This document shows positions 1-64,000 of a DNA stretch of 64,000 nt, piece after piece (position 1 is the first letter of the stretch; the number at the start of each line of letters is the position of its first letter). Source of the DNA: Actinoplanes sp. NBRC 103695 (GTDB lineage: Bacteria; Actinomycetota; Actinomycetes; Mycobacteriales; Micromonosporaceae); contig NZ_BSTL01000022.1 in NCBI RefSeq assembly GCF_030269485.1, positions 1 to 64,000 of the forward strand, in the 5' to 3' direction. The notes under the pieces were generated by a model, which was given only the letters and a program-made list of their open reading frames with translations, did no database searches and had not been told where the DNA came from. A program made the position numbers and the translations under genes.

Positions 1-90
1 CAACCACCCAAAATCCCCCAACCCGGCTGGCTCCAAGCCCAACTCCTCGCCCTGCTCGAAGTCGACCCCACCCGACCACGCTGGCTATAA
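1..90 (+). CDS. C-terminal end of an unidentified protein (cut by window edge)
   Basis: An open frame runs from the first base to a TAA at 88-90 and gives 29 residues rich in Pro, Leu and Trp, ending in TRPRWL. The codon use (mostly C or G in third position) fits a real gene tail, but nothing identifies the family. The gene starts outside the window. Confidence 0.4.
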   Translation, partial: QPPKIPQPGWLQAQLLALLEVDPTRPRWL

Positions 91-403
91 CGGCAGTCCA
101 AAAGCATGTGCGAAGTCCCGGTCTAGCAGCAGCGCGGCGAGCACCGTCTGCCGGCGCGGCTCGCCGAACCCGATGGATCCGCCGGCCGTGTGCAGACGGA
201 TCGGCCCCAAGACCCGGAAATCCACGTCGCCGCCCGTTCATGCCATGTCCGCTGAACAGTGCACTTTAGAGCCGGTATCCCGGTGGCCACAACATATCCG
301 CAACATTTCCGACTGCCCCAGGCGGCAGGCTTCGCCTCGGAGTTTGGCGGTCGGGTACGGCCATCACCGATGGTCTCGGTTGCCATTTGACCTAGGAGGA
401 GAT

Positions 404-1486
404 TTGCGTATCAAGAGAATGATTTCTCCGGTAGTCGTGGGGTTGCTCGCCACTTTGGTGATTCCGGGCACCCCGGCCGCAGCCGCTACCATCAGCTGCT
501 ATGAGGGGCAGGGAGTCGATCAGAAGGATCCCGGGTTGGCAGCGATGCCGAACGGGTCGGTGGACGTCTATAAAACCGACTTTAACGGCGCAGTCACCCG
601 CACCCAGATCGACCCGCGGACGTCTGCCCCGATCGGCTTCCAGAATCTGGGCGGTTTCTCACGCTCCGAACCGGTGGCGGCCTCCTTTGGGGAGGGACAC
701 TCCGCGGTCGCCGTGCGAGGTCGCGACGAGGCGCTCTACGTCATGCAATTCGAGAACGGCGTCTCCACCGGCTGGCAGAACCTCGGCGGGGTGCTGACCT
801 ATAACCCGGACCTGGTATCGATCGGGCCTGGGCACCTCATGGTCTTCTATCGGGGCACCAACAAGCAGCTGTGGTACCTGGAGTACGTGAACGGCGCCTG
901 GGGGCCGCACACCAGCCTCGGCGGCGTGCTGACGTCCTCCCCGATCGCCGTCTCCACAAGGCCGGACCATGTCGGCGTGTTGACCCGCGGCCAGGCCAAC
1001 GACCTCTACTACGTGGAGCGCACCGGGTCTACCTGGAGTAGCTGGATCGGGCTCGGCGGCCGGTACGAAGGCGATCTGGTCGCGGTGAAGCGCGGACCGG
1101 GGATCGACGTATTCGTGCGGGGATTCGACTCCAAAGTGTACGGAATTTCGTACAACGGCTCGTCGTGGGGCTCGTACTACAGCCTGGCCGCACCGCGCGG
1201 CGGTGCGATCTCCGAGCCGGGCGCAGCGGTGACCAGCTCGGGCGAACTGGTGGTATTCGTCCGCGGAAGCGAAGCACCCGCGCAGAACCGCCCCATCTAT
1301 CGCAACTCCTCCTTCGACGGTGGGACGACCTGGTCGGGCTGGATTAGTGTCATTGGCGCCGCACCAACATCAGTGAACAACCCGGAAGCGACGGCCAACG
1401 CCTACGGCGGCTGGACCTTGGCCGATACGAACTTCCCGCCCGGAGCGCGGTTCGGAAATCTCCGGATCTGCTCATCCACACCCTGA
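404..1486 (+). CDS. Secreted DUF346-type beta-propeller (lectin-like) protein
   Basis: Predicted exported protein of about 360 residues. A signal peptide (MISPVVVGLLATLVIPG, then an AAAA cleavage region) is followed by five or six repeats of about 45 residues built around 'GW/W..LGG' followed by a Val-rich strand and 'vRG.d..lyy...' (for example WQNLGGVL, ISLGG, FVRGFDSKVY). This is the pattern of the DUF346/PLL-like propeller family, often sugar-binding. I choose the TTG start at 404 because AGGAGG lies at 394-399; ATG at 419 is the alternative and keeps the same signal peptide. The longer upstream frame from 173 reads through the ribosome site and is not needed. The gene stands alone and ends at a strong hairpin. 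Ligand unknown. Confidence 0.8.
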   Translation: MRIKRMISPVVVGLLATLVIPGTPAAAATISCYEGQGVDQKDPGLAAMPNGSVDVYKTDFNGAVTRTQIDPRTSAPIGFQNLGGFSRSEPVAASFGEGHSAVAVRGRDEALYVMQFENGVSTGWQNLGGVLTYNPDLVSIGPGHLMVFYRGTNKQLWYLEYVNGAWGPHTSLGGVLTSSPIAVSTRPDHVGVLTRGQANDLYYVERTGSTWSSWIGLGGRYEGDLVAVKRGPGIDVFVRGFDSKVYGISYNGSSWGSYYSLAAPRGGAISEPGAAVTSSGELVVFVRGSEAPAQNRPIYRNSSFDGGTTWSGWISVIGAAPTSVNNPEATANAYGGWTLADTNFPPGARFGNLRICSSTP

Positions 1487-1504
1487 CGATCGGCTAGAAG
1501 TGGG

Positions 1505-1538
1505 AACCACAGCCGGAACCTGAAATCCGGCTGTGGTT
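1505..1538 (+). terminator. Intrinsic-type terminator hairpin after the propeller gene
   Basis: A perfect 13-bp inverted repeat (1505-1517 with 1526-1538, arm AACCACAGCCGGA) encloses an 8-base loop and lies 18 bases after the stop codon at 1486. There is no long T-run, which is common in high-GC actinomycetes. Confidence 0.75.
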
Positions 1539-1774
1539 TCCGCGCGCGTCATCCGTAGCGGCGGAGGGCGTGGTGTTGTGGTTCAGGACATAGGAAACCC
1601 GTGTCTCGGGTCATCCGCGTCACCGTGAGTGAGCGGCGTGCCCGCGGGTGCTCCAGCGCCGGCCTCGGGAGCAAAGTCGTGAACATCGAGACCCGGGCAA
1701 GATCTGTCAACGGCAACCGGATCCTGAGCAGGTGCCGGCAATTGAAAACGGACCAGCTTCCGGTTCATGACTCG

Positions 1775-1890
1775 TCGGTGGTGGCCGCAGGGGACGCGGC
1801 CGAGGTCTCGGTCTTTGAGGCGGTAGCTGTCGCCTTGAGGGCGACGACGTCGGCATGGTGCACGAGCCGGTCGATCATTAACGTAACCGT
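1775..1890 (-). pseudogene. Remnant of IS21-family helper ATPase IstB (C-terminus)
   Basis: Read on the minus strand, one frame gives LMIDRLVHHADVVALK and, after loss of one base near 1836, the next frame continues GDSYRLKDRDLGRVP. Together these are the characteristic C-terminal end of IstB-like transposition helper ATPases of IS21 elements. No istA, no Walker region and no intact open frame are present, so only a frameshifted 3' scrap survives. The sequence on its downstream side (1560-1775) probably includes the decayed right end of the same element, but I cannot delimit it. Confidence 0.7.
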
Positions 1891-2274
1891 GCCAGCGCGC
1901 GACTCTAGCCGAGAAGAGTGAACCTAGACGCACAATCGAAAGATCACGAACAGGCGCATCACGTCACCGCCGCCGACGCAGTAGGCCCATCAGCGCTCTT
2001 TACTCAGCATCCGCGCGAGCGGATCGAAGTGCATTCCGGAAGATGTTTCCGCAGCTCAAGGACGATCTTATGGGCCGGGAGGTCGTTTTCGCGGACTCCT
2101 TTACTTGGCTGCCTTCGCCGTTGATCGAATGGGTCCTCGAGGCTCCGCTGCGTATCGCTGCAGGTCAGCGGGCCGTGTAGGCCGTTCGGGTGTTGCCCTT
2201 GTGGCCGTTGGCCCGGCGGCACCACCCTTTACTCACGAGCCGGGGCTGCCGACCGGAGTTTTTGGCTGCGGGAC
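1891..2274. other. Non-coding or decayed stretch between two mobile-gene remnants
   Basis: About 380 bases with only short, unconvincing frames on both strands. No RNA gene, promoter pair or recognisable protein fragment seen. It lies between the istB scrap and the broken recombinase, so it is probably insertion-sequence or island debris. Confidence 0.4.
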
Positions 2275-3139
2275 GTGAGCAGGCCGCTGCGCGACCCCTT
2301 GACTCGGGCGGGTGCGGTGCCGGGCAGCGACTCCTTGACCGGGGAGCTTGCATTGAAGATCGAGAATCTCCTGGCTGGTGTTCAGAGTCAGGCCTGGGCG
2401 GTGTCGCTGAGAGACCGGGACCGGTCGTTGCGCGCCGGTAATCATCCGGAGACCACCCGGTACAACCATATGCTCGCTGCTTCGCAGCCGGCCGCGTATC
2501 TGGGCGAGCGGATGCCGGAGGCAGGCGGCGCTTGCGATCCGCCATTGGTGGACAGCCGGCAGGTGACGGCGTTTCAAGCGGCGGTGATCGAGCAGCGCTC
2601 GGCGGGGACGGGGTTGAACAAGTACAAGGCGTTGCAGCAGTTCTTCCGCTGGCTTGTCATCGAGGGCGAAGTTGAGCGGTCGCCGATGCACGGCGTGCCG
2701 CATCTCCTGGTGCCTGACGTCGATCTGGATACCGACTCGGTCGTCCTGACGGGTAAGGGCGGCAAACAACGCCGCGTGCGGTTCGGGCCAAGGCTGCGGG
2801 TGCTGTGCGCCGGTATGTGCGTGCCCGCAGCCGACGCCCGGGCTTGACCGGAATCGAGCAGTTGTGGATCGCCGCGAAGAGTGCCCGGCCGTTGAAGCTG
2901 AACGGCATCAAGATTCGGCTGCGGGAGCTGGGGACAGGGCTGGGGTTGAGCATGTCCATGCGCAGCGGTGGCGGCACAGCTTCGCCCATGAATGGAAGCT
3001 GGCCGGCGGCGATACCGGCGACCTGATGCTGCTGATGGGGTGGTCCTCGGAGGAGATGCCGCGCCGTTATGGTGCCAGCGCGGCCGCGGAACGAGCCCAG
3101 CAAGTCCACGTGCGACTCGGCATCGGCGAACGCGTCTAA
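2275..3139 (+). pseudogene. Broken tyrosine recombinase/integrase
   Basis: Three successive frames reconstruct one integrase. Frame 1 (2275-about 2800) carries the N-terminal SAM-like core-binding domain (KYKALQQFFRWLVIEGE) and then jumps straight to DVDLDTDSVVLTGKGGKQRRV, so the first half of the catalytic domain, with the first catalytic Arg, is deleted. Frame 2 (about 2805-2950) carries RRYVRARSRRPG...LWIAAK. Frame 3 (about 2950-3139) carries RWRHSFAHEW, LMGWSSEEM and RRYGASAAAERA, the last holding the Tyr nucleophile. The usual His of HxxR appears as Gln. With at least two frameshifts and an internal deletion it cannot encode an active enzyme. It marks a past integration event. Confidence 0.85.
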
Positions 3140-3468
3140 CAGGTCCGGGGCCGCCGGCTGCGTCTACGCGGCCAGCGCTGAACGTTTGGTACTGCCTCTC
3201 GACGCTGGGCGGCCTGGCGGGTCTCCATGCCCATCCGCGCCAGCAGCGCGTCCAGGAAGCCCCGGGACGGGCACACGTTCACGCTCGACCTCGAACCGAG
3301 TGACAAGCTCACCGATCTGTCCGTACGGGCGGCCGGCAAGCGCGCCCCTCTCCTCTCAGAGTTGTTCCGCCAAACCGGCGCTGGGCGCACACGGCCGATG
3401 AGCCTGGCCAGGATGGGCTGGCTCCGGCCGGCGCCCCGGCCGCGACGATAACCATTACAGTCGCATTC
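3140..3468. other. Intergenic stretch, nothing recognised
   Basis: Both strands have overlapping open frames caused by high GC content, none with a family motif or a clear ribosome site. It contains the upstream region of the following gene, which starts at a GTG. Confidence 0.35.
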
Positions 3469-4368
3469 GTGAGCGCAGATCAGGGTCTTGTCCGGGTGTC
3501 CGATTCGTTCGGCGTACGCCGTACCCGAGCCGGATCGATCCTCGCGGATGACGGGACAAACTACCAGGTCAAGTGGGATGACACCGATGAGGAAGAGCTT
3601 GTCCCACGGGGCGCCGGCGTTCACGTCGCGACGAGAGGTTCGCTGCGTTTCCTGGCTCTGTCCGACTCCCGGCTGTTCCACGCCGTCTTCGCGCAAGAGC
3701 CCCTCGCGGTGGTTCTCCACCTGTTGGCCGAGTCGTCGGTCCCGCTGAAGGTGCGAGAGATCCGGGAGCGTCTGGCCGAGCTCGGTCTCCGGAACGAGAC
3801 CTGGGCCCGGCACGGGCCCCGCGCGCTGGCGGTTCTGCCCAAGTGGCCAAATGTAGTCCGACGGCAGAAGGGCGACACTCTGGCCTACGCCTGGGTGGGG
3901 GACGACCTTCCCGAACTCCCGTCAGAGGCCGAGCCTGACCCGGAGCCGGCACCTACGCCCGCGCCTGTGTCGAAGCCCGCTCCTTCTCCCGCCAAGCCGA
4001 TCGCGGCTGCGACACCGGCCGAACCGGCGGTGCCGTCCGCCGAGCGCCTTCGGCGCCAGATGAGCGCCGCGCGGAGCCTCGGCGAGGTCGCTCGCCTGCT
4101 CACGCTCCCGAGAGAGTTCGTGGCTGAGTTGTCACCGGAAGTGGTCGCCTCCGCGCTCCGCCGGGTCGCCGCTGAGGATCGGCTGGTCGCGGGCTGGCTC
4201 GACGCCCTGACCGCCTCCGGGCCGATCGGTGCGCTGACCAAGGAACTGGCGACGGCCCGGGCGGCGAAAGCCGCACTCCAGAGCCGGGTCGATGAGCTGG
4301 AGGAGTGGTGGACGGCCCTTGAGCAGAGCACCGATCCGGGCGCCGCAATCCGTCAGCCGGGTAGCTGA
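3469..4368 (+). CDS. Unknown protein: SH3-like N-domain, winged-helix-like middle, Pro/Ala linker, helical C-terminus
   Basis: A 299-residue protein starting at GTG. Residues about 5-55 (RTRAGSILADDGTNYQVKW, then DDTDEEEL) look like a small barrel of the Tudor/chromo-like type. Residues about 75-150 resemble a winged helix (VPLKVREIRERLAELGL ... VLPKWPNVVRRQKGDTLAYAWV). A linker of about 40 residues is almost all Pro, Ala and Glu, followed by a helical tail with a short coiled coil near the end (ATARAAKAALQSRVDELEEWW). No signal peptide. The layout would suit a nucleic-acid or chromatin-associated protein, but that is an inference; I do not recognise the family. It is flanked by a broken integrase and an unrelated secreted protein, so context does not help. 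Confidence 0.6.
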   Translation: MSADQGLVRVSDSFGVRRTRAGSILADDGTNYQVKWDDTDEEELVPRGAGVHVATRGSLRFLALSDSRLFHAVFAQEPLAVVLHLLAESSVPLKVREIRERLAELGLRNETWARHGPRALAVLPKWPNVVRRQKGDTLAYAWVGDDLPELPSEAEPDPEPAPTPAPVSKPAPSPAKPIAAATPAEPAVPSAERLRRQMSAARSLGEVARLLTLPREFVAELSPEVVASALRRVAAEDRLVAGWLDALTASGPIGALTKELATARAAKAALQSRVDELEEWWTALEQSTDPGAAIRQPGS

Positions 4369-4548
4369 GGAGCTTCTGGTGCGCCGGCTCGGAAGTGCGC
4401 AGGTAGGGCGATCCGCGCCTGGGCCTGCACGCCCCGGGAGTCTCGTTAAAGAAACTTTAAGGAACGCTTGCTCAGCGTCATGAACTGCTGCCACATCATT
4501 GCTCGTATATCTCGGTACAAGCAGTACCGAGACGAAGAGGAGCCGTGC

Positions 4549-5442
4549 ATGTATCGACGCGGAGTCAGCAGCCGGACGCGCAAGCTGTTGATTGGAGGTG
4601 CCGCCGCAGCGCTGCTCGGCTCGGCGCTCGCGGTCGGCACGGGGATGAGCCAGGCCGCCGAACAGGGTAGCTCCGGTGACATCAGCGCTTCGGTGCCGGC
4701 GCTGGGTTTCAGCCCGGGCGATCCGAACGCGACGGCTGACCGCGTGGGCCCTACCGGGGTGAAAGTTCCCGGTCGTTGCCCACCCACTCAAGCCCAGGTG
4801 AACGCGCAGGTAGCGCTCAAGAATGCGAACCTTCCGAGTGGAACGGACCTCGAAAGCCGCATCCAACGTTTTGAAAAGACCTTGTCGGCGATTCAAGACT
4901 TGAAATGCCCCGCATCTTCCACGACTTTGCTGGGCCGCTTGAATTCCTTGACCGCGCTGCGCGGAAACGCGGATCGCGATAACGTCCTGCGTGGTTTGGG
5001 TTTAAATGAAACGCCAGCGGATAGAGCCGCCGCCACTGGATCCGGTGACGCGGCCGCGGGTGGAGCGACGGGGAACGCCGGAGCCGGCTCCGGTGACATC
5101 AGCGCTTTGGTGCCGGCGCTGGGTTTCAGCCCGGGCGATCCGAACGCGACGGCTGACCGCGTGGGCCCTACCGGGGTGAAAGTTCCCGGTCGTTGCCCAC
5201 CCACTCAAGCCCAGGTGAACGCGCAGGTAGCGCTCAAGAATGCGAACCTTCCGAGTGGAACGGACCTCGAAAGCCGCATCCAACGTTTTGAAAAGACCTT
5301 GTCGGCGATTCAAGACTTGAAATGCCCCGCATCTTCCACGACTTTGCTGGGCCGCTTGAATTCCTTGACCGCGCTGCGCGGAAACGCGGATCGCGATAAC
5401 GTCCTGCGTGGTTTGGGTTTGAATGAAACGCCAGCCGGATAA
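4549..5442 (+). CDS. Secreted protein of two near-identical 116-residue repeats
   Basis: A 297-residue exported protein. ATG 4549 is preceded by GAAGAGGAG; frames extending to 4468 lack such a site. An Arg-rich N-terminus and hydrophobic segment (LLIGGAAAALLGSALAVGTG) form a signal peptide ending near QAAEQ. The mature part is two copies of one domain (SGDISA.VPALGFSPGDP ... VLRGLGLNETPA), residues about 42-157 and 181-296, joined by a Gly/Ala linker. Each copy has two Cys (GRCPPT and DLKCPAS), perhaps one disulphide, and a predicted helical core. I do not recognise the domain. The DNA of the two copies is almost identical, so the duplication is recent or kept uniform by recombination. It stands alone. 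Confidence 0.8.
   Translation: MYRRGVSSRTRKLLIGGAAAALLGSALAVGTGMSQAAEQGSSGDISASVPALGFSPGDPNATADRVGPTGVKVPGRCPPTQAQVNAQVALKNANLPSGTDLESRIQRFEKTLSAIQDLKCPASSTTLLGRLNSLTALRGNADRDNVLRGLGLNETPADRAAATGSGDAAAGGATGNAGAGSGDISALVPALGFSPGDPNATADRVGPTGVKVPGRCPPTQAQVNAQVALKNANLPSGTDLESRIQRFEKTLSAIQDLKCPASSTTLLGRLNSLTALRGNADRDNVLRGLGLNETPAG
4671..5018 (+). repeat. Tandem direct duplication, copy 1
   Basis: This 348-bp segment recurs at an offset of exactly 417 bp (5088-5435). I see only about two mismatches, for example TCG/TTG early and TTAAAT/TTGAAT at the end. The offset is a multiple of three, so the reading frame is kept. Confidence 0.95.
5088..5435 (+). repeat. Tandem direct duplication, copy 2
   Basis: Second copy of the 348-bp unit at 4671-5018. 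A 69-bp Gly/Ala-coding linker separates the copies and is not itself duplicated. Confidence 0.95.
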
Positions 5443-5589
5443 AGCCGCGCGGGGAACGCGGGCCGCAAACGCGCCAGCGAAATGAGCGGCTCGCAGAGCG
5501 GCGCCGCGTACAACGGCAACCTGATCTTTCGCGGATCCTGATCCACCGCACGGAACCGCCTCGCCGGAGGCCCTCGCACCACGGGGGGT

Positions 5590-6170
5590 CTCCGCGCGTC
5601 CGTGTGTGGGTCATGCGCGCGGTGATCTTCGGCTACTTCGGCGCGCTGACCGACCCCGGCGATGAGGAGCATCGCGAGCCCCTCGCGCACCGCACCGGCG
5701 AGCTGCTCGGCGTCTGCTGGCCACGGTTCTCGGGCGTCGGCGGCGTCCAGGGCCGCGCAGGTGGCACTCACTCCGTCGTCGGCGGCGTCCCGGGTGCGGT
5801 GGCCGTACAGATCCACCGTGGCAGCCACGTTCTTGTGCCGCAGTGTCTGGGACACCACCGCCGGCGGCACGCCTTGGTTGATCATGATGGTGGCCGCGAT
5901 GCGCCGCAGGTCGTGCACCCGATGGCCGGCAGCCCGGCGTCGGCGGTGAGCCGGCGTCGGTGGTCGAGCACGTACTGCGGCAGCAGGGATTGCTCGTCGG
6001 GCCGGGCGAACACCGGGCCCAGGTCGTCGTAGTCGCGGGCAGCGAGCCGCTGGCGGCGCTGGCGGCGGCGTTGCCGCTGCAATGCCGCGATAGCCCGGTC
6101 GGACAACGCGACCCAGGCCCGGCAGCCCTTGGTCTTGGGCGCGTTGAACATGCTGCGGCTGTTGTCGACG
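5590..6170 (-). pseudogene. Integrase (tyrosine recombinase) catalytic-domain remnant
   Basis: On the minus strand one frame (about 6170-5930) reads MFNAPKTKGCRAWVALSD, LGPVFARPDEQSLLPQYVLD and LTADAGLPAI. After a one-base loss near 5928 a second frame continues VHDLRRIAATIMINQGVP, VVSQTLRHKN and TVDLYGHRTRDAADDGVSA. These are the core and HxLR.../LGH...Y parts of phage-type integrases. The N-terminal half is missing, and the final Tyr region (DLYGH) is preserved. It is non-functional. This is a different integrase lineage from the remnant at 2275-3139, so at least two separate elements have been here. Confidence 0.8.
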
Positions 6171-6280
6171 CCATCGAAGGCGTAAATGGAAACCAACCTT
6201 CGAACACCCGCCGCGCAAACCCCCAGCCCAGACGATCGTGCAGAACCCCACCTGCCAGACCCCACTTCCCGCAAACGACG

Positions 6281-6314
6281 AAGGGCCCGACCTCTCCGTG
6301 GAGGCCGAGCCCTT
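6281..6314 (-). terminator. Terminator hairpin downstream of the protease gene
   Basis: Arms 6281-6294 and 6301-6314 pair at 12 of 14 positions with a 6-base loop. It lies 22 bases past the stop codon of the minus-strand protease gene at 6336. Confidence 0.7.
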
Positions 6315-6335
6315 CACCTAGGGCTGTCGATCAGG

Positions 6336-9300
6336 TCATGGCAGTCGTGTCAGGTTGAAGTCATACACCGTCGTCTGACCGTTTACGATCTGCGCCTTTC
6401 TGGTTTGGGGCACGTAGCCGTTGGCGGCCACTGTCAGTTGGACCGGAGCGTTCGAAGCCGGCATCCAGTACTCGTAGGTGCCGTCGGCGCCCGTGATCAG
6501 CGTGGCGTCGTAGGCGAGCCCATCGAGGTGGACGACGGCTCCCGCGAGCGGTGTTCCCGCGCCCGTGACCGTACCCGTGACCTTGCCCCACCCGGCGGGA
6601 CGTTTGACGTTCAGCGTGGCCGAGACCGACGGCTCGCTGTACGGCGTGTCGGCGCGGAGGCCGATCGAGGCCCCGTAGGTGCCGGGCTGGTCGACGTTCG
6701 CCGTGATGATCGACGTCACCTGGACGCGGGCGCCCGGCTTGAGGGTCACCGTTCCCGGCTGCACGTCGAGCCACCCGACACCGCCGCTGCCGCCCGTCGC
6801 ACCGGCGACGTTCATCACCAGGTGCATTCCGGGGAAGTCGATGTCGGTCGTGTCGGTCGGCTCGGGGAGGCTGCACGCGTCCGACGAGATGTAGCTGGGC
6901 GCCGTCTGGCCCTGATCGTTGGAACCGATGAAGAACCAGCCGCCGGCCGGCACGTCGACCTCGACCACGAGCGTGCCGCCCGCCGGAACAGATCCCTCGA
7001 CCGGGACCGTGACGATCGTGCCGTCCGCGTCCGCGGCGACCGTGACGTCCTTGCTGCCGAGCGGCGTCATGTTCGCGTAGCGGAGGTCACCCACGAGCGA
7101 GTACAGGTTGACCGAAAGCGGCTGGGCCGAGTTCGTCAGCTCGACACCGAACTGCACCTGGGAAACGTCGAACGACCCGTTGATGCCGAAGTCGCTCAGC
7201 TTGAACGTCCGCAGGTACTTGTTGTCCCGCGCCTCGGAACCGTTGTTGCACGAGGCCGAGTTCCCGGTCGTGATCGCCTGCGACGCCGAGTGGGTAATGG
7301 TCTGCTCCGCGAGCGGGACAGCTGCCGCCCGTGGAGTGATCGACGCACCCAGCTTGGCGCCCGACTTCGACAGCCGCGCCTTGGACGTGCTGAGCGCCTT
7401 GTCCGAAGGCTTCGTCGACTTGGCGACGGTCGCCGGTCCCTCGACGCCCTTGATCACCGCGGTACCGGCCGTCGTCGAGCCGAGCGGTACGAACGATCCG
7501 CCGCCGGCACCGAGGTCGACCCGGACCGGGGCCGAGCCCGTGTTCGACACCTGGAACGTTCGGGTGACCGACTCACCCATTCCGAGCGTCGCCGAGATCG
7601 ACTCTTTGTTGACCGCGATGCGGCCGGCCTTGAGCTCAGCGCTGAGCGTCGACACCTGACCCTCCCTCGTCAGGTTCGCCACCCCCGTCGCGCTCTCGTA
7701 GTTGTCGGCCTCGATCAGGAGGTCGTAGCTACCGAGAAGCAGGCTCAGTGCGTACCCGCCGTCGGCGCCCGTGGTCGCGACGCGCTTGGCCCCGTCCGCC
7801 CTGTTGGTGGCGGTGACCGTGGCGCCCTGGATCGGCGCCTTGGTGTTGAAGTCGCGGATCACTCCGCTGACGGTTGCCAGGGACGGAGCGTCGTAGGTGA
7901 TCGTCAGACCCTCGTGGGTCGCGATGGCGTTGGACGAGTACTGAAGTGCGTCGGAGCCGGCCTCGTTCTCGATGCCGATCGTGGCCGAGTTGCCCTGGGT
8001 GCGCCCGTCCGCGGTGCCTGGACCGTAGCCCATGACGATCGTGCCGTCGGACACGAGTGTCGTCGAGAACGAGAAGCGGGTGTTGCTCGACTCGAACGGG
8101 AATACGTCACGCCATTCGAGCGTGAACGCATCTTTGCCGCCCACCGTGGTCGTACCGGTGTAAAGGCCCGACTGCGCATCGATGATCAGGTCGTCCCAGA
8201 AGGGATAGACAGCCGCGTTGGGCGCGGGCGCGTTGGGGATGGCGACGTTGGCGAGGGCAGAGTTCGCAGCAAGGAAGTTCAGGTACCCGTTGGTCGACAC
8301 GAACGCCTTGTCGTACGTTCCGTAGTAGAACGGGAAGTTGAACGGCAGGGCCACCGTCCCGCTGACGTCGTCGCCGTTGAGTGGTGTCCGGGTGGTTCCC
8401 CGCAGGTACCCGCCTTCGGAGACCGCGCACGTGTAGCCGAACGCGTCCTTCTTGGGGGCGAGTGTGACGGGTACCGTCTCGTCACCGTCGACCACGATCT
8501 CGCGAGAGAACGGAGCGTTGCACCCTCCCGCCGTCACCACCAGCTCGTACGTGCCTTCCGGGACCGACGGGAACGTGAAGGTTCCGTCGGCACCCGTCGT
8601 GACGGGCTCGATCTGCGACGCGATCGTGACTCTCGCACCCCCGACGGGCGCGCCTGCGGCCGTGACGGTCCCCGACACCTTGTGCGACGGCGCCGCCTCG
8701 AGCGTCAGGTTGACCGTGGTGGTCACGTCCTCGGTGATGGTCGCGGTCGCCGACTTGGTCAGGTAGCCGAACGCGCTGGCCGAGACGGCGTAGTCGTCCA
8801 CGGGCAGCTTGGCGGAGTAGGTGCCGTCCGCGCCCGTGAGGACAGTGCGGTCCGCATCGCCGTCGGCCACGACACGGGCACCCGCGATCGGGGCGCCCGC
8901 GGCGTCTGTCACTTTGCCCGTCAGCGTGCCGACGCCAGTGGTGGGCGCGGCTTCGACCAGCGCTGCGGCGTCGAGCTTGCCCTCGCCCCACACGTTGTTG
9001 TCTCCCGCGGTTCCACCGCAACTCGTATCAGCGGTGTCCACCGCGGTCTGATCGAGCAGCGCCGCGGTGCCGGCGATGTCGCGGTACATCGCTGGTGAGG
9101 CACTCCACAGCAGCGCGACGGCGCCCGCCAGGTGCGGCGTGGCCATCGAGGTGCCCGAGAAGTCGGCGTAGCCGCCGGGAACCGACGATCGCACGTCCAC
9201 GCCGGGACCCGCGATATTCGGCTTGAGCTCGTTGTCCCGCCCCGGACCGCGAGACGAGAAGCTCGCGATGTTGCCGTTGACGTCGTATGCGCCGGCGGCG

Positions 9301-10448
9301 TACGTGTGAGTGAACTCCCCCGGGAAGCGAGCGGTCGAGCAGCCCGGGCCCTCGTTGCCGGCCGCCCATGCGCCGAAGATGCCCGCGGCATTCCATGCCT
9401 GGGTCTCGGCGCTCATCCAGTCCTCGGGGAGGTCGACACCCGGCGGGATGCCCCAGGAGTTGTTGATGATGTCGGGGCGCATCGCCGGGTCCGCGTCGCT
9501 ACCGTCCATGCGGGTCGGAGCGAGGAACCACTGTGCGTCGGCCAGGTAGTCGTCGAAGGCGCACCCCTCCGTGTCGATGCAGTTCGCGGCGATCCACTTC
9601 GCGCCGGGCGCGACGCCGATCTGGTTGGCCCCGTCCTCGCCCACCATTGTCCCCGTGGTGTGCGTGCCGTGCGGACCGGCGCTCGGGCACGGGTTTCCGC
9701 CGCAGGCGTCGGGGATGTCGATCCAGTTGTAGTCGTTGCTGAGCGAGCCGTCCGGGTTCGTGCCTCGGTACTTCGACCGCAGCGCCGGGTGTGTCACGTC
9801 GACGCCGGTGTCGAAGCTCGCGACGGTGATCCCCTGGCCGGTGACCCCGTTACCCCAGACCTCCGGTGCGTTGATCTCCCCGATTCCCCACTCCACGCCG
9901 GCCGACGTCTTGGGACCGGCCGCCTTGGACTTCACCGGCTTGGTTTCCGCCATCTTGAACTGCTGATGGACGCCGGCGACCGAGCTGGACGCCGCAACGC
10001 CCTGCGCCACAGCGAGGGTGCCGTCCTCGACGTAGATCGAGTTGTTGATCCAGTAGCTCTTGTAGTTGGCGCCCGCGGCCTTGAGCCGGGCGATCACATC
10101 GGACTGCGACTGCTTCGCGGTGGCGCGCAGCGTGTCGTACACGAATTGCCCGCGCTTGTTGCTGTCAGCGATCTTGTAGGCTGGCGCGAGGTCCGCCTTC
10201 GTGGCGAACTTGATCCAGAAGTCCGCGCTCTTGTTCGCCTTGAGCTGCTTCGTCGCTTCGGCGGTGATCTTCGCCGACGCCTGCGCCCCCGTCGCGACTC
10301 CGCTCGGATCCACCGCCGCGCCGTGCCTCGCCTGTGCGGTGGCCGGTCCCGCTCCGGCGACCACCGTGGCGAGTGCGGTCGCCGCGATGGCAAGCGCCGA
10401 CCACGGTCTCCCTCGATTCACTCTGGATGGTCTCAAGTGTTCTAACAT
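6336..10448 (-). CDS. Large secreted subtilisin-like (S8) protease with carboxypeptidase-regulatory-like repeats
   Basis: A 1370-residue exported endopeptidase. ATG 10448 has GAGGAAGGA upstream; a signal peptide (ALAIAATALATVVAGAG...ATAQA) and a propeptide of about 140 residues follow. The S8 catalytic triad is visible at Asp213 (SFDTGVDVTHP), His260 (HGTHTTG) and Ser434 (SGTSMATPHLAG), with the oxyanion Asn in IINNSWG. After the protease domain come three or four beta-sandwich domains of the carboxypeptidase regulatory type (for example GKVTDAAGAPIAGARV, SGTVTAAGAPVGGARV, GTVTGAGTPLAGAVV) around a middle region resembling a nidogen-like fold (FPFYYGTYDKAFVSTNGYLNFL). It is probably an extracellular scavenging protease whose extra domains bind substrate or wall. 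It is monocistronic and divergent from the LuxR gene. Confidence 0.9.
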   Translation of the reverse strand: MLEHLRPSRVNRGRPWSALAIAATALATVVAGAGPATAQARHGAAVDPSGVATGAQASAKITAEATKQLKANKSADFWIKFATKADLAPAYKIADSNKRGQFVYDTLRATAKQSQSDVIARLKAAGANYKSYWINNSIYVEDGTLAVAQGVAASSSVAGVHQQFKMAETKPVKSKAAGPKTSAGVEWGIGEINAPEVWGNGVTGQGITVASFDTGVDVTHPALRSKYRGTNPDGSLSNDYNWIDIPDACGGNPCPSAGPHGTHTTGTMVGEDGANQIGVAPGAKWIAANCIDTEGCAFDDYLADAQWFLAPTRMDGSDADPAMRPDIINNSWGIPPGVDLPEDWMSAETQAWNAAGIFGAWAAGNEGPGCSTARFPGEFTHTYAAGAYDVNGNIASFSSRGPGRDNELKPNIAGPGVDVRSSVPGGYADFSGTSMATPHLAGAVALLWSASPAMYRDIAGTAALLDQTAVDTADTSCGGTAGDNNVWGEGKLDAAALVEAAPTTGVGTLTGKVTDAAGAPIAGARVVADGDADRTVLTGADGTYSAKLPVDDYAVSASAFGYLTKSATATITEDVTTTVNLTLEAAPSHKVSGTVTAAGAPVGGARVTIASQIEPVTTGADGTFTFPSVPEGTYELVVTAGGCNAPFSREIVVDGDETVPVTLAPKKDAFGYTCAVSEGGYLRGTTRTPLNGDDVSGTVALPFNFPFYYGTYDKAFVSTNGYLNFLAANSALANVAIPNAPAPNAAVYPFWDDLIIDAQSGLYTGTTTVGGKDAFTLEWRDVFPFESSNTRFSFSTTLVSDGTIVMGYGPGTADGRTQGNSATIGIENEAGSDALQYSSNAIATHEGLTITYDAPSLATVSGVIRDFNTKAPIQGATVTATNRADGAKRVATTGADGGYALSLLLGSYDLLIEADNYESATGVANLTREGQVSTLSAELKAGRIAVNKESISATLGMGESVTRTFQVSNTGSAPVRVDLGAGGGSFVPLGSTTAGTAVIKGVEGPATVAKSTKPSDKALSTSKARLSKSGAKLGASITPRAAAVPLAEQTITHSASQAITTGNSASCNNGSEARDNKYLRTFKLSDFGINGSFDVSQVQFGVELTNSAQPLSVNLYSLVGDLRYANMTPLGSKDVTVAADADGTIVTVPVEGSVPAGGTLVVEVDVPAGGWFFIGSNDQGQTAPSYISSDACSLPEPTDTTDIDFPGMHLVMNVAGATGGSGGVGWLDVQPGTVTLKPGARVQVTSIITANVDQPGTYGASIGLRADTPYSEPSVSATLNVKRPAGWGKVTGTVTGAGTPLAGAVVHLDGLAYDATLITGADGTYEYWMPASNAPVQLTVAANGYVPQTRKAQIVNGQTTVYDFNLTRLP

Positions 10449-10956
10449 GCTGGTCCTTCCTCGAAAATCGGCGACCCAGGGCAGCACGGTGGTGCCCCCT
10501 GAGCCGTGTGATGCGGACTATGCGTCCAGCTCACAGTCGCTGGTCGTCGTTGATGGACGGTTGGTCGCTACTGCCTGTCCGGCGCTCCGCATCCGGGACC
10601 GTACCGACGGGAGAAGCCCCGACCTCATGCGGTGTTGGCGGCTTCGCTGCGGGGTCGTGGATGGACGCCCGCTCTGGTGCTGACGGTCGGTCATCCGTGA
10701 CGCCCCCCTTGCGACACATGCAGCGACCGAAAGTATCCAGGCCTGTGGATGCGGCTGCATATCCGAGGAAATACCTAGAGGTTTCGTCGATGACTTACTT
10801 GGACGGGCATCGATCCACCACGAAAACCTGTCGCGAGGTTTGCCCGATTAAGGACTATGTTGGTACGTCGTGCGCGGGCTGGTCGGACGGTGAGCTTTCG
10901 GGCACAGGTGATTCCAGAGCCTTGACCTGGACACAATCCGTATTCAGATTGATCAT
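10449..10956. other. Divergent promoter region between the protease and LuxR genes
   Basis: About 500 bases with no convincing gene. It must hold promoters for both divergent genes. I see no clear -35/-10 pair or operator palindrome; short minus-strand frames here have no family motif. Confidence 0.5.
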
Positions 10957-13947
10957 GTGGATACAAGATCCAATAGCGGTCCCGGCGGCGGGCGACCGGC
11001 GGGTGCGCCGATGGTTCGTGCGCCGATGGTTCGTGCGCCGCGTTTCACGGGCCGGGATCGCGAGGTTCTCGCCATCACACAGGCGCTCGCCGAGGCGCCG
11101 GCGGCAGTACTGGTCGAGGGCGAAGCGGGGATGGGCAAGAGCCGGCTGGTGCGGGAATTGCTCGCCGCCACATCGCCTCCTGAGTCGGACCGGATTCTCG
11201 TAGGGACGTGCCCTCCATTCCGGCAGCCGTTCACCCTCGGGCCAGTGGTGGAGGCGCTGACCAGCACGGTCGACAGGGTCGACGAGTTGGGGCTGAGCCC
11301 ATTGGGCGGTGCGTTGCGGCCGTTGTTCCCGGAGTGGACGGCCGGCTTGCCGCCGGCTCTGGAACCGTTGACGGAACCGGCGGCGGCGCGACACCGGCTG
11401 TTCCGGGCGGTGGCCGAGGTGCTGGAACGGCTGGACCTGCAGGTTCTGGTGCTGGAGGATGTGCACTGGGCGGATGAGGCGACCCTGGAGTTCCTCTTGT
11501 TCCTGACGGCGCGCCGCGCACCGAAGCCGAGTCTGGTGCTGACCTACCGGCCGGAGGATGCGCCGGCCGACTCGTCACTGCGGTGGTTGGCCAGCCGGTT
11601 GCCCGAGGGAATGGCCCGGCTGCGGGTGCAGTTGGCCCCGTTGGATGTGCTGGAAACCGGACGGCTGGCATCGTCCATGTTGTACGACGAACCGGTTTCC
11701 CCCGCCTTCGCCGCGTTCTTGCGGAAGCATACCGACGGGTTGCCGCTCGCGATCGAGGAGTCGGTACGGCTGCTGTGTGACCAGGCGGACCTGGTGACTC
11801 AGGACGGCGAGTGGCTGCGGCGGGCGCCGGAGGACATCGCGGTGCCGCCAAGCGTGCGGGATGCGGTGCTGGAACGCGTGGACCGGTTGAGCGCACCGGC
11901 GCAGGAAGTGTTGCGAGCAGCCGCTGTGCTGGGCGATCCGGTCGAGGAGGCAGTCGTGCTGACGGTGTGTGACCTGCCGGAGAGCCAGTACCCGCAAGCA
12001 GTTGTCGAGGCGCTGGGCAGCCGGCTCCTGCAAGAGGACGCGCTTGGACGACTGTCCTTCCGGCACTCACTGGCTTGCCGGGCGGTGTACGAGTCGATCC
12101 CGATCTCCCAACGGCGCGGCCAGCACCTGCGCGCCGGCCGGGCGCTGGAGGGTCTGTTGCGGCCGCCGTTCGTCCAACTGCAGCGGCATTTCCGAGAGGC
12201 CGGTGCCGTCGGCGAGTGGAGCCGCTACGCCGAGCAGGCCGCCGATCTGGCCATGTCCTCCGGCGACCTGCGGACAGTTGCGGGCCTGCTCCATGAGGTG
12301 ATCACCTGCGTCGACCTGCCCGGCGCCGCAGTGGTTCGGCTGATGGGCAAGATGCCTCTCCTGATGGTATGGGTCGACCAAGGGCTCCTGCACGACCTGG
12401 TCGAGGTGCTGCGTCGGGTGCGCGACGATCCCACCCTCGCCCCCACCGAGCGCGGCCTGGCCGGCTGGCAATTGGGACGGATGCTGCTGCACACCGGCGA
12501 GTTCGCCGCGGCTTGTCTGGCGCTGGAGCGAGCCATCCCGGACCTCGCCGAGCGGCCGCTGGACGATCTGCACGCGACGATCACGCTCAGCTGGCTGAGC
12601 ACCACCCACGGTTCGGCCGGCGACTACCGGCGCTGGCTGGACCGGGCGGCCACGATCGCGGCCGACCCCTCGACGCCAACGCCCAACCGCCTGGCGGTGC
12701 ACGCCGACCGGGCAACCATCCTGCTGGTACTGGGCGACGACGCAGGCTGGGCCTCCGCCGCGGCGTTCCCGACCGCCGGGGGTACCCCGGACGAGGTATC
12801 CCAGATCGTCCGCGGCAATGCCAACTTGGGCGAGGCGGCGATGCAGTGGGGCCGCTACGACGAGGCCCGCCATCGCGTCACGCTGGCCGCCCGGTTGGCA
12901 CGTACGCACGGATACCAGCGGCTGCAGGACCAATGCCGGTCGATCAACCTACGGCTGGACTGGTTCACCGGCGCCTGGGACGGCTTGGCCGACCGTGCCA
13001 CCGCACTGGCCGGACTCGACGACGAACCGACGGTTCAGGTGAACGCACTGCTGATCACCAGTCTGCTGCAAACCGCTGCCGGCGACTGGACAGACGCGGA
13101 GCGCACGTTCCGATCAGCGATCGAGCTGGGCCGTGGCGGTGGCGTCCTCATCGACCCGTCACTGACGCCGGCCGCCGGGTTGGCCCGCCTGCACCTGTTG
13201 GCCGGCCGGATCGAGGACGCGCTCGCCTGGACCGAACAACCCCTGCGGCTGGTGACCGAGAAGAACATCTGGCTTTACGCGACGGACCTCGCGCCGGTTC
13301 GCGTACAGGCGCTCTTGTCGGCAGGCCGGATGAACGAGGCGAACGCGCTGGTGACCGCCTATGCCCAGAACCTCGGCGACCGGCAGGCACCCGCCGGGCA
13401 GGCCGCCCTCCTGCTGTGCCGGGCCATCCTCGCCGAAGGCCGCGGCGACACGACACGGGCAGCCGAGCTTTACGGTCAGGCCGCAGACACCTGGCAGACG
13501 CTGCCCAGGCCGTACGACGCGCTGCTGGCCCGCAATCGCCAGGCCGCCTGTCTGCTCGTCACGGCGGACCCAGACGGCGGTGCGCATCTGATGGCCCAGG
13601 TCAGACAGGAGCTGGCCGCCCTGGGCGCGCATGGCGACGCCGAGCGGATACAACATGTGCTGTCGGAGCACGGCCGCCAGCGGCGGAGGCCACGACGGGG
13701 TCCGCAGGGCTACGGCGACGACCTCTCGCCACGAGAGTTGGAGGTGGTCCGCCTGCTCGCCACCGGCCGGACCAACCGAGAGATCGCCAACGCGCTGGGA
13801 CTCTCCATCAGAACGGTGGACGCACACGTCAACTCGGCCATGCGCAAGCGAAAGGTCAAGTCCAGGACCGCGCTGGCGGTTGCTTTTACGCAAGTCAGAA
13901 GCCACTTGTCATTCGGTGTGTTCGACGCGAGGTCGGGGCCCCTTTAA
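10957..13947 (+). CDS. Large ATP-binding LuxR (LAL-type) transcriptional regulator
   Basis: A 996-residue regulator. The N-terminal AAA ATPase has Walker A GEAGMGKS (residues 55-62) and Walker B QVLVLEDVHWADE. A long helical TPR/MalT-like middle follows, and the C-terminal LuxR helix-turn-helix (LSPRELEVVRLLATGRTN, then NALGLSIRTVDAHVN) begins about residue 925. LAL proteins are ATP-dependent activators of catabolic or secondary-metabolite genes; no cluster is attached here, and the divergent protease is the nearest possible target. Start GTG 10957 is the first in frame and has no strong ribosome site; just inside, a perfect 15-bp tandem repeat (11011-11040) encodes MVRAP twice, so the true start could also be further in. 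The last residues run directly into the tRNA-like scar. Confidence 0.88.
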   Translation: MDTRSNSGPGGGRPAGAPMVRAPMVRAPRFTGRDREVLAITQALAEAPAAVLVEGEAGMGKSRLVRELLAATSPPESDRILVGTCPPFRQPFTLGPVVEALTSTVDRVDELGLSPLGGALRPLFPEWTAGLPPALEPLTEPAAARHRLFRAVAEVLERLDLQVLVLEDVHWADEATLEFLLFLTARRAPKPSLVLTYRPEDAPADSSLRWLASRLPEGMARLRVQLAPLDVLETGRLASSMLYDEPVSPAFAAFLRKHTDGLPLAIEESVRLLCDQADLVTQDGEWLRRAPEDIAVPPSVRDAVLERVDRLSAPAQEVLRAAAVLGDPVEEAVVLTVCDLPESQYPQAVVEALGSRLLQEDALGRLSFRHSLACRAVYESIPISQRRGQHLRAGRALEGLLRPPFVQLQRHFREAGAVGEWSRYAEQAADLAMSSGDLRTVAGLLHEVITCVDLPGAAVVRLMGKMPLLMVWVDQGLLHDLVEVLRRVRDDPTLAPTERGLAGWQLGRMLLHTGEFAAACLALERAIPDLAERPLDDLHATITLSWLSTTHGSAGDYRRWLDRAATIAADPSTPTPNRLAVHADRATILLVLGDDAGWASAAAFPTAGGTPDEVSQIVRGNANLGEAAMQWGRYDEARHRVTLAARLARTHGYQRLQDQCRSINLRLDWFTGAWDGLADRATALAGLDDEPTVQVNALLITSLLQTAAGDWTDAERTFRSAIELGRGGGVLIDPSLTPAAGLARLHLLAGRIEDALAWTEQPLRLVTEKNIWLYATDLAPVRVQALLSAGRMNEANALVTAYAQNLGDRQAPAGQAALLLCRAILAEGRGDTTRAAELYGQAADTWQTLPRPYDALLARNRQAACLLVTADPDGGAHLMAQVRQELAALGAHGDAERIQHVLSEHGRQRRRPRRGPQGYGDDLSPRELEVVRLLATGRTNREIANALGLSIRTVDAHVNSAMRKRKVKSRTALAVAFTQVRSHLSFGVFDARSGPL

Positions 13948-14018
13948 TACTTATTTCCGGGTTTGAGTCCCTGGGCCGCCGAGGCGGGGTTACTCGCCCG
14001 GCCGCGGGGCGACGCGGT

Positions 14019-14042
14019 CGTTCAAATCCTGTCAGCCCGACA
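14019..14042 (+). other. 3' end of a tRNA (T-loop to discriminator) without its 5' part; att-like scar
   Basis: TTCAAATCCTGTCAGCCCGA is the T-loop, T-stem and 3' acceptor strand typical of actinobacterial tRNA, most like tRNA-Pro (5' strand would be CGGGCTG). No matching 5' acceptor, D-arm or anticodon arm exists upstream, and the 5' half of the T-stem does not pair. A terminator follows as after real tRNA genes. This is what remains at the boundary of an element that integrated into a tRNA 3' end, or a deletion scar. Confidence 0.6.
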
Positions 14043-14052
14043 AAAAGTAGCC

Positions 14053-14078
14053 GGTGACCTGCGGAAACGCAGGTCACC
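14053..14078 (+). terminator. Perfect 11-bp hairpin with GAAA tetraloop
   Basis: GGTGACCTGCG (14053-14063), loop GAAA, and CGCAGGTCACC (14068-14078), followed by GTTTCCG. It is placed as a tRNA terminator behind the 3' tRNA fragment. It could also serve the minus-strand GH97 gene, whose stop is at 14158. Confidence 0.85.
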
Positions 14079-14157
14079 GTTTCCGTTGGCCGACAGCCGC
14101 CCCTCGAAAACAGAGCGCGGACTCTGGCGACCCGGTTCGCCTGATCCTGTCGAAGCT

Positions 14158-17045
<2,888 letters not shown>

Positions 17046-17049
17046 TCAG

Positions 17050-17335
17050 GCCGGCTCACGAACCACCGCGACTCCGCGTGGATCGGCGGGTGTGACCGGT
17101 GCGAGGCGGAACTGCGCGCCGCGTGCCAACGTGAGGGCTTCACCCCGCGCATGCGACGACATCGTCGTCGTGCAGTCCCTCGTCGCCGCCGGCATCGGTG
17201 TGGCCACCCAGCCCGGCCTCGCGCTCCGGGCCCACCACCGGCCGGACGTGCGTGCGGCGGAGATCCCCGGCTGGCGCCGCCGGATCCACGCCGCGACGTA
17301 TGGCGACCCACCCGACCCGCCGGCTCGCCGGGCGG
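17050..17335 (+). pseudogene. C-terminal remnant of a LysR-family regulator
   Basis: One frame reads SAWIGGCDRCEAELRAACQ and GFTPRM; after a shift near 17155 the next frame reads CDDIVVVQSLVAAGIGVATQPG and IHAATYGDPPDPPA. This is the end of the LysR substrate-binding domain. The DNA-binding N-terminus and first half of the effector domain are absent, and the 3' end runs into the haloperoxidase gene. It is non-functional. Confidence 0.75.
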
Positions 17336-18607
17336 TCAGTCGCGGCGGCCGAACTCGTTGGCGAGGACCTCGCGGGTGACCGTGCTGCCGAGCCGGTCGC
17401 CGTACAGGGTTGCTCCGCGGTAATGCACCCCGCCCCAGATCCGCGCCTCGATCAGTTCCGCCCGGGCCGAGGAGAGGCTGTCGTAGTGCCGGGTGGTGCC
17501 GGAATCGGCGCTGTAAGCGCTGAACGACAGGTTGTCACGGCCGAAGAACTCCCGCAGTGCGGTCATGACCGAGGAGGTGTAGCAGGCGTGCCCGGAGGGC
17601 CACTCCGGCGAGGGGGCGGTAACGCGCAGCGGCGTCCAGGCCGGGTCGGCGACCGTGGCCGGGTTGCCGTCGGTGTCGGCCAGGGGGATCGCCGTCACCG
17701 GCCGCCAGAAACTCCAGTGCCGTTTCTGCTGATAGCAGGAGATCATCGCGTCGGCGGTGGATACGTCGACCATCGCCAGCATCCGTGCCGTCTCCAGCGG
17801 GCTCAGCGCGTGGTCGGCGGCCAGTCCGCGCTTGATATACCACTCCACCTGGCGGTAGTCGTCCCACCAGATCGCCGCTTCGGTCTGGTCGTTCGTGCGG
17901 GTGGTGCTCGTGGCCGAGCCGAGTGACTTGACCTCGTTCAGCTGGCGTGCGTAGGCGGCGCTGTCCAGGGCCGGCGGTCCGGGCACGCGGTAGGCGGCGG
18001 GGTTGTCGACCACGAACGGCTTCAGGAAGGCGTACCAGGCGCCGGCCTGGACGAATCCTGGCGGCGTGAGGCGGTACATGCCCGGGGCGGTGCCGACCGG
18101 CCAGGTCGCGTCGGAGAAGGCGCCGTCGTCACGCCGGTCCGCGACCATGGCGGCGGCCGTGGCCTCGCCGACCTTGATCCCGCGGCGCTTGGCGAGCCCG
18201 TCCGGGATCACGTCGAGAGCCTCGTCGTACTGCGCGCGCAGCGGGTCCGCCTGGGCGGGGAAGAGCGAGAGGAGTACGCGGTAGGCCGCGGCGGACACGG
18301 CCGCGGGCATCGAGTCGCCCCGGTGGACGCGGGGCGCGACCAGATAGGGCTCGTACGGGGTGCCGGCGATCGCGTTGACCGCGTCGTACACGGCGCCCTG
18401 CACCATGGCGAAGCTGCGGGTGCCCGCGGTGGGGGACTGCCGGGCAACTTCGTAGATGGCGGTCTGCGCGTGAACGTTCCAGGCGAGGACGACCTGGGGT
18501 GAGGCCGGCAGCTGTGCCGACGCTGCGGTGGGTGACAGTGCGGTCAGGCCGAGCGCAACTACAACCATCGCAACGAGCAGCCTGCCGGCGTGCGGACGAT
18601 GTGCCAT
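17336..18607 (-). CDS. Secreted vanadium haloperoxidase-like (PAP2-fold) enzyme
   Basis: A 423-residue exported protein. ATG 18607 has GGGGGAT upstream and gives a signal peptide (LLVAMVVVALGLTALSPTAASAQ); upstream in-frame codons belong to an unrelated remnant. The vanadate/phosphate pocket motifs are present: Lys295-x6-Arg302-Pro (KRHWSFWRP), PSGH at 337-340, and Arg389...His395 (EARIWGGVHY). These match the vanadium-dependent haloperoxidase/acid phosphatase superfamily. Halide oxidation versus phosphatase activity cannot be told from the sequence; many actinobacterial members of this form are annotated simply as PAP2 haloperoxidase-like. The gene is monocistronic. Confidence 0.85.
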   Translation of the reverse strand: MAHRPHAGRLLVAMVVVALGLTALSPTAASAQLPASPQVVLAWNVHAQTAIYEVARQSPTAGTRSFAMVQGAVYDAVNAIAGTPYEPYLVAPRVHRGDSMPAAVSAAAYRVLLSLFPAQADPLRAQYDEALDVIPDGLAKRRGIKVGEATAAAMVADRRDDGAFSDATWPVGTAPGMYRLTPPGFVQAGAWYAFLKPFVVDNPAAYRVPGPPALDSAAYARQLNEVKSLGSATSTTRTNDQTEAAIWWDDYRQVEWYIKRGLAADHALSPLETARMLAMVDVSTADAMISCYQQKRHWSFWRPVTAIPLADTDGNPATVADPAWTPLRVTAPSPEWPSGHACYTSSVMTALREFFGRDNLSFSAYSADSGTTRHYDSLSSARAELIEARIWGGVHYRGATLYGDRLGSTVTREVLANEFGRRD

Positions 18608-18708
18608 GGGATCCCCCGTCGGCTGAATCGGGTGCCGGTTCATGACGGGGTCAGCATCGAACCTCGCCGATGTCAAAGGCAACCTTGTGACGGATGTCAG
18701 ACCACCGT

Positions 18709-18795
18709 CCGGCGACTGCGGGATGTTGTGGTTGACCCGGAAGAGCTGGGCCGGGTCGTACCGCGCTTGAGTGTGGTCAGCCGCCGGAAGGCATC
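18709..18795 (-). pseudogene. C-terminal scrap of a berberine-bridge-type FAD oxidase
   Basis: One minus-strand frame gives FRRLTTLK and, after a one-base loss, the next gives RYDPAQLFRVNHNIPQS. That is the hallmark C-terminus of FAD-linked oxidoreductases of the BBE family (RYDP..LFR.N.NI). Nothing of the FAD-binding part remains. It lies directly upstream of the haloperoxidase start, in the same orientation. Confidence 0.6.
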
Positions 18796-18966
18796 TGATT
18801 CCGGTCATGTCGGCCGGGCCGACGGCGTACCGTCAAGGAAATTACGCGTCGGCGCATCCATGGCGTTGCGTGATGCGTGATCGGCCCGCGAACTGGCTTC
18901 TACCGTGCATTCGTCTTCGGCCCGGTCGGCGGCGGTCTGGCACAGATGTCGGGAAGTAGGCGCCGC

Positions 18967-21633
18967 ATGAGCACACGGGACCCCGGCACGGTGGCGGCCT
19001 CGCTGCGACCCGTGCGCCGGCGATGGCCGTTGCGGTCGTATCTGGCGGGGCTGCTGGTGCTGTTCGTCATCACCGCGGGGGCGGGCATCTACGCGGGCTG
19101 GGCGCAGGCCCGGCACGACGCCGTGTCCGCCGCCCGGGCGGACGCGCACGTGGCCGCCGTCCTGGCGGCGCGGCAGATCGACGAAACCCTGACCACCGTG
19201 CGCGGCACCGTCGAGTCGGTCGCGTCCAGCCCGGGCATGGCGCAGGCGTTCAGCGACCCGGACGCCTGCCGGTTGGCGTTCTCCCTGGGCGGCGCCGAGG
19301 ACGGGCACCTGGACCTGCTGCGCCGCGACGGGACCATCGCGTGCTCGTCCCAGCCGGCACCCGGCGGCCCGGCGGCGAACGCGTACGGCGGGGCAACCTG
19401 GTTGCCCGGCGCGTTGCGCGCACCGCAGTCCGTGGCGCCGGTCCGCGACGACCGCACCGGACGACCCGCGTTTCTGATCACCGCCGTGATCCCCGGACTC
19501 GGACTGGTCGCGGCGTTCGTCGACCTGACCGCCCTCGGCGCGGCAGCGGGCAGACTGTTCGGCGGAGCCCGCCGCCTCGAGTTCCTGATCATCACGGAGG
19601 ACCACACGACCGTGCTGACGCGATGGCCCGACGGGCTCCGGTGGGCCGGCACCCCGGTGCGCGACACCCCGCTCACGATGACCGGCACCGGCCGCGACGT
19701 GACCGGGCTGCCCCGGCTGTACGGGCGGGCCGCCGTCGAGGGCACCGGCTGGCGGGTCCTCGCCGGCGCGGACCGGTCGGCTACGGCGGCGACCGCCGAC
19801 CGGCTCGCGCGGCGCCAGGCCCTGATCGTGGCGCTCGGCCTGATCGCCGGGCTGCTGGCCGCGGTGGTGGTGCAGCGTCGCATCACCACCCCGATCGGCA
19901 GTCTGCGTGCCACGGTGCGCACCGCCACCGCCTCCGGGAACCTGGACGCGACCGTCGCGGTCTCCGGCCCACGGGAAGTCGCCGAGCTCGGTGAGGAGTT
20001 CACCGCGCTGCTGGCCACCGTCAACCGAGAACTGCAGGAACGCCGCCGCGCCGAGGACGCCGCCCGGGAACACGAACGCAACTACCGGCAGATGTTCGAG
20101 GCCAGCCCGAACCCGGTCGTGCTGTTCGACGCCGACACCCTCGACATCGTCGCCGCCAACGCCGCCGCCGAGGCGTACTACGGCCGGCCCGGCGACACCC
20201 TGCGCACCATGACCTACACCGGCCTGCTCGCGCCGCGCGAAGCCGGCGAGCCGGACCCCGCCGGCGCGGCCCCGGAACCGGTCGAACGCGACCGGCCGCA
20301 ACGCCACCTCAAGCACGACGGCACGATCACCGAGGTCACCGTCACCACGTACCTGACATCGTTCGCCGGCCGGAAGGTCCGCTGCGCCGTCGTCACCGAC
20401 GTCACCGACCGCGAACACCTGCAACGACGGCTGCGCCAGTCCGACCGCCTGGAGAGCCTCGGCCAGCTCGCCGCCGGCGTCGCGCACGACTTCAACAACC
20501 TCCTCGGCATCATCAACGGTTACGCCGGCATGGCCGCCGCCGACCTCGAGCCGGTCGCCGCCGTGGACCCGGCCTGGCGGGCCCTGCACGCCGACCTCAC
20601 CGAGATCATCGCCGCCGGCGACCGTGCGACCGCCCTCACCCGGCAGTTGCTGTCCTTCGCCTGCGCGGACCCCGCACCCGAGACCCGTGTCCTGGACCTC
20701 AACACCGTCGTCACGGACATCGACACCCTCTTGCGGCGTGCCCTCGGCGAGGACATCACGCTCGTCACCGACCTCACCGCGCAGCCGTGGCGGATCAAAG
20801 CCGACCCCGGACGCCTCGAACAGGTGCTGGTCAACCTCGCGGTCAACGCCCGCGACGCCATGCCCGGCGGCGGCACCCTCACCATCGACACCGCACCGGT
20901 CACCGTCGACGAGCACTACGCCGCCCAGCACCCGAGCGCACGAATCGGCCGCTACATGCAGCTGAGGGTCAGCGACACCGGTACCGGCATGAGCAAAGCC
21001 ACCCTGGAACGGGCCTTCGAACCCTTCTTCACCACGAAACCCAAGGGCCACGGCACGGGACTCGGCCTGGCCACCATCTACGGCATCATCACCCAGGCCG
21101 GCGGCCACGCCCAGATCTACTCCGAGCCCGGCCACGGCACCACCATCACCGCCCTGCTCCCGGCCACCGACGACTTCACAGAACCGGACACCACGCCCGC
21201 GGAACGGCACCGCCCGGGCGCCGGCGAAACGATCCTGCTCGTCGAGGACGACGACGGCCTCCGCGCGGTCACCGAACGCATCCTGCATCACGCCGGCTAC
21301 ACCGTCCTGTCCGCCGCCGCCGTCGCCGAGGCACGGCAACTCGCCGCGACCCACCCCGGTGTCGCCCTCCTGCTCACCGACGTGATCCTGCCCGACATGC
21401 ACGGACCCGCCCTCGCCGCGATCCTGCACAGCTCCCACCCCGGCCTGCCCGTCATCTACCTGTCCGGATACACCGAAACAATCCTCGCCACCCGCAGCAC
21501 CATCCCCACCGGCGCGACACTGCTCACCAAACCGGTGAGTGCCCACCAACTCCTGCACACCATCGCCCGCGTCCTCGACCACGCAACTACGCCACCGCGC
21601 GGCGTTTCGGTGATCGACGAGATCATCGACTGA
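18967..21633 (+). CDS. Membrane hybrid sensor histidine kinase with C-terminal receiver domain
   Basis: An 888-residue sensor. ATG 18967 has GGAAGTAGG six bases upstream. There are two membrane helices (YLAGLLVLFVITAGAGI and LIVALGLIAGLLAAVVV) around an extracellular sensor of about 230 residues, then HAMP, one PAS domain, HisKA with phospho-His507 (GVAHDFNNLL), HATPase with N-box NLAVNARDAMP and G-boxes DTGTGMS and GTGLGL, and a receiver with phospho-Asp805 (LLTDVILPD) and KP near the end. The HisKA form (DFNNLL) is that of FixL/NtrB-like kinases. No separate response regulator with an output domain is adjacent, so the partner is elsewhere. Confidence 0.9.
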   Translation: MSTRDPGTVAASLRPVRRRWPLRSYLAGLLVLFVITAGAGIYAGWAQARHDAVSAARADAHVAAVLAARQIDETLTTVRGTVESVASSPGMAQAFSDPDACRLAFSLGGAEDGHLDLLRRDGTIACSSQPAPGGPAANAYGGATWLPGALRAPQSVAPVRDDRTGRPAFLITAVIPGLGLVAAFVDLTALGAAAGRLFGGARRLEFLIITEDHTTVLTRWPDGLRWAGTPVRDTPLTMTGTGRDVTGLPRLYGRAAVEGTGWRVLAGADRSATAATADRLARRQALIVALGLIAGLLAAVVVQRRITTPIGSLRATVRTATASGNLDATVAVSGPREVAELGEEFTALLATVNRELQERRRAEDAAREHERNYRQMFEASPNPVVLFDADTLDIVAANAAAEAYYGRPGDTLRTMTYTGLLAPREAGEPDPAGAAPEPVERDRPQRHLKHDGTITEVTVTTYLTSFAGRKVRCAVVTDVTDREHLQRRLRQSDRLESLGQLAAGVAHDFNNLLGIINGYAGMAAADLEPVAAVDPAWRALHADLTEIIAAGDRATALTRQLLSFACADPAPETRVLDLNTVVTDIDTLLRRALGEDITLVTDLTAQPWRIKADPGRLEQVLVNLAVNARDAMPGGGTLTIDTAPVTVDEHYAAQHPSARIGRYMQLRVSDTGTGMSKATLERAFEPFFTTKPKGHGTGLGLATIYGIITQAGGHAQIYSEPGHGTTITALLPATDDFTEPDTTPAERHRPGAGETILLVEDDDGLRAVTERILHHAGYTVLSAAAVAEARQLAATHPGVALLLTDVILPDMHGPALAAILHSSHPGLPVIYLSGYTETILATRSTIPTGATLLTKPVSAHQLLHTIARVLDHATTPPRGVSVIDEIID

Positions 21634-21734
21634 ACATGCGCCGAATCTGCACTCGGTACTGCTGGCGGCGAAGATGGCCGGTGAGCCTTTCCCCCGCGCG
21701 TGGAGCCGAGCCGAAAGCGGCCGGCCTCTCCGCC

Positions 21735-21766
21735 GAGCACTACGAGCACTACGAGCACTACGAGCA
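21735..21766 (+). repeat. Short tandem repeat, GAGCACTAC x3
   Basis: Three perfect 9-bp units at 21735-21761 followed by a partial GAGCA. It lies next to the IS256 scrap in a non-coding gap between the kinase and the next gene. Confidence 0.85.
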
Positions 21767-21785
21767 GATCGTCGAGACCCGCCAC

Positions 21786-21896
21786 TCCCGACCCGGTGGG
21801 GTCGAGACTCATGATGGCCAGGTAGACGCATTTGAGCGCGGCTTGCTCGTTAGGGAAGTGCCCACGTGCCCGGACCGCTCGGCGGATCCGAGCGTC
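21786..21896 (-). pseudogene. Remnant of an IS256/Mutator-family transposase C-terminus
   Basis: The minus strand reads DARIRRAVRARGHFPNEQAA, then LKCVYLAIMSLDPTG, the well-known end of IS256-type transposases (RGHFP.EQAALKC.Y...SLDPTG). The catalytic part, the rest of the gene and terminal repeats are absent. Confidence 0.8.
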
Positions 21897-22644
21897 AGCC
21901 GAAGACCGGCGCCCGGCCGGCGTCGATCTGCTGACGCCAGGCGGAGAGGCTGAGCGCCCGGTCCGGGCCGAGGCCGCGGATCTGCAGCGGCGTGCCGTCG
22001 CGCCGGATGACGTAGGCGGTGCGGCGGAGGGAGAGATAGTTGACCTGGGCGCCGACAAAATCCGCGGCGGTACGGATCCCGTTCTGCTCCAGGTCGCTCA
22101 TCGACACCGGCACGACCCAGTACGGCTTGCTGATCGCGATCACCGCGCGCGACAGGCGCCCGTCACGATCGTAGGTGAGCAGGCGTTCCTGATCGATCCG
22201 CCCAGGCGTCGTGAACACCCGCCGGTCCGCTCCGAAGAAGGCGAGCAGCGCGGCCCGGGCCTGGACCACCTCCCGGCCTTCGTGCCAGGCGAGGCCGGCC
22301 TGGGTCAAGTCGATGTCGGTGCCCAGCACGGCCGCGGCCACGGCGGCCTCACCGAGCCACGCGTCGGCATCGCGCGGCGAGACCTTCACCCAGTCACCGA
22401 GCCCGTACAACGAGAACCCCAGCGCGACGCAGACGTCCACGTCCGGTGCACCGACCACGACGACCTCGTCGCACACACCCCGGCGGGCCTGGACCAGCAC
22501 CACACTGCGCGCGCCCGGGCTGGACAACGCGATCATCGTGCCGCCACGGTTACGCCGACCGGAGACGATCTCGATGACCGCCCGCTCAGCGTCGCCCTTA
22601 CTCGCCGCGAAGCCGGACCGCACCGCCACCAGATCCGCACCCAT
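21895..22644 (-). CDS. Unknown protein, 249 residues
   Basis: A soluble protein without signal peptide or membrane helices. It is a mixed alpha/beta sequence with strands such as VVLVQARRG, EVVVVGAPDVDVCVALGF and AVIAISKPYWVVPVSMSDLE; a block WLGEAAVAAAVLGTDIDLTQ and a tail RTAYVIRRDGTPLQIRGLG may mark conserved parts. I do not recognise the family. The start at ATG 22644 has only a weak GGCGG site. It is followed downstream by an IS256 scrap and preceded, in the same orientation, by the pentapeptide-repeat gene with an 84-base gap, so the two may be co-transcribed. Confidence 0.55.
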   Translation of the reverse strand: MGADLVAVRSGFAASKGDAERAVIEIVSGRRNRGGTMIALSSPGARSVVLVQARRGVCDEVVVVGAPDVDVCVALGFSLYGLGDWVKVSPRDADAWLGEAAVAAAVLGTDIDLTQAGLAWHEGREVVQARAALLAFFGADRRVFTTPGRIDQERLLTYDRDGRLSRAVIAISKPYWVVPVSMSDLEQNGIRTAADFVGAQVNYLSLRRTAYVIRRDGTPLQIRGLGPDRALSLSAWRQQIDAGRAPVFG

Positions 22645-22728
22645 ACCGCCGACAATCGGCCGGATCGCGCCCGGCTTGAGGAATCAGCGCAAATACACCT
22701 TCTGACCTCGCGATCGTTATTCGGACGC

Positions 22729-24309
22729 TCAGGTGGTCTTGATCACTGCCAGATGCTCAGACGTCGGCCACCGGGCTCCCGGTTCTGATCCGCTCACCCC
22801 CTGTGGGGGGATCTTCCAGCTCGCCGGACGGGACAAGTCCACCGCGCCGCCGGAGAACCTCGCATACCAGAAGTCAACCGCGCCGCCCGTGAACCTCGCG
22901 GACCAGAAGTCGACCGTTCCGCCGGAGAACCTCGAGTCCCCGAAGTTGACCGTTCCGCCGGAGAACCTCGAGCTCCAGAAGTTGACCGTGCTGCCGGAGA
23001 ACGTCGCGGACCCGAAGTTGACCGTGCCGCCGGAGAACCTTGAGTCCCCGAAGTTGACCGTGCTGCCGGAGAACGTCGAGTCCCGGAAGTTGACCGTGCT
23101 GCCGGAGAAGTTCGAGTTCCGGAAGTTGACCGTGCCGCCGGAGAACGTCGCGGACCCGAAGTTGACCGTGCCGCCGGAGAACCTCGAGTTCCCGAAGTTG
23201 ACCGTGCCGCCGGAGAACGTCGCGGACCCGAAGTTGACCGTGCCACCGGAGAAGCTCGAGTTCCCGAAGTTGACCGCGCCGCCGGAGAACATCGCGCCCT
23301 CGAAGTCGATCAAGGTGTCATCGGCAACGTCGATTCCCGTCAGGTTTCCGCCGGCGATCGTGGCACCGCGAATGTCGAAGCGGCGACCGTGCCAGCGTGA
23401 CCGTTGATCAGCGTTAACCGGCAGGAGGTGTTCCCGGATCACCTCCAAGACGGTGTGGCGGACCTGCTGTTCCTGGCGAGCCTCGCCGTTGTCGGCGCTC
23501 TTCGCTGTGCTGAGCGGCAGGCCCACTGGCGCGGTAACGGCCAGGGGCGGCGGGTCCTTTTCGGGCGGTGTGTAGGGCATGCGCAGGTAGGCGCAGAGCA
23601 CGCTGATGCATCTTTGCCGGCCTTCTTTCCAGTCGTCGGCGAGGCCGGCCATGGCGTACACGCCGGCGAGACGGACGGCGGCCTTGTCTGAGCCGAGCTC
23701 GTCGGCGGCCTTGCCGAACCGTTCGGTGAACAGCTTGGTGTCTTCGCGGTGCTCGGCGGCCTCGCTGTGGCCCTGCTTGCGGTAGGCGACCGTCAGGGCT
23801 ACCACGCCGCCGATGCCGGCCACGACGGACAGCACGATCTTCATCGCGTTGAGGGTGTTCTGCACGCTCCACGCCGCAGCAGCTCCAGGCGCTCGTCCGG
23901 TGCCGGCGGCCACCAGGGGCGGGCGTCCGAGCAGCACCCACAGACCTATCCCGACCAGCGCGGCGGCGGTCACTGCGACCAGGAGCAGACCCACGACATG
24001 CACGAACAGCGGCGCCCGCACGGTCGAGGGCCGGCGTCCGGTGGCATTTCCGGCACGCCGTCGCCGGGCCACCCCTGCCAGGCCGACCGCCATCAGGACC
24101 ACTGGCAACCACCGCCAGCCGGGCGCGGTCGCCAGCCGTGCACCCTGCCGCCACCACGACCACGGCACGAGGATCGCGGCGCCGGCGACGATCGCGAGCA
24201 CCGAAATCGTCAGCTGCCACCGCTGTGAACGCATCGCTTCCCGTGCCGATCGAGCGGCCCACGCTGGCACCGGGGCAGCGGCGGCAACGATCCGGCGCGT
24301 AGCAGTCAT
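22729..24309 (-). CDS. Membrane pentapeptide-repeat protein
   Basis: A 526-residue protein. Three or four N-terminal membrane helices lie within residues 30-180 (LTISVLAIVAGAAILVPWSW, WLPVVLMAVGLAGVA, VVGLLLVAVTAAALVGIGLWV, IVLSVVAGIGGVVALTVAY). A cytosolic helical part follows (FTERFGKAADELGSDKAAVR, then LAGVYAMAGLADDW), common to actinobacterial pentapeptide-repeat membrane proteins. From about residue 330 there are at least thirteen 12-residue units (FSGGTVNFGNSR and variants) expected to form a right-handed quadrilateral beta-helix. Phe stacking every repeat is evident. Role unknown; related proteins are seen in signalling or protection contexts. It may be in an operon with the downstream 249-residue unknown protein. 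Confidence 0.85.
   Translation of the reverse strand: MTATRRIVAAAAPVPAWAARSAREAMRSQRWQLTISVLAIVAGAAILVPWSWWRQGARLATAPGWRWLPVVLMAVGLAGVARRRRAGNATGRRPSTVRAPLFVHVVGLLLVAVTAAALVGIGLWVLLGRPPLVAAGTGRAPGAAAAWSVQNTLNAMKIVLSVVAGIGGVVALTVAYRKQGHSEAAEHREDTKLFTERFGKAADELGSDKAAVRLAGVYAMAGLADDWKEGRQRCISVLCAYLRMPYTPPEKDPPPLAVTAPVGLPLSTAKSADNGEARQEQQVRHTVLEVIREHLLPVNADQRSRWHGRRFDIRGATIAGGNLTGIDVADDTLIDFEGAMFSGGAVNFGNSSFSGGTVNFGSATFSGGTVNFGNSRFSGGTVNFGSATFSGGTVNFRNSNFSGSTVNFRDSTFSGSTVNFGDSRFSGGTVNFGSATFSGSTVNFWSSRFSGGTVNFGDSRFSGGTVDFWSARFTGGAVDFWYARFSGGAVDLSRPASWKIPPQGVSGSEPGARWPTSEHLAVIKTT
22837..23304 (-). repeat. Thirteen tandem 36-bp coding repeats
   Basis: Thirteen contiguous 36-bp units (22837 + n x 36), core GTTGACCGTGCCGCCGGAGA on the plus strand, encode the 12-residue beta-helix units. 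Central units (about 22945-23268) differ at only a few bases each, in two alternating sub-types (…GTCGCGGACCCGAA and …CTCGAGT-CCCGAA); both ends are more diverged. Confidence 0.95.
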
Positions 24310-24577
24310 GACGCCATTGCACTCGACGTCATCAAGCCGTCACCCGATCGAGTGAGCCTGGTAGCGGATCCCTCACGTGCGCCGGCGACGGCCGCGAGGT
24401 TGAAGTCGGTGCGGCGGGCCGCGGCGTCGAGGTGGTCCATGAACCGGGCGGCCCTCGGTCTTGTCGGTGAGCCGAGCGGCGAGCTTTGCCCAGCCGCGCG
24501 AGACCGACTGCTCAACCTGGTTGCTTTCACGTTCTACCGTGCAGGGCAGCCGGACCCTGAGCAAAGTGGTGGCCGTC

Positions 24578-25186
24578 ATGAGTTCAGAACAACTCCGCAA
24601 GGCCATCGTGCAGGCGACGGTTCCCCTGCTCGGCGAGTACGAGACCTTGACCACGGCACGGATAGCCGCAGCCGCGGGAATCAGCGAAGCCGAGCTCCTG
24701 ACGGTCTTCCCCGACAAGGACGCAGTCATTCAAGCTTGGACGTCCATGTTGATGGCGCGTCTGAGCGCGGCGAGCGACCCCGCTGAGGAAATACGTAAGC
24801 TGGATGCGATCCGTATGGATCAGCCGGTGGGGCCGCGCCTTCTCGAGGTAGTTCGCATCCTCGGCGGCTACTACGATCGCATCCGCGCTGACCTCGAAGC
24901 CTTCGATCAAGCCGGCTTCGGGTACGACGGTACGGTTACTGAGACGGGCACCCCACCATTGAGCCGAAACAACTTCCGGGCCCTCGGCAGCCTGCCGGAG
25001 ATCCAGCAGGCCGTCGCGAAACTGCTGAAGCCGGACGAGCAACGTCTACGCCTGTCCGCCGAAGCCCTCGCCGAAATCTTCCTCAGCATGTCGCGATTCT
25101 GCACCCGAGCCCCGAACGAAGTTCAGCCACTGCCAGCCGAACAGGTCGTCAACCTTTTCCTGCACGGCGCCCTGATCACCGATTAA
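24578..25186 (+). CDS. TetR-family transcriptional regulator
   Basis: A 202-residue regulator starting at ATG 24578 (GTGGTGG upstream); the longer frame from 24461 has no ribosome site. The N-terminal TetR helix-turn-helix is at residues about 5-50 (LRKAIVQATVPLLGEY, LTTARIAAAAGISEAELLTVFPDKDAVIQAW). The C-terminal ligand domain is all-helical and unclassified. No operator palindrome is obvious upstream, and no partner gene remains next to it: the next gene downstream is a truncated hydrolase on the other strand. The last 270 bases before that gene hold no recognisable product. Confidence 0.82.
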   Translation: MSSEQLRKAIVQATVPLLGEYETLTTARIAAAAGISEAELLTVFPDKDAVIQAWTSMLMARLSAASDPAEEIRKLDAIRMDQPVGPRLLEVVRILGGYYDRIRADLEAFDQAGFGYDGTVTETGTPPLSRNNFRALGSLPEIQQAVAKLLKPDEQRLRLSAEALAEIFLSMSRFCTRAPNEVQPLPAEQVVNLFLHGALITD

Positions 25187-25462
25187 CGGCAACAGCGGCG
25201 ATACCCGCGCCGTTACCGCGACCACAGTCCAGAAGGCGCGGTGATGGCTGGTCAAGTTGGGGCGGCCAACCGCGTTGTTGGACCTGCCGTTACAGGGTAT
25301 TGAGTAGGACAATGCGGCGATGCCGGAACCTGCCGCGCCGCCACTCCCCATGCTGCCCGAGGGGTCCACCGACCAGGTTGATCGGGTCGCAGCAGGCATC
25401 GACGCCATGCTCGCTGATCCGCGGACCCCATCTGCGGTGCGGCGAGCTCGGCAACGCCCGGT

Positions 25463-26167
25463 TCAGCCCAGGAATTGGACGTCGGGGTGGTCAGGAGAGG
25501 CGCCGTCGAGCAGTCGTTGCGGCCGGTGCCGCAGGTGTTCATCGAAGTACGCGGTGAGGTAGGCGCGTTGGGAGGCGATGCTTCGTGAAGGGTCCACGTC
25601 GCCGATGATGGGTGCCTGCAAATCCGGTTCCAACCCGAGTTGCGCGACGATCTGAGGTAGCAACGCCTGGTGGTCGGTGTAGGTGAAGTGCTCTCCCGCG
25701 GGCATATGCAGTTGTAGCTGCCAACCGCGGTGGCTGCGCAGGAACTGTTGCCAGGAGGGGTCGGACGGCGCGCTGTGGTCTCCCGCGCTCATGAGGAGGA
25801 ATGGCCGGTCCAGCCCTTCGTTGGCGACGCGGCCGAAGTCTCGAGCGGGCTGCGAGAATGCCATGCTGCCGTCCAGATCGGCGCCGGCGTCGATGCGGTG
25901 GTCGGAGACCATTGTTTCTCCGGAGGTGAAACCACCGGCCGATTGGCCGAACATGCCGACGCGTGTGAGGTCCAGCAGGCGGCCGAGTCCGACGGGGAGA
26001 GACTGCTGCTGTGCGTCCGGGTTGCCGCCGTTCGCCAAGATTTCGAGCTGGTCGAGAACGAAACTGGTGTCCTGCACACGGGTCGCAAGGACTCGCTTGG
26101 CAACGTCGATGCTCCACGGGGGCAGCACGCTTCGCTCCACCCGGCCGCCCGGGAATTCAACTGCCAC
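25463..26167 (-). pseudogene. N-terminally truncated alpha/beta hydrolase (PAF-acetylhydrolase-like)
   Basis: A 234-residue open frame corresponding to the last part of a secreted or cytosolic lipase-like hydrolase usually 350-400 residues long. The nucleophile elbow GMFGQSAGG, an acid region (LLMSAGDHSAPSDPSW) and the catalytic His (MPAGEHFTYTD) are present, but there is no sequence for the first strands of the fold, and an in-frame stop lies just upstream at about 26180. A GTG at 26167 could be used but has no good ribosome site. It is probably a relic; a minimal active enzyme is unlikely. Confidence 0.7.
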
Positions 26168-26446
26168 GGCATACGGTGAGGCTATTCAACGCTGAGACTG
26201 GTCCACATCGGGATTTGGCACTACGAAGTTCCCTGACATTGCCCTTACGGGTTGAGGCGGGTCAATGTCGCTAGATTCGGTCGCCCTCTCATCGGCAGAA
26301 TAATGCGCCGAGTCTCGCCCTTCGCGCGGATGTTCGCCTGCGCCGGCAGGACGATGCGCCCCGGTGCCTCCCGCGATCTTTGAGACGACCCTGAAGTGGG
26401 GTCACTCCACAACAGAAGGACGGTGACGGATATCGGCGGCTTGCCT
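26168..26446. other. Intergenic, nothing recognised
   Basis: About 280 bases between the truncated hydrolase and the regulator gene, both on the minus strand. No open frame, hairpin or fragment I can support. Confidence 0.4.
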
Positions 26447-27340
26447 TCAGGCTGGTGGGGCGGGCCGGAGCGATGCGGAGCTCAACGACCAGCTCGCCAG
26501 CAGGCTCAAGGCGTGCTGGGAGGGTGAGTTGGGTTCGGTGCTGTAGAGGAACACCGTCGTCTCCTTGTCGCCGGGCAGGGTGACGGTCTCGTAGTCGATC
26601 GACAGGTCACCGACGACCGGGTGGCGAAGCTTCTTGGTCCCGTAGGTGCGCTGATAGACGCGGTGCTCGTTCCACCATCGCTCGAACTCGGGACTTCGAG
26701 CGCGGAGGTCGTCGATGAGCTCGGTGGTCGATCGGTCGTTCGGATGGGCGCCGAACTCGAGGCGCAGGCTTTGGACGGCGGTTCTTGCCTGCTGATCCCA
26801 GTCGACGAACAGAGCCCGAGCCTCGGGGTCGAGGAGAATCCAGCGGGCGTAGTTCCGCTCGCGTGCGGGCATCCGTTCGAAGTCGGCGAACAATGCCCGA
26901 GCCAACCGGTTCGCCGCCAGCACGCTGCTGCCGCGGCCGAGAACGAGTACCGGCACGGTGTCGAGGTTGTCCAGCAGCTGCTGCACGCCGGGCCGGATCC
27001 GTTGCACCCCCGGCACGGCCCCTGACGTACGAGCGCGCGGCGAGCCGGACGAGCCGGCACCGATGAGGTCCTCGAGGTGGCTCTGGCCGGCCGGATCGAG
27101 ATTGAGAGCGCGCGCGAGCGCCGCGATCACGGCCGGCGAAGGCACGATGCGGCGTCCCTGCTCAAGGCGGGCGTAGTAATCCGTCGAGACCCCGGCGAGC
27201 AGCGCCACCTCCTCGCGGCGCAGGCCCGGCACGCGGCGCACGCGGATATCAGCCGGTAATCCGGCTCGCTGCGGGTCCTGTTGGCTGCGCGCCCGCCGCA
27301 GGAAATCGGCGAGCTCGCGGTTGATGGCGGCCATGGTCAC
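26447..27340 (-). CDS. MmyB-like XRE-family transcriptional regulator
   Basis: A 297-residue regulator. Residues 5-75 are an XRE helix-turn-helix with the family-typical sequence VPGLRREEVALLAGVSTDYY and ARLEQGR. Residues about 105-275 are the MmyB-like ligand-binding domain (PVLVLGRGSSVLAANRLARAL, ARWILLDPEARALFVDW). Start GTG 27340 or ATG 27334. It diverges from a short-chain dehydrogenase gene across 179 bases; in actinomycetes such regulators commonly control the divergent oxidoreductase, which is the likely target here. Confidence 0.88.
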   Translation of the reverse strand: MTMAAINRELADFLRRARSQQDPQRAGLPADIRVRRVPGLRREEVALLAGVSTDYYARLEQGRRIVPSPAVIAALARALNLDPAGQSHLEDLIGAGSSGSPRARTSGAVPGVQRIRPGVQQLLDNLDTVPVLVLGRGSSVLAANRLARALFADFERMPARERNYARWILLDPEARALFVDWDQQARTAVQSLRLEFGAHPNDRSTTELIDDLRARSPEFERWWNEHRVYQRTYGTKKLRHPVVGDLSIDYETVTLPGDKETTVFLYSTEPNSPSQHALSLLASWSLSSASLRPAPPA

Positions 27341-27519
27341 ATTGTGCCCGGCGGGTCGGCGAGCCGGGTGGACCGGACAGTCCTAGGTCGCGCATTCCCA
27401 GGTCCGGAAGGGCTCGAGATGACCGCCCAGGGCCGCAGCACGACGACCACAGTTGAGCTACGAACCGATTCCGCCGAACGTCTCGGCGAGACGACAATTT
27501 CTCCCCGGAAGGACCTTCC

Positions 27520-28380
27520 ATGAGCATCCCCGCCGATCGCCCCGCCACCTGGTTCGTGACCGGTACGTCCCGCGGCCTCGGCCTCGAACTGGCCGTTCAG
27601 GTCCTGCGGCGCGGTGACAATCTCGCCGCCACCACCCGCGACGCCGAACGCTTGAAGACCGCGCTCGACGGCCGCGTGGACACCTCGAAGCTGCTCGCCC
27701 TCACTGTCGACCTCCGTGACCCCGACGCCGTCGACGGCGCCGTGAAGGAGACCACTGCTCGCTTCGGCGGCCTCGACGTGGTCGTCAACAACGCCGGCTA
27801 CGGCTACCTCGGCGCCGTCGAAGAGGCCGGCCCGGCCGACGTCCGCGACATGCTCGACGTACAGGTCGTCGGAGTCTGGAACGTCCTGCGCGCCGCCTTG
27901 CCGGTCCTGCGTGGCCAGCGCAGCGGTCATGTCGTGACCGTGTCGTCCGTCCTGGGTCTCACCGCCGTGCCGGGCTGGGCGCTGTACTGCGCCGGCAAGT
28001 TCGCCGTGGAGGGCATCAGCGAGGCGCTGGCGGCCGAGGTCTCGGACTTCAACATCGACGTCACCATCGTCGAACCGGGCTACCTGCGCACCGCCTTCCT
28101 GACCACCGACGCACTGGCACTGCCCGCGGCGCCCTCGGACGCCTACCCGGCCATCCGCGCGATGGTGCGGAGTCACCTCGAGCTGCAGGGCCACCAGCTC
28201 GGCGACCCGGCCAAGGCCGCCGAGCGGATGATCGAGAAGGTCGTCGCCGGCGGAGGGCCGCTCCGCCTGGTGCTGGGATCGGACTCCCACGCGTACGCCA
28301 CGGCGAAGGTCGACGCGCTGCGAGCGAATCTCGACGACGCCCGCGACTCCGCGGCCGTCACCGACCACCCCAGCGCCTGA
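27520..28380 (+). CDS. Short-chain dehydrogenase/reductase (classical SDR)
   Basis: A 286-residue NAD(P)-dependent oxidoreductase. It has the Rossmann motif TGTSRGLG (residues 15-22), NNAG in VVVNNAGYGYLG, catalytic Ser in VSSVLG and the YxxxK pair in ALYCAGKFAVEG, with the PG motif (VEPGYLRTAF). ATG 27520 has GGAAGG upstream. The substrate is unknown; the C-terminal extension (RLVLGSDSHAYA) is typical of actinobacterial SDRs that sit opposite MmyB-type regulators. It is probably controlled by the divergent regulator. Confidence 0.9.
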   Translation: MSIPADRPATWFVTGTSRGLGLELAVQVLRRGDNLAATTRDAERLKTALDGRVDTSKLLALTVDLRDPDAVDGAVKETTARFGGLDVVVNNAGYGYLGAVEEAGPADVRDMLDVQVVGVWNVLRAALPVLRGQRSGHVVTVSSVLGLTAVPGWALYCAGKFAVEGISEALAAEVSDFNIDVTIVEPGYLRTAFLTTDALALPAAPSDAYPAIRAMVRSHLELQGHQLGDPAKAAERMIEKVVAGGGPLRLVLGSDSHAYATAKVDALRANLDDARDSAAVTDHPSA

Positions 28381-28513
28381 AGAAGATCGTCGACGAGGTG
28401 CAAAGTGCCGAGGTGAAGGTGCCGGGTACGACGAAGGAGTCGTTAACCGAGCCGGCCGGGGCCACGGCGCACTGCCGGTGTTCCCTTGAATCCACGGTGA
28501 TCACGTGTCGCAT

Positions 28514-28906
28514 TCACGGTCGGGCGGTGTCGTCCGTCGTCGGCGCCTCAGGCTGATTGTTCTGCTGGAAGTCGACGATCGTCCCGCCGTTGTTCCGTGC
28601 CCAGTCGGTGAGCACCTTGATCGGCTCGATCAAGGTGCGTCCGAGCGGGGTCAAGCTGTACTCGACGCGCGGCGGCGATTCGGCGAAGGCTTGCCGTTCC
28701 ACCAGCCCGTACGACTGGAGCCGCCGCAGCGTCTGGGTGAGGACCTTGCGGGAGATGCCGCCGATCAGCTCGGCCAGTTCACCGGGTCGCTGCGGCTCGA
28801 GGCTGAGCGCGAACAGCACGATCACCGCCCATTTCTCGGCGATCACCTCGACGGCCAGGCGGGTGGGGCAGTCGGCGAGGAAGACCTGTCCACGGGGGCT
28901 CTGCAC
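28514..28906 (-). CDS. HxlR-family winged-helix regulator
   Basis: A 130-residue regulator with the HxlR pattern: an N-terminal Cys (FLADCPTRLAVEVIAEKW), the winged helix (RPGELAELIGGISRKVLTQTL, RRLQSYGLVERQ) and YSLTPLGRTL. HxlR proteins often sense electrophiles or redox change through that Cys. GTG 28906 lies 78 bases from the divergent reductase gene, which is the expected target. Confidence 0.88.
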   Translation of the reverse strand: MQSPRGQVFLADCPTRLAVEVIAEKWAVIVLFALSLEPQRPGELAELIGGISRKVLTQTLRRLQSYGLVERQAFAESPPRVEYSLTPLGRTLIEPIKVLTDWARNNGGTIVDFQQNNQPEAPTTDDTARP

Positions 28907-28984
28907 AAAACCAAAAGGTACCAGCGGGTGCCAATCGACTCCGTAGCGTTTTCTCGGAACCCGCTGGGAGCAAAGGAGTCACTC

Positions 28985-29965
28985 ATGCCACGAGTAGTTG
29001 TGTTCGACGAGGCCGGCGGTCCGGAAGTGCTGCGCATCGTCGAGGAGGCCGTCGTCGAACCCGCGCCGGACGAGGTCCGCGTCCGGATCGAAGCCTTCGC
29101 CGTCAACCCGCTCGACGAGATGGTCCGTGCCGGGCACTCCCCGCGGCCCGTGCGACTGCCGCACGCCCGGCTGGGTGTCGAGGGAACCGGTGTCATCGAC
29201 GCGGCCGGCTCCGCTGTCACCGGGCTGGCGGTCGGCGACCCGGTCATCATCACCGCCATTCCCGACTTCGAGACCCGGGGCGCGTACGCGGAATTCACGA
29301 CGGTCCCGGCGAGCCACGTGACGGCGCGGCCCGCCGGCCTCGACGTCACCGACTCCGCGGCGCTCTGGGTGGCGTACTTCACCGCGTACGGCGCACTGGT
29401 CGAGAAGTCGGGGCTGCGACCCGCGGACCACGTTCTGATCACCGCGGCGTCGGGCGGCGTCGGCCGCGCCGCGATCCAGATCGCCAATATGATCGGCGCT
29501 GTACCACTGGCCGTCACCCGGCATACCGCGAAAGCCGAGGGCCTGCGGGCCGCCGGCGCCGCGGCGGTCATCGCCACCGACGAGGATGACGTGGCCGAAG
29601 CCACCCGGCGGCACACGGGTGGGGCGGGCGCCGACGTCATCCTGGACGCCGTCATGGGTCCGGGCCTGGCCGATCTTTCTCTGGCGGCGAAGATGGGCGG
29701 CACCCTGACCACCGTCGGCTGGCTGGATTCCCGCCCCGCGTCCTTTCCGGCGAAGCCCTCGCTGACGATCCACCGCTACATGGCTTTCGCCGATCTGGCC
29801 GATCCCGCCGTCACGAGGCGGGCGGCGGCCTTCCTGAACGCCGGTATCCGAACCGGCGTCCTGCGACCGGCCGTCGATCGGGTGTTCGACCTGAACGACA
29901 TCGTCGAGGCGCACCGTCACCTGGAGAAGGGCGACCTGACCGGCAAGATCGTCGTGACGGTCTAG
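28985..29965 (+). CDS. Medium-chain (quinone-oxidoreductase-like) NADPH reductase
   Basis: A 326-residue zinc-independent MDR enzyme. It has a GroES-like N-domain (VRVRIEAFAVNPLDEMVRAG, GVEGTGVIDAAG), the NADP Rossmann motif TAASGGVGRAAIQ and the C-terminal VVTV. No Cys/His zinc ligands are seen. ATG 28985 has AAAGGAG seven bases upstream. It is divergent from hxlR, an arrangement known for quinone or aldehyde detoxification switches. Confidence 0.88.
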   Translation: MPRVVVFDEAGGPEVLRIVEEAVVEPAPDEVRVRIEAFAVNPLDEMVRAGHSPRPVRLPHARLGVEGTGVIDAAGSAVTGLAVGDPVIITAIPDFETRGAYAEFTTVPASHVTARPAGLDVTDSAALWVAYFTAYGALVEKSGLRPADHVLITAASGGVGRAAIQIANMIGAVPLAVTRHTAKAEGLRAAGAAAVIATDEDDVAEATRRHTGGAGADVILDAVMGPGLADLSLAAKMGGTLTTVGWLDSRPASFPAKPSLTIHRYMAFADLADPAVTRRAAAFLNAGIRTGVLRPAVDRVFDLNDIVEAHRHLEKGDLTGKIVVTV

Positions 29966-30051
29966 AACGGGGTGTTCCGGCACTCGCGCCGGACGGGTGG
30001 CGCGGTGGGTGACGGGCCGGCATCGATTGGCGTCCGTCCAGGAGCCCGGCG

Positions 30052-30540
30052 TCATCCGTCGGCGAGGCGCTGGATGGTGGTGGCCAGCCACGCCCGTAGA
30101 TCCGCCGGATCGCCGGGCTCGGAGCGCAGGACCCGGCGGCGGGTCGAGACGCCCAGGACGAAGGCGTCGATCGCGGCGGCCCGGGCGAGCGCCTCCGCCG
30201 CCTCCGGGCGATCTGATCAGGTCGCGGCGACGTCGAGGAGGTCTTGCCGGGCGGTGGTGAGCAGGTCGGAGAGAAGTCGGAGTCGTCGCCGAGGATCCAG
30301 CGGGTGGTGGCAAGCCGGAGAATTGCCGAGCCCACGTCGGCGGCCAGGTGTGCCGTGTGGTCGTCGTGGCCGCGGCGCACCAGGGCGGCGACGAGCTTCT
30401 CGGAGAGGTTCAGCATTTTGATCAGCTCGCGCTCCCGAAGGGCAGGCGTGGCCGTGATCACCGCGGCACGCTCGATCAGGAACTCGCGCGGCCGCAGCAC
30501 CTCCGGCGTGTGTGCGAACGCCGCGTCGGCGACCCGGTCT
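30052..30540 (-). pseudogene. Decapitated TetR-family regulator
   Basis: The minus strand carries only the C-terminal ligand domain: FAHTPEVLRPREFLIERAAV, PALRERELIKMLNLSEKLVA, HLAADVGSAILRLATTRWIL. After about 30270 the frame shifts, and another frame finishes with RSEPGDPADLRAWLATTIQ and RLADG before a TGA at 30052. The helix-turn-helix domain is missing; the sequence ends abruptly at a junction with an oppositely oriented reductase fragment. Confidence 0.75.
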
Positions 30541-31196
30541 TCGGGCCGTCGGTGTACACCGGGCCGTCCGCGGGCGCGGCCGACCAGGCCTTGCTGAACG
30601 TCTGGTTCGCGCGCCCCGCCGGCCTCGGCGCGGTCGAGGCGGCGGCGCTGCCGATGGCTGTCGAGACCGCCTACCGCGGCATCGACGCCCTCGGCGACGT
30701 GTCGGGCAGGACCGTGCTGGTCAGCGGCGCCGGGACCACGATCGGCTTCGCGGCGGCCCAGATCGCCGTGCGGCTCGGCGCCCGTGTGATCGCCAGCGCC
30801 GGGAAGACGTTCGCCGACGTGTTGCGCGAAGCGGGAGCCGAGGTCGTCGCGTACGGTGACGGCCTCGGCGAGCGGGTGACGACGCTGGCCGGCGGCCCGG
30901 TCGACCTGGTCGTCGACAGCGCGCCGGCGGGAACGGCCATGCCGGAGCTCTTGACCACCGTCACCGACCCCACCCACATCGTCACGATGACCGACTTCGC
31001 CGCGCTTCAGACTCTGGGAGTACGCAGCACCGGCATGAACATGCGCTACGAAGTCCTCGGCGAATACGCCGATCTGGCGGCGCAGGGCAGCTTCTCCATC
31101 CCGGTCGCCGCGACATATCCCCTCGACGACTGGCGCGAGCCTCTGGCCGTCAGCCGCTCGGGACAGGCCCGCGGCAAGCACCTCCTGATCCCGTAG
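30513..31196 (+). pseudogene. Decapitated medium-chain reductase (NADP-dependent)
   Basis: The plus strand begins in mid-protein with RVGDPVFGPSVYTGPSAG, continues through the Rossmann motif VLVSGAGTTIGFAAAQIA and reaches a normal C-terminus (GKHLLIP) at 31196. The first 80-100 residues of the GroES-like domain are absent, and there is no start codon with a ribosome site. It overlaps the broken end of the tetR remnant, so one deletion removed both 5' ends and the shared promoter. Confidence 0.78.
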
Positions 31197-31228
31197 CCCT
31201 CCCGGCCGACGCGGATCCCACTCTCGAT

Positions 31229-31440
31229 CAACCTGTCGGCAGGCCAAGCGAGAGGGGGCCCACCGGTGGCTCCGCGTCGTACAGAAGCTCGCGCTTGCCG
31301 GCGCCGGCCACGGTCCGCGCGCCGGTGCGCCCGCCCGGTGTGCCGACGTCGATCAGGACGGACAGCGCCGGGCCGGCTCCGGTGAAGGTTCCGCCGGCCT
31401 GCCGCGCGCCGCCACCGCCTTCTTCATCGCGTCCCCGTCA
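31229..31440 (-). other. Unidentified coding-like fragment
   Basis: The minus strand reads ARQAGGTFTGAGPALSVLID, VGTPGGRTGARTVAGAGKR and ELLYDAEPPVGPLSLGLPTG before a TGA at 31229. Codon bias and hydrophobic pattern look like the C-terminus of a real protein, but there is no start and the upstream side is interrupted by a stop. Family not recognised. Confidence 0.3.
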
Positions 31441-31842
31441 GCCTGCCTCAATCGTCCGCTTGAGGCCTGCAAGCTGCCCGCTGTCAGCCCGGCGGATGGC
31501 GGCGCGCAGCAGGCCGGAGAACGGGCGCCAGATGCCCCTGGCGTGGCAATCGGCGGTCAGAGTGACCTTCGTCCGGGCGCCGTCGGGTACGCAGGAGTAG
31601 GTGTACGCGGCGGAAACGCCGCCCTGGGACGAGTGCACGACAACCGTTCGACCAGGATCGACGATCTCAATGCGGCCTCTGCGATCGCGGCCGCGGGTGC
31701 GGAAGGTTAGTTCCGGGCCGCTCACCATGATGCTTTCCACACCGGGCATCCAGGCGGGCGCGGCGGGCCAGTCAGTCAACCGTGCCCACACTTCGGCGGT
31801 CGGGCGCTCGACGGTGGTGGAGGCGATGAAGGCAGTGGTCAC
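31438..31842 (-). CDS. SRPBCC (START-like) family protein
   Basis: A 134-residue small helix-grip protein. It opens with FIASTTVERPTAEVWARLTD and WPAAPAWMPGVES, the signature N-terminus of polyketide cyclase/dehydrase-like SRPBCC proteins, and ends with a long helix (LLRAAIRRADSGQLAGLKRT). Start GTG 31842 lies five bases after the stop of the AraC gene, so the two are an operon. The ligand is unknown. Confidence 0.82.
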   Translation of the reverse strand: MTTAFIASTTVERPTAEVWARLTDWPAAPAWMPGVESIMVSGPELTFRTRGRDRRGRIEIVDPGRTVVVHSSQGGVSAAYTYSCVPDGARTKVTLTADCHARGIWRPFSGLLRAAIRRADSGQLAGLKRTIEAG

Positions 31843-31847
31843 GGCGG

Positions 31848-32705
31848 TCAGCGTTCCGGACCGGACCGACCCGCGTCTTGGACGGATTTCACATCGGTGA
31901 CCATCTCCGGCACGAAGCCCGGGGCGGCTTGCTCGGGGGTGAACGCGGCGCGCTGGGCCGCCACGTACGCAGAAGGTGTCACGCCTGTGTGCCGCCGGAA
32001 GTCACGGATGAAGTGGCTCTGGTCGAACCAGCCGTACGCAGCCGCGAGGCCGGGCCAGTCCACCGGCGCGTAGACGTCGATCGCCGCGAGCAGTGCCCGC
32101 AACCGCAGGATCCGGGACACCACCCGCGGGCCGAGCCCGACGATCTCGGTGAACTCCCGGTCGAGATGCCCGTGGGAGACGCCCAGTTCGGCCGCGAGTC
32201 CGCCGATCGGCCGCAGCGGGTCGGCTTCGAGGGCGAGCACGGCCGCCTCGCACCGCAACACGGCCGGGCCGGGCGCGTCGGCCGCCACCGCCTTTTCGAC
32301 AAGATCGAGCGTGCCGTCCTGGAGCAGCGCGCGCCGCAGAGCGTTCGCTGCGGGCCAGGCCGCAAGGAGGTCGACGACCTTTCCACGTATGGAAGCCGGC
32401 CGCAGGCCGAAGAGGGCTTGGCATCCGACCGCGGTGGTGACCACACCGAAGCAGTGGGTTTCGCCGAGCGGCTCGTTGATCACCGGGCGGTCGTGCGGGC
32501 CGAGGAGGAAGCCTTCGCGAACGACCAAGGCCGGTCCGTCGCCGGCCACCAGGCGGATCGGGTCGCCGAGCACGATGACAGCGACGGTGGAGCCGGTGGG
32601 CGCGATCCGCTCGCGGCGATAGTCGATCCGGCCGCGGGCGTACCAGATCGACTCCACGAACCGCGCCGGCGCGGGCGGGTGACGGGCCTCGTAGACGAAA
32701 TCCAC
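31848..32705 (-). CDS. AraC-family transcriptional regulator
   Basis: A 285-residue regulator. The N-terminal sensor (PTGSTVAVIVLGDPIRLVAG, GPHDRPVINEPLGETHCFGV) resembles the DUF6597-type domain seen in many actinobacterial AraC proteins. The C-terminal double helix-turn-helix is intact (ELGVSHGHLDREFTEIVGLG; AAAYGWFDQSHFIRDFRRHT; GVTPSAY). GTG start at 32705. It is followed at five bases by the SRPBCC gene, a common pairing. Confidence 0.88.
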   Translation of the reverse strand: MDFVYEARHPPAPARFVESIWYARGRIDYRRERIAPTGSTVAVIVLGDPIRLVAGDGPALVVREGFLLGPHDRPVINEPLGETHCFGVVTTAVGCQALFGLRPASIRGKVVDLLAAWPAANALRRALLQDGTLDLVEKAVAADAPGPAVLRCEAAVLALEADPLRPIGGLAAELGVSHGHLDREFTEIVGLGPRVVSRILRLRALLAAIDVYAPVDWPGLAAAYGWFDQSHFIRDFRRHTGVTPSAYVAAQRAAFTPEQAAPGFVPEMVTDVKSVQDAGRSGPER

Positions 32706-32804
32706 GCCCCTATCTCAGCACGCGTGACGTCGCCTTGCGTACAACGGCGACCTCGCATCCGTGCCGTCCCACCCGTCGGCCTCTGCCGACCTGCGCCTCG
32801 TGGC

Positions 32805-33005
32805 CGGCCGCCACTGGCAGCCTGACGTCTGCTCGGCCGCGTGGTCGATGGTCGCGACGATGTTGTTCGGGAGTGGCTCGGTCGCTACCGCATCGAGGTC
32901 CTATTGGAGATGCTCGAGTGAGGGTGCTCCGAGGATGACGAAGTCACCGTGCTTGCCGTCGAGTGCCGAGTGGCGGATCAGCCATCGGAGTGCGGCGTCC
33001 GCCGG
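32805..33005 (-). pseudogene. C-terminal remnant of an aldo/keto reductase
   Basis: PADAALRWLIRHSALDGKHG and DFVILGAPSLEHLQ, then an in-frame TAG at 32901-32903, then DLDAVATEPLPNNIVATIDH. This is the end of an AKR enzyme of the aflatoxin-aldehyde reductase type, cut at its 5' side and broken by a stop codon. It overlaps the 3' end of the tetR gene in another frame. Confidence 0.78.
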
Positions 33006-33637
33006 CTGGATGGCGGGCGGGGCGTGTGCTTGATGCCGTTGAGGACGACTGTCAGTCCACGCTCGAATTCCTGGCCGGTGAACGCGGCCCCGACTGGAGC
33101 TAGTTGGGCGAGGGTCGGTAGTACGCCTTGTGCGAGCTCTCCTATCCGTTGGGCAGCAGAGGCGGGATCTTTCTCGTGCGATAGCCGGCCGGCCAGCTCG
33201 TTTTGCACGATGCCCATGACGAACGCCGAGACGGTGCGGAACGCGACAAACAGATCGACGCCGTCCAGGCCTCCGCGCGCGAGCGCTGCCGCGAGCGCCT
33301 CGGCGGGGGCGAGGCTGGCACGGGACGAGGTGCGGCGGGTGAGTACGAGCGGGATGGCTGCCGGATGCGCGCGGAAGGTTCGCCACAGGGCGGTGGCCAC
33401 TGCGCGCGTGTCGGCCAGCCAGTCGTCGGTTGGCTCTGGTATCTCGACGAGGGCGGAGACAGCGTCGACCACGAGTTCCTCGAGGGCTTCGCGGCTGTCC
33501 ACGTAGTTGTAGAGGGTCATGGCGCCGGTCTGCAGGGACGTCGCGAGTGAGCGCATGGTGAGCCCGACCAGACCGTCCCGGTCGACGATCGCCAACGCGT
33601 GTTGCTGGATGTCGGCGAGGGTGAAACGGGCTCTCAT
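32978..33637 (-). CDS. TetR-family regulator next to a large palindromic operator
   Basis: A 219-residue repressor. ATG 33637 has GGGAG eight bases upstream; the longer frame to 33730 is not needed. The helix-turn-helix is at residues about 5-50 (LADIQQHALAIVDRDGLVGL, SLATSLQTGAMTLYNYVDSR) and the C-terminal domain is the tetracycline-repressor-like type. The last 15 residues (HTPRPPSSRRTPHSDG) are encoded by aldo/keto reductase debris, so the original stop has been lost; the core domain is intact. A 15-bp inverted repeat 20 bases upstream is the likely autoregulatory operator. Confidence 0.85.
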   Translation of the reverse strand: MRARFTLADIQQHALAIVDRDGLVGLTMRSLATSLQTGAMTLYNYVDSREALEELVVDAVSALVEIPEPTDDWLADTRAVATALWRTFRAHPAAIPLVLTRRTSSRASLAPAEALAAALARGGLDGVDLFVAFRTVSAFVMGIVQNELAGRLSHEKDPASAAQRIGELAQGVLPTLAQLAPVGAAFTGQEFERGLTVVLNGIKHTPRPPSSRRTPHSDG

Positions 33638-33657
33638 GCTGACCACTCCCGGTTTAG

Positions 33658-33698
33658 GTACGGCGTACGTATCCGAGGCTACAATACGTACAGCGTAC
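33658..33698. promoter_or_regulatory. Palindromic operator 1 (GTAC-N3-GTACG type)
   Basis: Arms 33658-33672 and 33684-33698 pair at 13 of 15 positions around an 11-base spacer. Each arm contains GTACN3GTACG. It lies 20 bases upstream of the tetR start, as expected for autoregulation. Confidence 0.75.
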
Positions 33699-33850
33699 TT
33701 AAGATGAAGAAGAACTTCAGTGACCATCACGAACCCGTGGGGCCTGCGGTTCCCGTGCTCGGCCCGCGCCTCTGGCTGCCCCGGCTACTGGCAATGGCAG
33801 CGGCGTCGCCACCCTGACAAGCCGCCTCGCCCGTGTGCCCCACATCACTT

Positions 33851-33897
33851 GACACGTACAACGTACGCGAGCCACTCTTACGTACGTTGTACGTGTC
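33851..33897. promoter_or_regulatory. Palindromic operator 2, perfect 17-bp arms
   Basis: GACACGTACAACGTACG at 33851-33867 is repeated perfectly inverted at 33881-33897 with a 13-base spacer. The arms share the GTACN3GTACG core of operator 1. A TTGACA hexamer (33849-33854) overlaps the left arm, so bound repressor would block a plus-strand promoter reading toward 34012. Confidence 0.8.
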
Positions 33898-34011
33898 ATG
33901 TCGGGGCGTACGAAGTGCCGCTCCGCGCGAAGCAGACGGATCCCGGGCTGACTGCCCAGCACAAGAGCGGGACCGGACGGGCCAACTTCTCAACGGAAAT
34001 TGAAGGATCAC

Positions 34012-34383
34012 ATGCTCGATGACCGCACCGCAGTCGCCGACCCGGCGGTCGAACCGTTCCTTGCCTGGTCGGTGGCTGACAACATCACCGGCTGGCGGGC
34101 CTACCTCGGCGACAAGTAGGGCACCGACGACGTGCCTGCCTCCGCTTCCGCCGCCCCGCGGGGGCTCACTCCACGATCTGCCCACGGCGTACCTCGATGT
34201 CGGTCAACTGGATCTCTTCTGCGGGAGACGGTCGCCTACGCCACACGGCTCATGGAACACGGCGTGGCCGTGTACCTCTGCGTACGCCCCGGCGCATTCC
34301 ACGGCTTCGACCAACTCGCACCCGCGTCCCGCATCGCACAGAGCGCATTCGCGGATCGCGTCGCCTTCCTCCGGGCCCTGTAA
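34012..34383 (+). pseudogene. Broken alpha/beta hydrolase (hormone-sensitive-lipase type), C-terminal part
   Basis: Reads MLDDRTAVADPAVEPFLAWS and NITGWRAYLGDK, then an in-frame TAG (about 34117), then in shifted frames LHDLPTAYLDVGQLDLFCG and ETVAYATRLMEHGVAVYLCV, RPGAFHGFDQLAPASR. These match the last third of acetyl-esterase/lipase proteins with the catalytic His in HGFD. The nucleophile half is missing. It sits under operator 2, and was probably once the target of the TetR repressor. Confidence 0.8.
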
Positions 34384-34454
34384 CACCGACCGCTTCCGGC
34401 CCCACGTCATCCGGTCACATCCCTAGACCGTCAGAAGACCAGCAAGGAGATCCC

Positions 34455-35192
34455 GTGAGCACCAAGACCGCCCTCATCACCGGCTCGACGAGCGGAATCG
34501 GTCGCGCCACCGCGCTCAAGCTCGCCCGCAACAGCGTCCGTGTCCTCGTCTCCGGCCGCGATGCACAACGAGGACAGGAAGTAGTGGAAAAGATCCGCTC
34601 CGAAGGAAAGGAGGCCCACTTCATCCGTGCGGACCTACGTGACGCACACTCCGCTGTCGAACTCGCGGCCAAAGCCACCGAGGTCGCCGGCGGAGCCCTC
34701 GACATCCTGGTGAACAACGCGGCGATCGGGACCGCCGGCCCAACCGCGGGCACCGAGGAGACGACCTTCGACGCAGTGCTGGCCACCAACCTGAAGGCCC
34801 CGTTCTACCTGGTAGCCAACATCGCACCCGCGATGGCCGCCCGCGGCGCTGGAGCGATCGTCAACGTGTCCACACTCGCCGCCGAAGTCGCGCTCCCCGG
34901 CCTGTCGGTCTACGGGGCGAGCAAGGCCGCCCTGGACCTGCTGACCAAAAGCTGGGCAGCCGAATTCGGCCCCGCCGGCGTGCGCGTGAACTCCGTCAGC
35001 CCCGGCCCGACCCGTACTCCGGGATCCGAATCCCTGGGAGAGTACCTGCAACAGCTCGCAGCGCAGGCCCCGCTCGGCTTCGTCGCCAACCCGGAAGACA
35101 TCGCCGCGGCCATCACGTTCCTCGTCAGCGACGAGGCACGGTTCATCACCGGCACCGTGCTGGACGTGAGCGGCGGCCGCACCATCATGTGA
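34455..35192 (+). CDS. Short-chain dehydrogenase/reductase
   Basis: A 245-residue classical SDR with TGSTSGIGRA, NNAAIG, the catalytic VYGASK (YxxxK) preceded by Ser in NVSTLA, and the C-terminal FITGTVLDVSGGRT. GTG 34455 has AAGGAGA four bases upstream. It follows the broken hydrolase by 71 bases, and a promoter at operator 2 could drive both, so it may be the surviving member of the TetR-controlled operon. Substrate unknown. Confidence 0.9.
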   Translation: MSTKTALITGSTSGIGRATALKLARNSVRVLVSGRDAQRGQEVVEKIRSEGKEAHFIRADLRDAHSAVELAAKATEVAGGALDILVNNAAIGTAGPTAGTEETTFDAVLATNLKAPFYLVANIAPAMAARGAGAIVNVSTLAAEVALPGLSVYGASKAALDLLTKSWAAEFGPAGVRVNSVSPGPTRTPGSESLGEYLQQLAAQAPLGFVANPEDIAAAITFLVSDEARFITGTVLDVSGGRTIM

Positions 35193-35424
35193 GAGCGGGT
35201 AGAGCTCATCTCGGCGAAAGACGCCTGAACCGGTGCCGCGTCCTGCCTCGGTATCACTCTTTTGCCGACGCAACCTCCGGGACGCGGGCGATGCCCAGTG
35301 AGGGCATTCAAGGGTGAGCCTCGTTGCCGCAGGTGTTTTCGTGTCCGACCCGGCGCCGCACGACCGAGCGACCTGGCACGGTATCGCGCACAACATGGCG
35401 TCGGTGGTCGTTTTCGCCTCGCCG

Positions 35425-35970
35425 TCAGGCGAAGGGCCGTGTGTCGAAGCCGATCCCCCCACGGTCGGCCCTCCGCAGCACCCGCCGGCCGTAGCGAGGG
35501 GGCCGACGGATGTGGAGCCCGAAGTCCCAGGCATGGAACCTCAGGTCGAAGTCGCGGCCCTCCAGGTGCCATCTGGCCTCATGGCGCGGGATCGCCGGCC
35601 CCAACCGGCGCAGGTTTCTCATCTCCAGCGGCAGGCAGATGGAGCGCAGATCGCCGGTGATCCCCGTCACGCTGCCGAAGATCAGAGTGGCCGGCGCGAC
35701 CCAGAACTCGTAGCTGCGCCCGGGAACTGATGGTTTGACCCGGCGCACGATGTAGTCGAGGTCGAAGTGCAGTGCCATGCCCGACGGCGCGGTGTCGTCG
35801 AGGTCGTCCTGCTCAAGGAATTCCTCCGGGGTCAGGTCGTCGGGTGGACCCTCGTCGTCGGTGACGGCGAGGGCATGGATCTGACAGGCGTGCCACGACA
35901 TCGCATCGAGGTCCTGATCCGTCCATCTGGCCTTGGTCAGTCCGGACTCGGGGTGCACCACAGTCTCCAT
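35425..35970 (-). CDS. Unknown protein, 181 residues (small-molecule or immunity-like beta protein)
   Basis: A soluble protein with the block ARWTDQDLDAMSWHACQIHA, then LHFDLDYIVRRVKP and FWVAPATLIFGSVTGITGDL. This pattern (WxDxD...SWHxCxIHA...DLDYI...F.vAPATL.F) occurs in a family of short proteins of unknown function; I cannot name it with certainty. No signal peptide. ATG 35970. No operon partner; a strong hairpin lies upstream. Confidence 0.6.
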   Translation of the reverse strand: METVVHPESGLTKARWTDQDLDAMSWHACQIHALAVTDDEGPPDDLTPEEFLEQDDLDDTAPSGMALHFDLDYIVRRVKPSVPGRSYEFWVAPATLIFGSVTGITGDLRSICLPLEMRNLRRLGPAIPRHEARWHLEGRDFDLRFHAWDFGLHIRRPPRYGRRVLRRADRGGIGFDTRPFA

Positions 35971-36059
35971 CGGACAATTATCGTCGGCCGACCGGCCACA
36001 GGCACAGCCTTGTCACCTTGCCTCGGACCTTCAGGATGCGGCGGCCGTGTTCCGACGGC

Positions 36060-36102
36060 GGCCCTGGACTCGTCCGGTCGGCTGGCGGACGAGTCCAGGG
36101 CC
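36060..36102. terminator. Perfect 17-bp inverted repeat (hairpin)
   Basis: GGCCCTGGACTCGTCCG (36060-36076) and its exact reverse complement (36086-36102) around a 9-base spacer. No gene ends within 85 bases on either strand, so it may be a stranded terminator or an operator rather than a working terminator. Confidence 0.6.
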
Positions 36103-36290
36103 CAGCGAGCGCCGTCCGCCAGGACCTGCCGCGGTGTCACCGCGGTACTCGCGCCCCTGCCGGCCACCGTCAACAGAGAGCGAGGGGGCGCGCAGCGGAC
36201 CCGCGTGAGTTCTAGGTCGGGCTACATCCGTTGAGAGGATGATTGCGCGTTCGATGCTCATCGAAAACGCGAACCTGAAACCGCGGCGGG

Positions 36291-36319
36291 GCTGCCGGCA
36301 CCTGGTCGGTGCCGGCAGC
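36291..36319 (-). terminator. Terminator hairpin after the von Willebrand D gene
   Basis: A perfect 12-bp stem (GCTGCCGGCACC, 36291-36302, with 36308-36319) and 5-base loop, seven bases past the stop codon at 36326 of the minus-strand gene. Confidence 0.8.
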
Positions 36320-36325
36320 CGCATA

Positions 36326-39300
36326 TCACTGTCCGGCGACCAGCTTCCAGGCCAGCGCAGCCGGATTGGCGATCGGGTCCTGCGAGCTTCCCTCGTTGAC
36401 AACCTCGAAGGTCAACGTGTTGACACCGGGGCGCAGCTGCACCGCCGCCGATCCGGCCTCGGTGAAGCCCGCGGTCAGCACGGTCGCGCCGTTCAGCCCG
36501 GCGGTCACCACGTCGTCGCCGGCGGCGTACAGGCGGGCCGGTTTAGCGGCTTGCGCCGCGCTCACCGTGACCGTCGCGGTGAACGTCGCCTGATTCTGGC
36601 CCGGTGTCAGCAGGCGGCGGGTCCAGATCCACGGTGCGTCCGGAACCCTGGCGTACGTCCCAGCGGTGCACAGGTTTCGCGCGTCGAGCGCTGTACAGCC
36701 GTTGTGGCCGTGGGTCAGCTCGCTCACTCCGGTGGCGCCTGCCGGATCCTTCCATGCTGACCCGGCCTTCGAAGCGCCGAGCACCGCGCCGTCGCCGATT
36801 TCGCCCGCCGACTGCGCCACGATGGCCGCGGCGGCCGCCTGCTGGTCGCCGCTGAGCGCGACGTCGAGAGCGCAGGCGTCGAGCAGTTTCTGGTCGGTGA
36901 TGCCGGCGGCGGCGCAGGCGGCGCGGGCCGCGTCACGGTTGGCGCCGGGCACGCTGTTCAACGGTAGGTCCGCGTACGGGAAGGCGAAGTCCGTGAAGGT
37001 CGAGGTGTCCTCACCGGCTTCGTAGTCGAACAGTGACGTCTCCGGCGTGACCCGCCAGACCTCGGGGTCGTCACCGACCTCGCCCAGCAGACCCCGCAAC
37101 GATCCGCGCTGGGACTCCGGCGCGCCGGCCGTCAGGTTGAGTGCCGAGCCGGGATCGTAGTCGACCGCTAGATACGTGCCGTCGGCTCCGCTCACGGTCA
37201 CCCGCCGCGCGTTCGCGTCCAGCGACACTGTGCCGCCGCCGGACAGTTGGGCGGTGCCCGCGGCGAGATCCACGGCCGTGCCGTCGACGAGGGTGCGGAC
37301 GCCGGAAGCGGTGAGGTAGACACCGATCCGGTGCCCGCCTGTGCGCACGGCCACGGCCGAGTTGACGCTGACCACCCGCGAACCGTTCCACGGACGCTGC
37401 CGCACCTGGATCTCGAGCTCATCCACCGTGGATTTCACCGCGGTGAACTCGCCGACCCGCTGGAAGTCGTAGCTCACGCCGTCGAACGTCCGGAGGTGCG
37501 GATCACCCCAGGAGACGGTGCAGAGGCTGCCGCAGAACGGTGCCGGCGGGGCGTCGACATCACCGATGGCGACCGGCGGCGGCAATTCGGCGTTGACCTT
37601 CAGCGGGAATGTACGGCTCGCAGTGCGACCCTCGGTGTCCTCGACGACGACGGCGACCGTGGCGGTGCCCTCGCCGGTCGGCTTGCCGGTGATCCGGCCG
37701 TCCTCGCCCATCGTGAGGCCTCCCGGCAGGCCGGTCGCGGACCACCGGTACGGCTCGGCGCCGGCCGTCGCGGACATCCCCATGGCGTAGTCGATGCCGA
37801 CGAATCCGTCGTTCAGCCGGGCCGTCGTGATCTGGAACGCCACGCCCTCGCGGACGGTCAGCCGGATCGTCCCGGTCGCGGTGCGGGACTCAGCGTCGGT
37901 GACGCGAACCGGGACATCGAACGTGCCGGCCGCCGTCGGCGTGCCGCTCAGCGCGTCGCCGACGACGGTCAGGCCGGGCGGGAGCGCACCGGTGGCTGCC
38001 CATGTGTACGGCCCGGTTCCGCCGGTGGCTTCCAGCTGAGCGGAGTACGGCGCGCCGACGGTCGCGTCGGCCAGCGGGTCGCTTGACACGGCCAGGCCGT
38101 CCGGCCCGCACCCGAAGAAGGGCCGGTCGATCGTGTTCGACTGGACGTTCGCCACGGTCGCCTGCTGCTTGGCCAGGGTCTTGCCGAACAGGCTGAGGTC
38201 GGCGCTGACCCGCGCGGTCAGGTACGGACCGAAGGTGATCCGGCCCGGACACGGGGCGGTGAACGTGCCGGACAACCCGGCTTCGGGGCGGATCGTCGGC
38301 CCGGCCAGCCCGAATACGGCGGCGCCGATGCGGGGCTCGATGTAGACCGACGCCGAGCCCGACGCCTCCGCGCCACCGTTCAGCGGGCTGACGATCGTCG
38401 CCGTGGCCGACGCGGTGCCGATGTCGAAGACGCGGCCGTCGCGGTATTCGAAACCCGCCGTCGCGTTCGCGGTGGCGTTCGCCGACCAGGTAAGGGATCC
38501 ACCGATCTTGGCGCGTAGCCCGGCGTCGAGGCCGATCGAGGGAACAACCGGGATGCCTCCCGGCAAGAAGATCACGCCCATCTGGATCGGGCGGATCACG
38601 TCGTGCTTGACGTAGCTGAGCTCGCCGGCCGCGCTGAACTTGGCGGAGGCGCCGACCTCGACGGTGTCGCTGACCGCCCAGCGCATCGACTGGAGCTTGC
38701 CCTTCGGCAGCTGGCCCCACTTGACCTCGACACTGATGCGGACGGTTACGTCGAGAGTCGCGTAGACCTTCGCGTGCACCTCGCCGTCGAAGGACAGTGT
38801 GCCGCTCCCGTTGGCGCCGCTGGTCGTACGGTCGGCGGCGAGCTTGAAGGACTTGTCCAGCGCTGGGATCTCGATCGCCTTGCGCAGCCGGGCCGCGCCG
38901 GGCGTGGTCGGCGCGGCCGCGGCCTCGCCCGGTGTGAGCGGCACGTCGGTCAGATTGATGTCGGCCTGCAGGAAGGCTTCGTCGAGCGCGGCCGGGACGG
39001 TGCCCACGACCGTGGCCGAGCCTTTGCGGCGCACGTCCGTGACCCGCCGGAGCAGGCCCTGCGGTGTCGTGGGGCTGATCCCGGCGACCACCACGTCACC
39101 GGTCTCCAGCCCGGGGGCTCGCGTGAACGTGAGACTGTCGCCGGCGACACGGCTGATCGACTTGAGGACCTGCGCCGAGGGTTTCACAACGTCCGGCGAC
39201 AGCACGGTGGCAGCGGCCGGTGGTGCCTTGACGGTGAACGTCACCGTGGCCACCGCTGTCGTGTCGCCCCAGGTGCGGACGCAGGCCAGCAGCGTGTGCC

Positions 39301-39685
39301 GGCCGGCCGGGGCGGATGTCGTCATCGACCAGGTGCGGCTGCCGTCACGGTTCGGCCTGCGGGTGATCTCGGCCGCGCCGATGCTCTGGTCGTCCGCATA
39401 CAGCTCGACCCGGCGGACCAGGCCGGCAAGACCACCACGAAAGGCGCCGGCGATCGCGATCTCCGGCGTCTTGGCGGTGTCGACCGTCGCACCCGGGCGC
39501 GGGCTGGTGATGTTCACGGTCAGCAAGCGGGCCTTGCCGGCCGCCACGCATCGCGGAGCGGGTCGCTGAGCGGCCGCTCGATCTGGTGTCGCAGCGTCCG
39601 CCGATGGCGGAACCCCGATGGCCAGACCGCCGGCGACCAGGACCGCAACTGCCAGCGACGCTGTGCGCCGCCACGATATGAGCAT
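36326..39685 (-). CDS. Large secreted protein with Ig-like domains and a von Willebrand type D domain
   Basis: A 1119-residue exported protein. The signal peptide (SLAVAVLVAGGLAIGVPPSADA) is followed by a Big-type Ig domain (residues about 55-150), a large beta-rich region of about 350 residues, and two cadherin-like putative-Ig modules (GTGPYTWAATGALPPGLTV, AGAEPYRWSATGLPGGLTM). A von Willebrand type D domain starts near residue 745 (CTVSWGDPHLRTFDGVSYDF, then QRVGEFTAVKS), and a C-terminal beta domain ends the protein. Bacterial VWD proteins are little studied; a surface or matrix adhesion role is an inference. ATG 39685 has GAGGGGCG upstream. Its neighbour is the Wadjet operon on the other strand. 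Confidence 0.85.
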   Translation of the reverse strand: MLISWRRTASLAVAVLVAGGLAIGVPPSADAATPDRAAAQRPAPRCVAAGKARLLTVNITSPRPGATVDTAKTPEIAIAGAFRGGLAGLVRRVELYADDQSIGAAEITRRPNRDGSRTWSMTTSAPAGRHTLLACVRTWGDTTAVATVTFTVKAPPAAATVLSPDVVKPSAQVLKSISRVAGDSLTFTRAPGLETGDVVVAGISPTTPQGLLRRVTDVRRKGSATVVGTVPAALDEAFLQADINLTDVPLTPGEAAAAPTTPGAARLRKAIEIPALDKSFKLAADRTTSGANGSGTLSFDGEVHAKVYATLDVTVRISVEVKWGQLPKGKLQSMRWAVSDTVEVGASAKFSAAGELSYVKHDVIRPIQMGVIFLPGGIPVVPSIGLDAGLRAKIGGSLTWSANATANATAGFEYRDGRVFDIGTASATATIVSPLNGGAEASGSASVYIEPRIGAAVFGLAGPTIRPEAGLSGTFTAPCPGRITFGPYLTARVSADLSLFGKTLAKQQATVANVQSNTIDRPFFGCGPDGLAVSSDPLADATVGAPYSAQLEATGGTGPYTWAATGALPPGLTVVGDALSGTPTAAGTFDVPVRVTDAESRTATGTIRLTVREGVAFQITTARLNDGFVGIDYAMGMSATAGAEPYRWSATGLPGGLTMGEDGRITGKPTGEGTATVAVVVEDTEGRTASRTFPLKVNAELPPPVAIGDVDAPPAPFCGSLCTVSWGDPHLRTFDGVSYDFQRVGEFTAVKSTVDELEIQVRQRPWNGSRVVSVNSAVAVRTGGHRIGVYLTASGVRTLVDGTAVDLAAGTAQLSGGGTVSLDANARRVTVSGADGTYLAVDYDPGSALNLTAGAPESQRGSLRGLLGEVGDDPEVWRVTPETSLFDYEAGEDTSTFTDFAFPYADLPLNSVPGANRDAARAACAAAGITDQKLLDACALDVALSGDQQAAAAAIVAQSAGEIGDGAVLGASKAGSAWKDPAGATGVSELTHGHNGCTALDARNLCTAGTYARVPDAPWIWTRRLLTPGQNQATFTATVTVSAAQAAKPARLYAAGDDVVTAGLNGATVLTAGFTEAGSAAVQLRPGVNTLTFEVVNEGSSQDPIANPAALAWKLVAGQ

Positions 39686-40037
39686 GTCGAACGCCCCTCG
39701 AGACCCGTGCGGCCCGACCGGCCGCTACCTGCCACCTCCAACCGGAGGGAGCAGGGTCAGGTTTCGGGCGACCATTCAAAGCGGTGGAAGTTCCACCCGA
39801 GTGGCCAGACCAGATCCCTCGTGCGCGAATGCTCCGCGCCGGTGGCGTGCCTCCGCGGCGATAGCCCAGGGTCCGCATCCAGGGTCGGGCACCTTACCCA
39901 AGCGGACCTTTGCTCAGTCTCGATCTCGTGACACTGCCCGGTTCAGTCGGAAGGGCATCGGCGAGCACCGCAGGCAGGAGTGCCGGCGGCAATGGTGAGG
40001 TCTTCAGTGTCGTACCTGCGCCGTAGGCTCTGTGTTG
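39686..40037. promoter_or_regulatory. Divergent upstream region of the VWD gene and the jet operon
   Basis: About 350 bases without a gene. TAGGCT at 40024-40029 fits the actinobacterial TANNNT -10 form and lies nine bases before ATG 40038, so the jet transcript may be leaderless. No convincing -35, repressor palindrome or toxin-like small gene was found. Confidence 0.45.
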
Positions 40038-41540
40038 ATGGTTACGCGAGGTGTTGAAGGTGCCTACCAGGGTGCGCTTCGGGCTTTTCAGAACCCGATG
40101 CTCGCCCTGCTTCATCAGATGCACGCGCCGTTCGTGGTGACGGTGCTGGCAACGGTCTTCACCGCGGAGCGCCCGACTGTTGCGGTGGTGGTCGCGCATG
40201 CGGAGATCAACGACGCCCTTGATCAGTTGCGGGCTGCGGGCTACGGCGACGAGGACAGCCAGCCGCTGCCCGCGGGAAACGCGCGCGATCTCTGCCGGCA
40301 GTGGGTGCAGGCGGGGTGGTTGGTGCGACAGGTGTACGACGACGATGTCGAGGCGTACCGGCTCTCGGCGTACGGCGTCGGTGCACTCGAGGTCGCCGGA
40401 CGGGTCGGCGGAGCGCGTACGAGGGTGTCGGAGTCGCGGGTCAGGACACTGCTGGAGGCGATTGAGCGACTGGCCCAGGACGCTGATCCGGACCTGATGT
40501 CCCGGATGGTGCGCCTGCATGAGGAGATCGAGCAGCGGCGGAAGGAGCTGACCCTGCTCGAAAAGGGCGGTGCCGTCGAGACTGCCGACGACGAGCAGCT
40601 GCTCGAGGAGGCCGAGAACGTGTTGCACCTGGCGCGCGAGCTACCTGCGGATTTCGCTCGCGTGGCCGAGTCGATCAAGGCCATTCAGCGCGACGTTGTC
40701 GCGGAGTTGCGGCACGACGTACGGCCCACCGGTGAGGTGTTGCGCGAGTACCTTGCGCGCGGCCAGCGAATCCTGGATGCGACACCGGAGGGCCGCGCGT
40801 TCGCGGGGGCGCTGCGCCTGATCGGGGATCCAGCGCAGATCGATGACCTGTGGGGCCAGCTACGCACCGTGCTGCGGCACCGGTTCACCGAGCTGCTGCC
40901 GCCGCAGCAGCGGCGTGAGCTTACCGAGATATCGCGGCGGATCGAGCAGGGGGTCAAAGAGGTGCTGGCCGCCCAGAGGCAGGCATCGCATGTCATCACC
41001 ACCCAGGTTCGCAACCACGATCCGATGCGGGACCGCCAGGTGGACGAACTGCTGAGGGACGTGATGTCGGGCCTGCACAAGTGGGTTCCCGGCTCTCGCC
41101 GCGGCGAGGCCGTCGAGCCGCTGCGGCGCCTGCCGGTCGCCGACGTCGGGCACCTGCGCCAGCGGATGAGTGACCTGCGGCCACCACAGCCGCCCACGCC
41201 ACTGCGGGAATGGGACGAGACCGAGGACCTGCCGGCTGCGGACACGCGGGCATGGGGCGGCCCTCGGTACGCCGAGTTGCATGCGCATCTGGAAGCGTTC
41301 GCGGGCGGGGCGCCGAGTGTGGATGTCGTGGCCGCGTTCCGCGCAGCGAGCGAGGAGATCCGACGGCCGGTCGATCTGCTCGGTCTGCTGGAGATCGCAC
41401 ATGACACCGGGATGACCGAGACGGCCGAGGTCGTGGTGGTGGACACGGTGCGACCCGATCGGACTCGCAGACGGTTCGCTCTCGGCAGTGTGGTGGCGGC
41501 GAATCCGGCTGTCGGGGACGGGAGCGATGGGGATGAGTGA
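40038..41540 (+). CDS. jetA: Wadjet component JetA (DUF3375; MukF/kleisin-like)
   Basis: A 500-residue kleisin-like subunit of the type I Wadjet anti-plasmid complex. Near the N-terminus it has [20 protein letters not shown] and [12 protein letters not shown], the start of DUF3375 proteins (winged helix), then [20 protein letters not shown] and a long helical part ([20 protein letters not shown]). JetA bridges the SMC dimer and binds JetB. ATG 40038 chosen; GTG 40032 is the alternative. It overlaps jetB by eight bases (ATGAGTGA), starting a four-gene translationally coupled operon. Confidence 0.9.
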
Positions 41541-42204
41541 GCCGGTCGGCGTCGACGATGGCCGGCCGGCGGGCATGGCGGCCGGGTTCATCGACCCGGT
41601 TCCGATGGAGGAGGATCCGGCCGAGCTGTTCGCCGGTGACGCGGGCACGTTGGACGCGGACGTACGACGGGTGCTGGTCCAGTTGTTGCGACGTAAGTTC
41701 CTGCTCGCCGAGAAGAACTCGGCGCAGTGGCGCACGTTGCTGGAGAACCAGCAGATCATCGAATCGCGTATGCACGACCTGTTCGTGCGCCTCGTGGTCG
41801 ACCACGATCGAGGTGTCGCCTACAAGCAGCAGGTGCGGTCGGTGGAGCTGGACGTGCCGATCCTGCTCAAGGACGACCCCTACAACCGGGCCGAGACTCT
41901 GGTCCTGGTACACCTGCGGACCGTGTTCCAGCGCGAACGTGGCACGGGTGAGACGTCCGCGCGGGTGGACATCGAGGAACTGGAGCAGACCGTGCTGACC
42001 TACTTCGACCCGCACGACCACAACCTGGCCCGGCGCCAGCTGGAGGTGCGTAACGCCGTGCAGCGGCTGGTCACCGAAGGTCTGCTGGCCGAGGAGTCCG
42101 CGGGCCGGTATCGGATCACCCCGATGGTGGAGGTCGTGCTGAGCACGGAGAAGCTCGCCGAGCTGGACCAGTGGCTGCGCGAACAGAACGAGGCCACCGC
42201 GTGA
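41533..42204 (+). CDS. jetB: Wadjet component JetB (DUF4194; MukE/KITE-like)
   Basis: A 223-residue small subunit, second gene of the operon. The DUF4194 pattern is visible: [20 protein letters not shown] and [15 protein letters not shown], with a winged-helix end ([38 protein letters not shown]). In Wadjet it acts as the MukE-like partner of JetA. ATG 41533 has GGAGCGATGGGG upstream. Its TGA overlaps the GTG start of jetC by four bases. Confidence 0.9.
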
Positions 42205-45200
42205 GCATGATCGACACGCTGTTCGGGCTGGTCCCGGCAGCGTCGCGAGGTCAGCAGTGGGTACTGCGGGATCTGCAACTGGTCAATTGGGGCGGCTACG
42301 ACGGGTACCACCACCTGCGGCTTGCGCCTGGCGCGACCCTGCTGAGCGGAGGTTCCGGATCAGGTAAGTCGACGCTGATGGACTCGTACATCGCTTTGCT
42401 CATGCCGCACACGACTCCCTTCAACGGGGCATCCAACGGCGGAGTGGTCGGCCGGCCGCGGGGCAAGGACCAACGCAACATCCTTTCGTACGCGCGCGGC
42501 AAGCTCGACGAGTCCCGCACCGACGGTGAGACGAGGTTGCGGGTGCTGCGTGGCGACGGCCGCGACACCTGGTCCGCCATCGCGATGACCTGGGTGGACC
42601 ACACCGGGGCCGAGTTCACCGCGCTTCGGGCCTGGTACGTTCCGTCGTCCGCCCGCAGCCTGGATGACGTCGCGGCGGTACGCGCCACCTGTGACCACGG
42701 CTATCAGCTGCGGGAGCTGGAGGGTCCGGCGAGCAGGAAGTTCGCCCGTGACGACGTCGAGGCGACCGGCTTGAAACTGCTTCCCACCGACCGGGAGTTC
42801 ACCGCGCGTCTGCACACCACGCTCGGTATCGGCGCCGCGGGCGACGGGCACAAGGCGGTCGCGTTGCTGGGACGGATCCAGGCCGGCCAGCAGATCACCA
42901 CGGTCGACGCTCTGTACAAGACGATGGTCCTGGAGGAGCCGTCCACGCTGGCCACTGCGGACGCGGTGGTGCAGCAGTTCGACGAGCTGTCCGGCACCCG
43001 GGCCCGGATGATCACAGCCCGCCAGCAGGTGAAGGCGTTGACCCCGATCCGCGAGCACCGGCGAACCATCGACGAATCGGTGGACCGGTTGCGCTCGATC
43101 GACGAGATCGGATCCTTCACCGATGCGTCCTCCCCGGCCGCGTTGTGGCGTCACCAACGCCGCCTCGACCTGCTGCGCTCGGCAGAGGGGGATCTGGACC
43201 AGCGGCACCGCCGAGCCCAGGAGGAACTGGCGGAGACGAACGCCTTGGTCGCCGCGGCCGAGGCACAGCGCGACGGGGTGGCCGACACCATTCGCGCGTC
43301 CGGTGGCGACCGCATGGAGACCGCGCAACGAGAAATCCGCGTCGTGGAGCAGCGGCTGGGCGACGTCGAACGGGCCCGGGAGCGACTGGACCGGGCACTG
43401 GTCACGATCGGGGCCTCTGTCTCAACCGGTGCCGACTTCGCCGGACTGGTCGAGACGGCGCATCGCTCTCTGGCCGACGTCGACGCCCGGCGGACTGCTC
43501 AGAACGCGTACGCCGAGGCGGTGGCGGAGAAGAAGGCGGCCGAGCGAGAGCTGGAAGGGTTGCTCGCCGAGCGCAACGCGGTCAAAGGCCGCCGGGGCAA
43601 CATCCCGACAGACCTGCACGCGGCTCGCGCGGCGTTGGCCGAGGCTGCCGAACTCGGCCCCGAGGACCTGCCGTTCGTCGGCGAGCTGATCGAGGTGCGG
43701 ACGGAGTTCGAACCCTGGCGCGAGGCGTTCAACCTGGCGCTCGGCGGATTCGCCACCCGGATGCTGATCGACATCGGCAGGTTGAGCACGTTCCGCGAGG
43801 CGATCGACTCGGTGCCGACCGTACGGCGGGTCCAGTTCGAGGGCGTACGCACGGGGCTGCGTGACGAGGTCGGACTCGACGGCAGGACTCTCCCCGGCCG
43901 GCTCGACTACCGGCCATCGCCGTTCACCGCCTGGCTCAAGGGCGAACTCGCCCGCCGGTTCGCCTTCGTCTGCGTCGACACGCCCAGGCTGCTGCCGCAG
44001 TACGCCAAGGCACTCACGATCACCGGCCAGACGTCGGACGGTGGCCGGGGCGCGCACGGTGGCCACGGCCGGCCCAATGTGCTCGGCTTCACGAACGGCA
44101 GGACGCTCGCCCAACTCGAGAACCGGATCAGCCTCGCACGCAATCGCTCCGCCGACGCCGTCGCGGGGGTCTCGAGAGGGGAGGAGAACCTCAACTCGGT
44201 GGAAGCCAGACGTACGACCTATCAAATCTTGACCGAGTCGTCGTGGGATCAGGTGGATGTCGACGCCGTCCGGGCGGAACAGAAGCACTGGAACCGCGTC
44301 ATCGACGAAATCCGCGCCGGCAATCCGGAGATCGATCAACTGCAGCACCGGCTGGACGACCTCAAGCAGCAGGTCAGGGATCTGACCGAGCGGGTCGGCC
44401 GGCAGAAGGACGCCGTGAAGGCGGTCGGTGAGTCATGGGCGTCGACTGTCGACGAGGTGGACAGCGCCCAGCTGGCGCTCGACAACGCCGCCGAGTCAGG
44501 CGTCGACCTCAGCCCGGAACACCAGGACTACCTGGAAACCCTGTTCGACAGCGAGACGGACGGCACCAGCCCGATAGACGTGCTCGCGCGGTTCGACGCC
44601 GGCGTGAAACGCGCCGCCGAGCGGCTCGACACCGACCGGCGCTTCGCGACGGAGTCGATCGGCCGGTCGAGGAAGGCGCTGCTCGACACGTTCTCGACCT
44701 TCCTCGAGCGCTGGCCGAACCCGAACCTCGGCATCGACCCGGATGCCTCTTACCGCGACTTCGACCACCTGCTCACCGACCTGCAGACCAGCGGCCTGCA
44801 CGAGCTGGAGACCGAATGGCGCGACAGTCTGCTCAACCTGTCCGGCAACGACCTGACCGGCCTGGACAGCGAGCTCGCCGCAGCGGTCCGGGAGATCCGC
44901 GACCGGATCGACCCGGTCAACCGAATCCTCGCCGAACTGCCGTTCGCCGACGACGAACACCGGCTGCGCATCGACCCGCAGGAGAGTCACTCCACGGCGC
45001 GCGCCCGCTTCCGCAAGGAGTTGCGCGACGTACGCGCCTTCATCGATCAGGCCGCGACAGAGGACGACCGGGAACGCGCCTATCATCGGATGGCCAAGGT
45101 GATCGACCGCATCCGCCGCGCCGCGCCGGATTTCGCCGACCTCGTCGACGTGCGCAACCATGTCCGGATCAGTGCCGAGAAGATCGACCTCGACGGTACG

Positions 45201-45545
45201 CACGTCGCCGTCTACGACCACATCGGTGAGAAGTCCGGCGGCGAGTCGCAGGAGCTCGTCGCGTTCATCGTCGGCGCCGCGCTGCGTTACCAGCTGGGCG
45301 ACGCGGGCGCTGCCCGTCCCCGCTATGCCCCGGTCTTCCTCGACGAGGCGTTGATCAAGGCGGACGCGCATTTCACCGGCCGAGCCATCGGCGCGTGGCG
45401 CGGACTGGGCTTCCAACTGGTCATCGGCGCCCCGAACGACAAGCACAGCGCGATCGAACCACACGTGGACGCGGAGTACGTGATCCTCAAGAACGCCCAC
45501 GGCCGATCCTGGGCAAAGCTCCTGGTCGGTGTCCCGGACGCATGA
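42201..45545 (+). CDS. jetC: Wadjet component JetC (SMC/MukB-like ATPase)
   Basis: A 1114-residue SMC-like motor that extrudes DNA loops in Wadjet. Walker [10 protein letters not shown] is at residues 50-58, after the typical [20 protein letters not shown] opening. Long coiled coils occupy about 270-470 and 640-900 around a hinge-like region with [14 protein letters not shown] and [14 protein letters not shown]. The ABC signature SGGESQE is at about 1012-1018 and the Walker [11 protein letters not shown] at about 1045-1054, with catalytic Glu following Asp. GTG 42201 overlaps jetB (GTGA); ATGA overlaps jetD. All ATPase elements are intact. Confidence 0.93.
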
Positions 45546-46807
45546 GAGGGCTCAGCACCCCACAGGACGCCGTCGCGGCTGTCCGCAGCAGGATCGAACA
45601 GAAGTGGGAGGAGGCCGCGTGCGCGGAGCTCGGTGTCGGCGACCGCGTCGTGTTCTCCGTCCGGCTCCGCCCGGGGGTGAGAACGGGCAAGGCTGTTGAG
45701 CAGCTCGGGCACACCACCTGGCATAGCTGGCACATGCAGTGGCGCGACTTCTGCGATCGGCTTCCTGCCGGCGTGGAAGTCGTCCGCACCGCGGTGACGA
45801 TCCGAGGCGTCGCCGGCGATTTCCCGGCCGTGCTCAACGCAGACCTGGACGGCGCCGCCACGCTCGTCGCCGACACCCGCAACGGTGCTGAACCCCTCGC
45901 CGTGGACATCGGCCGGGCCCGTGCGCTGGCATCGACCCTGCAATCCGCCGGCGCCACCCTCACCCCGGCCACGCTGCGGGCCGTCTACGGCCTTTCCGCC
46001 AACGACGTTGACGTGCTGATCAACGCGGTGACCTGGCTACGCCGGCACCCCGACGCCGGCAGCTGGACGCTGCGGCAACTTCCGGTGCCCGGGATGCACA
46101 CCAAGTGGCTCGACACTCACGGCGCATTGCTGCGTGACGTCACCGGACGCGATGTCCGCGACGAAGTCCGGCCGCGGCTGACCGTCATGCACCTGACCTA
46201 TGTCGACCCGGGCCATGCTGCGTCGGGCCGGCGGAGGCACGACGCCTGGACCACCGGGGACGTGCACGACATCGCCTACCAGCCGCGCGTCGTCCTCGTC
46301 GTGGAGAACCGCGATTCCCGCCTCTGGTTCCCCGCGGTCCGCGACACGATCGTGGTCGAGGGTGGCGGGAAGGCCGCAGCCGCCCTGCTCGCGAACGTGC
46401 CCTGGATCCGCTCCGCGGATCACGTCGTCTACTGGGGCGACATCGACGCGGACGGGTACGCGATCCTCGACCACTTCCGCGCCACGCTCGCCGTGCCCGC
46501 GCCGGACGGGGCGCCGGCAAAACATGTCCCCTCGATCCTCATGGAAGCCACCGACCTGCACCACTACTCCCCGCATGGCGTGAACCACGACAAGGCCGGC
46601 CGGCCCATCAAGCCGTCAGCGGAGCTCTTGCCCCATTTGACCGAAGCCGAGACCGTCGCGTACGCCACCATCGCTACCGCGGGCCCGACCCCTTTTCGCC
46701 GGATAGAGCAAGAAGCCATCCCTCTCACCCACGCCGTAACTCAACTGCTACGGATCATGAGAGGACAGGGATCAGATTCGCGGCGCTCACGTGCGTCGTG
46801 GCAATAG
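45542..46807 (+). CDS. jetD: Wadjet component JetD (DUF3322/DUF2220, Toprim nuclease)
   Basis: A 421-residue nuclease that cleaves circular DNA trapped by JetABC. The N-terminal DUF3322 region (residues 1-200; KVEQLGHTTWHSWHMQWRDF-like block, GRARALASTLQSAGATLTP) precedes the Toprim domain, where Glu255 in VVLVVENRDSR and the Asp300-x-Asp302 in YWGDIDADG are the expected metal ligands. The extension FRRIEQEAIPLTHAVTQLL closes it. ATG 45542 overlaps the jetC stop. It is the last gene; no terminator is obvious after it. Confidence 0.9.
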   Translation: MRGLSTPQDAVAAVRSRIEQKWEEAACAELGVGDRVVFSVRLRPGVRTGKAVEQLGHTTWHSWHMQWRDFCDRLPAGVEVVRTAVTIRGVAGDFPAVLNADLDGAATLVADTRNGAEPLAVDIGRARALASTLQSAGATLTPATLRAVYGLSANDVDVLINAVTWLRRHPDAGSWTLRQLPVPGMHTKWLDTHGALLRDVTGRDVRDEVRPRLTVMHLTYVDPGHAASGRRRHDAWTTGDVHDIAYQPRVVLVVENRDSRLWFPAVRDTIVVEGGGKAAAALLANVPWIRSADHVVYWGDIDADGYAILDHFRATLAVPAPDGAPAKHVPSILMEATDLHHYSPHGVNHDKAGRPIKPSAELLPHLTEAETVAYATIATAGPTPFRRIEQEAIPLTHAVTQLLRIMRGQGSDSRRSRASWQ

Positions 46808-46976
46808 GTCGTCTGACGTCAGGGGTGCACTCGTCTGTCGGTCGTGAGCTTGCCGCCGACGCGCGACTCCTCGGTGTCAGTAGACCAATCGACGGCCTCA
46901 CTCTCATGGCCGAGAGGCGGATACCCGATCACGGGCGCTGTCGGGTGACAAACCCTGTGGGCCGTACCTGGGCAGG

Positions 46977-47275
46977 GTGCGCGCGTCGCGGCTGAGCGCG
47001 CGGATGACCGAGCGCGCCTACCGTGACGAGTACGTCCGGGAGGACCGGCTCTACCCGATGTGGCGGTTGCTGCTGGTTTCCGGGCTGCGGCGCGGGGAAC
47101 TGTGTGGTCTGCGTTGTGGTGACCTGGAAACGGACCAAGGGGCGCTCAAGGTGTGCCGGCAGATCGTGGTCGAGGACCCTGGCAGCAGACTGCGGGTGAA
47201 GCCCCCGAAGTCCCACAACAGCGTGCGCACGCTGGTACTCGATCCGGTTACCCGGTGTACGCGGAGTAGGTGTGG
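46977..47275 (+). pseudogene. Tyrosine recombinase fragment beside the Wadjet operon
   Basis: Reads EDRLYPMWRLLLVSGLRRGE and LCGLRCGDLETDQGALKVC, then KPPKSHNSVRTLVLDPVT. It is the first part of an integrase catalytic domain with the conserved Arg in SGLRRGEL. Both the N-terminal and the HxxR/Tyr parts are missing, and the end switches to unrelated sequence near 47245. A third, separate integrase scar in this window. Confidence 0.8.
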
Positions 47276-47424
47276 CCGTAGGTGTAGCTGTGTAGCTCGT
47301 AGCCGAGCCCGTAGACCTTCTTGAGATCCTCGATCGCCTTGAGCTGAGCCTTGCTGTGCCGGCTAGCGCTCGACTCTACTTCGCTGGCGGAAAACGGATC
47401 GAACCCTCCTAAAATGGTGAAAGA
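47248..47424 (-). other. C-terminal coding fragment, family unknown
   Basis: The minus strand reads LGGFDPFSASEVESSASRHS, KAQLKAIEDLKKVYGLGYEL and HSYTYGHTYSAYTG then TAA. It looks like a real protein end rich in Tyr and Lys, unusual for this GC-rich neighbourhood, with no start codon. An AGGAGG lies inside it but no usable start follows. Probably debris trapped beside the integrase fragment. Confidence 0.35.
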
Positions 47425-47433
47425 TTACGGGTT

Positions 47434-48498
47434 GTGAAGAACAGTTACGTCCGCCGTGCGGTCGGCGCGGCCATCACTGCTTCCATGCTGACGTCCTGCG
47501 GCGTCGGCGGTGCGTCCCCGAGCGGGACCGGTGGTGAAGTCACTCTGACGTTCGCCGCCTACGGCGGCGCGGGCCAGCAGGCGATGATCGACAATTATCA
47601 GAAGCCCTACGCCGCGGCCCACCCCGAGGTCACGTTTGTCAACACGTCGCCCCCCGACCTGGCGCAGGTGAAGGCCCAGGTCTCGAGTAACGCCGTGAAG
47701 TGGGACGTCGTCGCCGTCTCGCCGGCGGCTGCGGCTCAGGGCTGCGGAACGCTCTTCGAGGAGCTCGACTTCCCCGGTCTGGACACCACGGACCTCGTTC
47801 CTCTGACCGTCGGCAAGTGCTATCTCGGCAACTGGATCAACGCGACTCCGATCGCCTACCGGACCGAGGCGTTCCCCGACTCGAAAACCGCACCTAAGAC
47901 CGTTGCGGACTTCTTCGACATTCGGCGGTTCCCGGGGCAGCGAGGCATCACTCCCTCTCTCCAGAACGGCATCCTCGAGTACCCACTGCTGGCTGACAAG
48001 GTGGCTCCGGAGGACATCTACCCCCTCGACATCGACCGTTCGCTGAAGAAGCTGGCAACCATCCGCAAGCAGGTCACGTTCGCTCCGAACTTCGGCGCTC
48101 TCCAGCAGGCAGTCGGCGCGAAGCAGGTGGACATGTTCCTGCTGCCCGACTCGCGGCTCGTCCCGCTGATGAACGACGGCAACGACCTCACCATCGTCTG
48201 GGACAAGACCGTGACGACCTTGAACGCCTTCGCGGTGCCGAAGGGGTCTGCGAACAAGGAGGCCGCCAGGCAGTTCATTCAGACGCTGGTGAGCCCGGAG
48301 GCGGTCGCCGCCATCTCCGAAGCGGTCGGCACCGCGCCGGTGAACATGGCGGCCGAACCGAACCTGCCCCCGAACGCGCTCAAGGTTCAGGTCTACGGCC
48401 CGGTCAATACGGGTGTGACCGTCTACCAGGACATCGGCTGGTACGCCCAGAACTTCGATCAAGCCACGGCGAAGGTGAACGAGTGGCTGATCCGGTGA
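47434..48498 (+). CDS. Orphan lipoprotein substrate-binding protein (spermidine/putrescine-type fold)
   Basis: A 354-residue ABC-transporter binding protein. The lipobox MLTSCG follows a hydrophobic start, giving an acylated Cys near residue 22. The mature part has the cluster D periplasmic-binding pattern of iron/polyamine binding proteins (VTLTFAAYGGAGQQAMIDNY, then KWDVVAVSPAAAAQGCG; GNWINATPIAYRTEAF; PKTVADFFDIRRFPGQRGI). No permease or ATPase genes are adjacent, so it either serves a distant transporter or is a surface sensor. GTG 47434. Confidence 0.82.
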   Translation: MKNSYVRRAVGAAITASMLTSCGVGGASPSGTGGEVTLTFAAYGGAGQQAMIDNYQKPYAAAHPEVTFVNTSPPDLAQVKAQVSSNAVKWDVVAVSPAAAAQGCGTLFEELDFPGLDTTDLVPLTVGKCYLGNWINATPIAYRTEAFPDSKTAPKTVADFFDIRRFPGQRGITPSLQNGILEYPLLADKVAPEDIYPLDIDRSLKKLATIRKQVTFAPNFGALQQAVGAKQVDMFLLPDSRLVPLMNDGNDLTIVWDKTVTTLNAFAVPKGSANKEAARQFIQTLVSPEAVAAISEAVGTAPVNMAAEPNLPPNALKVQVYGPVNTGVTVYQDIGWYAQNFDQATAKVNEWLIR

Positions 48499-48511
48499 GT
48501 GAGGCCGAAGG

Positions 48512-50110
48512 TCAGACGGCCGCCAGCACGTGTTGCGACTTGCCGGATGTCTTGGCCTGATACATGGCCAGGTCGGCGGCACGCAGGATCATGTCGGTGT
48601 CGTCGTCCGGCAGGTTCAGCCGGATGCCGACGCTCGCGGTGACGGTCACCTCGTCGGAGCCGACCCGAATCGGCACGCGCAGGTCGGCGACTATCCGGTC
48701 CGCTATGGCACACGCGTCGGCGGAGCCGGCCATGTGCTCGAGGAGGACTGCGAACTCGTCACCGCCGAAGCGCGCCACGGTGTCGCTGCCCCGGGTGGAG
48801 TTCAGCAGGCGCTCCGCAGTGGTCCGCAGGACGAGGTCGCCGGCACTGTGACCGTACGCGTCATTGACCGCTTTGAAGCCGTCCAGGTCGATGAACAACA
48901 CCGCGAAGACGCTCGCCCGGCCGGCATGGTCGTCCAGCGCTTCGGCCACCCGGTCGTAGAACAGGCTGCGGTTCACGAGGCCGGTCAGCTGGTCGTGGAA
49001 TGCCATCTCGTGCAGTTCACGCTCACGTTCCCGCAGTTGCCGCTCGACCTCCTGCCGACGCGCGATGTCATGTCGCAGCGCGGCGGTCGCGCGGTCAACC
49101 TGGTCCATCGCACGGTTGCGGGCGCCCGCCAGCACTGCGACCAGTGCGGCCAGCAACAACGTGAACGCACCACCGGCCCATGGCGTGAACCGGCGCAGCC
49201 GGCGGTCGCCGTCGCCGAGCAGGGTGCTGGTGGGCGTCAGCCCGAGGCGCCAGAGACGCTGACCGATGTACAGGTCCCGTCCGCGATCGAGGCCAGGCTC
49301 GTCCAACGGCGCGCCCGCGTCGATGGACACGATGGTTCGCGGCGCCTGCGGATCGACGTCGGTGAGCGTCAGATTGACGTGGTCGCTTATCCGGCCGGTG
49401 AGCGTGGCTCGCAGGAAGTCGTCCGCGTAGGCGCCCATCACGATCCAGCCCCGGAAGGCTCCCACACCGTCCAGCACCGGTATGGCCATCGTCACCGAGA
49501 GCTTCTGCTGTGCTGCGGGCAATTGACGGTCCCGTACGGCGATGTGCGCCGGGCCCATGGCGAACGACCAGACGTGCTGGGCGGTGTTCAGCGCCTCCGC
49601 GGTGGCCGGCGTCAAGGCGAGGTCACGGCCCGGCGTCGGCGCTCGCGAGTTGAAGGATCGTGTGAAGATGACGAACTGGTGTTCCGCCTCGGCCCGTGTG
49701 CGGTAGAGGGTGAGTGTGGCGGGGCCCCGGGCCCGCCAGTATGCCTGAGTCTGTGCCACCTGCGAGTCAGCGGCCGGCACCACGAACGAAATGCTGGTGG
49801 CGCCCGCCAGGCGTTCGGCACTGAGCGCCACGGTGAGGTGCGCGAACGTTCGAGCGTTCAGCTGCGTGAAGCCCGCCCCGACCGCCGTCGCCACATCCAG
49901 CAACGCATCCTTGTAGGCGCCGATGCCGTCGGCGATAACGCCCGCGGACTCGTTCATCGACTGGGTCATCGCCTGTTCGGCGAGCCGCTCTTGCCCACGG
50001 CTGACCACCGAGGTGGCGAACGCGGTCGCAACACCACCAGACGCCAGCACCGCGAGTACCAGAAACGTGCCTGCGAGTCGCCTAGCGCGTCCGTGTATGA
50101 GCCATCTCAC
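48512..50110 (-). CDS. Membrane diguanylate cyclase with CHASE-type sensor (GGDEF)
   Basis: About 532 residues from GTG 50110; the frame stays open to 50251 and the true start is uncertain. A membrane helix (FLVLAVLASGGVATAFA) leads to a CHASE extracellular domain (AERLAGATSISFVVPAADSQ, VTMAIPVLDGVGAFRGWIVM), a second helix (FTLLLAALVAVLAGA) and a GGDEF domain with an intact active site RFGGDEF. An RxxD inhibition site lies exactly five residues upstream (RGSD). It makes cyclic di-GMP under feedback control. No EAL domain. It is a single gene next to the mannan locus. Confidence 0.87.
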   Translation of the reverse strand: MRWLIHGRARRLAGTFLVLAVLASGGVATAFATSVVSRGQERLAEQAMTQSMNESAGVIADGIGAYKDALLDVATAVGAGFTQLNARTFAHLTVALSAERLAGATSISFVVPAADSQVAQTQAYWRARGPATLTLYRTRAEAEHQFVIFTRSFNSRAPTPGRDLALTPATAEALNTAQHVWSFAMGPAHIAVRDRQLPAAQQKLSVTMAIPVLDGVGAFRGWIVMGAYADDFLRATLTGRISDHVNLTLTDVDPQAPRTIVSIDAGAPLDEPGLDRGRDLYIGQRLWRLGLTPTSTLLGDGDRRLRRFTPWAGGAFTLLLAALVAVLAGARNRAMDQVDRATAALRHDIARRQEVERQLRERERELHEMAFHDQLTGLVNRSLFYDRVAEALDDHAGRASVFAVLFIDLDGFKAVNDAYGHSAGDLVLRTTAERLLNSTRGSDTVARFGGDEFAVLLEHMAGSADACAIADRIVADLRVPIRVGSDEVTVTASVGIRLNLPDDDTDMILRAADLAMYQAKTSGKSQHVLAAV

Positions 50111-50402
50111 TAAGCTCTGATCGGCCGCCCCGCGTCTGACATGAGCGCCGCCGCAGGTGGGTATGTCAGACACACCGGTGGGTATCGACGCCGGATGGAC
50201 CTCCGCCCGGGGAGCGGGCTGCCGGACCGCTGGTCCGGACGTACGGGCCACGACTGGTGTCGTGCGCCCGAAGTTCCCCTTCTGAAGCTATGGTGCGGGT
50301 ATGGCTCGGACGGGTCACCCGAAGGCGTGGCCCAGAGCGCGCCGGACGCCGTCAGCCACACTCTCGACCTCGCCTCGCGCTTGCCCGGGTTTTGAACACG
50401 AC

Positions 50403-51575
50403 CTAGGCGATGCGCCAGTGGTCGCGCGGGCTCCAGGCCAGCGCCGCGAAGATCTGGACGACCGCGGACTGCTCCAGGGTCTGCGCGGGAACGTTCGCCG
50501 GGTCGGGTGCGCCGCCGCCGCTGGCCTGGAAGTGGAACAGGCCGGTGGCCGCGTCGCGGTTCTCGGACCACAGCCGGGCGGCGTACCGCTCGAATACGGC
50601 CCGGTAGCGCGCGTCCGGAGCCTCCGAGGAGAGGAGCAGCAAGTCGTTGAGCAGGTACGCGTTGAAGATGGCGGGCTGCTGGTAGAGGCGGTCGCCGGTG
50701 GTCCAGTAGTCCAGCGCGCCGCGCGCCGCGGCGACCGCCTCGCGGAGGTAGGAGCGGTCGTGTGTGGCCCGGTAGAGCAGGGTGGCCGAGGCGATCATCG
50801 CGCCGGAGTTGTAGGTCCACAGCGTCTCGTTGACGACGCCGTCGTAGGAGATGTCGTTCCAGTACAGGCCGGCGCTCTGCCGCAGGCAACGCTGGTTCCA
50901 GCCGAACAGTCTGCGGGCGAAGTCGAGATCGGCCCGCTGGTGCCGGATCAGGTAGAGATGGGCGGCGAGCTGGGCGCCGAGTCCGGTGACATTGGCGGCC
51001 CGGAACGAGTTGTTCGCCGACTCGACCCATTTCTCGCCGCCGGGGCAAGGTCGCGACGGGTCGTTGTCCCAGCCGCGCTCGACCGCCTTCAGCGCGTCGA
51101 CGGCGTGCGGGATCAGCCGGCTGTCGCCGGTGGCGTGATAACCGCGCACGAATTCCAGCCCGACGATCGCGTTGTCGTCGTAGAACAGGTCCCCGCCGGT
51201 GCCCAGCGGGGGCACGACGTAGGACTGGTAGCCGGCGCTGCCGGGCGTGCCGCTGAAGTACGCGTCGAAGCCGGCGAACCGGGCGGCGAGGTCACGCCGG
51301 CTCACCGGGCTGTCGCCGGGCGCCTCGTGCAGGGACAGGGCCGCGGTGACGGCTTCGCGATAGGGCCAGAGATACGAGTACGGGTTGTCAGCCGGCTGTT
51401 TCGGATAGTTCTCCTGGTAGAGCGGGTCGACGTAGAGGTGCTCCTGCAGCGACCGGTAGGCGGCGGTGGCCCGGTCTTTCCAGGTGCCCGCCGCGGCGGC
51501 GGGCACCGCACCTGCCGAACCGGCCAGCAGCGTGGCGAGCCCGGTGGTGACGGCGAGACGGACGGCGTGGCGCAT
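50403..51575 (-). CDS. Secreted GH76 alpha-1,6-mannanase
   Basis: A 390-residue exported enzyme. The signal peptide (AVRLAVTTGLATLLAGSAGA) is followed by an (alpha/alpha)6 barrel; the double Asp expected for GH76 catalysis is Asp133-Asp134 in LFYDDNAIVGLEF, with GLYWNDISYDGVVNETLWTY and KWVESANNSFRAANVTGL also typical. It would cut alpha-1,6-mannan backbones outside the cell. ATG 51575 lies two bases after the GH38 stop and shares GAGGAG, so it is the last gene of the transport operon. Confidence 0.85.
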   Translation of the reverse strand: MRHAVRLAVTTGLATLLAGSAGAVPAAAAGTWKDRATAAYRSLQEHLYVDPLYQENYPKQPADNPYSYLWPYREAVTAALSLHEAPGDSPVSRRDLAARFAGFDAYFSGTPGSAGYQSYVVPPLGTGGDLFYDDNAIVGLEFVRGYHATGDSRLIPHAVDALKAVERGWDNDPSRPCPGGEKWVESANNSFRAANVTGLGAQLAAHLYLIRHQRADLDFARRLFGWNQRCLRQSAGLYWNDISYDGVVNETLWTYNSGAMIASATLLYRATHDRSYLREAVAAARGALDYWTTGDRLYQQPAIFNAYLLNDLLLLSSEAPDARYRAVFERYAARLWSENRDAATGLFHFQASGGGAPDPANVPAQTLEQSAVVQIFAALAWSPRDHWRIA

Positions 51576-51577
51576 GC

Positions 51578-54500
51578 TCACTCCTCGGTGGTGGGAAAGG
51601 TCAGCAGCACTGCGGTGGTTCCGAAGGCCGGCACGGTGGCGGTGACCTTCGCGTCGTGGATCTCCAGGGCCGAGCGGGACTCGCCCAGATAGGTGGCCGT
51701 CCAGGCGGCGCCGGCGGGGAAACCCGGCGTGATCGTGCAGTTCACCGGGGCCGAGGCGACGGATCGCAGTCGCACGAGGAGCTGCCCGGGCGCCGGCGTG
51801 GTGAGCCCGACCAGCCGCACCCGATCGTCGGAGAGGGTGACGGCCGGACCGGCGGCGGCGATCGGGCCGGTCGGGGCGGAGGCCGGCGCCGGCACCGCGG
51901 CGAGCGGGCTGGTGGCGTCGGCCGCGATGCGGGCGGCGAAGGCGGATGTCGCGTCGGGGCTGTCCGACGGGCTTGCCGCGACGCGGTACCGGAACGTCAT
52001 CTCGAACGCCTGGCGGCTGGGAAAATTGGTGTCCCAGAGGTTGTTGTGCACCCAGGAGTAGATGGTGCCGGGCTCGTGCGACGGCGTCGAGACCGGGAAC
52101 GGCGCGTACGGTACGGCGATCGCGCCGAGCTGGACCAGGGGGGCGTCGACGGTCACCCAGGCCGCCCCGAATCCGTCGGCGTGCAGACCGATCCAGTGCC
52201 GGACGGCCTGCATGTGGGCGGCTCCGCCGGGCACGTACGGCAGGTCGGTGCCGTTGACGGTCGCGGTGGCGTCGATCCGGAGGACCGGGTCGGTGAACGC
52301 GAACGGGAACGCGAAGAAGGCGCTCTCCTTGGCCATCGTCGCGGGCTTGGCGATCCGGTTCTCGATCTCCAGCACGCCGGTGCCGGGTCGCAGCGTCAAC
52401 GTGGTGCGGACCCAGTCGGCGCCCGGCGCCACGGATTCGTAGGTCAGCCACTGCCGCACCGCGGTACGGCCGGCGTCGACCAGTGCCGCGGGCCGGGCCG
52501 TCCCCCGGGACCCGAGCAGGGCCAGGTTCGCCGTGGCCTCGGTCTTCGACGACTGGTGGTTGATGCCACCGGCGGTCGCGTAGTGGTCGTACACGTACGC
52601 GTTGAATCCGAAGGTGCCGCCGGGGCCGACGAGCTCGGCGCCGGTGCGCTTGTCGATGATCGAGTGGATGGCCGCGGTCGCCAGATCGACCTCGATGCGC
52701 AGCTCGTCGTTCTCGAGCACGGATCCGGCGGGTGGTGGCGCGGCGGCCGTGGGCGGGCCGGCGTCGGCCAGGTCGAGGCGGAGGACGCCCAGCGGCGGCA
52801 CGTCGTCCACCGCGATGTGCAGAAACCGCCCGGCCTCCCGATGCGTCGGGTTGAGCTGCGGCGTCTCCTCGACCGGCAGCGTCTTGCCGGTGCGCGGGTC
52901 GGCCACCGACAGCGGCGTCTCGATCGGGATGCGGCTCTCCGGTACGAACGCGGTCACCACGCCGGTCCGCGCGTGCGCCGCGGGATTCACCACGTACAGC
53001 GCGGCGCCGCCGTCCAGCGTGCCCGCGAGCCGCGCCACCGCCCGGGTGAGCAGCCGCTCGGCGTCGTCGTGCGCGGCGAGCGCGGTGTGGTACTTCCAGT
53101 GCCACTGCTCCTCGCCGGAGTGGGTGTGGTCGTCGCCGTGCGTCCAGGGGTCCGCCGCACCCCAGGTGTGCTCGTCGAAGAGAGAGGCGTTGAGGTACAC
53201 GCCCCGGGCATCGGCGGTGTCCGTGGCCGCGCCGGGCGCGCCACGCAGGCCGGCGATCGTGCTGACCGTCTGGGCGTCCGCCACGGCGGCCTGGGCACGC
53301 CGGACGAGTTGCAACGGCCGCGCGGCGGAGCCGATGCCGTCCGCCCACCAGTCGTTCCAGCTGCCGGTGAACGACGGCAGCCGCTCGCCGTACCGGCGCT
53401 CGGCCTCGGTGAAGAAGTCCTCGTTGCGCGAGAGCCGCAGGCGCGGATAGGCCCACTCGGCGTTCCACCGCCGTACGCTCTCGGCCATGATCCGCCGCGG
53501 CGGCGCGTTGTCGCCGAAGCGTCCCTGCACCCGCAGGTGCAGGATGTCCCACGGGTACGGCGGCCGGTGCAGGGGAGCGTCGGGAACCGGGAACCCGAAG
53601 GCCCGCCCGTCATACGGGTACGGCCGCGTGGCCAGCGCTGTCAGGTACGCCGGCAGCAGGTCGTCGACCATGTCGTAGGAGACGTCGAAGCCGAGCACCG
53701 ACCCCTCCATGTAGGCGAGCCCGTGCGGGGTGTCGGTGGACCAGACCAGCACCCGTTCGCCGCTGGGCGCCCGCCACCAGAACAGCCGTGGCACGTCCTG
53801 CCCACCGGTCAGGTGCGGCACCGACCGGCCGGCCCAGTTGTGGGCGACGGACAGGTAACGCACCCCGTTCTCCGCGAGCACGTCGACCAGCCCGCCGACC
53901 GCGCCGGGCACGTCGGTCTGCATGGCGGCCCGGATGTCCACGCCGTGCCGGCGGCGGATGTCGCGCGCGATCCGCAGCAGTTCGTGCAACTCGTCGGTCG
54001 AGCAGGTCTCGGTGTGCAGGTTGAACGGCATCGCGGTGAGCTCGATCCGGCCCTGCCGGACCCGGTCGATCATGTCGGCGACGGAGGCCGCGGGCCGGTT
54101 GGCGCACCACTGCTCGAACGACCACAGCGACTCCACCGACCAGCGGAACCGGGCGTCGTCCGGCCAGTCGTCGGTCTCCCGGATCAGGTCGAGTGTGGAG
54201 TCCAGATAGGACAGATGCTCGGCGAGGACCCGGCCCTGGGGGTCGGTGTATCCGATGTCGAGGTGGGAATGGTGCACGAGGTGGACGTCCCAGTGGCGGA
54301 CCGGTGTGAGCACGAGCTCGATGCGCTCGCCGCTCGCGACCTCGGGCAGTTCGACGGTGATCGTCTCCGGCGCGGCCACCTCGGCGACGAGCAGGCGCAG
54401 GCCGTCCGGCGCCGCGGCGACACGGGCCGGGATCTCGGCGCCGGACGCCGAGCGTACAGAAGCCTGGGTCAAGGCCCGGCCCGCGCGGACCCGGACCGAT

Positions 54501-54652
54501 TGCAGCAGCGCTCCCGACGCGGTTCTTCGCAGCAGCGGCTCGGCCTGCACCCGGATCGGCCCGGCCGACGCCGTGGTGGCCCGGTTCCGCAGGTCGTCGC
54601 GGGCCAGGTCCCAGTCCCAGGTCGACCTCGCGATCAATGTCTTGGTGGTCAC
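51578..54652 (-). CDS. GH38 alpha-mannosidase (cytosolic)
   Basis: A 1024-residue enzyme with no signal peptide, so intracellular. The N-terminal GH38 domain has the zinc pair His130-x-Asp132 in HLVHHSHLDIGYTDPQ and the nucleophile Asp247 in AAMQTDVPGAVGG, with SFTGSWNDWWADG carrying another active-site block and EEQWHWKYHTAL following. The C-terminal half is beta-rich. It removes mannose from oligosaccharides imported by the adjacent transporter. It lies 18 bases after the permease gene and two bases before the GH76 start. Confidence 0.9.
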   Translation of the reverse strand: MTTKTLIARSTWDWDLARDDLRNRATTASAGPIRVQAEPLLRRTASGALLQSVRVRAGRALTQASVRSASGAEIPARVAAAPDGLRLLVAEVAAPETITVELPEVASGERIELVLTPVRHWDVHLVHHSHLDIGYTDPQGRVLAEHLSYLDSTLDLIRETDDWPDDARFRWSVESLWSFEQWCANRPAASVADMIDRVRQGRIELTAMPFNLHTETCSTDELHELLRIARDIRRRHGVDIRAAMQTDVPGAVGGLVDVLAENGVRYLSVAHNWAGRSVPHLTGGQDVPRLFWWRAPSGERVLVWSTDTPHGLAYMEGSVLGFDVSYDMVDDLLPAYLTALATRPYPYDGRAFGFPVPDAPLHRPPYPWDILHLRVQGRFGDNAPPRRIMAESVRRWNAEWAYPRLRLSRNEDFFTEAERRYGERLPSFTGSWNDWWADGIGSAARPLQLVRRAQAAVADAQTVSTIAGLRGAPGAATDTADARGVYLNASLFDEHTWGAADPWTHGDDHTHSGEEQWHWKYHTALAAHDDAERLLTRAVARLAGTLDGGAALYVVNPAAHARTGVVTAFVPESRIPIETPLSVADPRTGKTLPVEETPQLNPTHREAGRFLHIAVDDVPPLGVLRLDLADAGPPTAAAPPPAGSVLENDELRIEVDLATAAIHSIIDKRTGAELVGPGGTFGFNAYVYDHYATAGGINHQSSKTEATANLALLGSRGTARPAALVDAGRTAVRQWLTYESVAPGADWVRTTLTLRPGTGVLEIENRIAKPATMAKESAFFAFPFAFTDPVLRIDATATVNGTDLPYVPGGAAHMQAVRHWIGLHADGFGAAWVTVDAPLVQLGAIAVPYAPFPVSTPSHEPGTIYSWVHNNLWDTNFPSRQAFEMTFRYRVAASPSDSPDATSAFAARIAADATSPLAAVPAPASAPTGPIAAAGPAVTLSDDRVRLVGLTTPAPGQLLVRLRSVASAPVNCTITPGFPAGAAWTATYLGESRSALEIHDAKVTATVPAFGTTAVLLTFPTTEE

Positions 54653-54670
54653 CGGGCGCCTCCTCGGGGA

Positions 54671-55495
54671 TCAGATGTTGGACTTGAGGCTGGTCACAAA
54701 GAATTTCTGGAAGCCGAAGAACAGCGCGACGGTGGGCAGCGACACGACCAGGGCGGCGGCCAGGACCGCGGGCTGGCCGACGGCGCTGAAGTTGCCCTGC
54801 AACCCCGCCAGCGCGGCCATCACCGGCTGCACCTCCGGGCTCAGCGACAGGGTGATGCCGAAGAACAGCTCGTTCCAGATGTAGACGAACTGGAACACGA
54901 ACGCGGCGGCCATCGCGGACCGGGAGAGCGGGACGTGGATCGACCAGAACAGCCGCAACCAGCCGGCGCCGTCGATCCGGGCCGACTCGGTGACCTCCGG
55001 AGGCAGTGTGGTCAGGTAGTTGCGGACCACGAACATCGCGAACGGGATGCAGATCGCGACGTAGACGATGCCCAAGCCCCACGGGGTGTCGTACAGGTTG
55101 GTGGTGGAGGCCGCGAGGAACAACGGCCGGGCGAAGACCTGCAGCGGCAGCAGCGTGCCGGCGTAGATCAGCCAGAACCACAGCGCTTTGCGCCGGACCG
55201 GCATCACCACCAGGGCGAACGCGGCCAGCGTGGCGATCAGCACGGCGGCCGCGGCGCAGACTCCTGCGTAGAGCAGGCTGTTGCGGGCGGTGTCGGTGAA
55301 GTCGGCGGCCCGCCAGCCGGCCTCGATGTTGTCCCACAGCGCGAAGCTGCCCGGGAACCACCGGGCGGTTCCCGAGTAGGAGTCGTTGGAGACGGCCGCG
55401 TTCACGATCAACAGGTAGGTGGGCAGCAACCAGATCAGGCCCAGTGCCACCACGACGACATTGCGCACCACCCGGCCGGGGGTCAGGTTCCTCAT
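54671..55495 (-). CDS. Sugar ABC transporter permease (MalG-type)
   Basis: A 274-residue inner-membrane permease with six predicted helices and the EAA loop (PPEVTESARIDGAGWLRLFW) facing the ATPase. The C-terminal LKSNI and size are those of carbohydrate-uptake family 1 permeases of the MalG type. ATG 55495 has GAGGAGC upstream and overlaps the stop of the preceding permease by four bases. No ATPase gene is present; such operons normally use a shared MsiK-type ATPase. Confidence 0.9.
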   Translation of the reverse strand: MRNLTPGRVVRNVVVVALGLIWLLPTYLLIVNAAVSNDSYSGTARWFPGSFALWDNIEAGWRAADFTDTARNSLLYAGVCAAAAVLIATLAAFALVVMPVRRKALWFWLIYAGTLLPLQVFARPLFLAASTTNLYDTPWGLGIVYVAICIPFAMFVVRNYLTTLPPEVTESARIDGAGWLRLFWSIHVPLSRSAMAAAFVFQFVYIWNELFFGITLSLSPEVQPVMAALAGLQGNFSAVGQPAVLAAALVVSLPTVALFFGFQKFFVTSLKSNI

Positions 55496-56349
55496 CGGCT
55501 GCTCCTCAGGTTCGAGCGCAGATAGATCCACGAAGCGCCGACGACGACGATCGTCAGCACCACCGCGATCGCCGAGCCCTGCCCGGCGTCCTGGAGCAGG
55601 AACGTCTCGCGGTACATCGACAGGGCGAGCGTCTCGGAACTGCGGGCCGGGCCGCCCTGGGTGAGCACCCAGATGACGTCGAAGGCGCGCAGCGCGTTGG
55701 CCAGCGTGATGCCGACGACCACGACGGTGACGGCGCGCAACTGCGGGAACGTGACGTGCCGGAATCGCTTCCAGCCGTCCGCGCCGTCCAGCGCGGCCGC
55801 CTCGATGGTCTCCACCGGCACGGTCTGCAGGCCGACGAGGAACAACACGACCGCGACGCCGGTGCTCTGCCAGGTGCTCAGCAGGATGGCGCTGATCGTG
55901 TTCTGCGGCCAGAGCAGCAGCCACTGTGCGGTGAGGCTGTCCAGTCCGGCCGCGGTCAGCAGCTGGTTCACGGCGCCGTTGGTCTGGAGCATGAACGCGC
56001 CGACCACGGCGACCGCGGAGCCGGAGATCGCGTACGGCAGCACCACCGCCAGCCGCGCCCAGCGTCCCCATCTCGTGGCGTTGGTCATCGCCGCGATGGC
56101 CAGGCCCAGCCCGACCGGAAGGACCAGCGACCCGACCACCCAGATCAGCGTGTTGACCAGCGATCTGACCAGGATCGGGTCGCGGAACATCTGCGCGTAG
56201 TTGGCGAGCCCGGTGAACTCCGGGGCGATGCCCTCACCGAAGAAGCTGCGGTAGAACGTGATGGCGAACGGCGTCAGGAGCACCACCGCCACGCATCCGA
56301 CGGCGGGGAACAGGAAGGCCGCGCGGGACGCCGCGGCCCGGACCGTCAT
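55492..56349 (-). CDS. Sugar ABC transporter permease (MalF-type)
   Basis: A 285-residue permease with six helices. It has the EAA motif (VETIEAAALDGADGWKRFRH) and the MalF-type opening FLFPAVGCVAVVLLTPFAIT. It overlaps both neighbours by ATGA (56346-56349 with the binding protein, 55492-55495 with the second permease), so the three transporter genes are translationally coupled. Confidence 0.9.
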   Translation of the reverse strand: MTVRAAASRAAFLFPAVGCVAVVLLTPFAITFYRSFFGEGIAPEFTGLANYAQMFRDPILVRSLVNTLIWVVGSLVLPVGLGLAIAAMTNATRWGRWARLAVVLPYAISGSAVAVVGAFMLQTNGAVNQLLTAAGLDSLTAQWLLLWPQNTISAILLSTWQSTGVAVVLFLVGLQTVPVETIEAAALDGADGWKRFRHVTFPQLRAVTVVVVGITLANALRAFDVIWVLTQGGPARSSETLALSMYRETFLLQDAGQGSAIAVVLTIVVVGASWIYLRSNLRSSR

Positions 56350-57626
56350 CCGGCCTGCTTCTTCCAGGCGGCCCACTCGGTCACGGAGGTCTTCTGGATC
56401 GCGTCGAGTGTCTTCGGGCCGGTGCCCGGGTCGACCATGAACCCCTGCAGCTCGGTGGTCGCGGCCAGCACCAGCTTGGACGGGAAAGCCTCGTAGAAGC
56501 GGTTCAGCAGCACCGGCTTGTCCTGGGCGACCTGGGTCTGCAGCTTCTTGATGAGCGGGTCGGTGGAGGGGACGTCGGGGTTCGCCGAGCTGTCCGCGAG
56601 GAAGGTGGACCAGACCGTCTGCACCGACGGGTCGAGCCAGCTGCCCAGCTGCTTGACCGCGTCCTCGCGGTTCGGCGCGTTGGTGGGCACGGTCCACGCG
56701 CCGCCCTCGACGAAGGTCGACCGGGGGGCGCCGGGCGTCACGGTCGGCATGAAGAAGGCGCCGTAGTCCTTGTCCGGCGTCATGCCGGCCAGCTTGAGGT
56801 TGCTGTTCTCCCAGGTGCCGACCGGGAGCATGGCCACCTTGCCGGATTTCATCATCGCCGGGGCGTCGGCGAGCTTGACGTCGGCCGGGGTGGTCCAGCC
56901 CTTGTCGATCCAGCCCTTCCAGATGGTCATCGCGTTCTGGGAGACCGGGTCGGTCCAGGCCGCCTGGTTCTGGGTGAGCTTGGCGTAGAAGTCGGGGGAC
57001 TGGGCGGCGACCAGGGTCTGGTAGGGGATGAACGACGTCCAGGTGTCGGACTGGCCAGTCCACAGCGGCGTCACGCCGTTCTGCTTGAGGGTGGCGGCGG
57101 CCTTCTCGAACTCGGCGAACGTGGTCGGTGGCTGGATGTCGTGCTCGGCGAACAGCGGCTTGCTGTAGAACACCACCCAGTAGGACTGGTACATCGGCAG
57201 GCCGTACACCTTGCCCTGGAAGGTGTAATTGGGCTTGAGCGCCGGGTCGACCCAGCCCTTCTGCTCGGCCGAGTTCCACACGTCGGTGAGGTCGGTCAGC
57301 AGCCCGGTCGAGGCGAGGTCCTGCAGCTTGTATCCGCTCCACCATTTGACCAGGTCGTTGGTCTTCCGGGTGGTGATCGACGTCCGCACCACCTGTTCGT
57401 AGTCGGAGGTCGACGGGACGCTGACCGGTTTGATGCCGCGGCCGGTGATCTTCTGCAGCGCCGTGCCGGCGTCGACGAAGCCTTTTTCCCAGGTGGGATT
57501 GTCGGAGTAGAGGGAGAGCGGGCCGGTGCCGCCGGCCGGCTCGCTGCCGCCCCCGCAGGCGACGGCCGACGTGGCCGTGAGCACCGCGGCGAGAAGCGCG
57601 CTGGCTGTCCGTTTCGTGATCCGCAT
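56346..57626 (-). CDS. Sugar-binding lipoprotein of the mannoside ABC transporter
   Basis: A 426-residue extracellular binding protein. The lipobox around ATSAVAC-GGG gives an acylated Cys near residue 24, then the family 1 carbohydrate-binding fold (VDAGTALQKITGRGIKPVSV, NDLVKWWSGYKLQDLA, YGLPMYQSYWVVFYSKPLF). ATG 57626 is the chosen start; upstream in-frame codons lie over an operator. It is the first gene of the operon and divergent from the isomerase gene, with LacI-type boxes between. Substrate probably mannose-containing oligosaccharides, from the enzymes in the operon. Confidence 0.88.
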   Translation of the reverse strand: MRITKRTASALLAAVLTATSAVACGGGSEPAGGTGPLSLYSDNPTWEKGFVDAGTALQKITGRGIKPVSVPSTSDYEQVVRTSITTRKTNDLVKWWSGYKLQDLASTGLLTDLTDVWNSAEQKGWVDPALKPNYTFQGKVYGLPMYQSYWVVFYSKPLFAEHDIQPPTTFAEFEKAAATLKQNGVTPLWTGQSDTWTSFIPYQTLVAAQSPDFYAKLTQNQAAWTDPVSQNAMTIWKGWIDKGWTTPADVKLADAPAMMKSGKVAMLPVGTWENSNLKLAGMTPDKDYGAFFMPTVTPGAPRSTFVEGGAWTVPTNAPNREDAVKQLGSWLDPSVQTVWSTFLADSSANPDVPSTDPLIKKLQTQVAQDKPVLLNRFYEAFPSKLVLAATTELQGFMVDPGTGPKTLDAIQKTSVTEWAAWKKQAG

Positions 57627-57634
57627 CTCCGGCA

Positions 57635-57648
57635 CGGTATCGCTACCA
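57635..57648. promoter_or_regulatory. LacI-type operator box 1
   Basis: On the minus strand TGGTAGCGATACCG, matching box 2 except at one arm end. It lies nine bases upstream of the ATG of the binding-protein gene, where a repressor would block its transcription. Confidence 0.65.
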
Positions 57649-57713
57649 TAGACACTAGGCAATACGTTGGAAACAAATCCTGGTGTGGCACGGAGATGTG
57701 GACTGCGCGACTC

Positions 57714-57727
57714 TGGTACCGATACCA
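57714..57727. promoter_or_regulatory. LacI-type operator box 2
   Basis: TGGTACCGATACCA, near-perfect palindrome, 20 bases upstream of the isomerase ATG at 57748. With box 1 it brackets the 120-bp divergent promoter region, so one regulator can control both arms. Confidence 0.72.
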
Positions 57728-57747
57728 TCGCCGGGGTGGGTGACCAG

Positions 57748-59421
57748 ATGAGTTACGAGCCCGAGCCGATCTACCCGCCGGCGACGGGTGCCGTCCGTCG
57801 CGGATGGGACGCGGTCCGCGACGTCCTTCCCCGTCCCGGCACGGTGCTCGCGATCGACGGCCCGATGGTGCAGGACTGGACCGCCGTGCTGACCGCGCTG
57901 CCGCCCGATGCGCTGCTCGTCGACATGCGCACCGCGACGGTCGGCTGGGATCAGGTGCGCAAGCGCACCGAATCCGCCCGCGAGCTGGCCGGCGACCCCG
58001 ACTTCGCCACCCTCGCCACGGGGACCCTGGCGGATCTCATCGACCGGGTGCCGCCGGTGCCACGCGACCCCGGCCGGCTGACCGTGGTGTTCGGCCCCGG
58101 CGCCGCTCTGGCCGGGCACGACGAGCTCTGGTATGCCGACCTGCCCAAGCGGTACGCGGAAAAGGCGACGATCGACGGCCACGGCCGCAACCTCGGCCGG
58201 CCGGCCGGCGAGGCGGGTGACACGCGGCGCCTGTTCTATGTCGACTGGCCGCTGCTCGACCGGCACCGCGACGCCGTCGCCGCAGACCTCACGCAATGGC
58301 TCGACCTGCAGGACCCGGCCGATCCGCAGCTGCTCGCCGGCGCCGATCTCCGCGCCTCGCTGGCCTGGCTGTCCCGTCGTCCGCTGCGCACCCGGCCGAC
58401 CTTCAACACCACCTCGTGGGGCGGTCACTGGGCGCAGGAACAGCTCGGCATGAACGCCGGCGCGCGCAACACCGCCCTCGGGTACGAGCTGATCGGACCG
58501 GAGAGCGGCATCCTGATCGGCACCCGGGACGGCGGCGCCGTCGAGGTACCGTTCCAGCTGCTGGTCGCGTCGCACCCGGAAGCGGTGCTGGGCGAGGCCG
58601 TGCACCCGCGGTTCGGTACGTCGTTCCCGATCCGGTTCGACTACCTCGACACGTACGGCGGTGGCAACCTCTCCGTGCACTGCCATCCGCGGCCGGACCG
58701 CATGCGTGCGGTTTTCGGCTGGCCGTACCCGCAGCACGAGACGTATTACATGATGGTGGGCTCGCCGGAGAACGTGGTCTACCTGGGACTGCGCGACGGC
58801 GTGGACCTGGCCGCCTTCGAGCGTCAGGCACACGCGGCACACGACCACGGCGAGCCCTTCGACATCGAACGGTTCGTGCAGCAGCACCCCGCCGACGAAC
58901 ACCAGCTGTTCCTCATCCCAGCCGGCACCCCGCACGGCAGCGGCAAGGGCAACGTGGTGCTCGAGGTCAGCGCGACGCCCTATCTCTACTCGCTGCGCTT
59001 CTACGACTGGCTGCGCCGCGACGCGGACGGCCGGCAGCGCCCGGTGCACGTCGGCCACGCGTTCGGCAACCTGGACACCAGCCGCACCGGGCCCGAGTCG
59101 CGCGCCGATCTCGTCCAGCGGCCTCGGACGGTCGAGGCCGGCGCCGGCTGGCGCGAGGACCTGATCGGAGCCCTGCCCGAGATGTTCTTCCAGGTGCACC
59201 GCCTGGAGCTGGCGGACGGGGCGACGGCGCCGCAGGACACGACCGACCGTTTCCACGTGCTCAACGTGGTGGCCGGGCAGGGCGTCCGGATCGGCACCGG
59301 ACTCGGCGAGCACCTGGTGTCGTTCGCCGAGACGCTGGTGATCCCGGCGGCGGCCGGTCGCTACACGGTCACCGCCCTCGGCCCGGCGGGAGCGCGTGTG
59401 GTGAAGGCGTTCGTCCGATGA
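57748..59421 (+). CDS. Class I mannose-6-phosphate isomerase-like protein with long N-terminal extension
   Basis: A 557-residue protein. The C-terminal two thirds carry the isomerase cupin: NLSVHCHPRPDRM and WPYPQHETYYMMVG with HEE-type metal ligands, and IPAGTPHGSGKGNVVLEVS. The first 200 residues (VLAIDGPMVQDWTAVL, TVVFGPGAALAGHDELWYA) are not typical of short ManA and resemble a degenerate P-loop/kinase fold. It probably converts mannose-6-phosphate to fructose-6-phosphate. ATG 57748 follows GGGTGGGTGACC; GTG 57736 is possible. ATGA overlap with the ROK gene. Confidence 0.85.
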   Translation: MSYEPEPIYPPATGAVRRGWDAVRDVLPRPGTVLAIDGPMVQDWTAVLTALPPDALLVDMRTATVGWDQVRKRTESARELAGDPDFATLATGTLADLIDRVPPVPRDPGRLTVVFGPGAALAGHDELWYADLPKRYAEKATIDGHGRNLGRPAGEAGDTRRLFYVDWPLLDRHRDAVAADLTQWLDLQDPADPQLLAGADLRASLAWLSRRPLRTRPTFNTTSWGGHWAQEQLGMNAGARNTALGYELIGPESGILIGTRDGGAVEVPFQLLVASHPEAVLGEAVHPRFGTSFPIRFDYLDTYGGGNLSVHCHPRPDRMRAVFGWPYPQHETYYMMVGSPENVVYLGLRDGVDLAAFERQAHAAHDHGEPFDIERFVQQHPADEHQLFLIPAGTPHGSGKGNVVLEVSATPYLYSLRFYDWLRRDADGRQRPVHVGHAFGNLDTSRTGPESRADLVQRPRTVEAGAGWREDLIGALPEMFFQVHRLELADGATAPQDTTDRFHVLNVVAGQGVRIGTGLGEHLVSFAETLVIPAAAGRYTVTALGPAGARVVKAFVR

Positions 59422-60269
59422 TCGCGGCGGTCGAGCTCGGCGGCAGCCACGTCAGCGCGACCCGGATCGATCCGGCCACCTGGACGGCGCGCGACGATGC
59501 GCCGCCGGCCTGGCGGGTGGATCCGCAGGCCACGGTGCGAGACCTGATCGAGGCGCTCACGGTCGCGGCGCGATCGGCACAACCGTTGACGGGTACGCCG
59601 TTGTGCCTCGCCGTTCCCGGCCCGTTCGACTATGCCGGGGGCGTCGGCCGGTACGCCGGGGTCGGGAAGTTCACGACGCTCAACGGCGTCGATGTGCGCG
59701 CCGCCCTGGCCGAGGCGCTCGACGGGCAGCCGGCGGAGATCACCTTCGTGAACGACGCGGAGGCCTTCGCGGTCGGGGAGTGGGTCGCCGGGGCCGGCCG
59801 GGGCCTGGACCGGATCGCCGGCATCACGCTCGGGACCGGCGTGGGATCGGCCTTCCTCGACCGCGGCCGGGCTGTGCGGGACGGCCCGGCGGTGCCACCT
59901 GAGGGCCGGGCCGACCTGCTGGAGATCGACGGCCGCCCGTTGGAGGAGACGGTCAGCACCCGGGCGGTGCTCCGGGCACACGGGCGGCAGGCCGCGGGTG
60001 TGCTGGAGGTGATCCGGGCAGGGGACGCCGGGGCCCTGACCGCCTACCGCCGGCTGGGCCGCGCGCTGGCTCCGTACGTCCGCGATTTCGCCGCCCGGGC
60101 CGTCGTGGTCGGCGGCGCGGTGACCCGGTCGTGGGACGTGATCGGGCCTCTGTTCATCGCCGGGCTGGCCGACGGCGGTGCCCAGGTGGAGGTGCTGGTC
60201 GCGGCCCACCCGCGGACCGCCGCGCACGTCGGCGCCGCCTGGCTGACGCGGCGGGAGACGGCGCCGTGA
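59418..60269 (+). CDS. ROK-family sugar kinase without the zinc motif
   Basis: A 283-residue kinase: phosphate loop AAVELGGSHVSA, LAVPGPFDYAGGVG, the catalytic Asp in FVNDAEAFAVGEW and the second ATP motif GITLGTGVGSAFL. The Cys-rich zinc motif (CxCGxxGCxE) of most ROK glucokinases is absent; PPEGRADLLEIDG takes its place, as in some mannokinase/fructokinase-like members. With the isomerase it suggests mannose phosphorylation. It overlaps the isomerase gene by ATGA, and its stop is followed at 19 bases by the LacI gene. Confidence 0.85.
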   Translation: MIAAVELGGSHVSATRIDPATWTARDDAPPAWRVDPQATVRDLIEALTVAARSAQPLTGTPLCLAVPGPFDYAGGVGRYAGVGKFTTLNGVDVRAALAEALDGQPAEITFVNDAEAFAVGEWVAGAGRGLDRIAGITLGTGVGSAFLDRGRAVRDGPAVPPEGRADLLEIDGRPLEETVSTRAVLRAHGRQAAGVLEVIRAGDAGALTAYRRLGRALAPYVRDFAARAVVVGGAVTRSWDVIGPLFIAGLADGGAQVEVLVAAHPRTAAHVGAAWLTRRETAP

Positions 60270-60282
60270 TGGCGATACCATC
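60268..60282. promoter_or_regulatory. LacI-type box 3 (weak) before the repressor gene
   Basis: GATGGCGATACCATC shares CGATACCATCG with box 2 and has a 5-bp dyad. It overlaps the ROK stop codon and ends six bases before the LacI ATG; it could give autoregulation. Confidence 0.5.
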
Positions 60283-60288
60283 GCAGCG

Positions 60289-61284
60289 ATGAACCCGACG
60301 ATGCGTGACGTCGCCGACTACGCGCGCGTCAGCCCGATGACCGTGTCGCGCACCCTCCGCGACGACCCCAGCGTCGCCCCCGAGAAACGCAGCCGTGTGC
60401 TGGCGGCGGTCGCGGCCCTCGGTTACCGGCGCAACGAGGCCGCGCGCACCCTGCGGGTCGGCGGCTCGACCAAGCTGCTCGGCGTCGTCATCACCAACAT
60501 CGCCAACCCGTTCTACGCCCAGCTCGCCCTCGGCATCGAGGACCACGCGGACAAGCGCGGGATGCGCGTCGTGTTCGCCAACTCCGGCGAGAACACCGAC
60601 CGGGAACGCCAGCTGGTCCAGGATTTCGCGGCCCGCCGGCTGGACGGCATCATCGCGGTGCCGGCCGCCAACCAGCACGACCACCTCGACCCGGCCGGTC
60701 TCGCCGCCGTCCCGGTGGTGCTCGCGGCCAGCCCGCCCCACCGGATCAACGTGGACGCGGTGCTGCTGGACGACTTCGGCGGCACCTACGAGGCGACCAG
60801 CATGCTGATCGCGCGCGGCCACCGCAACATCGGTTTCCTCGGTCTGCCCGCGGCCACCTGGACCGGCTCGGAACGCTACCGCGGTTATGTGGCGGCGCTG
60901 GAGGCGGCCGGACTGGCGGTGCAGGACCGATTCGTCCGCCGGAACCAGCCCCACGTCGCGGCCGCGGTCGAGGCGGCGAACGCGATCCTCGACCAGCCCG
61001 ACCCGCCGACCGCCGTCTTCGCCGCCAACAACCGCAACACCATCGGTGCCTACCGCGCCATCCGGTCGCACGGCGGCACGACCGCCCTGGCCGGTTTCGA
61101 CGACTTCGACTTCGCCGACCTGCTCGACCTGCCGCTGATCGTGGTGTCCTATGACGCCCGTGAGATCGGCCGGGTCGCCGCCGAGTTGGTCTGCGGCCAC
61201 ATCGACAACCCGTCGTCCAGCCCGCTGGCCCGCCGGGTGGTCATCCCGACCAAGGTCATCGACTACCCCAACGCCGCGTCCTGA
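60289..61284 (+). CDS. LacI-family repressor of the mannoside locus
   Basis: A 331-residue regulator. The N-terminal LacI helix-turn-helix reads MRDVADYARVSPMTVSRTLR with a hinge ALGYRRNEAARTLR, and the periplasmic-binding-like ligand domain (LLGVVITNIANPFYAQLALG, PTAVFAANNRNTIGAYRAIR, GFDDFDFADLLDLPL) follows. The last gene of the plus-strand arm, it is the natural candidate for binding the TGGTAnCGATACCA boxes in the divergent promoter. The ligand is probably mannose or a phosphorylated derivative (inference). Confidence 0.92.
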   Translation: MNPTMRDVADYARVSPMTVSRTLRDDPSVAPEKRSRVLAAVAALGYRRNEAARTLRVGGSTKLLGVVITNIANPFYAQLALGIEDHADKRGMRVVFANSGENTDRERQLVQDFAARRLDGIIAVPAANQHDHLDPAGLAAVPVVLAASPPHRINVDAVLLDDFGGTYEATSMLIARGHRNIGFLGLPAATWTGSERYRGYVAALEAAGLAVQDRFVRRNQPHVAAAVEAANAILDQPDPPTAVFAANNRNTIGAYRAIRSHGGTTALAGFDDFDFADLLDLPLIVVSYDAREIGRVAAELVCGHIDNPSSSPLARRVVIPTKVIDYPNAAS

Positions 61285-61371
61285 GAATTGGACATGGCCC
61301 CATCGTCGCCTTCCAACGGGTCCAGCGTGTCGAGCGTCAACGTGATCAATCCATCCTCGCCCCGGGGCGGG

Positions 61372-61798
61372 CTACGCCGGCATTTGGCACACTGCCGTTT
61401 CGATGGTGAGCTGGAACGGTGACCAGAGCGCCTGGTCAGGCTCGGTGGGCAGCATGAGGACGGCGCCCCGGCGCCCACTGCGGTCGTGGAAGGCGATGCT
61501 TGAGCAGTGATGGCCGTAGCAGCCGGCCGCCGAGCGGGGCGGCGTAGAACCGGTGCAGGTCGTCGGTGGTAGAGATGATCGCGCCCGCGGTCCAGGCCGG
61601 TGACGGCGCGAACTGGGGCGTCTCGACTGGCTGGGCGCCGGGTGACGCCGGCATCTGGTAGCCGTGGGCGTAGTAGCCCGCGACCCAGGGTGTACCGGTG
61701 TCGGAGAAGTTCCCTCTGATCACGCCGGGAACCGCCGCACACCCGCCGAGCCGCGGGAACAGCCTGCCGTCGACCGCCTGGCCCGTCACCGGTTCCAC
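61372..61798 (-). pseudogene. Serine hydrolase (beta-lactamase class C-like) remnant
   Basis: The minus strand reads GTPWVAGYYAHGYQMP, APSPAWTAGAIISTTDDLHRF and YAAPLGGRLLRPSLL. This is the internal-to-C-terminal part of a D-Ala carboxypeptidase/beta-lactamase-like hydrolase. After about 61480 the frame shifts, and another frame ends with QLTIETAVCQMPA and TAG. The SxxK and YxN region is missing or scrambled. It is non-functional. Confidence 0.72.
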
Positions 61799-61854
61799 GC
61801 CGTTGCGCCACCTCTACCGCTGATAAGGCATAGCGTGACAGCAGGGGGTAGACG

Positions 61855-63183
61855 ATGAACACCCGGACGAGGCTGCTCGCGGCGACCGCGATGGCGGCCG
61901 TGATGGTACTGACGGCCTCTCCTGCGGTTGCCGTGGGTGGGACCGGAGGCGCGACGACCTCGCGGGTCAGCGTGTCGACGACCGGCGCCCAGGGCGACTA
62001 CTACGCCGACGGGCCGGCGCTGAGCGGCGACGGCCGGTCCGTGGCCTTCCACGCCTCGTCGACGAATCTGGTGCCCGGCGACACCAACGGCGTGGAGGAC
62101 GTGTTCGTGCGCGATCGCCGGTCCGGTCTCACCCGCCGGGTCAGCGTGACGAGCAGGGGAGTGCAAGGTAACCGGGCCAGCGCCGAACCGGCGATCAGCC
62201 CGGACGGCCGGTTCGTCGCGTTCCACTCCCGAGCGTCCAACCTGGTGCGCGGCGACAACAACAACGCCGACGACGTGTTCGTGCACGATCTGCGGTTGCG
62301 GACGACCCGCCGGGTCAGCGTGTCCGGGGCGGGCGCACAGGGCGATCTGGGGAGCGGGTGGCCCTCGATGAGCCCGGACGGCCGCTTCGTCGTATTCCAC
62401 TCGTCGGCCACGAACCTGGTAGCCCGGGACACCAACGGCAGCAGCGACGTGTTCCTGCACGACCTGCGGTTGCGGACGACCCGCCGGGTCAGCGTATCCA
62501 GCACCGGCGCGCAGGCGGCCGGCCAGAACGAGAACGCCGCCGTCAGTGCGGGTGGCCGGTACGTGGTGTTCTGGTCCAGCGCGGCGAACCTCGTGCGCCG
62601 CGACACGAACGGGCTGGCCGACGTCTTCGTCCGCGACGTCCGGGCCGGCACCACGACCCGGGTGAGCGTCTCCGACACCGAGGCGCAAGCGTCCTCGGAC
62701 ACGCCGACGTTCGTCAGTTCCTATCCGGGCATCAGCGCGGACGGCCGCTGGGTCACGTTCGTGTCGGGTGCGTCCAACCTGGTCCGTGGCGACACCAACG
62801 TGGTGCAGGACGCGTTCGTGCGCGACCGGCGCCGCGGCACGACCACCCGGATCAGCGTCTCCACCCGGCGAGCCCAGGCCGACGGCTACAGCTACCAGAC
62901 CAAGATCAACACCAGTGGGCGGTACGTGGTGTTCGGCTCTGCGGCGTCCAACCTCGTGCCCGGCGACACGAACGCCGAGCAGGACGTCTTCGTCCATGAC
63001 GTGCGGACCGGCGAGACGACCAGGGAGAGCGTCACCGCCCGGGGCGCTCAGGCGAACAGCACATGCCTGGAGCCGGCGATCAGCGCTGACGGCCGGCACG
63101 TCGGTTTCCTGTCGTGGGCGAGCAACCTGGTCCCGGGCGACACCAACGAGGCAGCCGACGTCTTCGTCCGCGACCGCCCCTGA
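61855..63183 (+). CDS. Secreted TolB/PD40-like beta-propeller protein
   Basis: A 442-residue exported protein. ATG 61855 has CAGGGGGTAG upstream and a signal peptide (LLAATAMAAVMVLTASPAVA). Seven or eight repeats of about 50 residues share RVSVS..GAQ...........S.DGR.V.F.S.A.NLV.GDTNG..DVFV.D. The 'GDTNG' loops resemble calcium-binding turns, and the 'SxDGRxVxF' strands are those of TolB-like WD40/PD40 propellers. A binding role at the surface is likely; no partner gene is next to it. Confidence 0.85.
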   Translation: MNTRTRLLAATAMAAVMVLTASPAVAVGGTGGATTSRVSVSTTGAQGDYYADGPALSGDGRSVAFHASSTNLVPGDTNGVEDVFVRDRRSGLTRRVSVTSRGVQGNRASAEPAISPDGRFVAFHSRASNLVRGDNNNADDVFVHDLRLRTTRRVSVSGAGAQGDLGSGWPSMSPDGRFVVFHSSATNLVARDTNGSSDVFLHDLRLRTTRRVSVSSTGAQAAGQNENAAVSAGGRYVVFWSSAANLVRRDTNGLADVFVRDVRAGTTTRVSVSDTEAQASSDTPTFVSSYPGISADGRWVTFVSGASNLVRGDTNVVQDAFVRDRRRGTTTRISVSTRRAQADGYSYQTKINTSGRYVVFGSAASNLVPGDTNAEQDVFVHDVRTGETTRESVTARGAQANSTCLEPAISADGRHVGFLSWASNLVPGDTNEAADVFVRDRP

Positions 63184-63452
63184 CGTGGGTGAGGAACTCG
63201 TGGCTGCTGCCCGCCGCATCGGACCGGATGAGGATCGGGCAGCCATCGATTCCTTGTCCCGAGCGACCGAAACCCAATAGCCGAGATCACCGAAACAACT
63301 AGACACTCTTCGCGGTGGAGGTCCGGCTCGCGTTGCCGGTCTCCTCGGGTTGCCGGGACTCCCACGGCGGGGACTCCCTCGGGTTGCCGGGGCTCTTCGG
63401 TGCGTGCGCTTGTTGCCGGCGCTTTCGCCGGGTGTGGGCTTTCGGTTGGTCT

Positions 63453-63916
63453 GCCAGGCGCCCGGGTGCCTGCTCACCGTCGCTGCCGCCGCTCGCGGCT
63501 CTGCCCGGGCGCGGTCAGTGGTAGCCGGGCACGAGGGTGGTAGCCGCGGCCTGTGGTGGTAGCCGGGCACGAGGGTGGTAGCCGTAGCCTGCGGTGGTAG
63601 CTGGGCGCGAGAGTGGTAGCCGAAGGCGGCATCCGGCCTGTTCGGCCCGCCGCGACCGCTCTGGCCGACCGGTCTCGCGTGGCCGGTGGTAGGACCAGGC
63701 GCTATCCGTGACCGCTGACCGCTCTGGGCTACCACGCGCGCGGACCGTGGTAGCCCAGCGCGGTATCCGGGCCGAAATACCGCCCTGGCCCACCACTGCC
63801 TGCCTGGTCTACCACTCATGTCCGCTCCTACCACCAACCGCGCCCGGCCACCAACCGCGCCCGGCCACGGCCGCGACCGGCCGCAGCAACGGTGAGCAGG
63901 CACCCGGGCGCCTGGC
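63453..63916. repeat. Perfect 28-bp inverted repeats flanking a 408-bp tract
   Basis: 63453-63480 (GCCAGGCGCCCGGGTGCCTG then CTCACCGT) is repeated exactly, inverted, at 63889-63916. Weaker similarity extends to about 100 bp on each side. The palindromic body between them carries GTGGTAG motifs in both orientations, so it may be a miniature mobile or structural element. Confidence 0.8.
63518..63631. repeat. Three tandem 38-bp repeats
   Basis: Units start at 63518, 63556 and 63594; the first two differ at three positions, the third is more diverged. Each unit contains GTGGTAGCC twice, 19 bases apart. Confidence 0.85.
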
Positions 63917-64000
63917 AAGCCGCCCCGACCCCGCACCGGGCGCAAGCGACGGCAACCAGGGCGAGCAGGCACCCCGCCCCCGCACCGGGCGCAAGCAACG

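Follow-up and report, generated by a model that had tools for sequence, protein, structure and literature searches.

Type I Wadjet systems (JetABCD) that have been characterized are described, in excerpts of the relevant papers, as extruding DNA loops and cutting plasmids (PMC12647877; PMC10586767; PMC12287153). The same system goes under other names, MksBEFG in C. glutamicum and EptABCD in M. smegmatis, with mksFEBG matching the order jetABCD according to excerpts of the published accounts. In the excerpted report on MksG of C. glutamicum, its authors describe an in vitro activity that is slow and independent of MksBEF (PMC10123090).

Actinoplanes sp. NBRC 103695 carries four genes, jetA-jetB-jetC-jetD, in overlapping frames on one strand of the 64,000-nt stretch of DNA analyzed here (the window). 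By gene content, order, motifs and profile matches, positions 40038-46807 are an intact type I Wadjet, a previously known kind of system and not a new type (table 1). The first-pass annotation had reported four genes in canonical order with ATGA/GTGA-type overlaps, and the junctions bear this out (GTGA at jetB/jetC, ATGA at jetC/jetD, an 8-nt overlap at jetA/jetB). Its DUF3375, DUF4194, SMC-like and Toprim identities likewise agree with Pfam, PADLOC and the solved Wadjet and MksG proteins; every profile it had named as decisive found its match, and no catalytic residue is missing. JetA scores 367.8 bits against PF11855 (curated cut-off 28.6) and JetB 137.1 bits against PF13835 (cut-off 32.7), the JetB query (P0002) being one codon longer upstream than the ATG start; DUF3322 and JetD_C in JetD also exceed their curated cut-offs. 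The best PADLOC profiles are JetA1, JetB1, JetC1 and JetD1, indicating type I rather than II or III (JetC2 only 3.3e-4, JetD3 5.8e-7). Nuclease-less MksBEF-type operons are defined by the absence of jetD/mksG, and here jetD is intact.

Table 1. Window coordinates of the Wadjet genes, their diagnostic motifs and the upstream hexamer
Feature	Position	Strand	Description and matches (E-values)
jetA, kleisin (DUF3375)	40038..41540	+	500 aa; Pfam PF11855 1.1e-109; PADLOC JetA1 1.4e-208; PDB JetA 8dk1_A 4e-15
jetB, KITE (DUF4194)	41533..42204	+	ATG start, 223 aa; Pfam PF13835 6.1e-40; PADLOC JetB1 6e-110; PDB JetB 8dk1_E 1.7e-6
jetC, SMC/MukB-like ATPase	42201..45545	+	GTG start, 1114 aa; Pfam AAA_29 7.8e-20, SbcC_Walker_B 1.8e-21; PADLOC JetC1 E printed 0, 1655.9 bits; PDB JetC 8as8_A 1.6e-45
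jetD, DUF3322 + Toprim nuclease	45542..46807	+	ATG start, 421 aa; Pfam JetD_C 2.8e-28, DUF3322 1.7e-16; PADLOC JetD1 1.3e-72; MksG 8b7f 9.4e-16, profile 5.8e-25
JetC Walker A	42348..42374	+	residues 50-58
JetC ABC signature SGGESQE	45234..45254	+	residues 1012-1018; preceded by K (KSGGESQE)
JetC Walker B FLDEA	45336..45350	+	residues 1046-1050
JetD catalytic Glu255 codon	46304..46306	+	aligned with position 248 of JetD(E248A); Glu in 53/54 aligned JetD
JetD Asp300-Ile-Asp302, DxD of Toprim, in GDIDADG	46439..46447	+	D300 in 54/54, D302 in 53/54 aligned JetD
-10-like hexamer TAGGCT	40024..40029	+	8 nt upstream of jetA ATG; from comparison of loci

The Walker A, signature and Walker B motifs read from JetC in the first pass are all present, as are Glu255, Asp300 and Asp302 of JetD, which are conserved across the aligned JetD proteins. 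Counting along the phmmer alignment, Glu255 pairs with Ala248, the mutated residue of the E. coli GF4-3 chain JetD(E248A), to which JetD is weakly similar overall (E 0.0051 with a single sequence, 3.7e-7 with a profile). Identity to 13 aligned JetD homologs ranges from 35 to 87%, and the matches of many relatives stop near residue 406. Between the window and another intact operon (L023), dN/dS is 0.108 for JetA, 0.115 for JetB and 0.209 for JetC.

Judging by its family, the operon would be an ordinary, complete plasmid barrier, and the anti-plasmid role proposed in the first pass is supported to that extent. By analogy, the kleisin, KITE and SMC ATPase of JetABC would be loaded onto DNA as a dimer of loop-extruding motors. 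A small circular plasmid would be extruded to completion, bringing the motors together in a stalled state, and the JetD Toprim nuclease would then be activated and cut the plasmid. The best solved match of JetD is the C. glutamicum MksG, which we counted against this explanation given the slow, MksBEF-independent activity described in the excerpted report. Overall, we consider it very probable that this intact type I Wadjet is a mobile, self-contained cassette among actinomycetes, with its own promoter beside the jetA start and with JetD as a module that has been deleted many times.

The operon has spread horizontally, because the identities of ScpA and JetC are inverted between relatives: JetC is 83% identical to that of a relative from another order whose ScpA is just 64% identical, and 78% identical to those of two congeners whose ScpA is 90-92% identical. 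Congeners G040 and G021 show no such inversion (ScpA/JetC 86.5/88.3 and 90.1/87.5%). Distribution within Actinoplanes is patchy: 17 of the 67 genomes have the same subfamily. When the 16 other Actinoplanes copies are compared with the window, the similar stretch of DNA starts between 39910 and 40022 and extends no further than 46807; beyond the operon edges there is one match longer than 150 nt (L029, 67.8% over 264 nt, in a non-corresponding place).

The surrounding region had been described in the first pass as full of degraded mobile DNA, which was overstated. Among 30 ORFs scanned with Pfam outside the operon, a selection from the window rather than its full ORF set, two are indeed weak tyrosine-recombinase remnants (46977-47324 and 5310-6317), and the other 28 belong to ordinary chromosomal families or have no match. 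A tRNA or long flanking repeats as the insertion site were rejected, since the window has no tRNA and the repeats between 34 and 54 kb are all short or imperfect. Carriage by plasmids or phages was likewise rejected: a tblastn search with JetC of 72,556 plasmid records gave no match of at least 60% identity and 15 weaker ones, and a JetC search of 50,697 phage records gave a single 28% match.

A -10-like hexamer upstream of jetA, seen on aligning 11 Actinoplanes copies and then tested across loci, probably represents a leaderless promoter carried along with the operon as it moves. The pattern TANNNT ends 7-10 nt upstream of the jetA ATG in all 42 loci tested, the window included (exactly 8 nt in 36), compared with 0.6% of random positions in those same loci. 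With the hexamer so near the jetA start, a leaderless transcript is probable. Scanning with a sigma-70 consensus gave no promoter at this site. A terminator-like match at 40015-40027 overlaps the hexamer and was taken as chance.

Less usual is that many relatives have lost the DNA-cutting gene and kept the other three intact. Among 111 distinct related jetABC loci, 58 are without jetD and three have jetD remnants, yet jetA, jetB and jetC are all open in 59 of these 61, at length thresholds of 440, 180 and 1050 codons, respectively, that are blind to frame breaks near the end. One locus counted as open (L036) has a break in jetC near codon 1040. The 111 loci derive from a set of 118 by removal of seven with identical jetC; the 118 omit L040-L042 (distant, ∼26% JetC identity, JetD matched), L043 and L047 (which duplicate the records of L028 and L037), and L064 and L066 (JetC truncated at contig ends). 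All 46 listed genomes with near-complete JetC of at least 50% identity were fetched, together with 34 of the more distant JetC rows (59 by our count, at 33-41% identity and E ≤1e-133), picked before jetD was inspected. Alignment A2 omits L039 and also L024, whose range held a stop.

We favor, with moderate confidence, the reading that the jetABC core has a nuclease-independent job of its own in chromosome or plasmid organization, similar to MksBEF, to which JetD is an optional addition; complete operons would be armed, and their jetD-less relatives disarmed but working condensins. A jetABC tree (FastTree only) requires 22 changes of jetD state, 21 of them forced by starred branches. Shuffled states require a mean of 37, so that jetD states are clustered on the tree and many jetD-less rows share one loss, which weakens the case. 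The ATPase motifs are canonical in JetC of all 58 jetD-less loci, the -10-like hexamer is retained in those tested, and one genus (g96) has a jetC of this type in 53 of 57 genomes, with the main copy never adjoining a JetD_C match. Median pairwise dN/dS (Nei-Gojobori, sister pairs hand-picked from the tree) is similarly low for JetA, JetB and JetC in 16 jetD-less pairs (0.124, 0.233 and 0.142) and 14 complete pairs (0.111, 0.158 and 0.215), although JetB is less constrained without jetD. Support for an independent job comes from sequence comparison. JetABC gave no signature of a lost JetD interface: sites conserved in the presence of JetD but not in its absence number one in JetA (null mean 1.1) and zero in JetB and JetC, which is no excess, so nothing shows that the complex changed its job. 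Replacement of Smc-ScpAB by nuclease-less JetABC was rejected, ScpA being present in all 32 genomes tested, of which 29 lack jetD or have it only in part.

A less likely alternative is that decay begins with jetD: the nuclease would be costly, through autoimmunity or by keeping out useful plasmids, and would be the first gene to go, with jetABC degenerating afterwards. In nine loci jetD debris lies immediately after jetC, so some deletions are recent; JetB is short in two jetD-less loci (L104 and L107), and a Clostridium mutant that arose spontaneously and took up plasmids better is reported to have lost a region containing jetABCD (PMC12287153). The recent losses in Actinoplanes and Actinomadura could represent such early decay, and as all 111 loci were found via JetC, operons with a broken jetC are under-sampled, which would hide decay and flatter the reading of an independent job. 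Against decay, old jetD-less clades retain three full-length genes with low dN/dS, and nearly every species of one genus has a nuclease-less jetABC.

It is improbable that jetD-less relatives still cut plasmids, using a nuclease encoded in trans or another adjacent effector. In favor of this, most of these loci retain LF.GD close to the N-terminus of JetB, and six of the 61 jetD-less or partial genomes (3/17 and 3/44) have some JetD_C match, four of them full-length (G071, G082, G571 and G609). Against it, 55 (14/17 and 41/44) have none anywhere in a search that recovered all nine jetD-bearing controls, and the largest neighbor family is common to just 4 of 111 loci; in most of L067-L146 this count reached no further than ∼0.6-1 kb upstream of jetA, so that an upstream partner could be missed.

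Returning to an independent job for jetABC, we lean slightly toward a broader conclusion. In the actinobacterial type I Wadjet family, JetD may be a detachable arm, deleted some twenty times or more with jetABC left behind each time; certain lineages would have come to inherit the disarmed complex vertically, as a nearly universal condensin alongside Smc-ScpAB. Plasmid-defense operons would then have given rise to MksBEF-type condensins repeatedly and recently, implying that JetABC is already of use when it does not cut. The jetD losses bear on a proposed origin of MksBEF condensins, from Wadjet through loss of JetD. The tree contains sister loci that differ in whether they have the nuclease, L111/L110, L027/L028, L048/L049 and L074/L086 among them; such pairs make testable both the descent of MksBEF/MukBEF-like condensins from defense systems and the action of JetABC on DNA in cells without JetD.

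Compared with known systems, the Actinoplanes operon resembles the type I Wadjets of E. coli GF4-3 and P. aeruginosa PA14 in gene order, families, ATPase motifs and the Toprim Glu and DxD, and its JetC aligns nearly full length with that of the solved type I Wadjet. It differs from them as a distant actinobacterial branch (JetD E 0.0051, phmmer) and in the -10-like hexamer hugging jetA. Polar localization via DivIVA is reported, in excerpts, for MksBEFG/EptABCD. The nuclease-less MksBEF of P. aeruginosa resembles the jetD-less relatives, which are also kleisin-KITE-SMC operons in genomes that have ScpA; unlike MksBEF, the Actinoplanes operon has JetD.

The jetABCD operon (jetA, kleisin; jetB, KITE; jetC, SMC-like ATPase; jetD, Toprim nuclease) is a type I Wadjet, as the first-pass annotation had proposed: the four reading frames and their overlaps lie where they had been placed, all four proteins score above the curated cut-offs of their family models, and the JetC ATPase motifs and JetD nuclease residues are complete. 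The best PADLOC models are JetA1, JetB1, JetC1, and JetD1, and all four proteins match solved Wadjet or MksG proteins, a profile of 14 JetD sequences matching MksG 8b7f at 5.8e-25 over positions 21-400; at E 0.001, NCBIfam matched none of JetA, JetB, and JetD. The window's own genome (10.8 Mb, 180 contigs) holds a single DUF3375 match and a single JetD match. Correct as it is, the finding taken alone is ordinary; comparison of sequences across the family points to a more interesting pattern, the loss of jetD.

Operon and neighbouring features in the window
Feature	Position	Strand	Observation
jetABCD operon	40038-46807		type I Wadjet
Tyrosine recombinase remnant	46977-47324	+	Phage_integrase 1.6e-4; starts 170 bases behind jetD
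Tyrosine recombinase remnant	5310-6317	-	Phage_integrase 8.5e-7
1119-aa protein adjoining operon	36326-39685	-	two stretches of Putative Ig (He_PIG) type plus a von Willebrand factor type D domain

The operon appears to be a self-contained travelling unit that has spread horizontally. JetC relatives occur in 21 of 67 genomes of the Actinoplanes genus, and the window's own JetC subfamily (78-100% identity) in 17 of the 67, its own genome counted. DNA similarity between the window and the 16 other Actinoplanes copies starts at 39910-40022 and goes no further than 46807, and in an alignment of eleven copies invariant upstream columns start about 30 bases 5' of the jetA ATG. The hexamer TANNNT lies 7-10 nt 5' of this ATG in all 42 loci compared, the window counted (JetC at least 70%, jetA matched from residue 1, 60 bases upstream, duplicates removed), against 0.6% at random positions of the same loci; because this distance is so short, the jetA transcript is likely leaderless. 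The window shares 64.0% in ScpA with a genome of another order (G1047) versus 89.8/89.7/83.3% for JetA/B/C, whereas two congeneric genomes (G002, G007) share 91.9 and 90.1% in ScpA and 78.1 and 77.6% in JetC; two others (G040, G021) show no inversion (ScpA 86.5 and 90.1%, JetC 88.3 and 87.5%). The JetABC tree splits the sequences of family f19: one set groups with Actinoplanes (99*), and a second, containing named Actinomadura, stands apart. One Actinoplanes genome (G037) carries two type I-like Wadjets on different branches (L031 and L042; JetC 87% and 26% identical to the window's), each with a JetD match. Among phage records, MT835499.1 (from human faeces) holds a JetC relative of 28% identity over 78% of the query.

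Sampling covered the class (394 genomes), G202's family (398), and G101's order (345). Every genome there with a near-complete JetC of at least 50%, 46 in all, had its neighbourhood retrieved, and so did 34 of 59 more distant JetC rows, the loci of the Actinoplanes genus, and named loci. The resulting 118 loci reduced to 111 distinct ones: 50 with a complete jetD, 3 with a partial one, and 58 where a six-frame search with a 402-position JetD profile detects none; among Actinoplanes loci jetD is present in 13 of 17 and lost in 4. Of the 61 loci lacking a full jetD, 59 pass a length test for open jetA, jetB, and jetC, the exceptions having a short jetB (L104, L107); in the jetD-bearing 50, a short jetA occurs in L090 (at a contig end) and in L128. 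This test is blind to a jetC frame break near codon 1040 in one otherwise complete operon (L036, genome G025), which is either real or due to a sequencing error. Because every locus came to light through JetC, operons whose jetC is broken are under-sampled.

Loss explains the distribution of jetD better than gain. Across the 50 complete loci, distances in JetD track those in JetC (rank correlation 0.92, reached by none of 999 permutations), although for only 32 of them is the nearest JetC neighbour also among the three nearest in JetD. Nine loci (L028, L030, L045, L049, L050, L052, L071, L085, L086) carry jetD debris immediately after jetC, and a reversed-sequence control yielded one weak match in 61; six further loci with only short, weak matches were not counted. 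On the tree (FastTree on joined proteins; long branches flagged by the tool), jetD state requires 22 changes, of which starred branches force 21. Since the shuffled mean is 37, the state is also clustered. With no regain allowed and a midpoint root, 27 losses are required, 17 of them within the window's 75-locus clade.

A nuclease encoded elsewhere finds little support. Among genomes whose locus has no jetD or a partial one, the JetD_C domain is absent genome-wide from 14 of 17 in a first set and 41 of 44 in a second, the exceptions being short pieces (G070, G603) and full copies (G071, G082, G571, G609), and jetD-bearing controls were detected in 3/3 and 6/6 cases. As for a substitute, no neighbour family beside jetABC is common to more than 4 of the 111 loci.

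Without jetD, jetABC appears to remain under selection. Median dN/dS for JetA/JetB/JetC is 0.124/0.233/0.142 among 16 jetD-less pairs, 0.111/0.158/0.215 among 14 jetD-bearing pairs, and 0.153/0.253/0.209 among nine mixed pairs, two of which join a partial to a jetD-less locus (L045/L071, L052/L053); JetB is looser and JetC tighter without the nuclease. All 58 jetD-less JetC have a canonical Walker A, signature, and Walker B, and one of the 50 JetC with jetD is gapped at Walker B. Positions conserved in jetD-bearing loci but not in jetD-less ones are no more numerous than chance predicts. In most loci of both kinds JetB keeps an LF.GD stretch close to its N-terminus (with variants such as YF, CF, or AF); the IFDR motif reported to touch JetD (PMC10586767) is a possible counterpart. 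Given these dN/dS values, motifs, and positions, the data suggest a kept job and carry no sign of altered JetABC function.

The disarmed form is nearly universal in genus g96, which belongs to Microbacteriaceae since its family, that of G202, includes Gulosibacter by sequence match. A JetC of the 34-39% clade occurs in 53 of 57 g96 genomes (in G1171 as broken pieces only), with JetD_C beside this main copy in 0/53; JetD_C does adjoin an additional 34% copy in G1183. JetD_C is found in 23 of the 57 and adjoins a second, 28-31% JetC in 17/17 genomes having that type. The genus thus holds two Wadjet-like families, one near-universal without jetD at the main copy and one patchy with jetD adjoining. 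None of 23 fetched 34-39% loci has a JetD match; in these the alignment spans almost all of JetA and JetC and, for JetB, begins at residue 1-24, with a downstream gene common to 10 and an upstream gene common to 8. In a second genus this jetC is present in 7/7 genomes. All 32 genomes examined for ScpA have it (29 jetD-less or partial ones among them), so the nuclease-less complex is additional to the Smc-ScpAB condensin. From the family pattern we infer that JetABC may have a nuclease-independent job.

In the open-licence literature searched, recurrent loss of jetD from operons that retain jetABC is not described. Published work treats jetABCD together with plasmids in Bacillota (PMC12287153) and tabulates a 'Wadjet' of Paenarthrobacter lasiusi with JetA, JetB, and JetC only (PMC11719660). 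C. glutamicum MksBEFG, which acts on plasmids, has been contrasted with P. aeruginosa MksBEF (PMC7083940), for which the conversion of a Wadjet into a condensin by JetD loss has already been proposed (PMC10586767).
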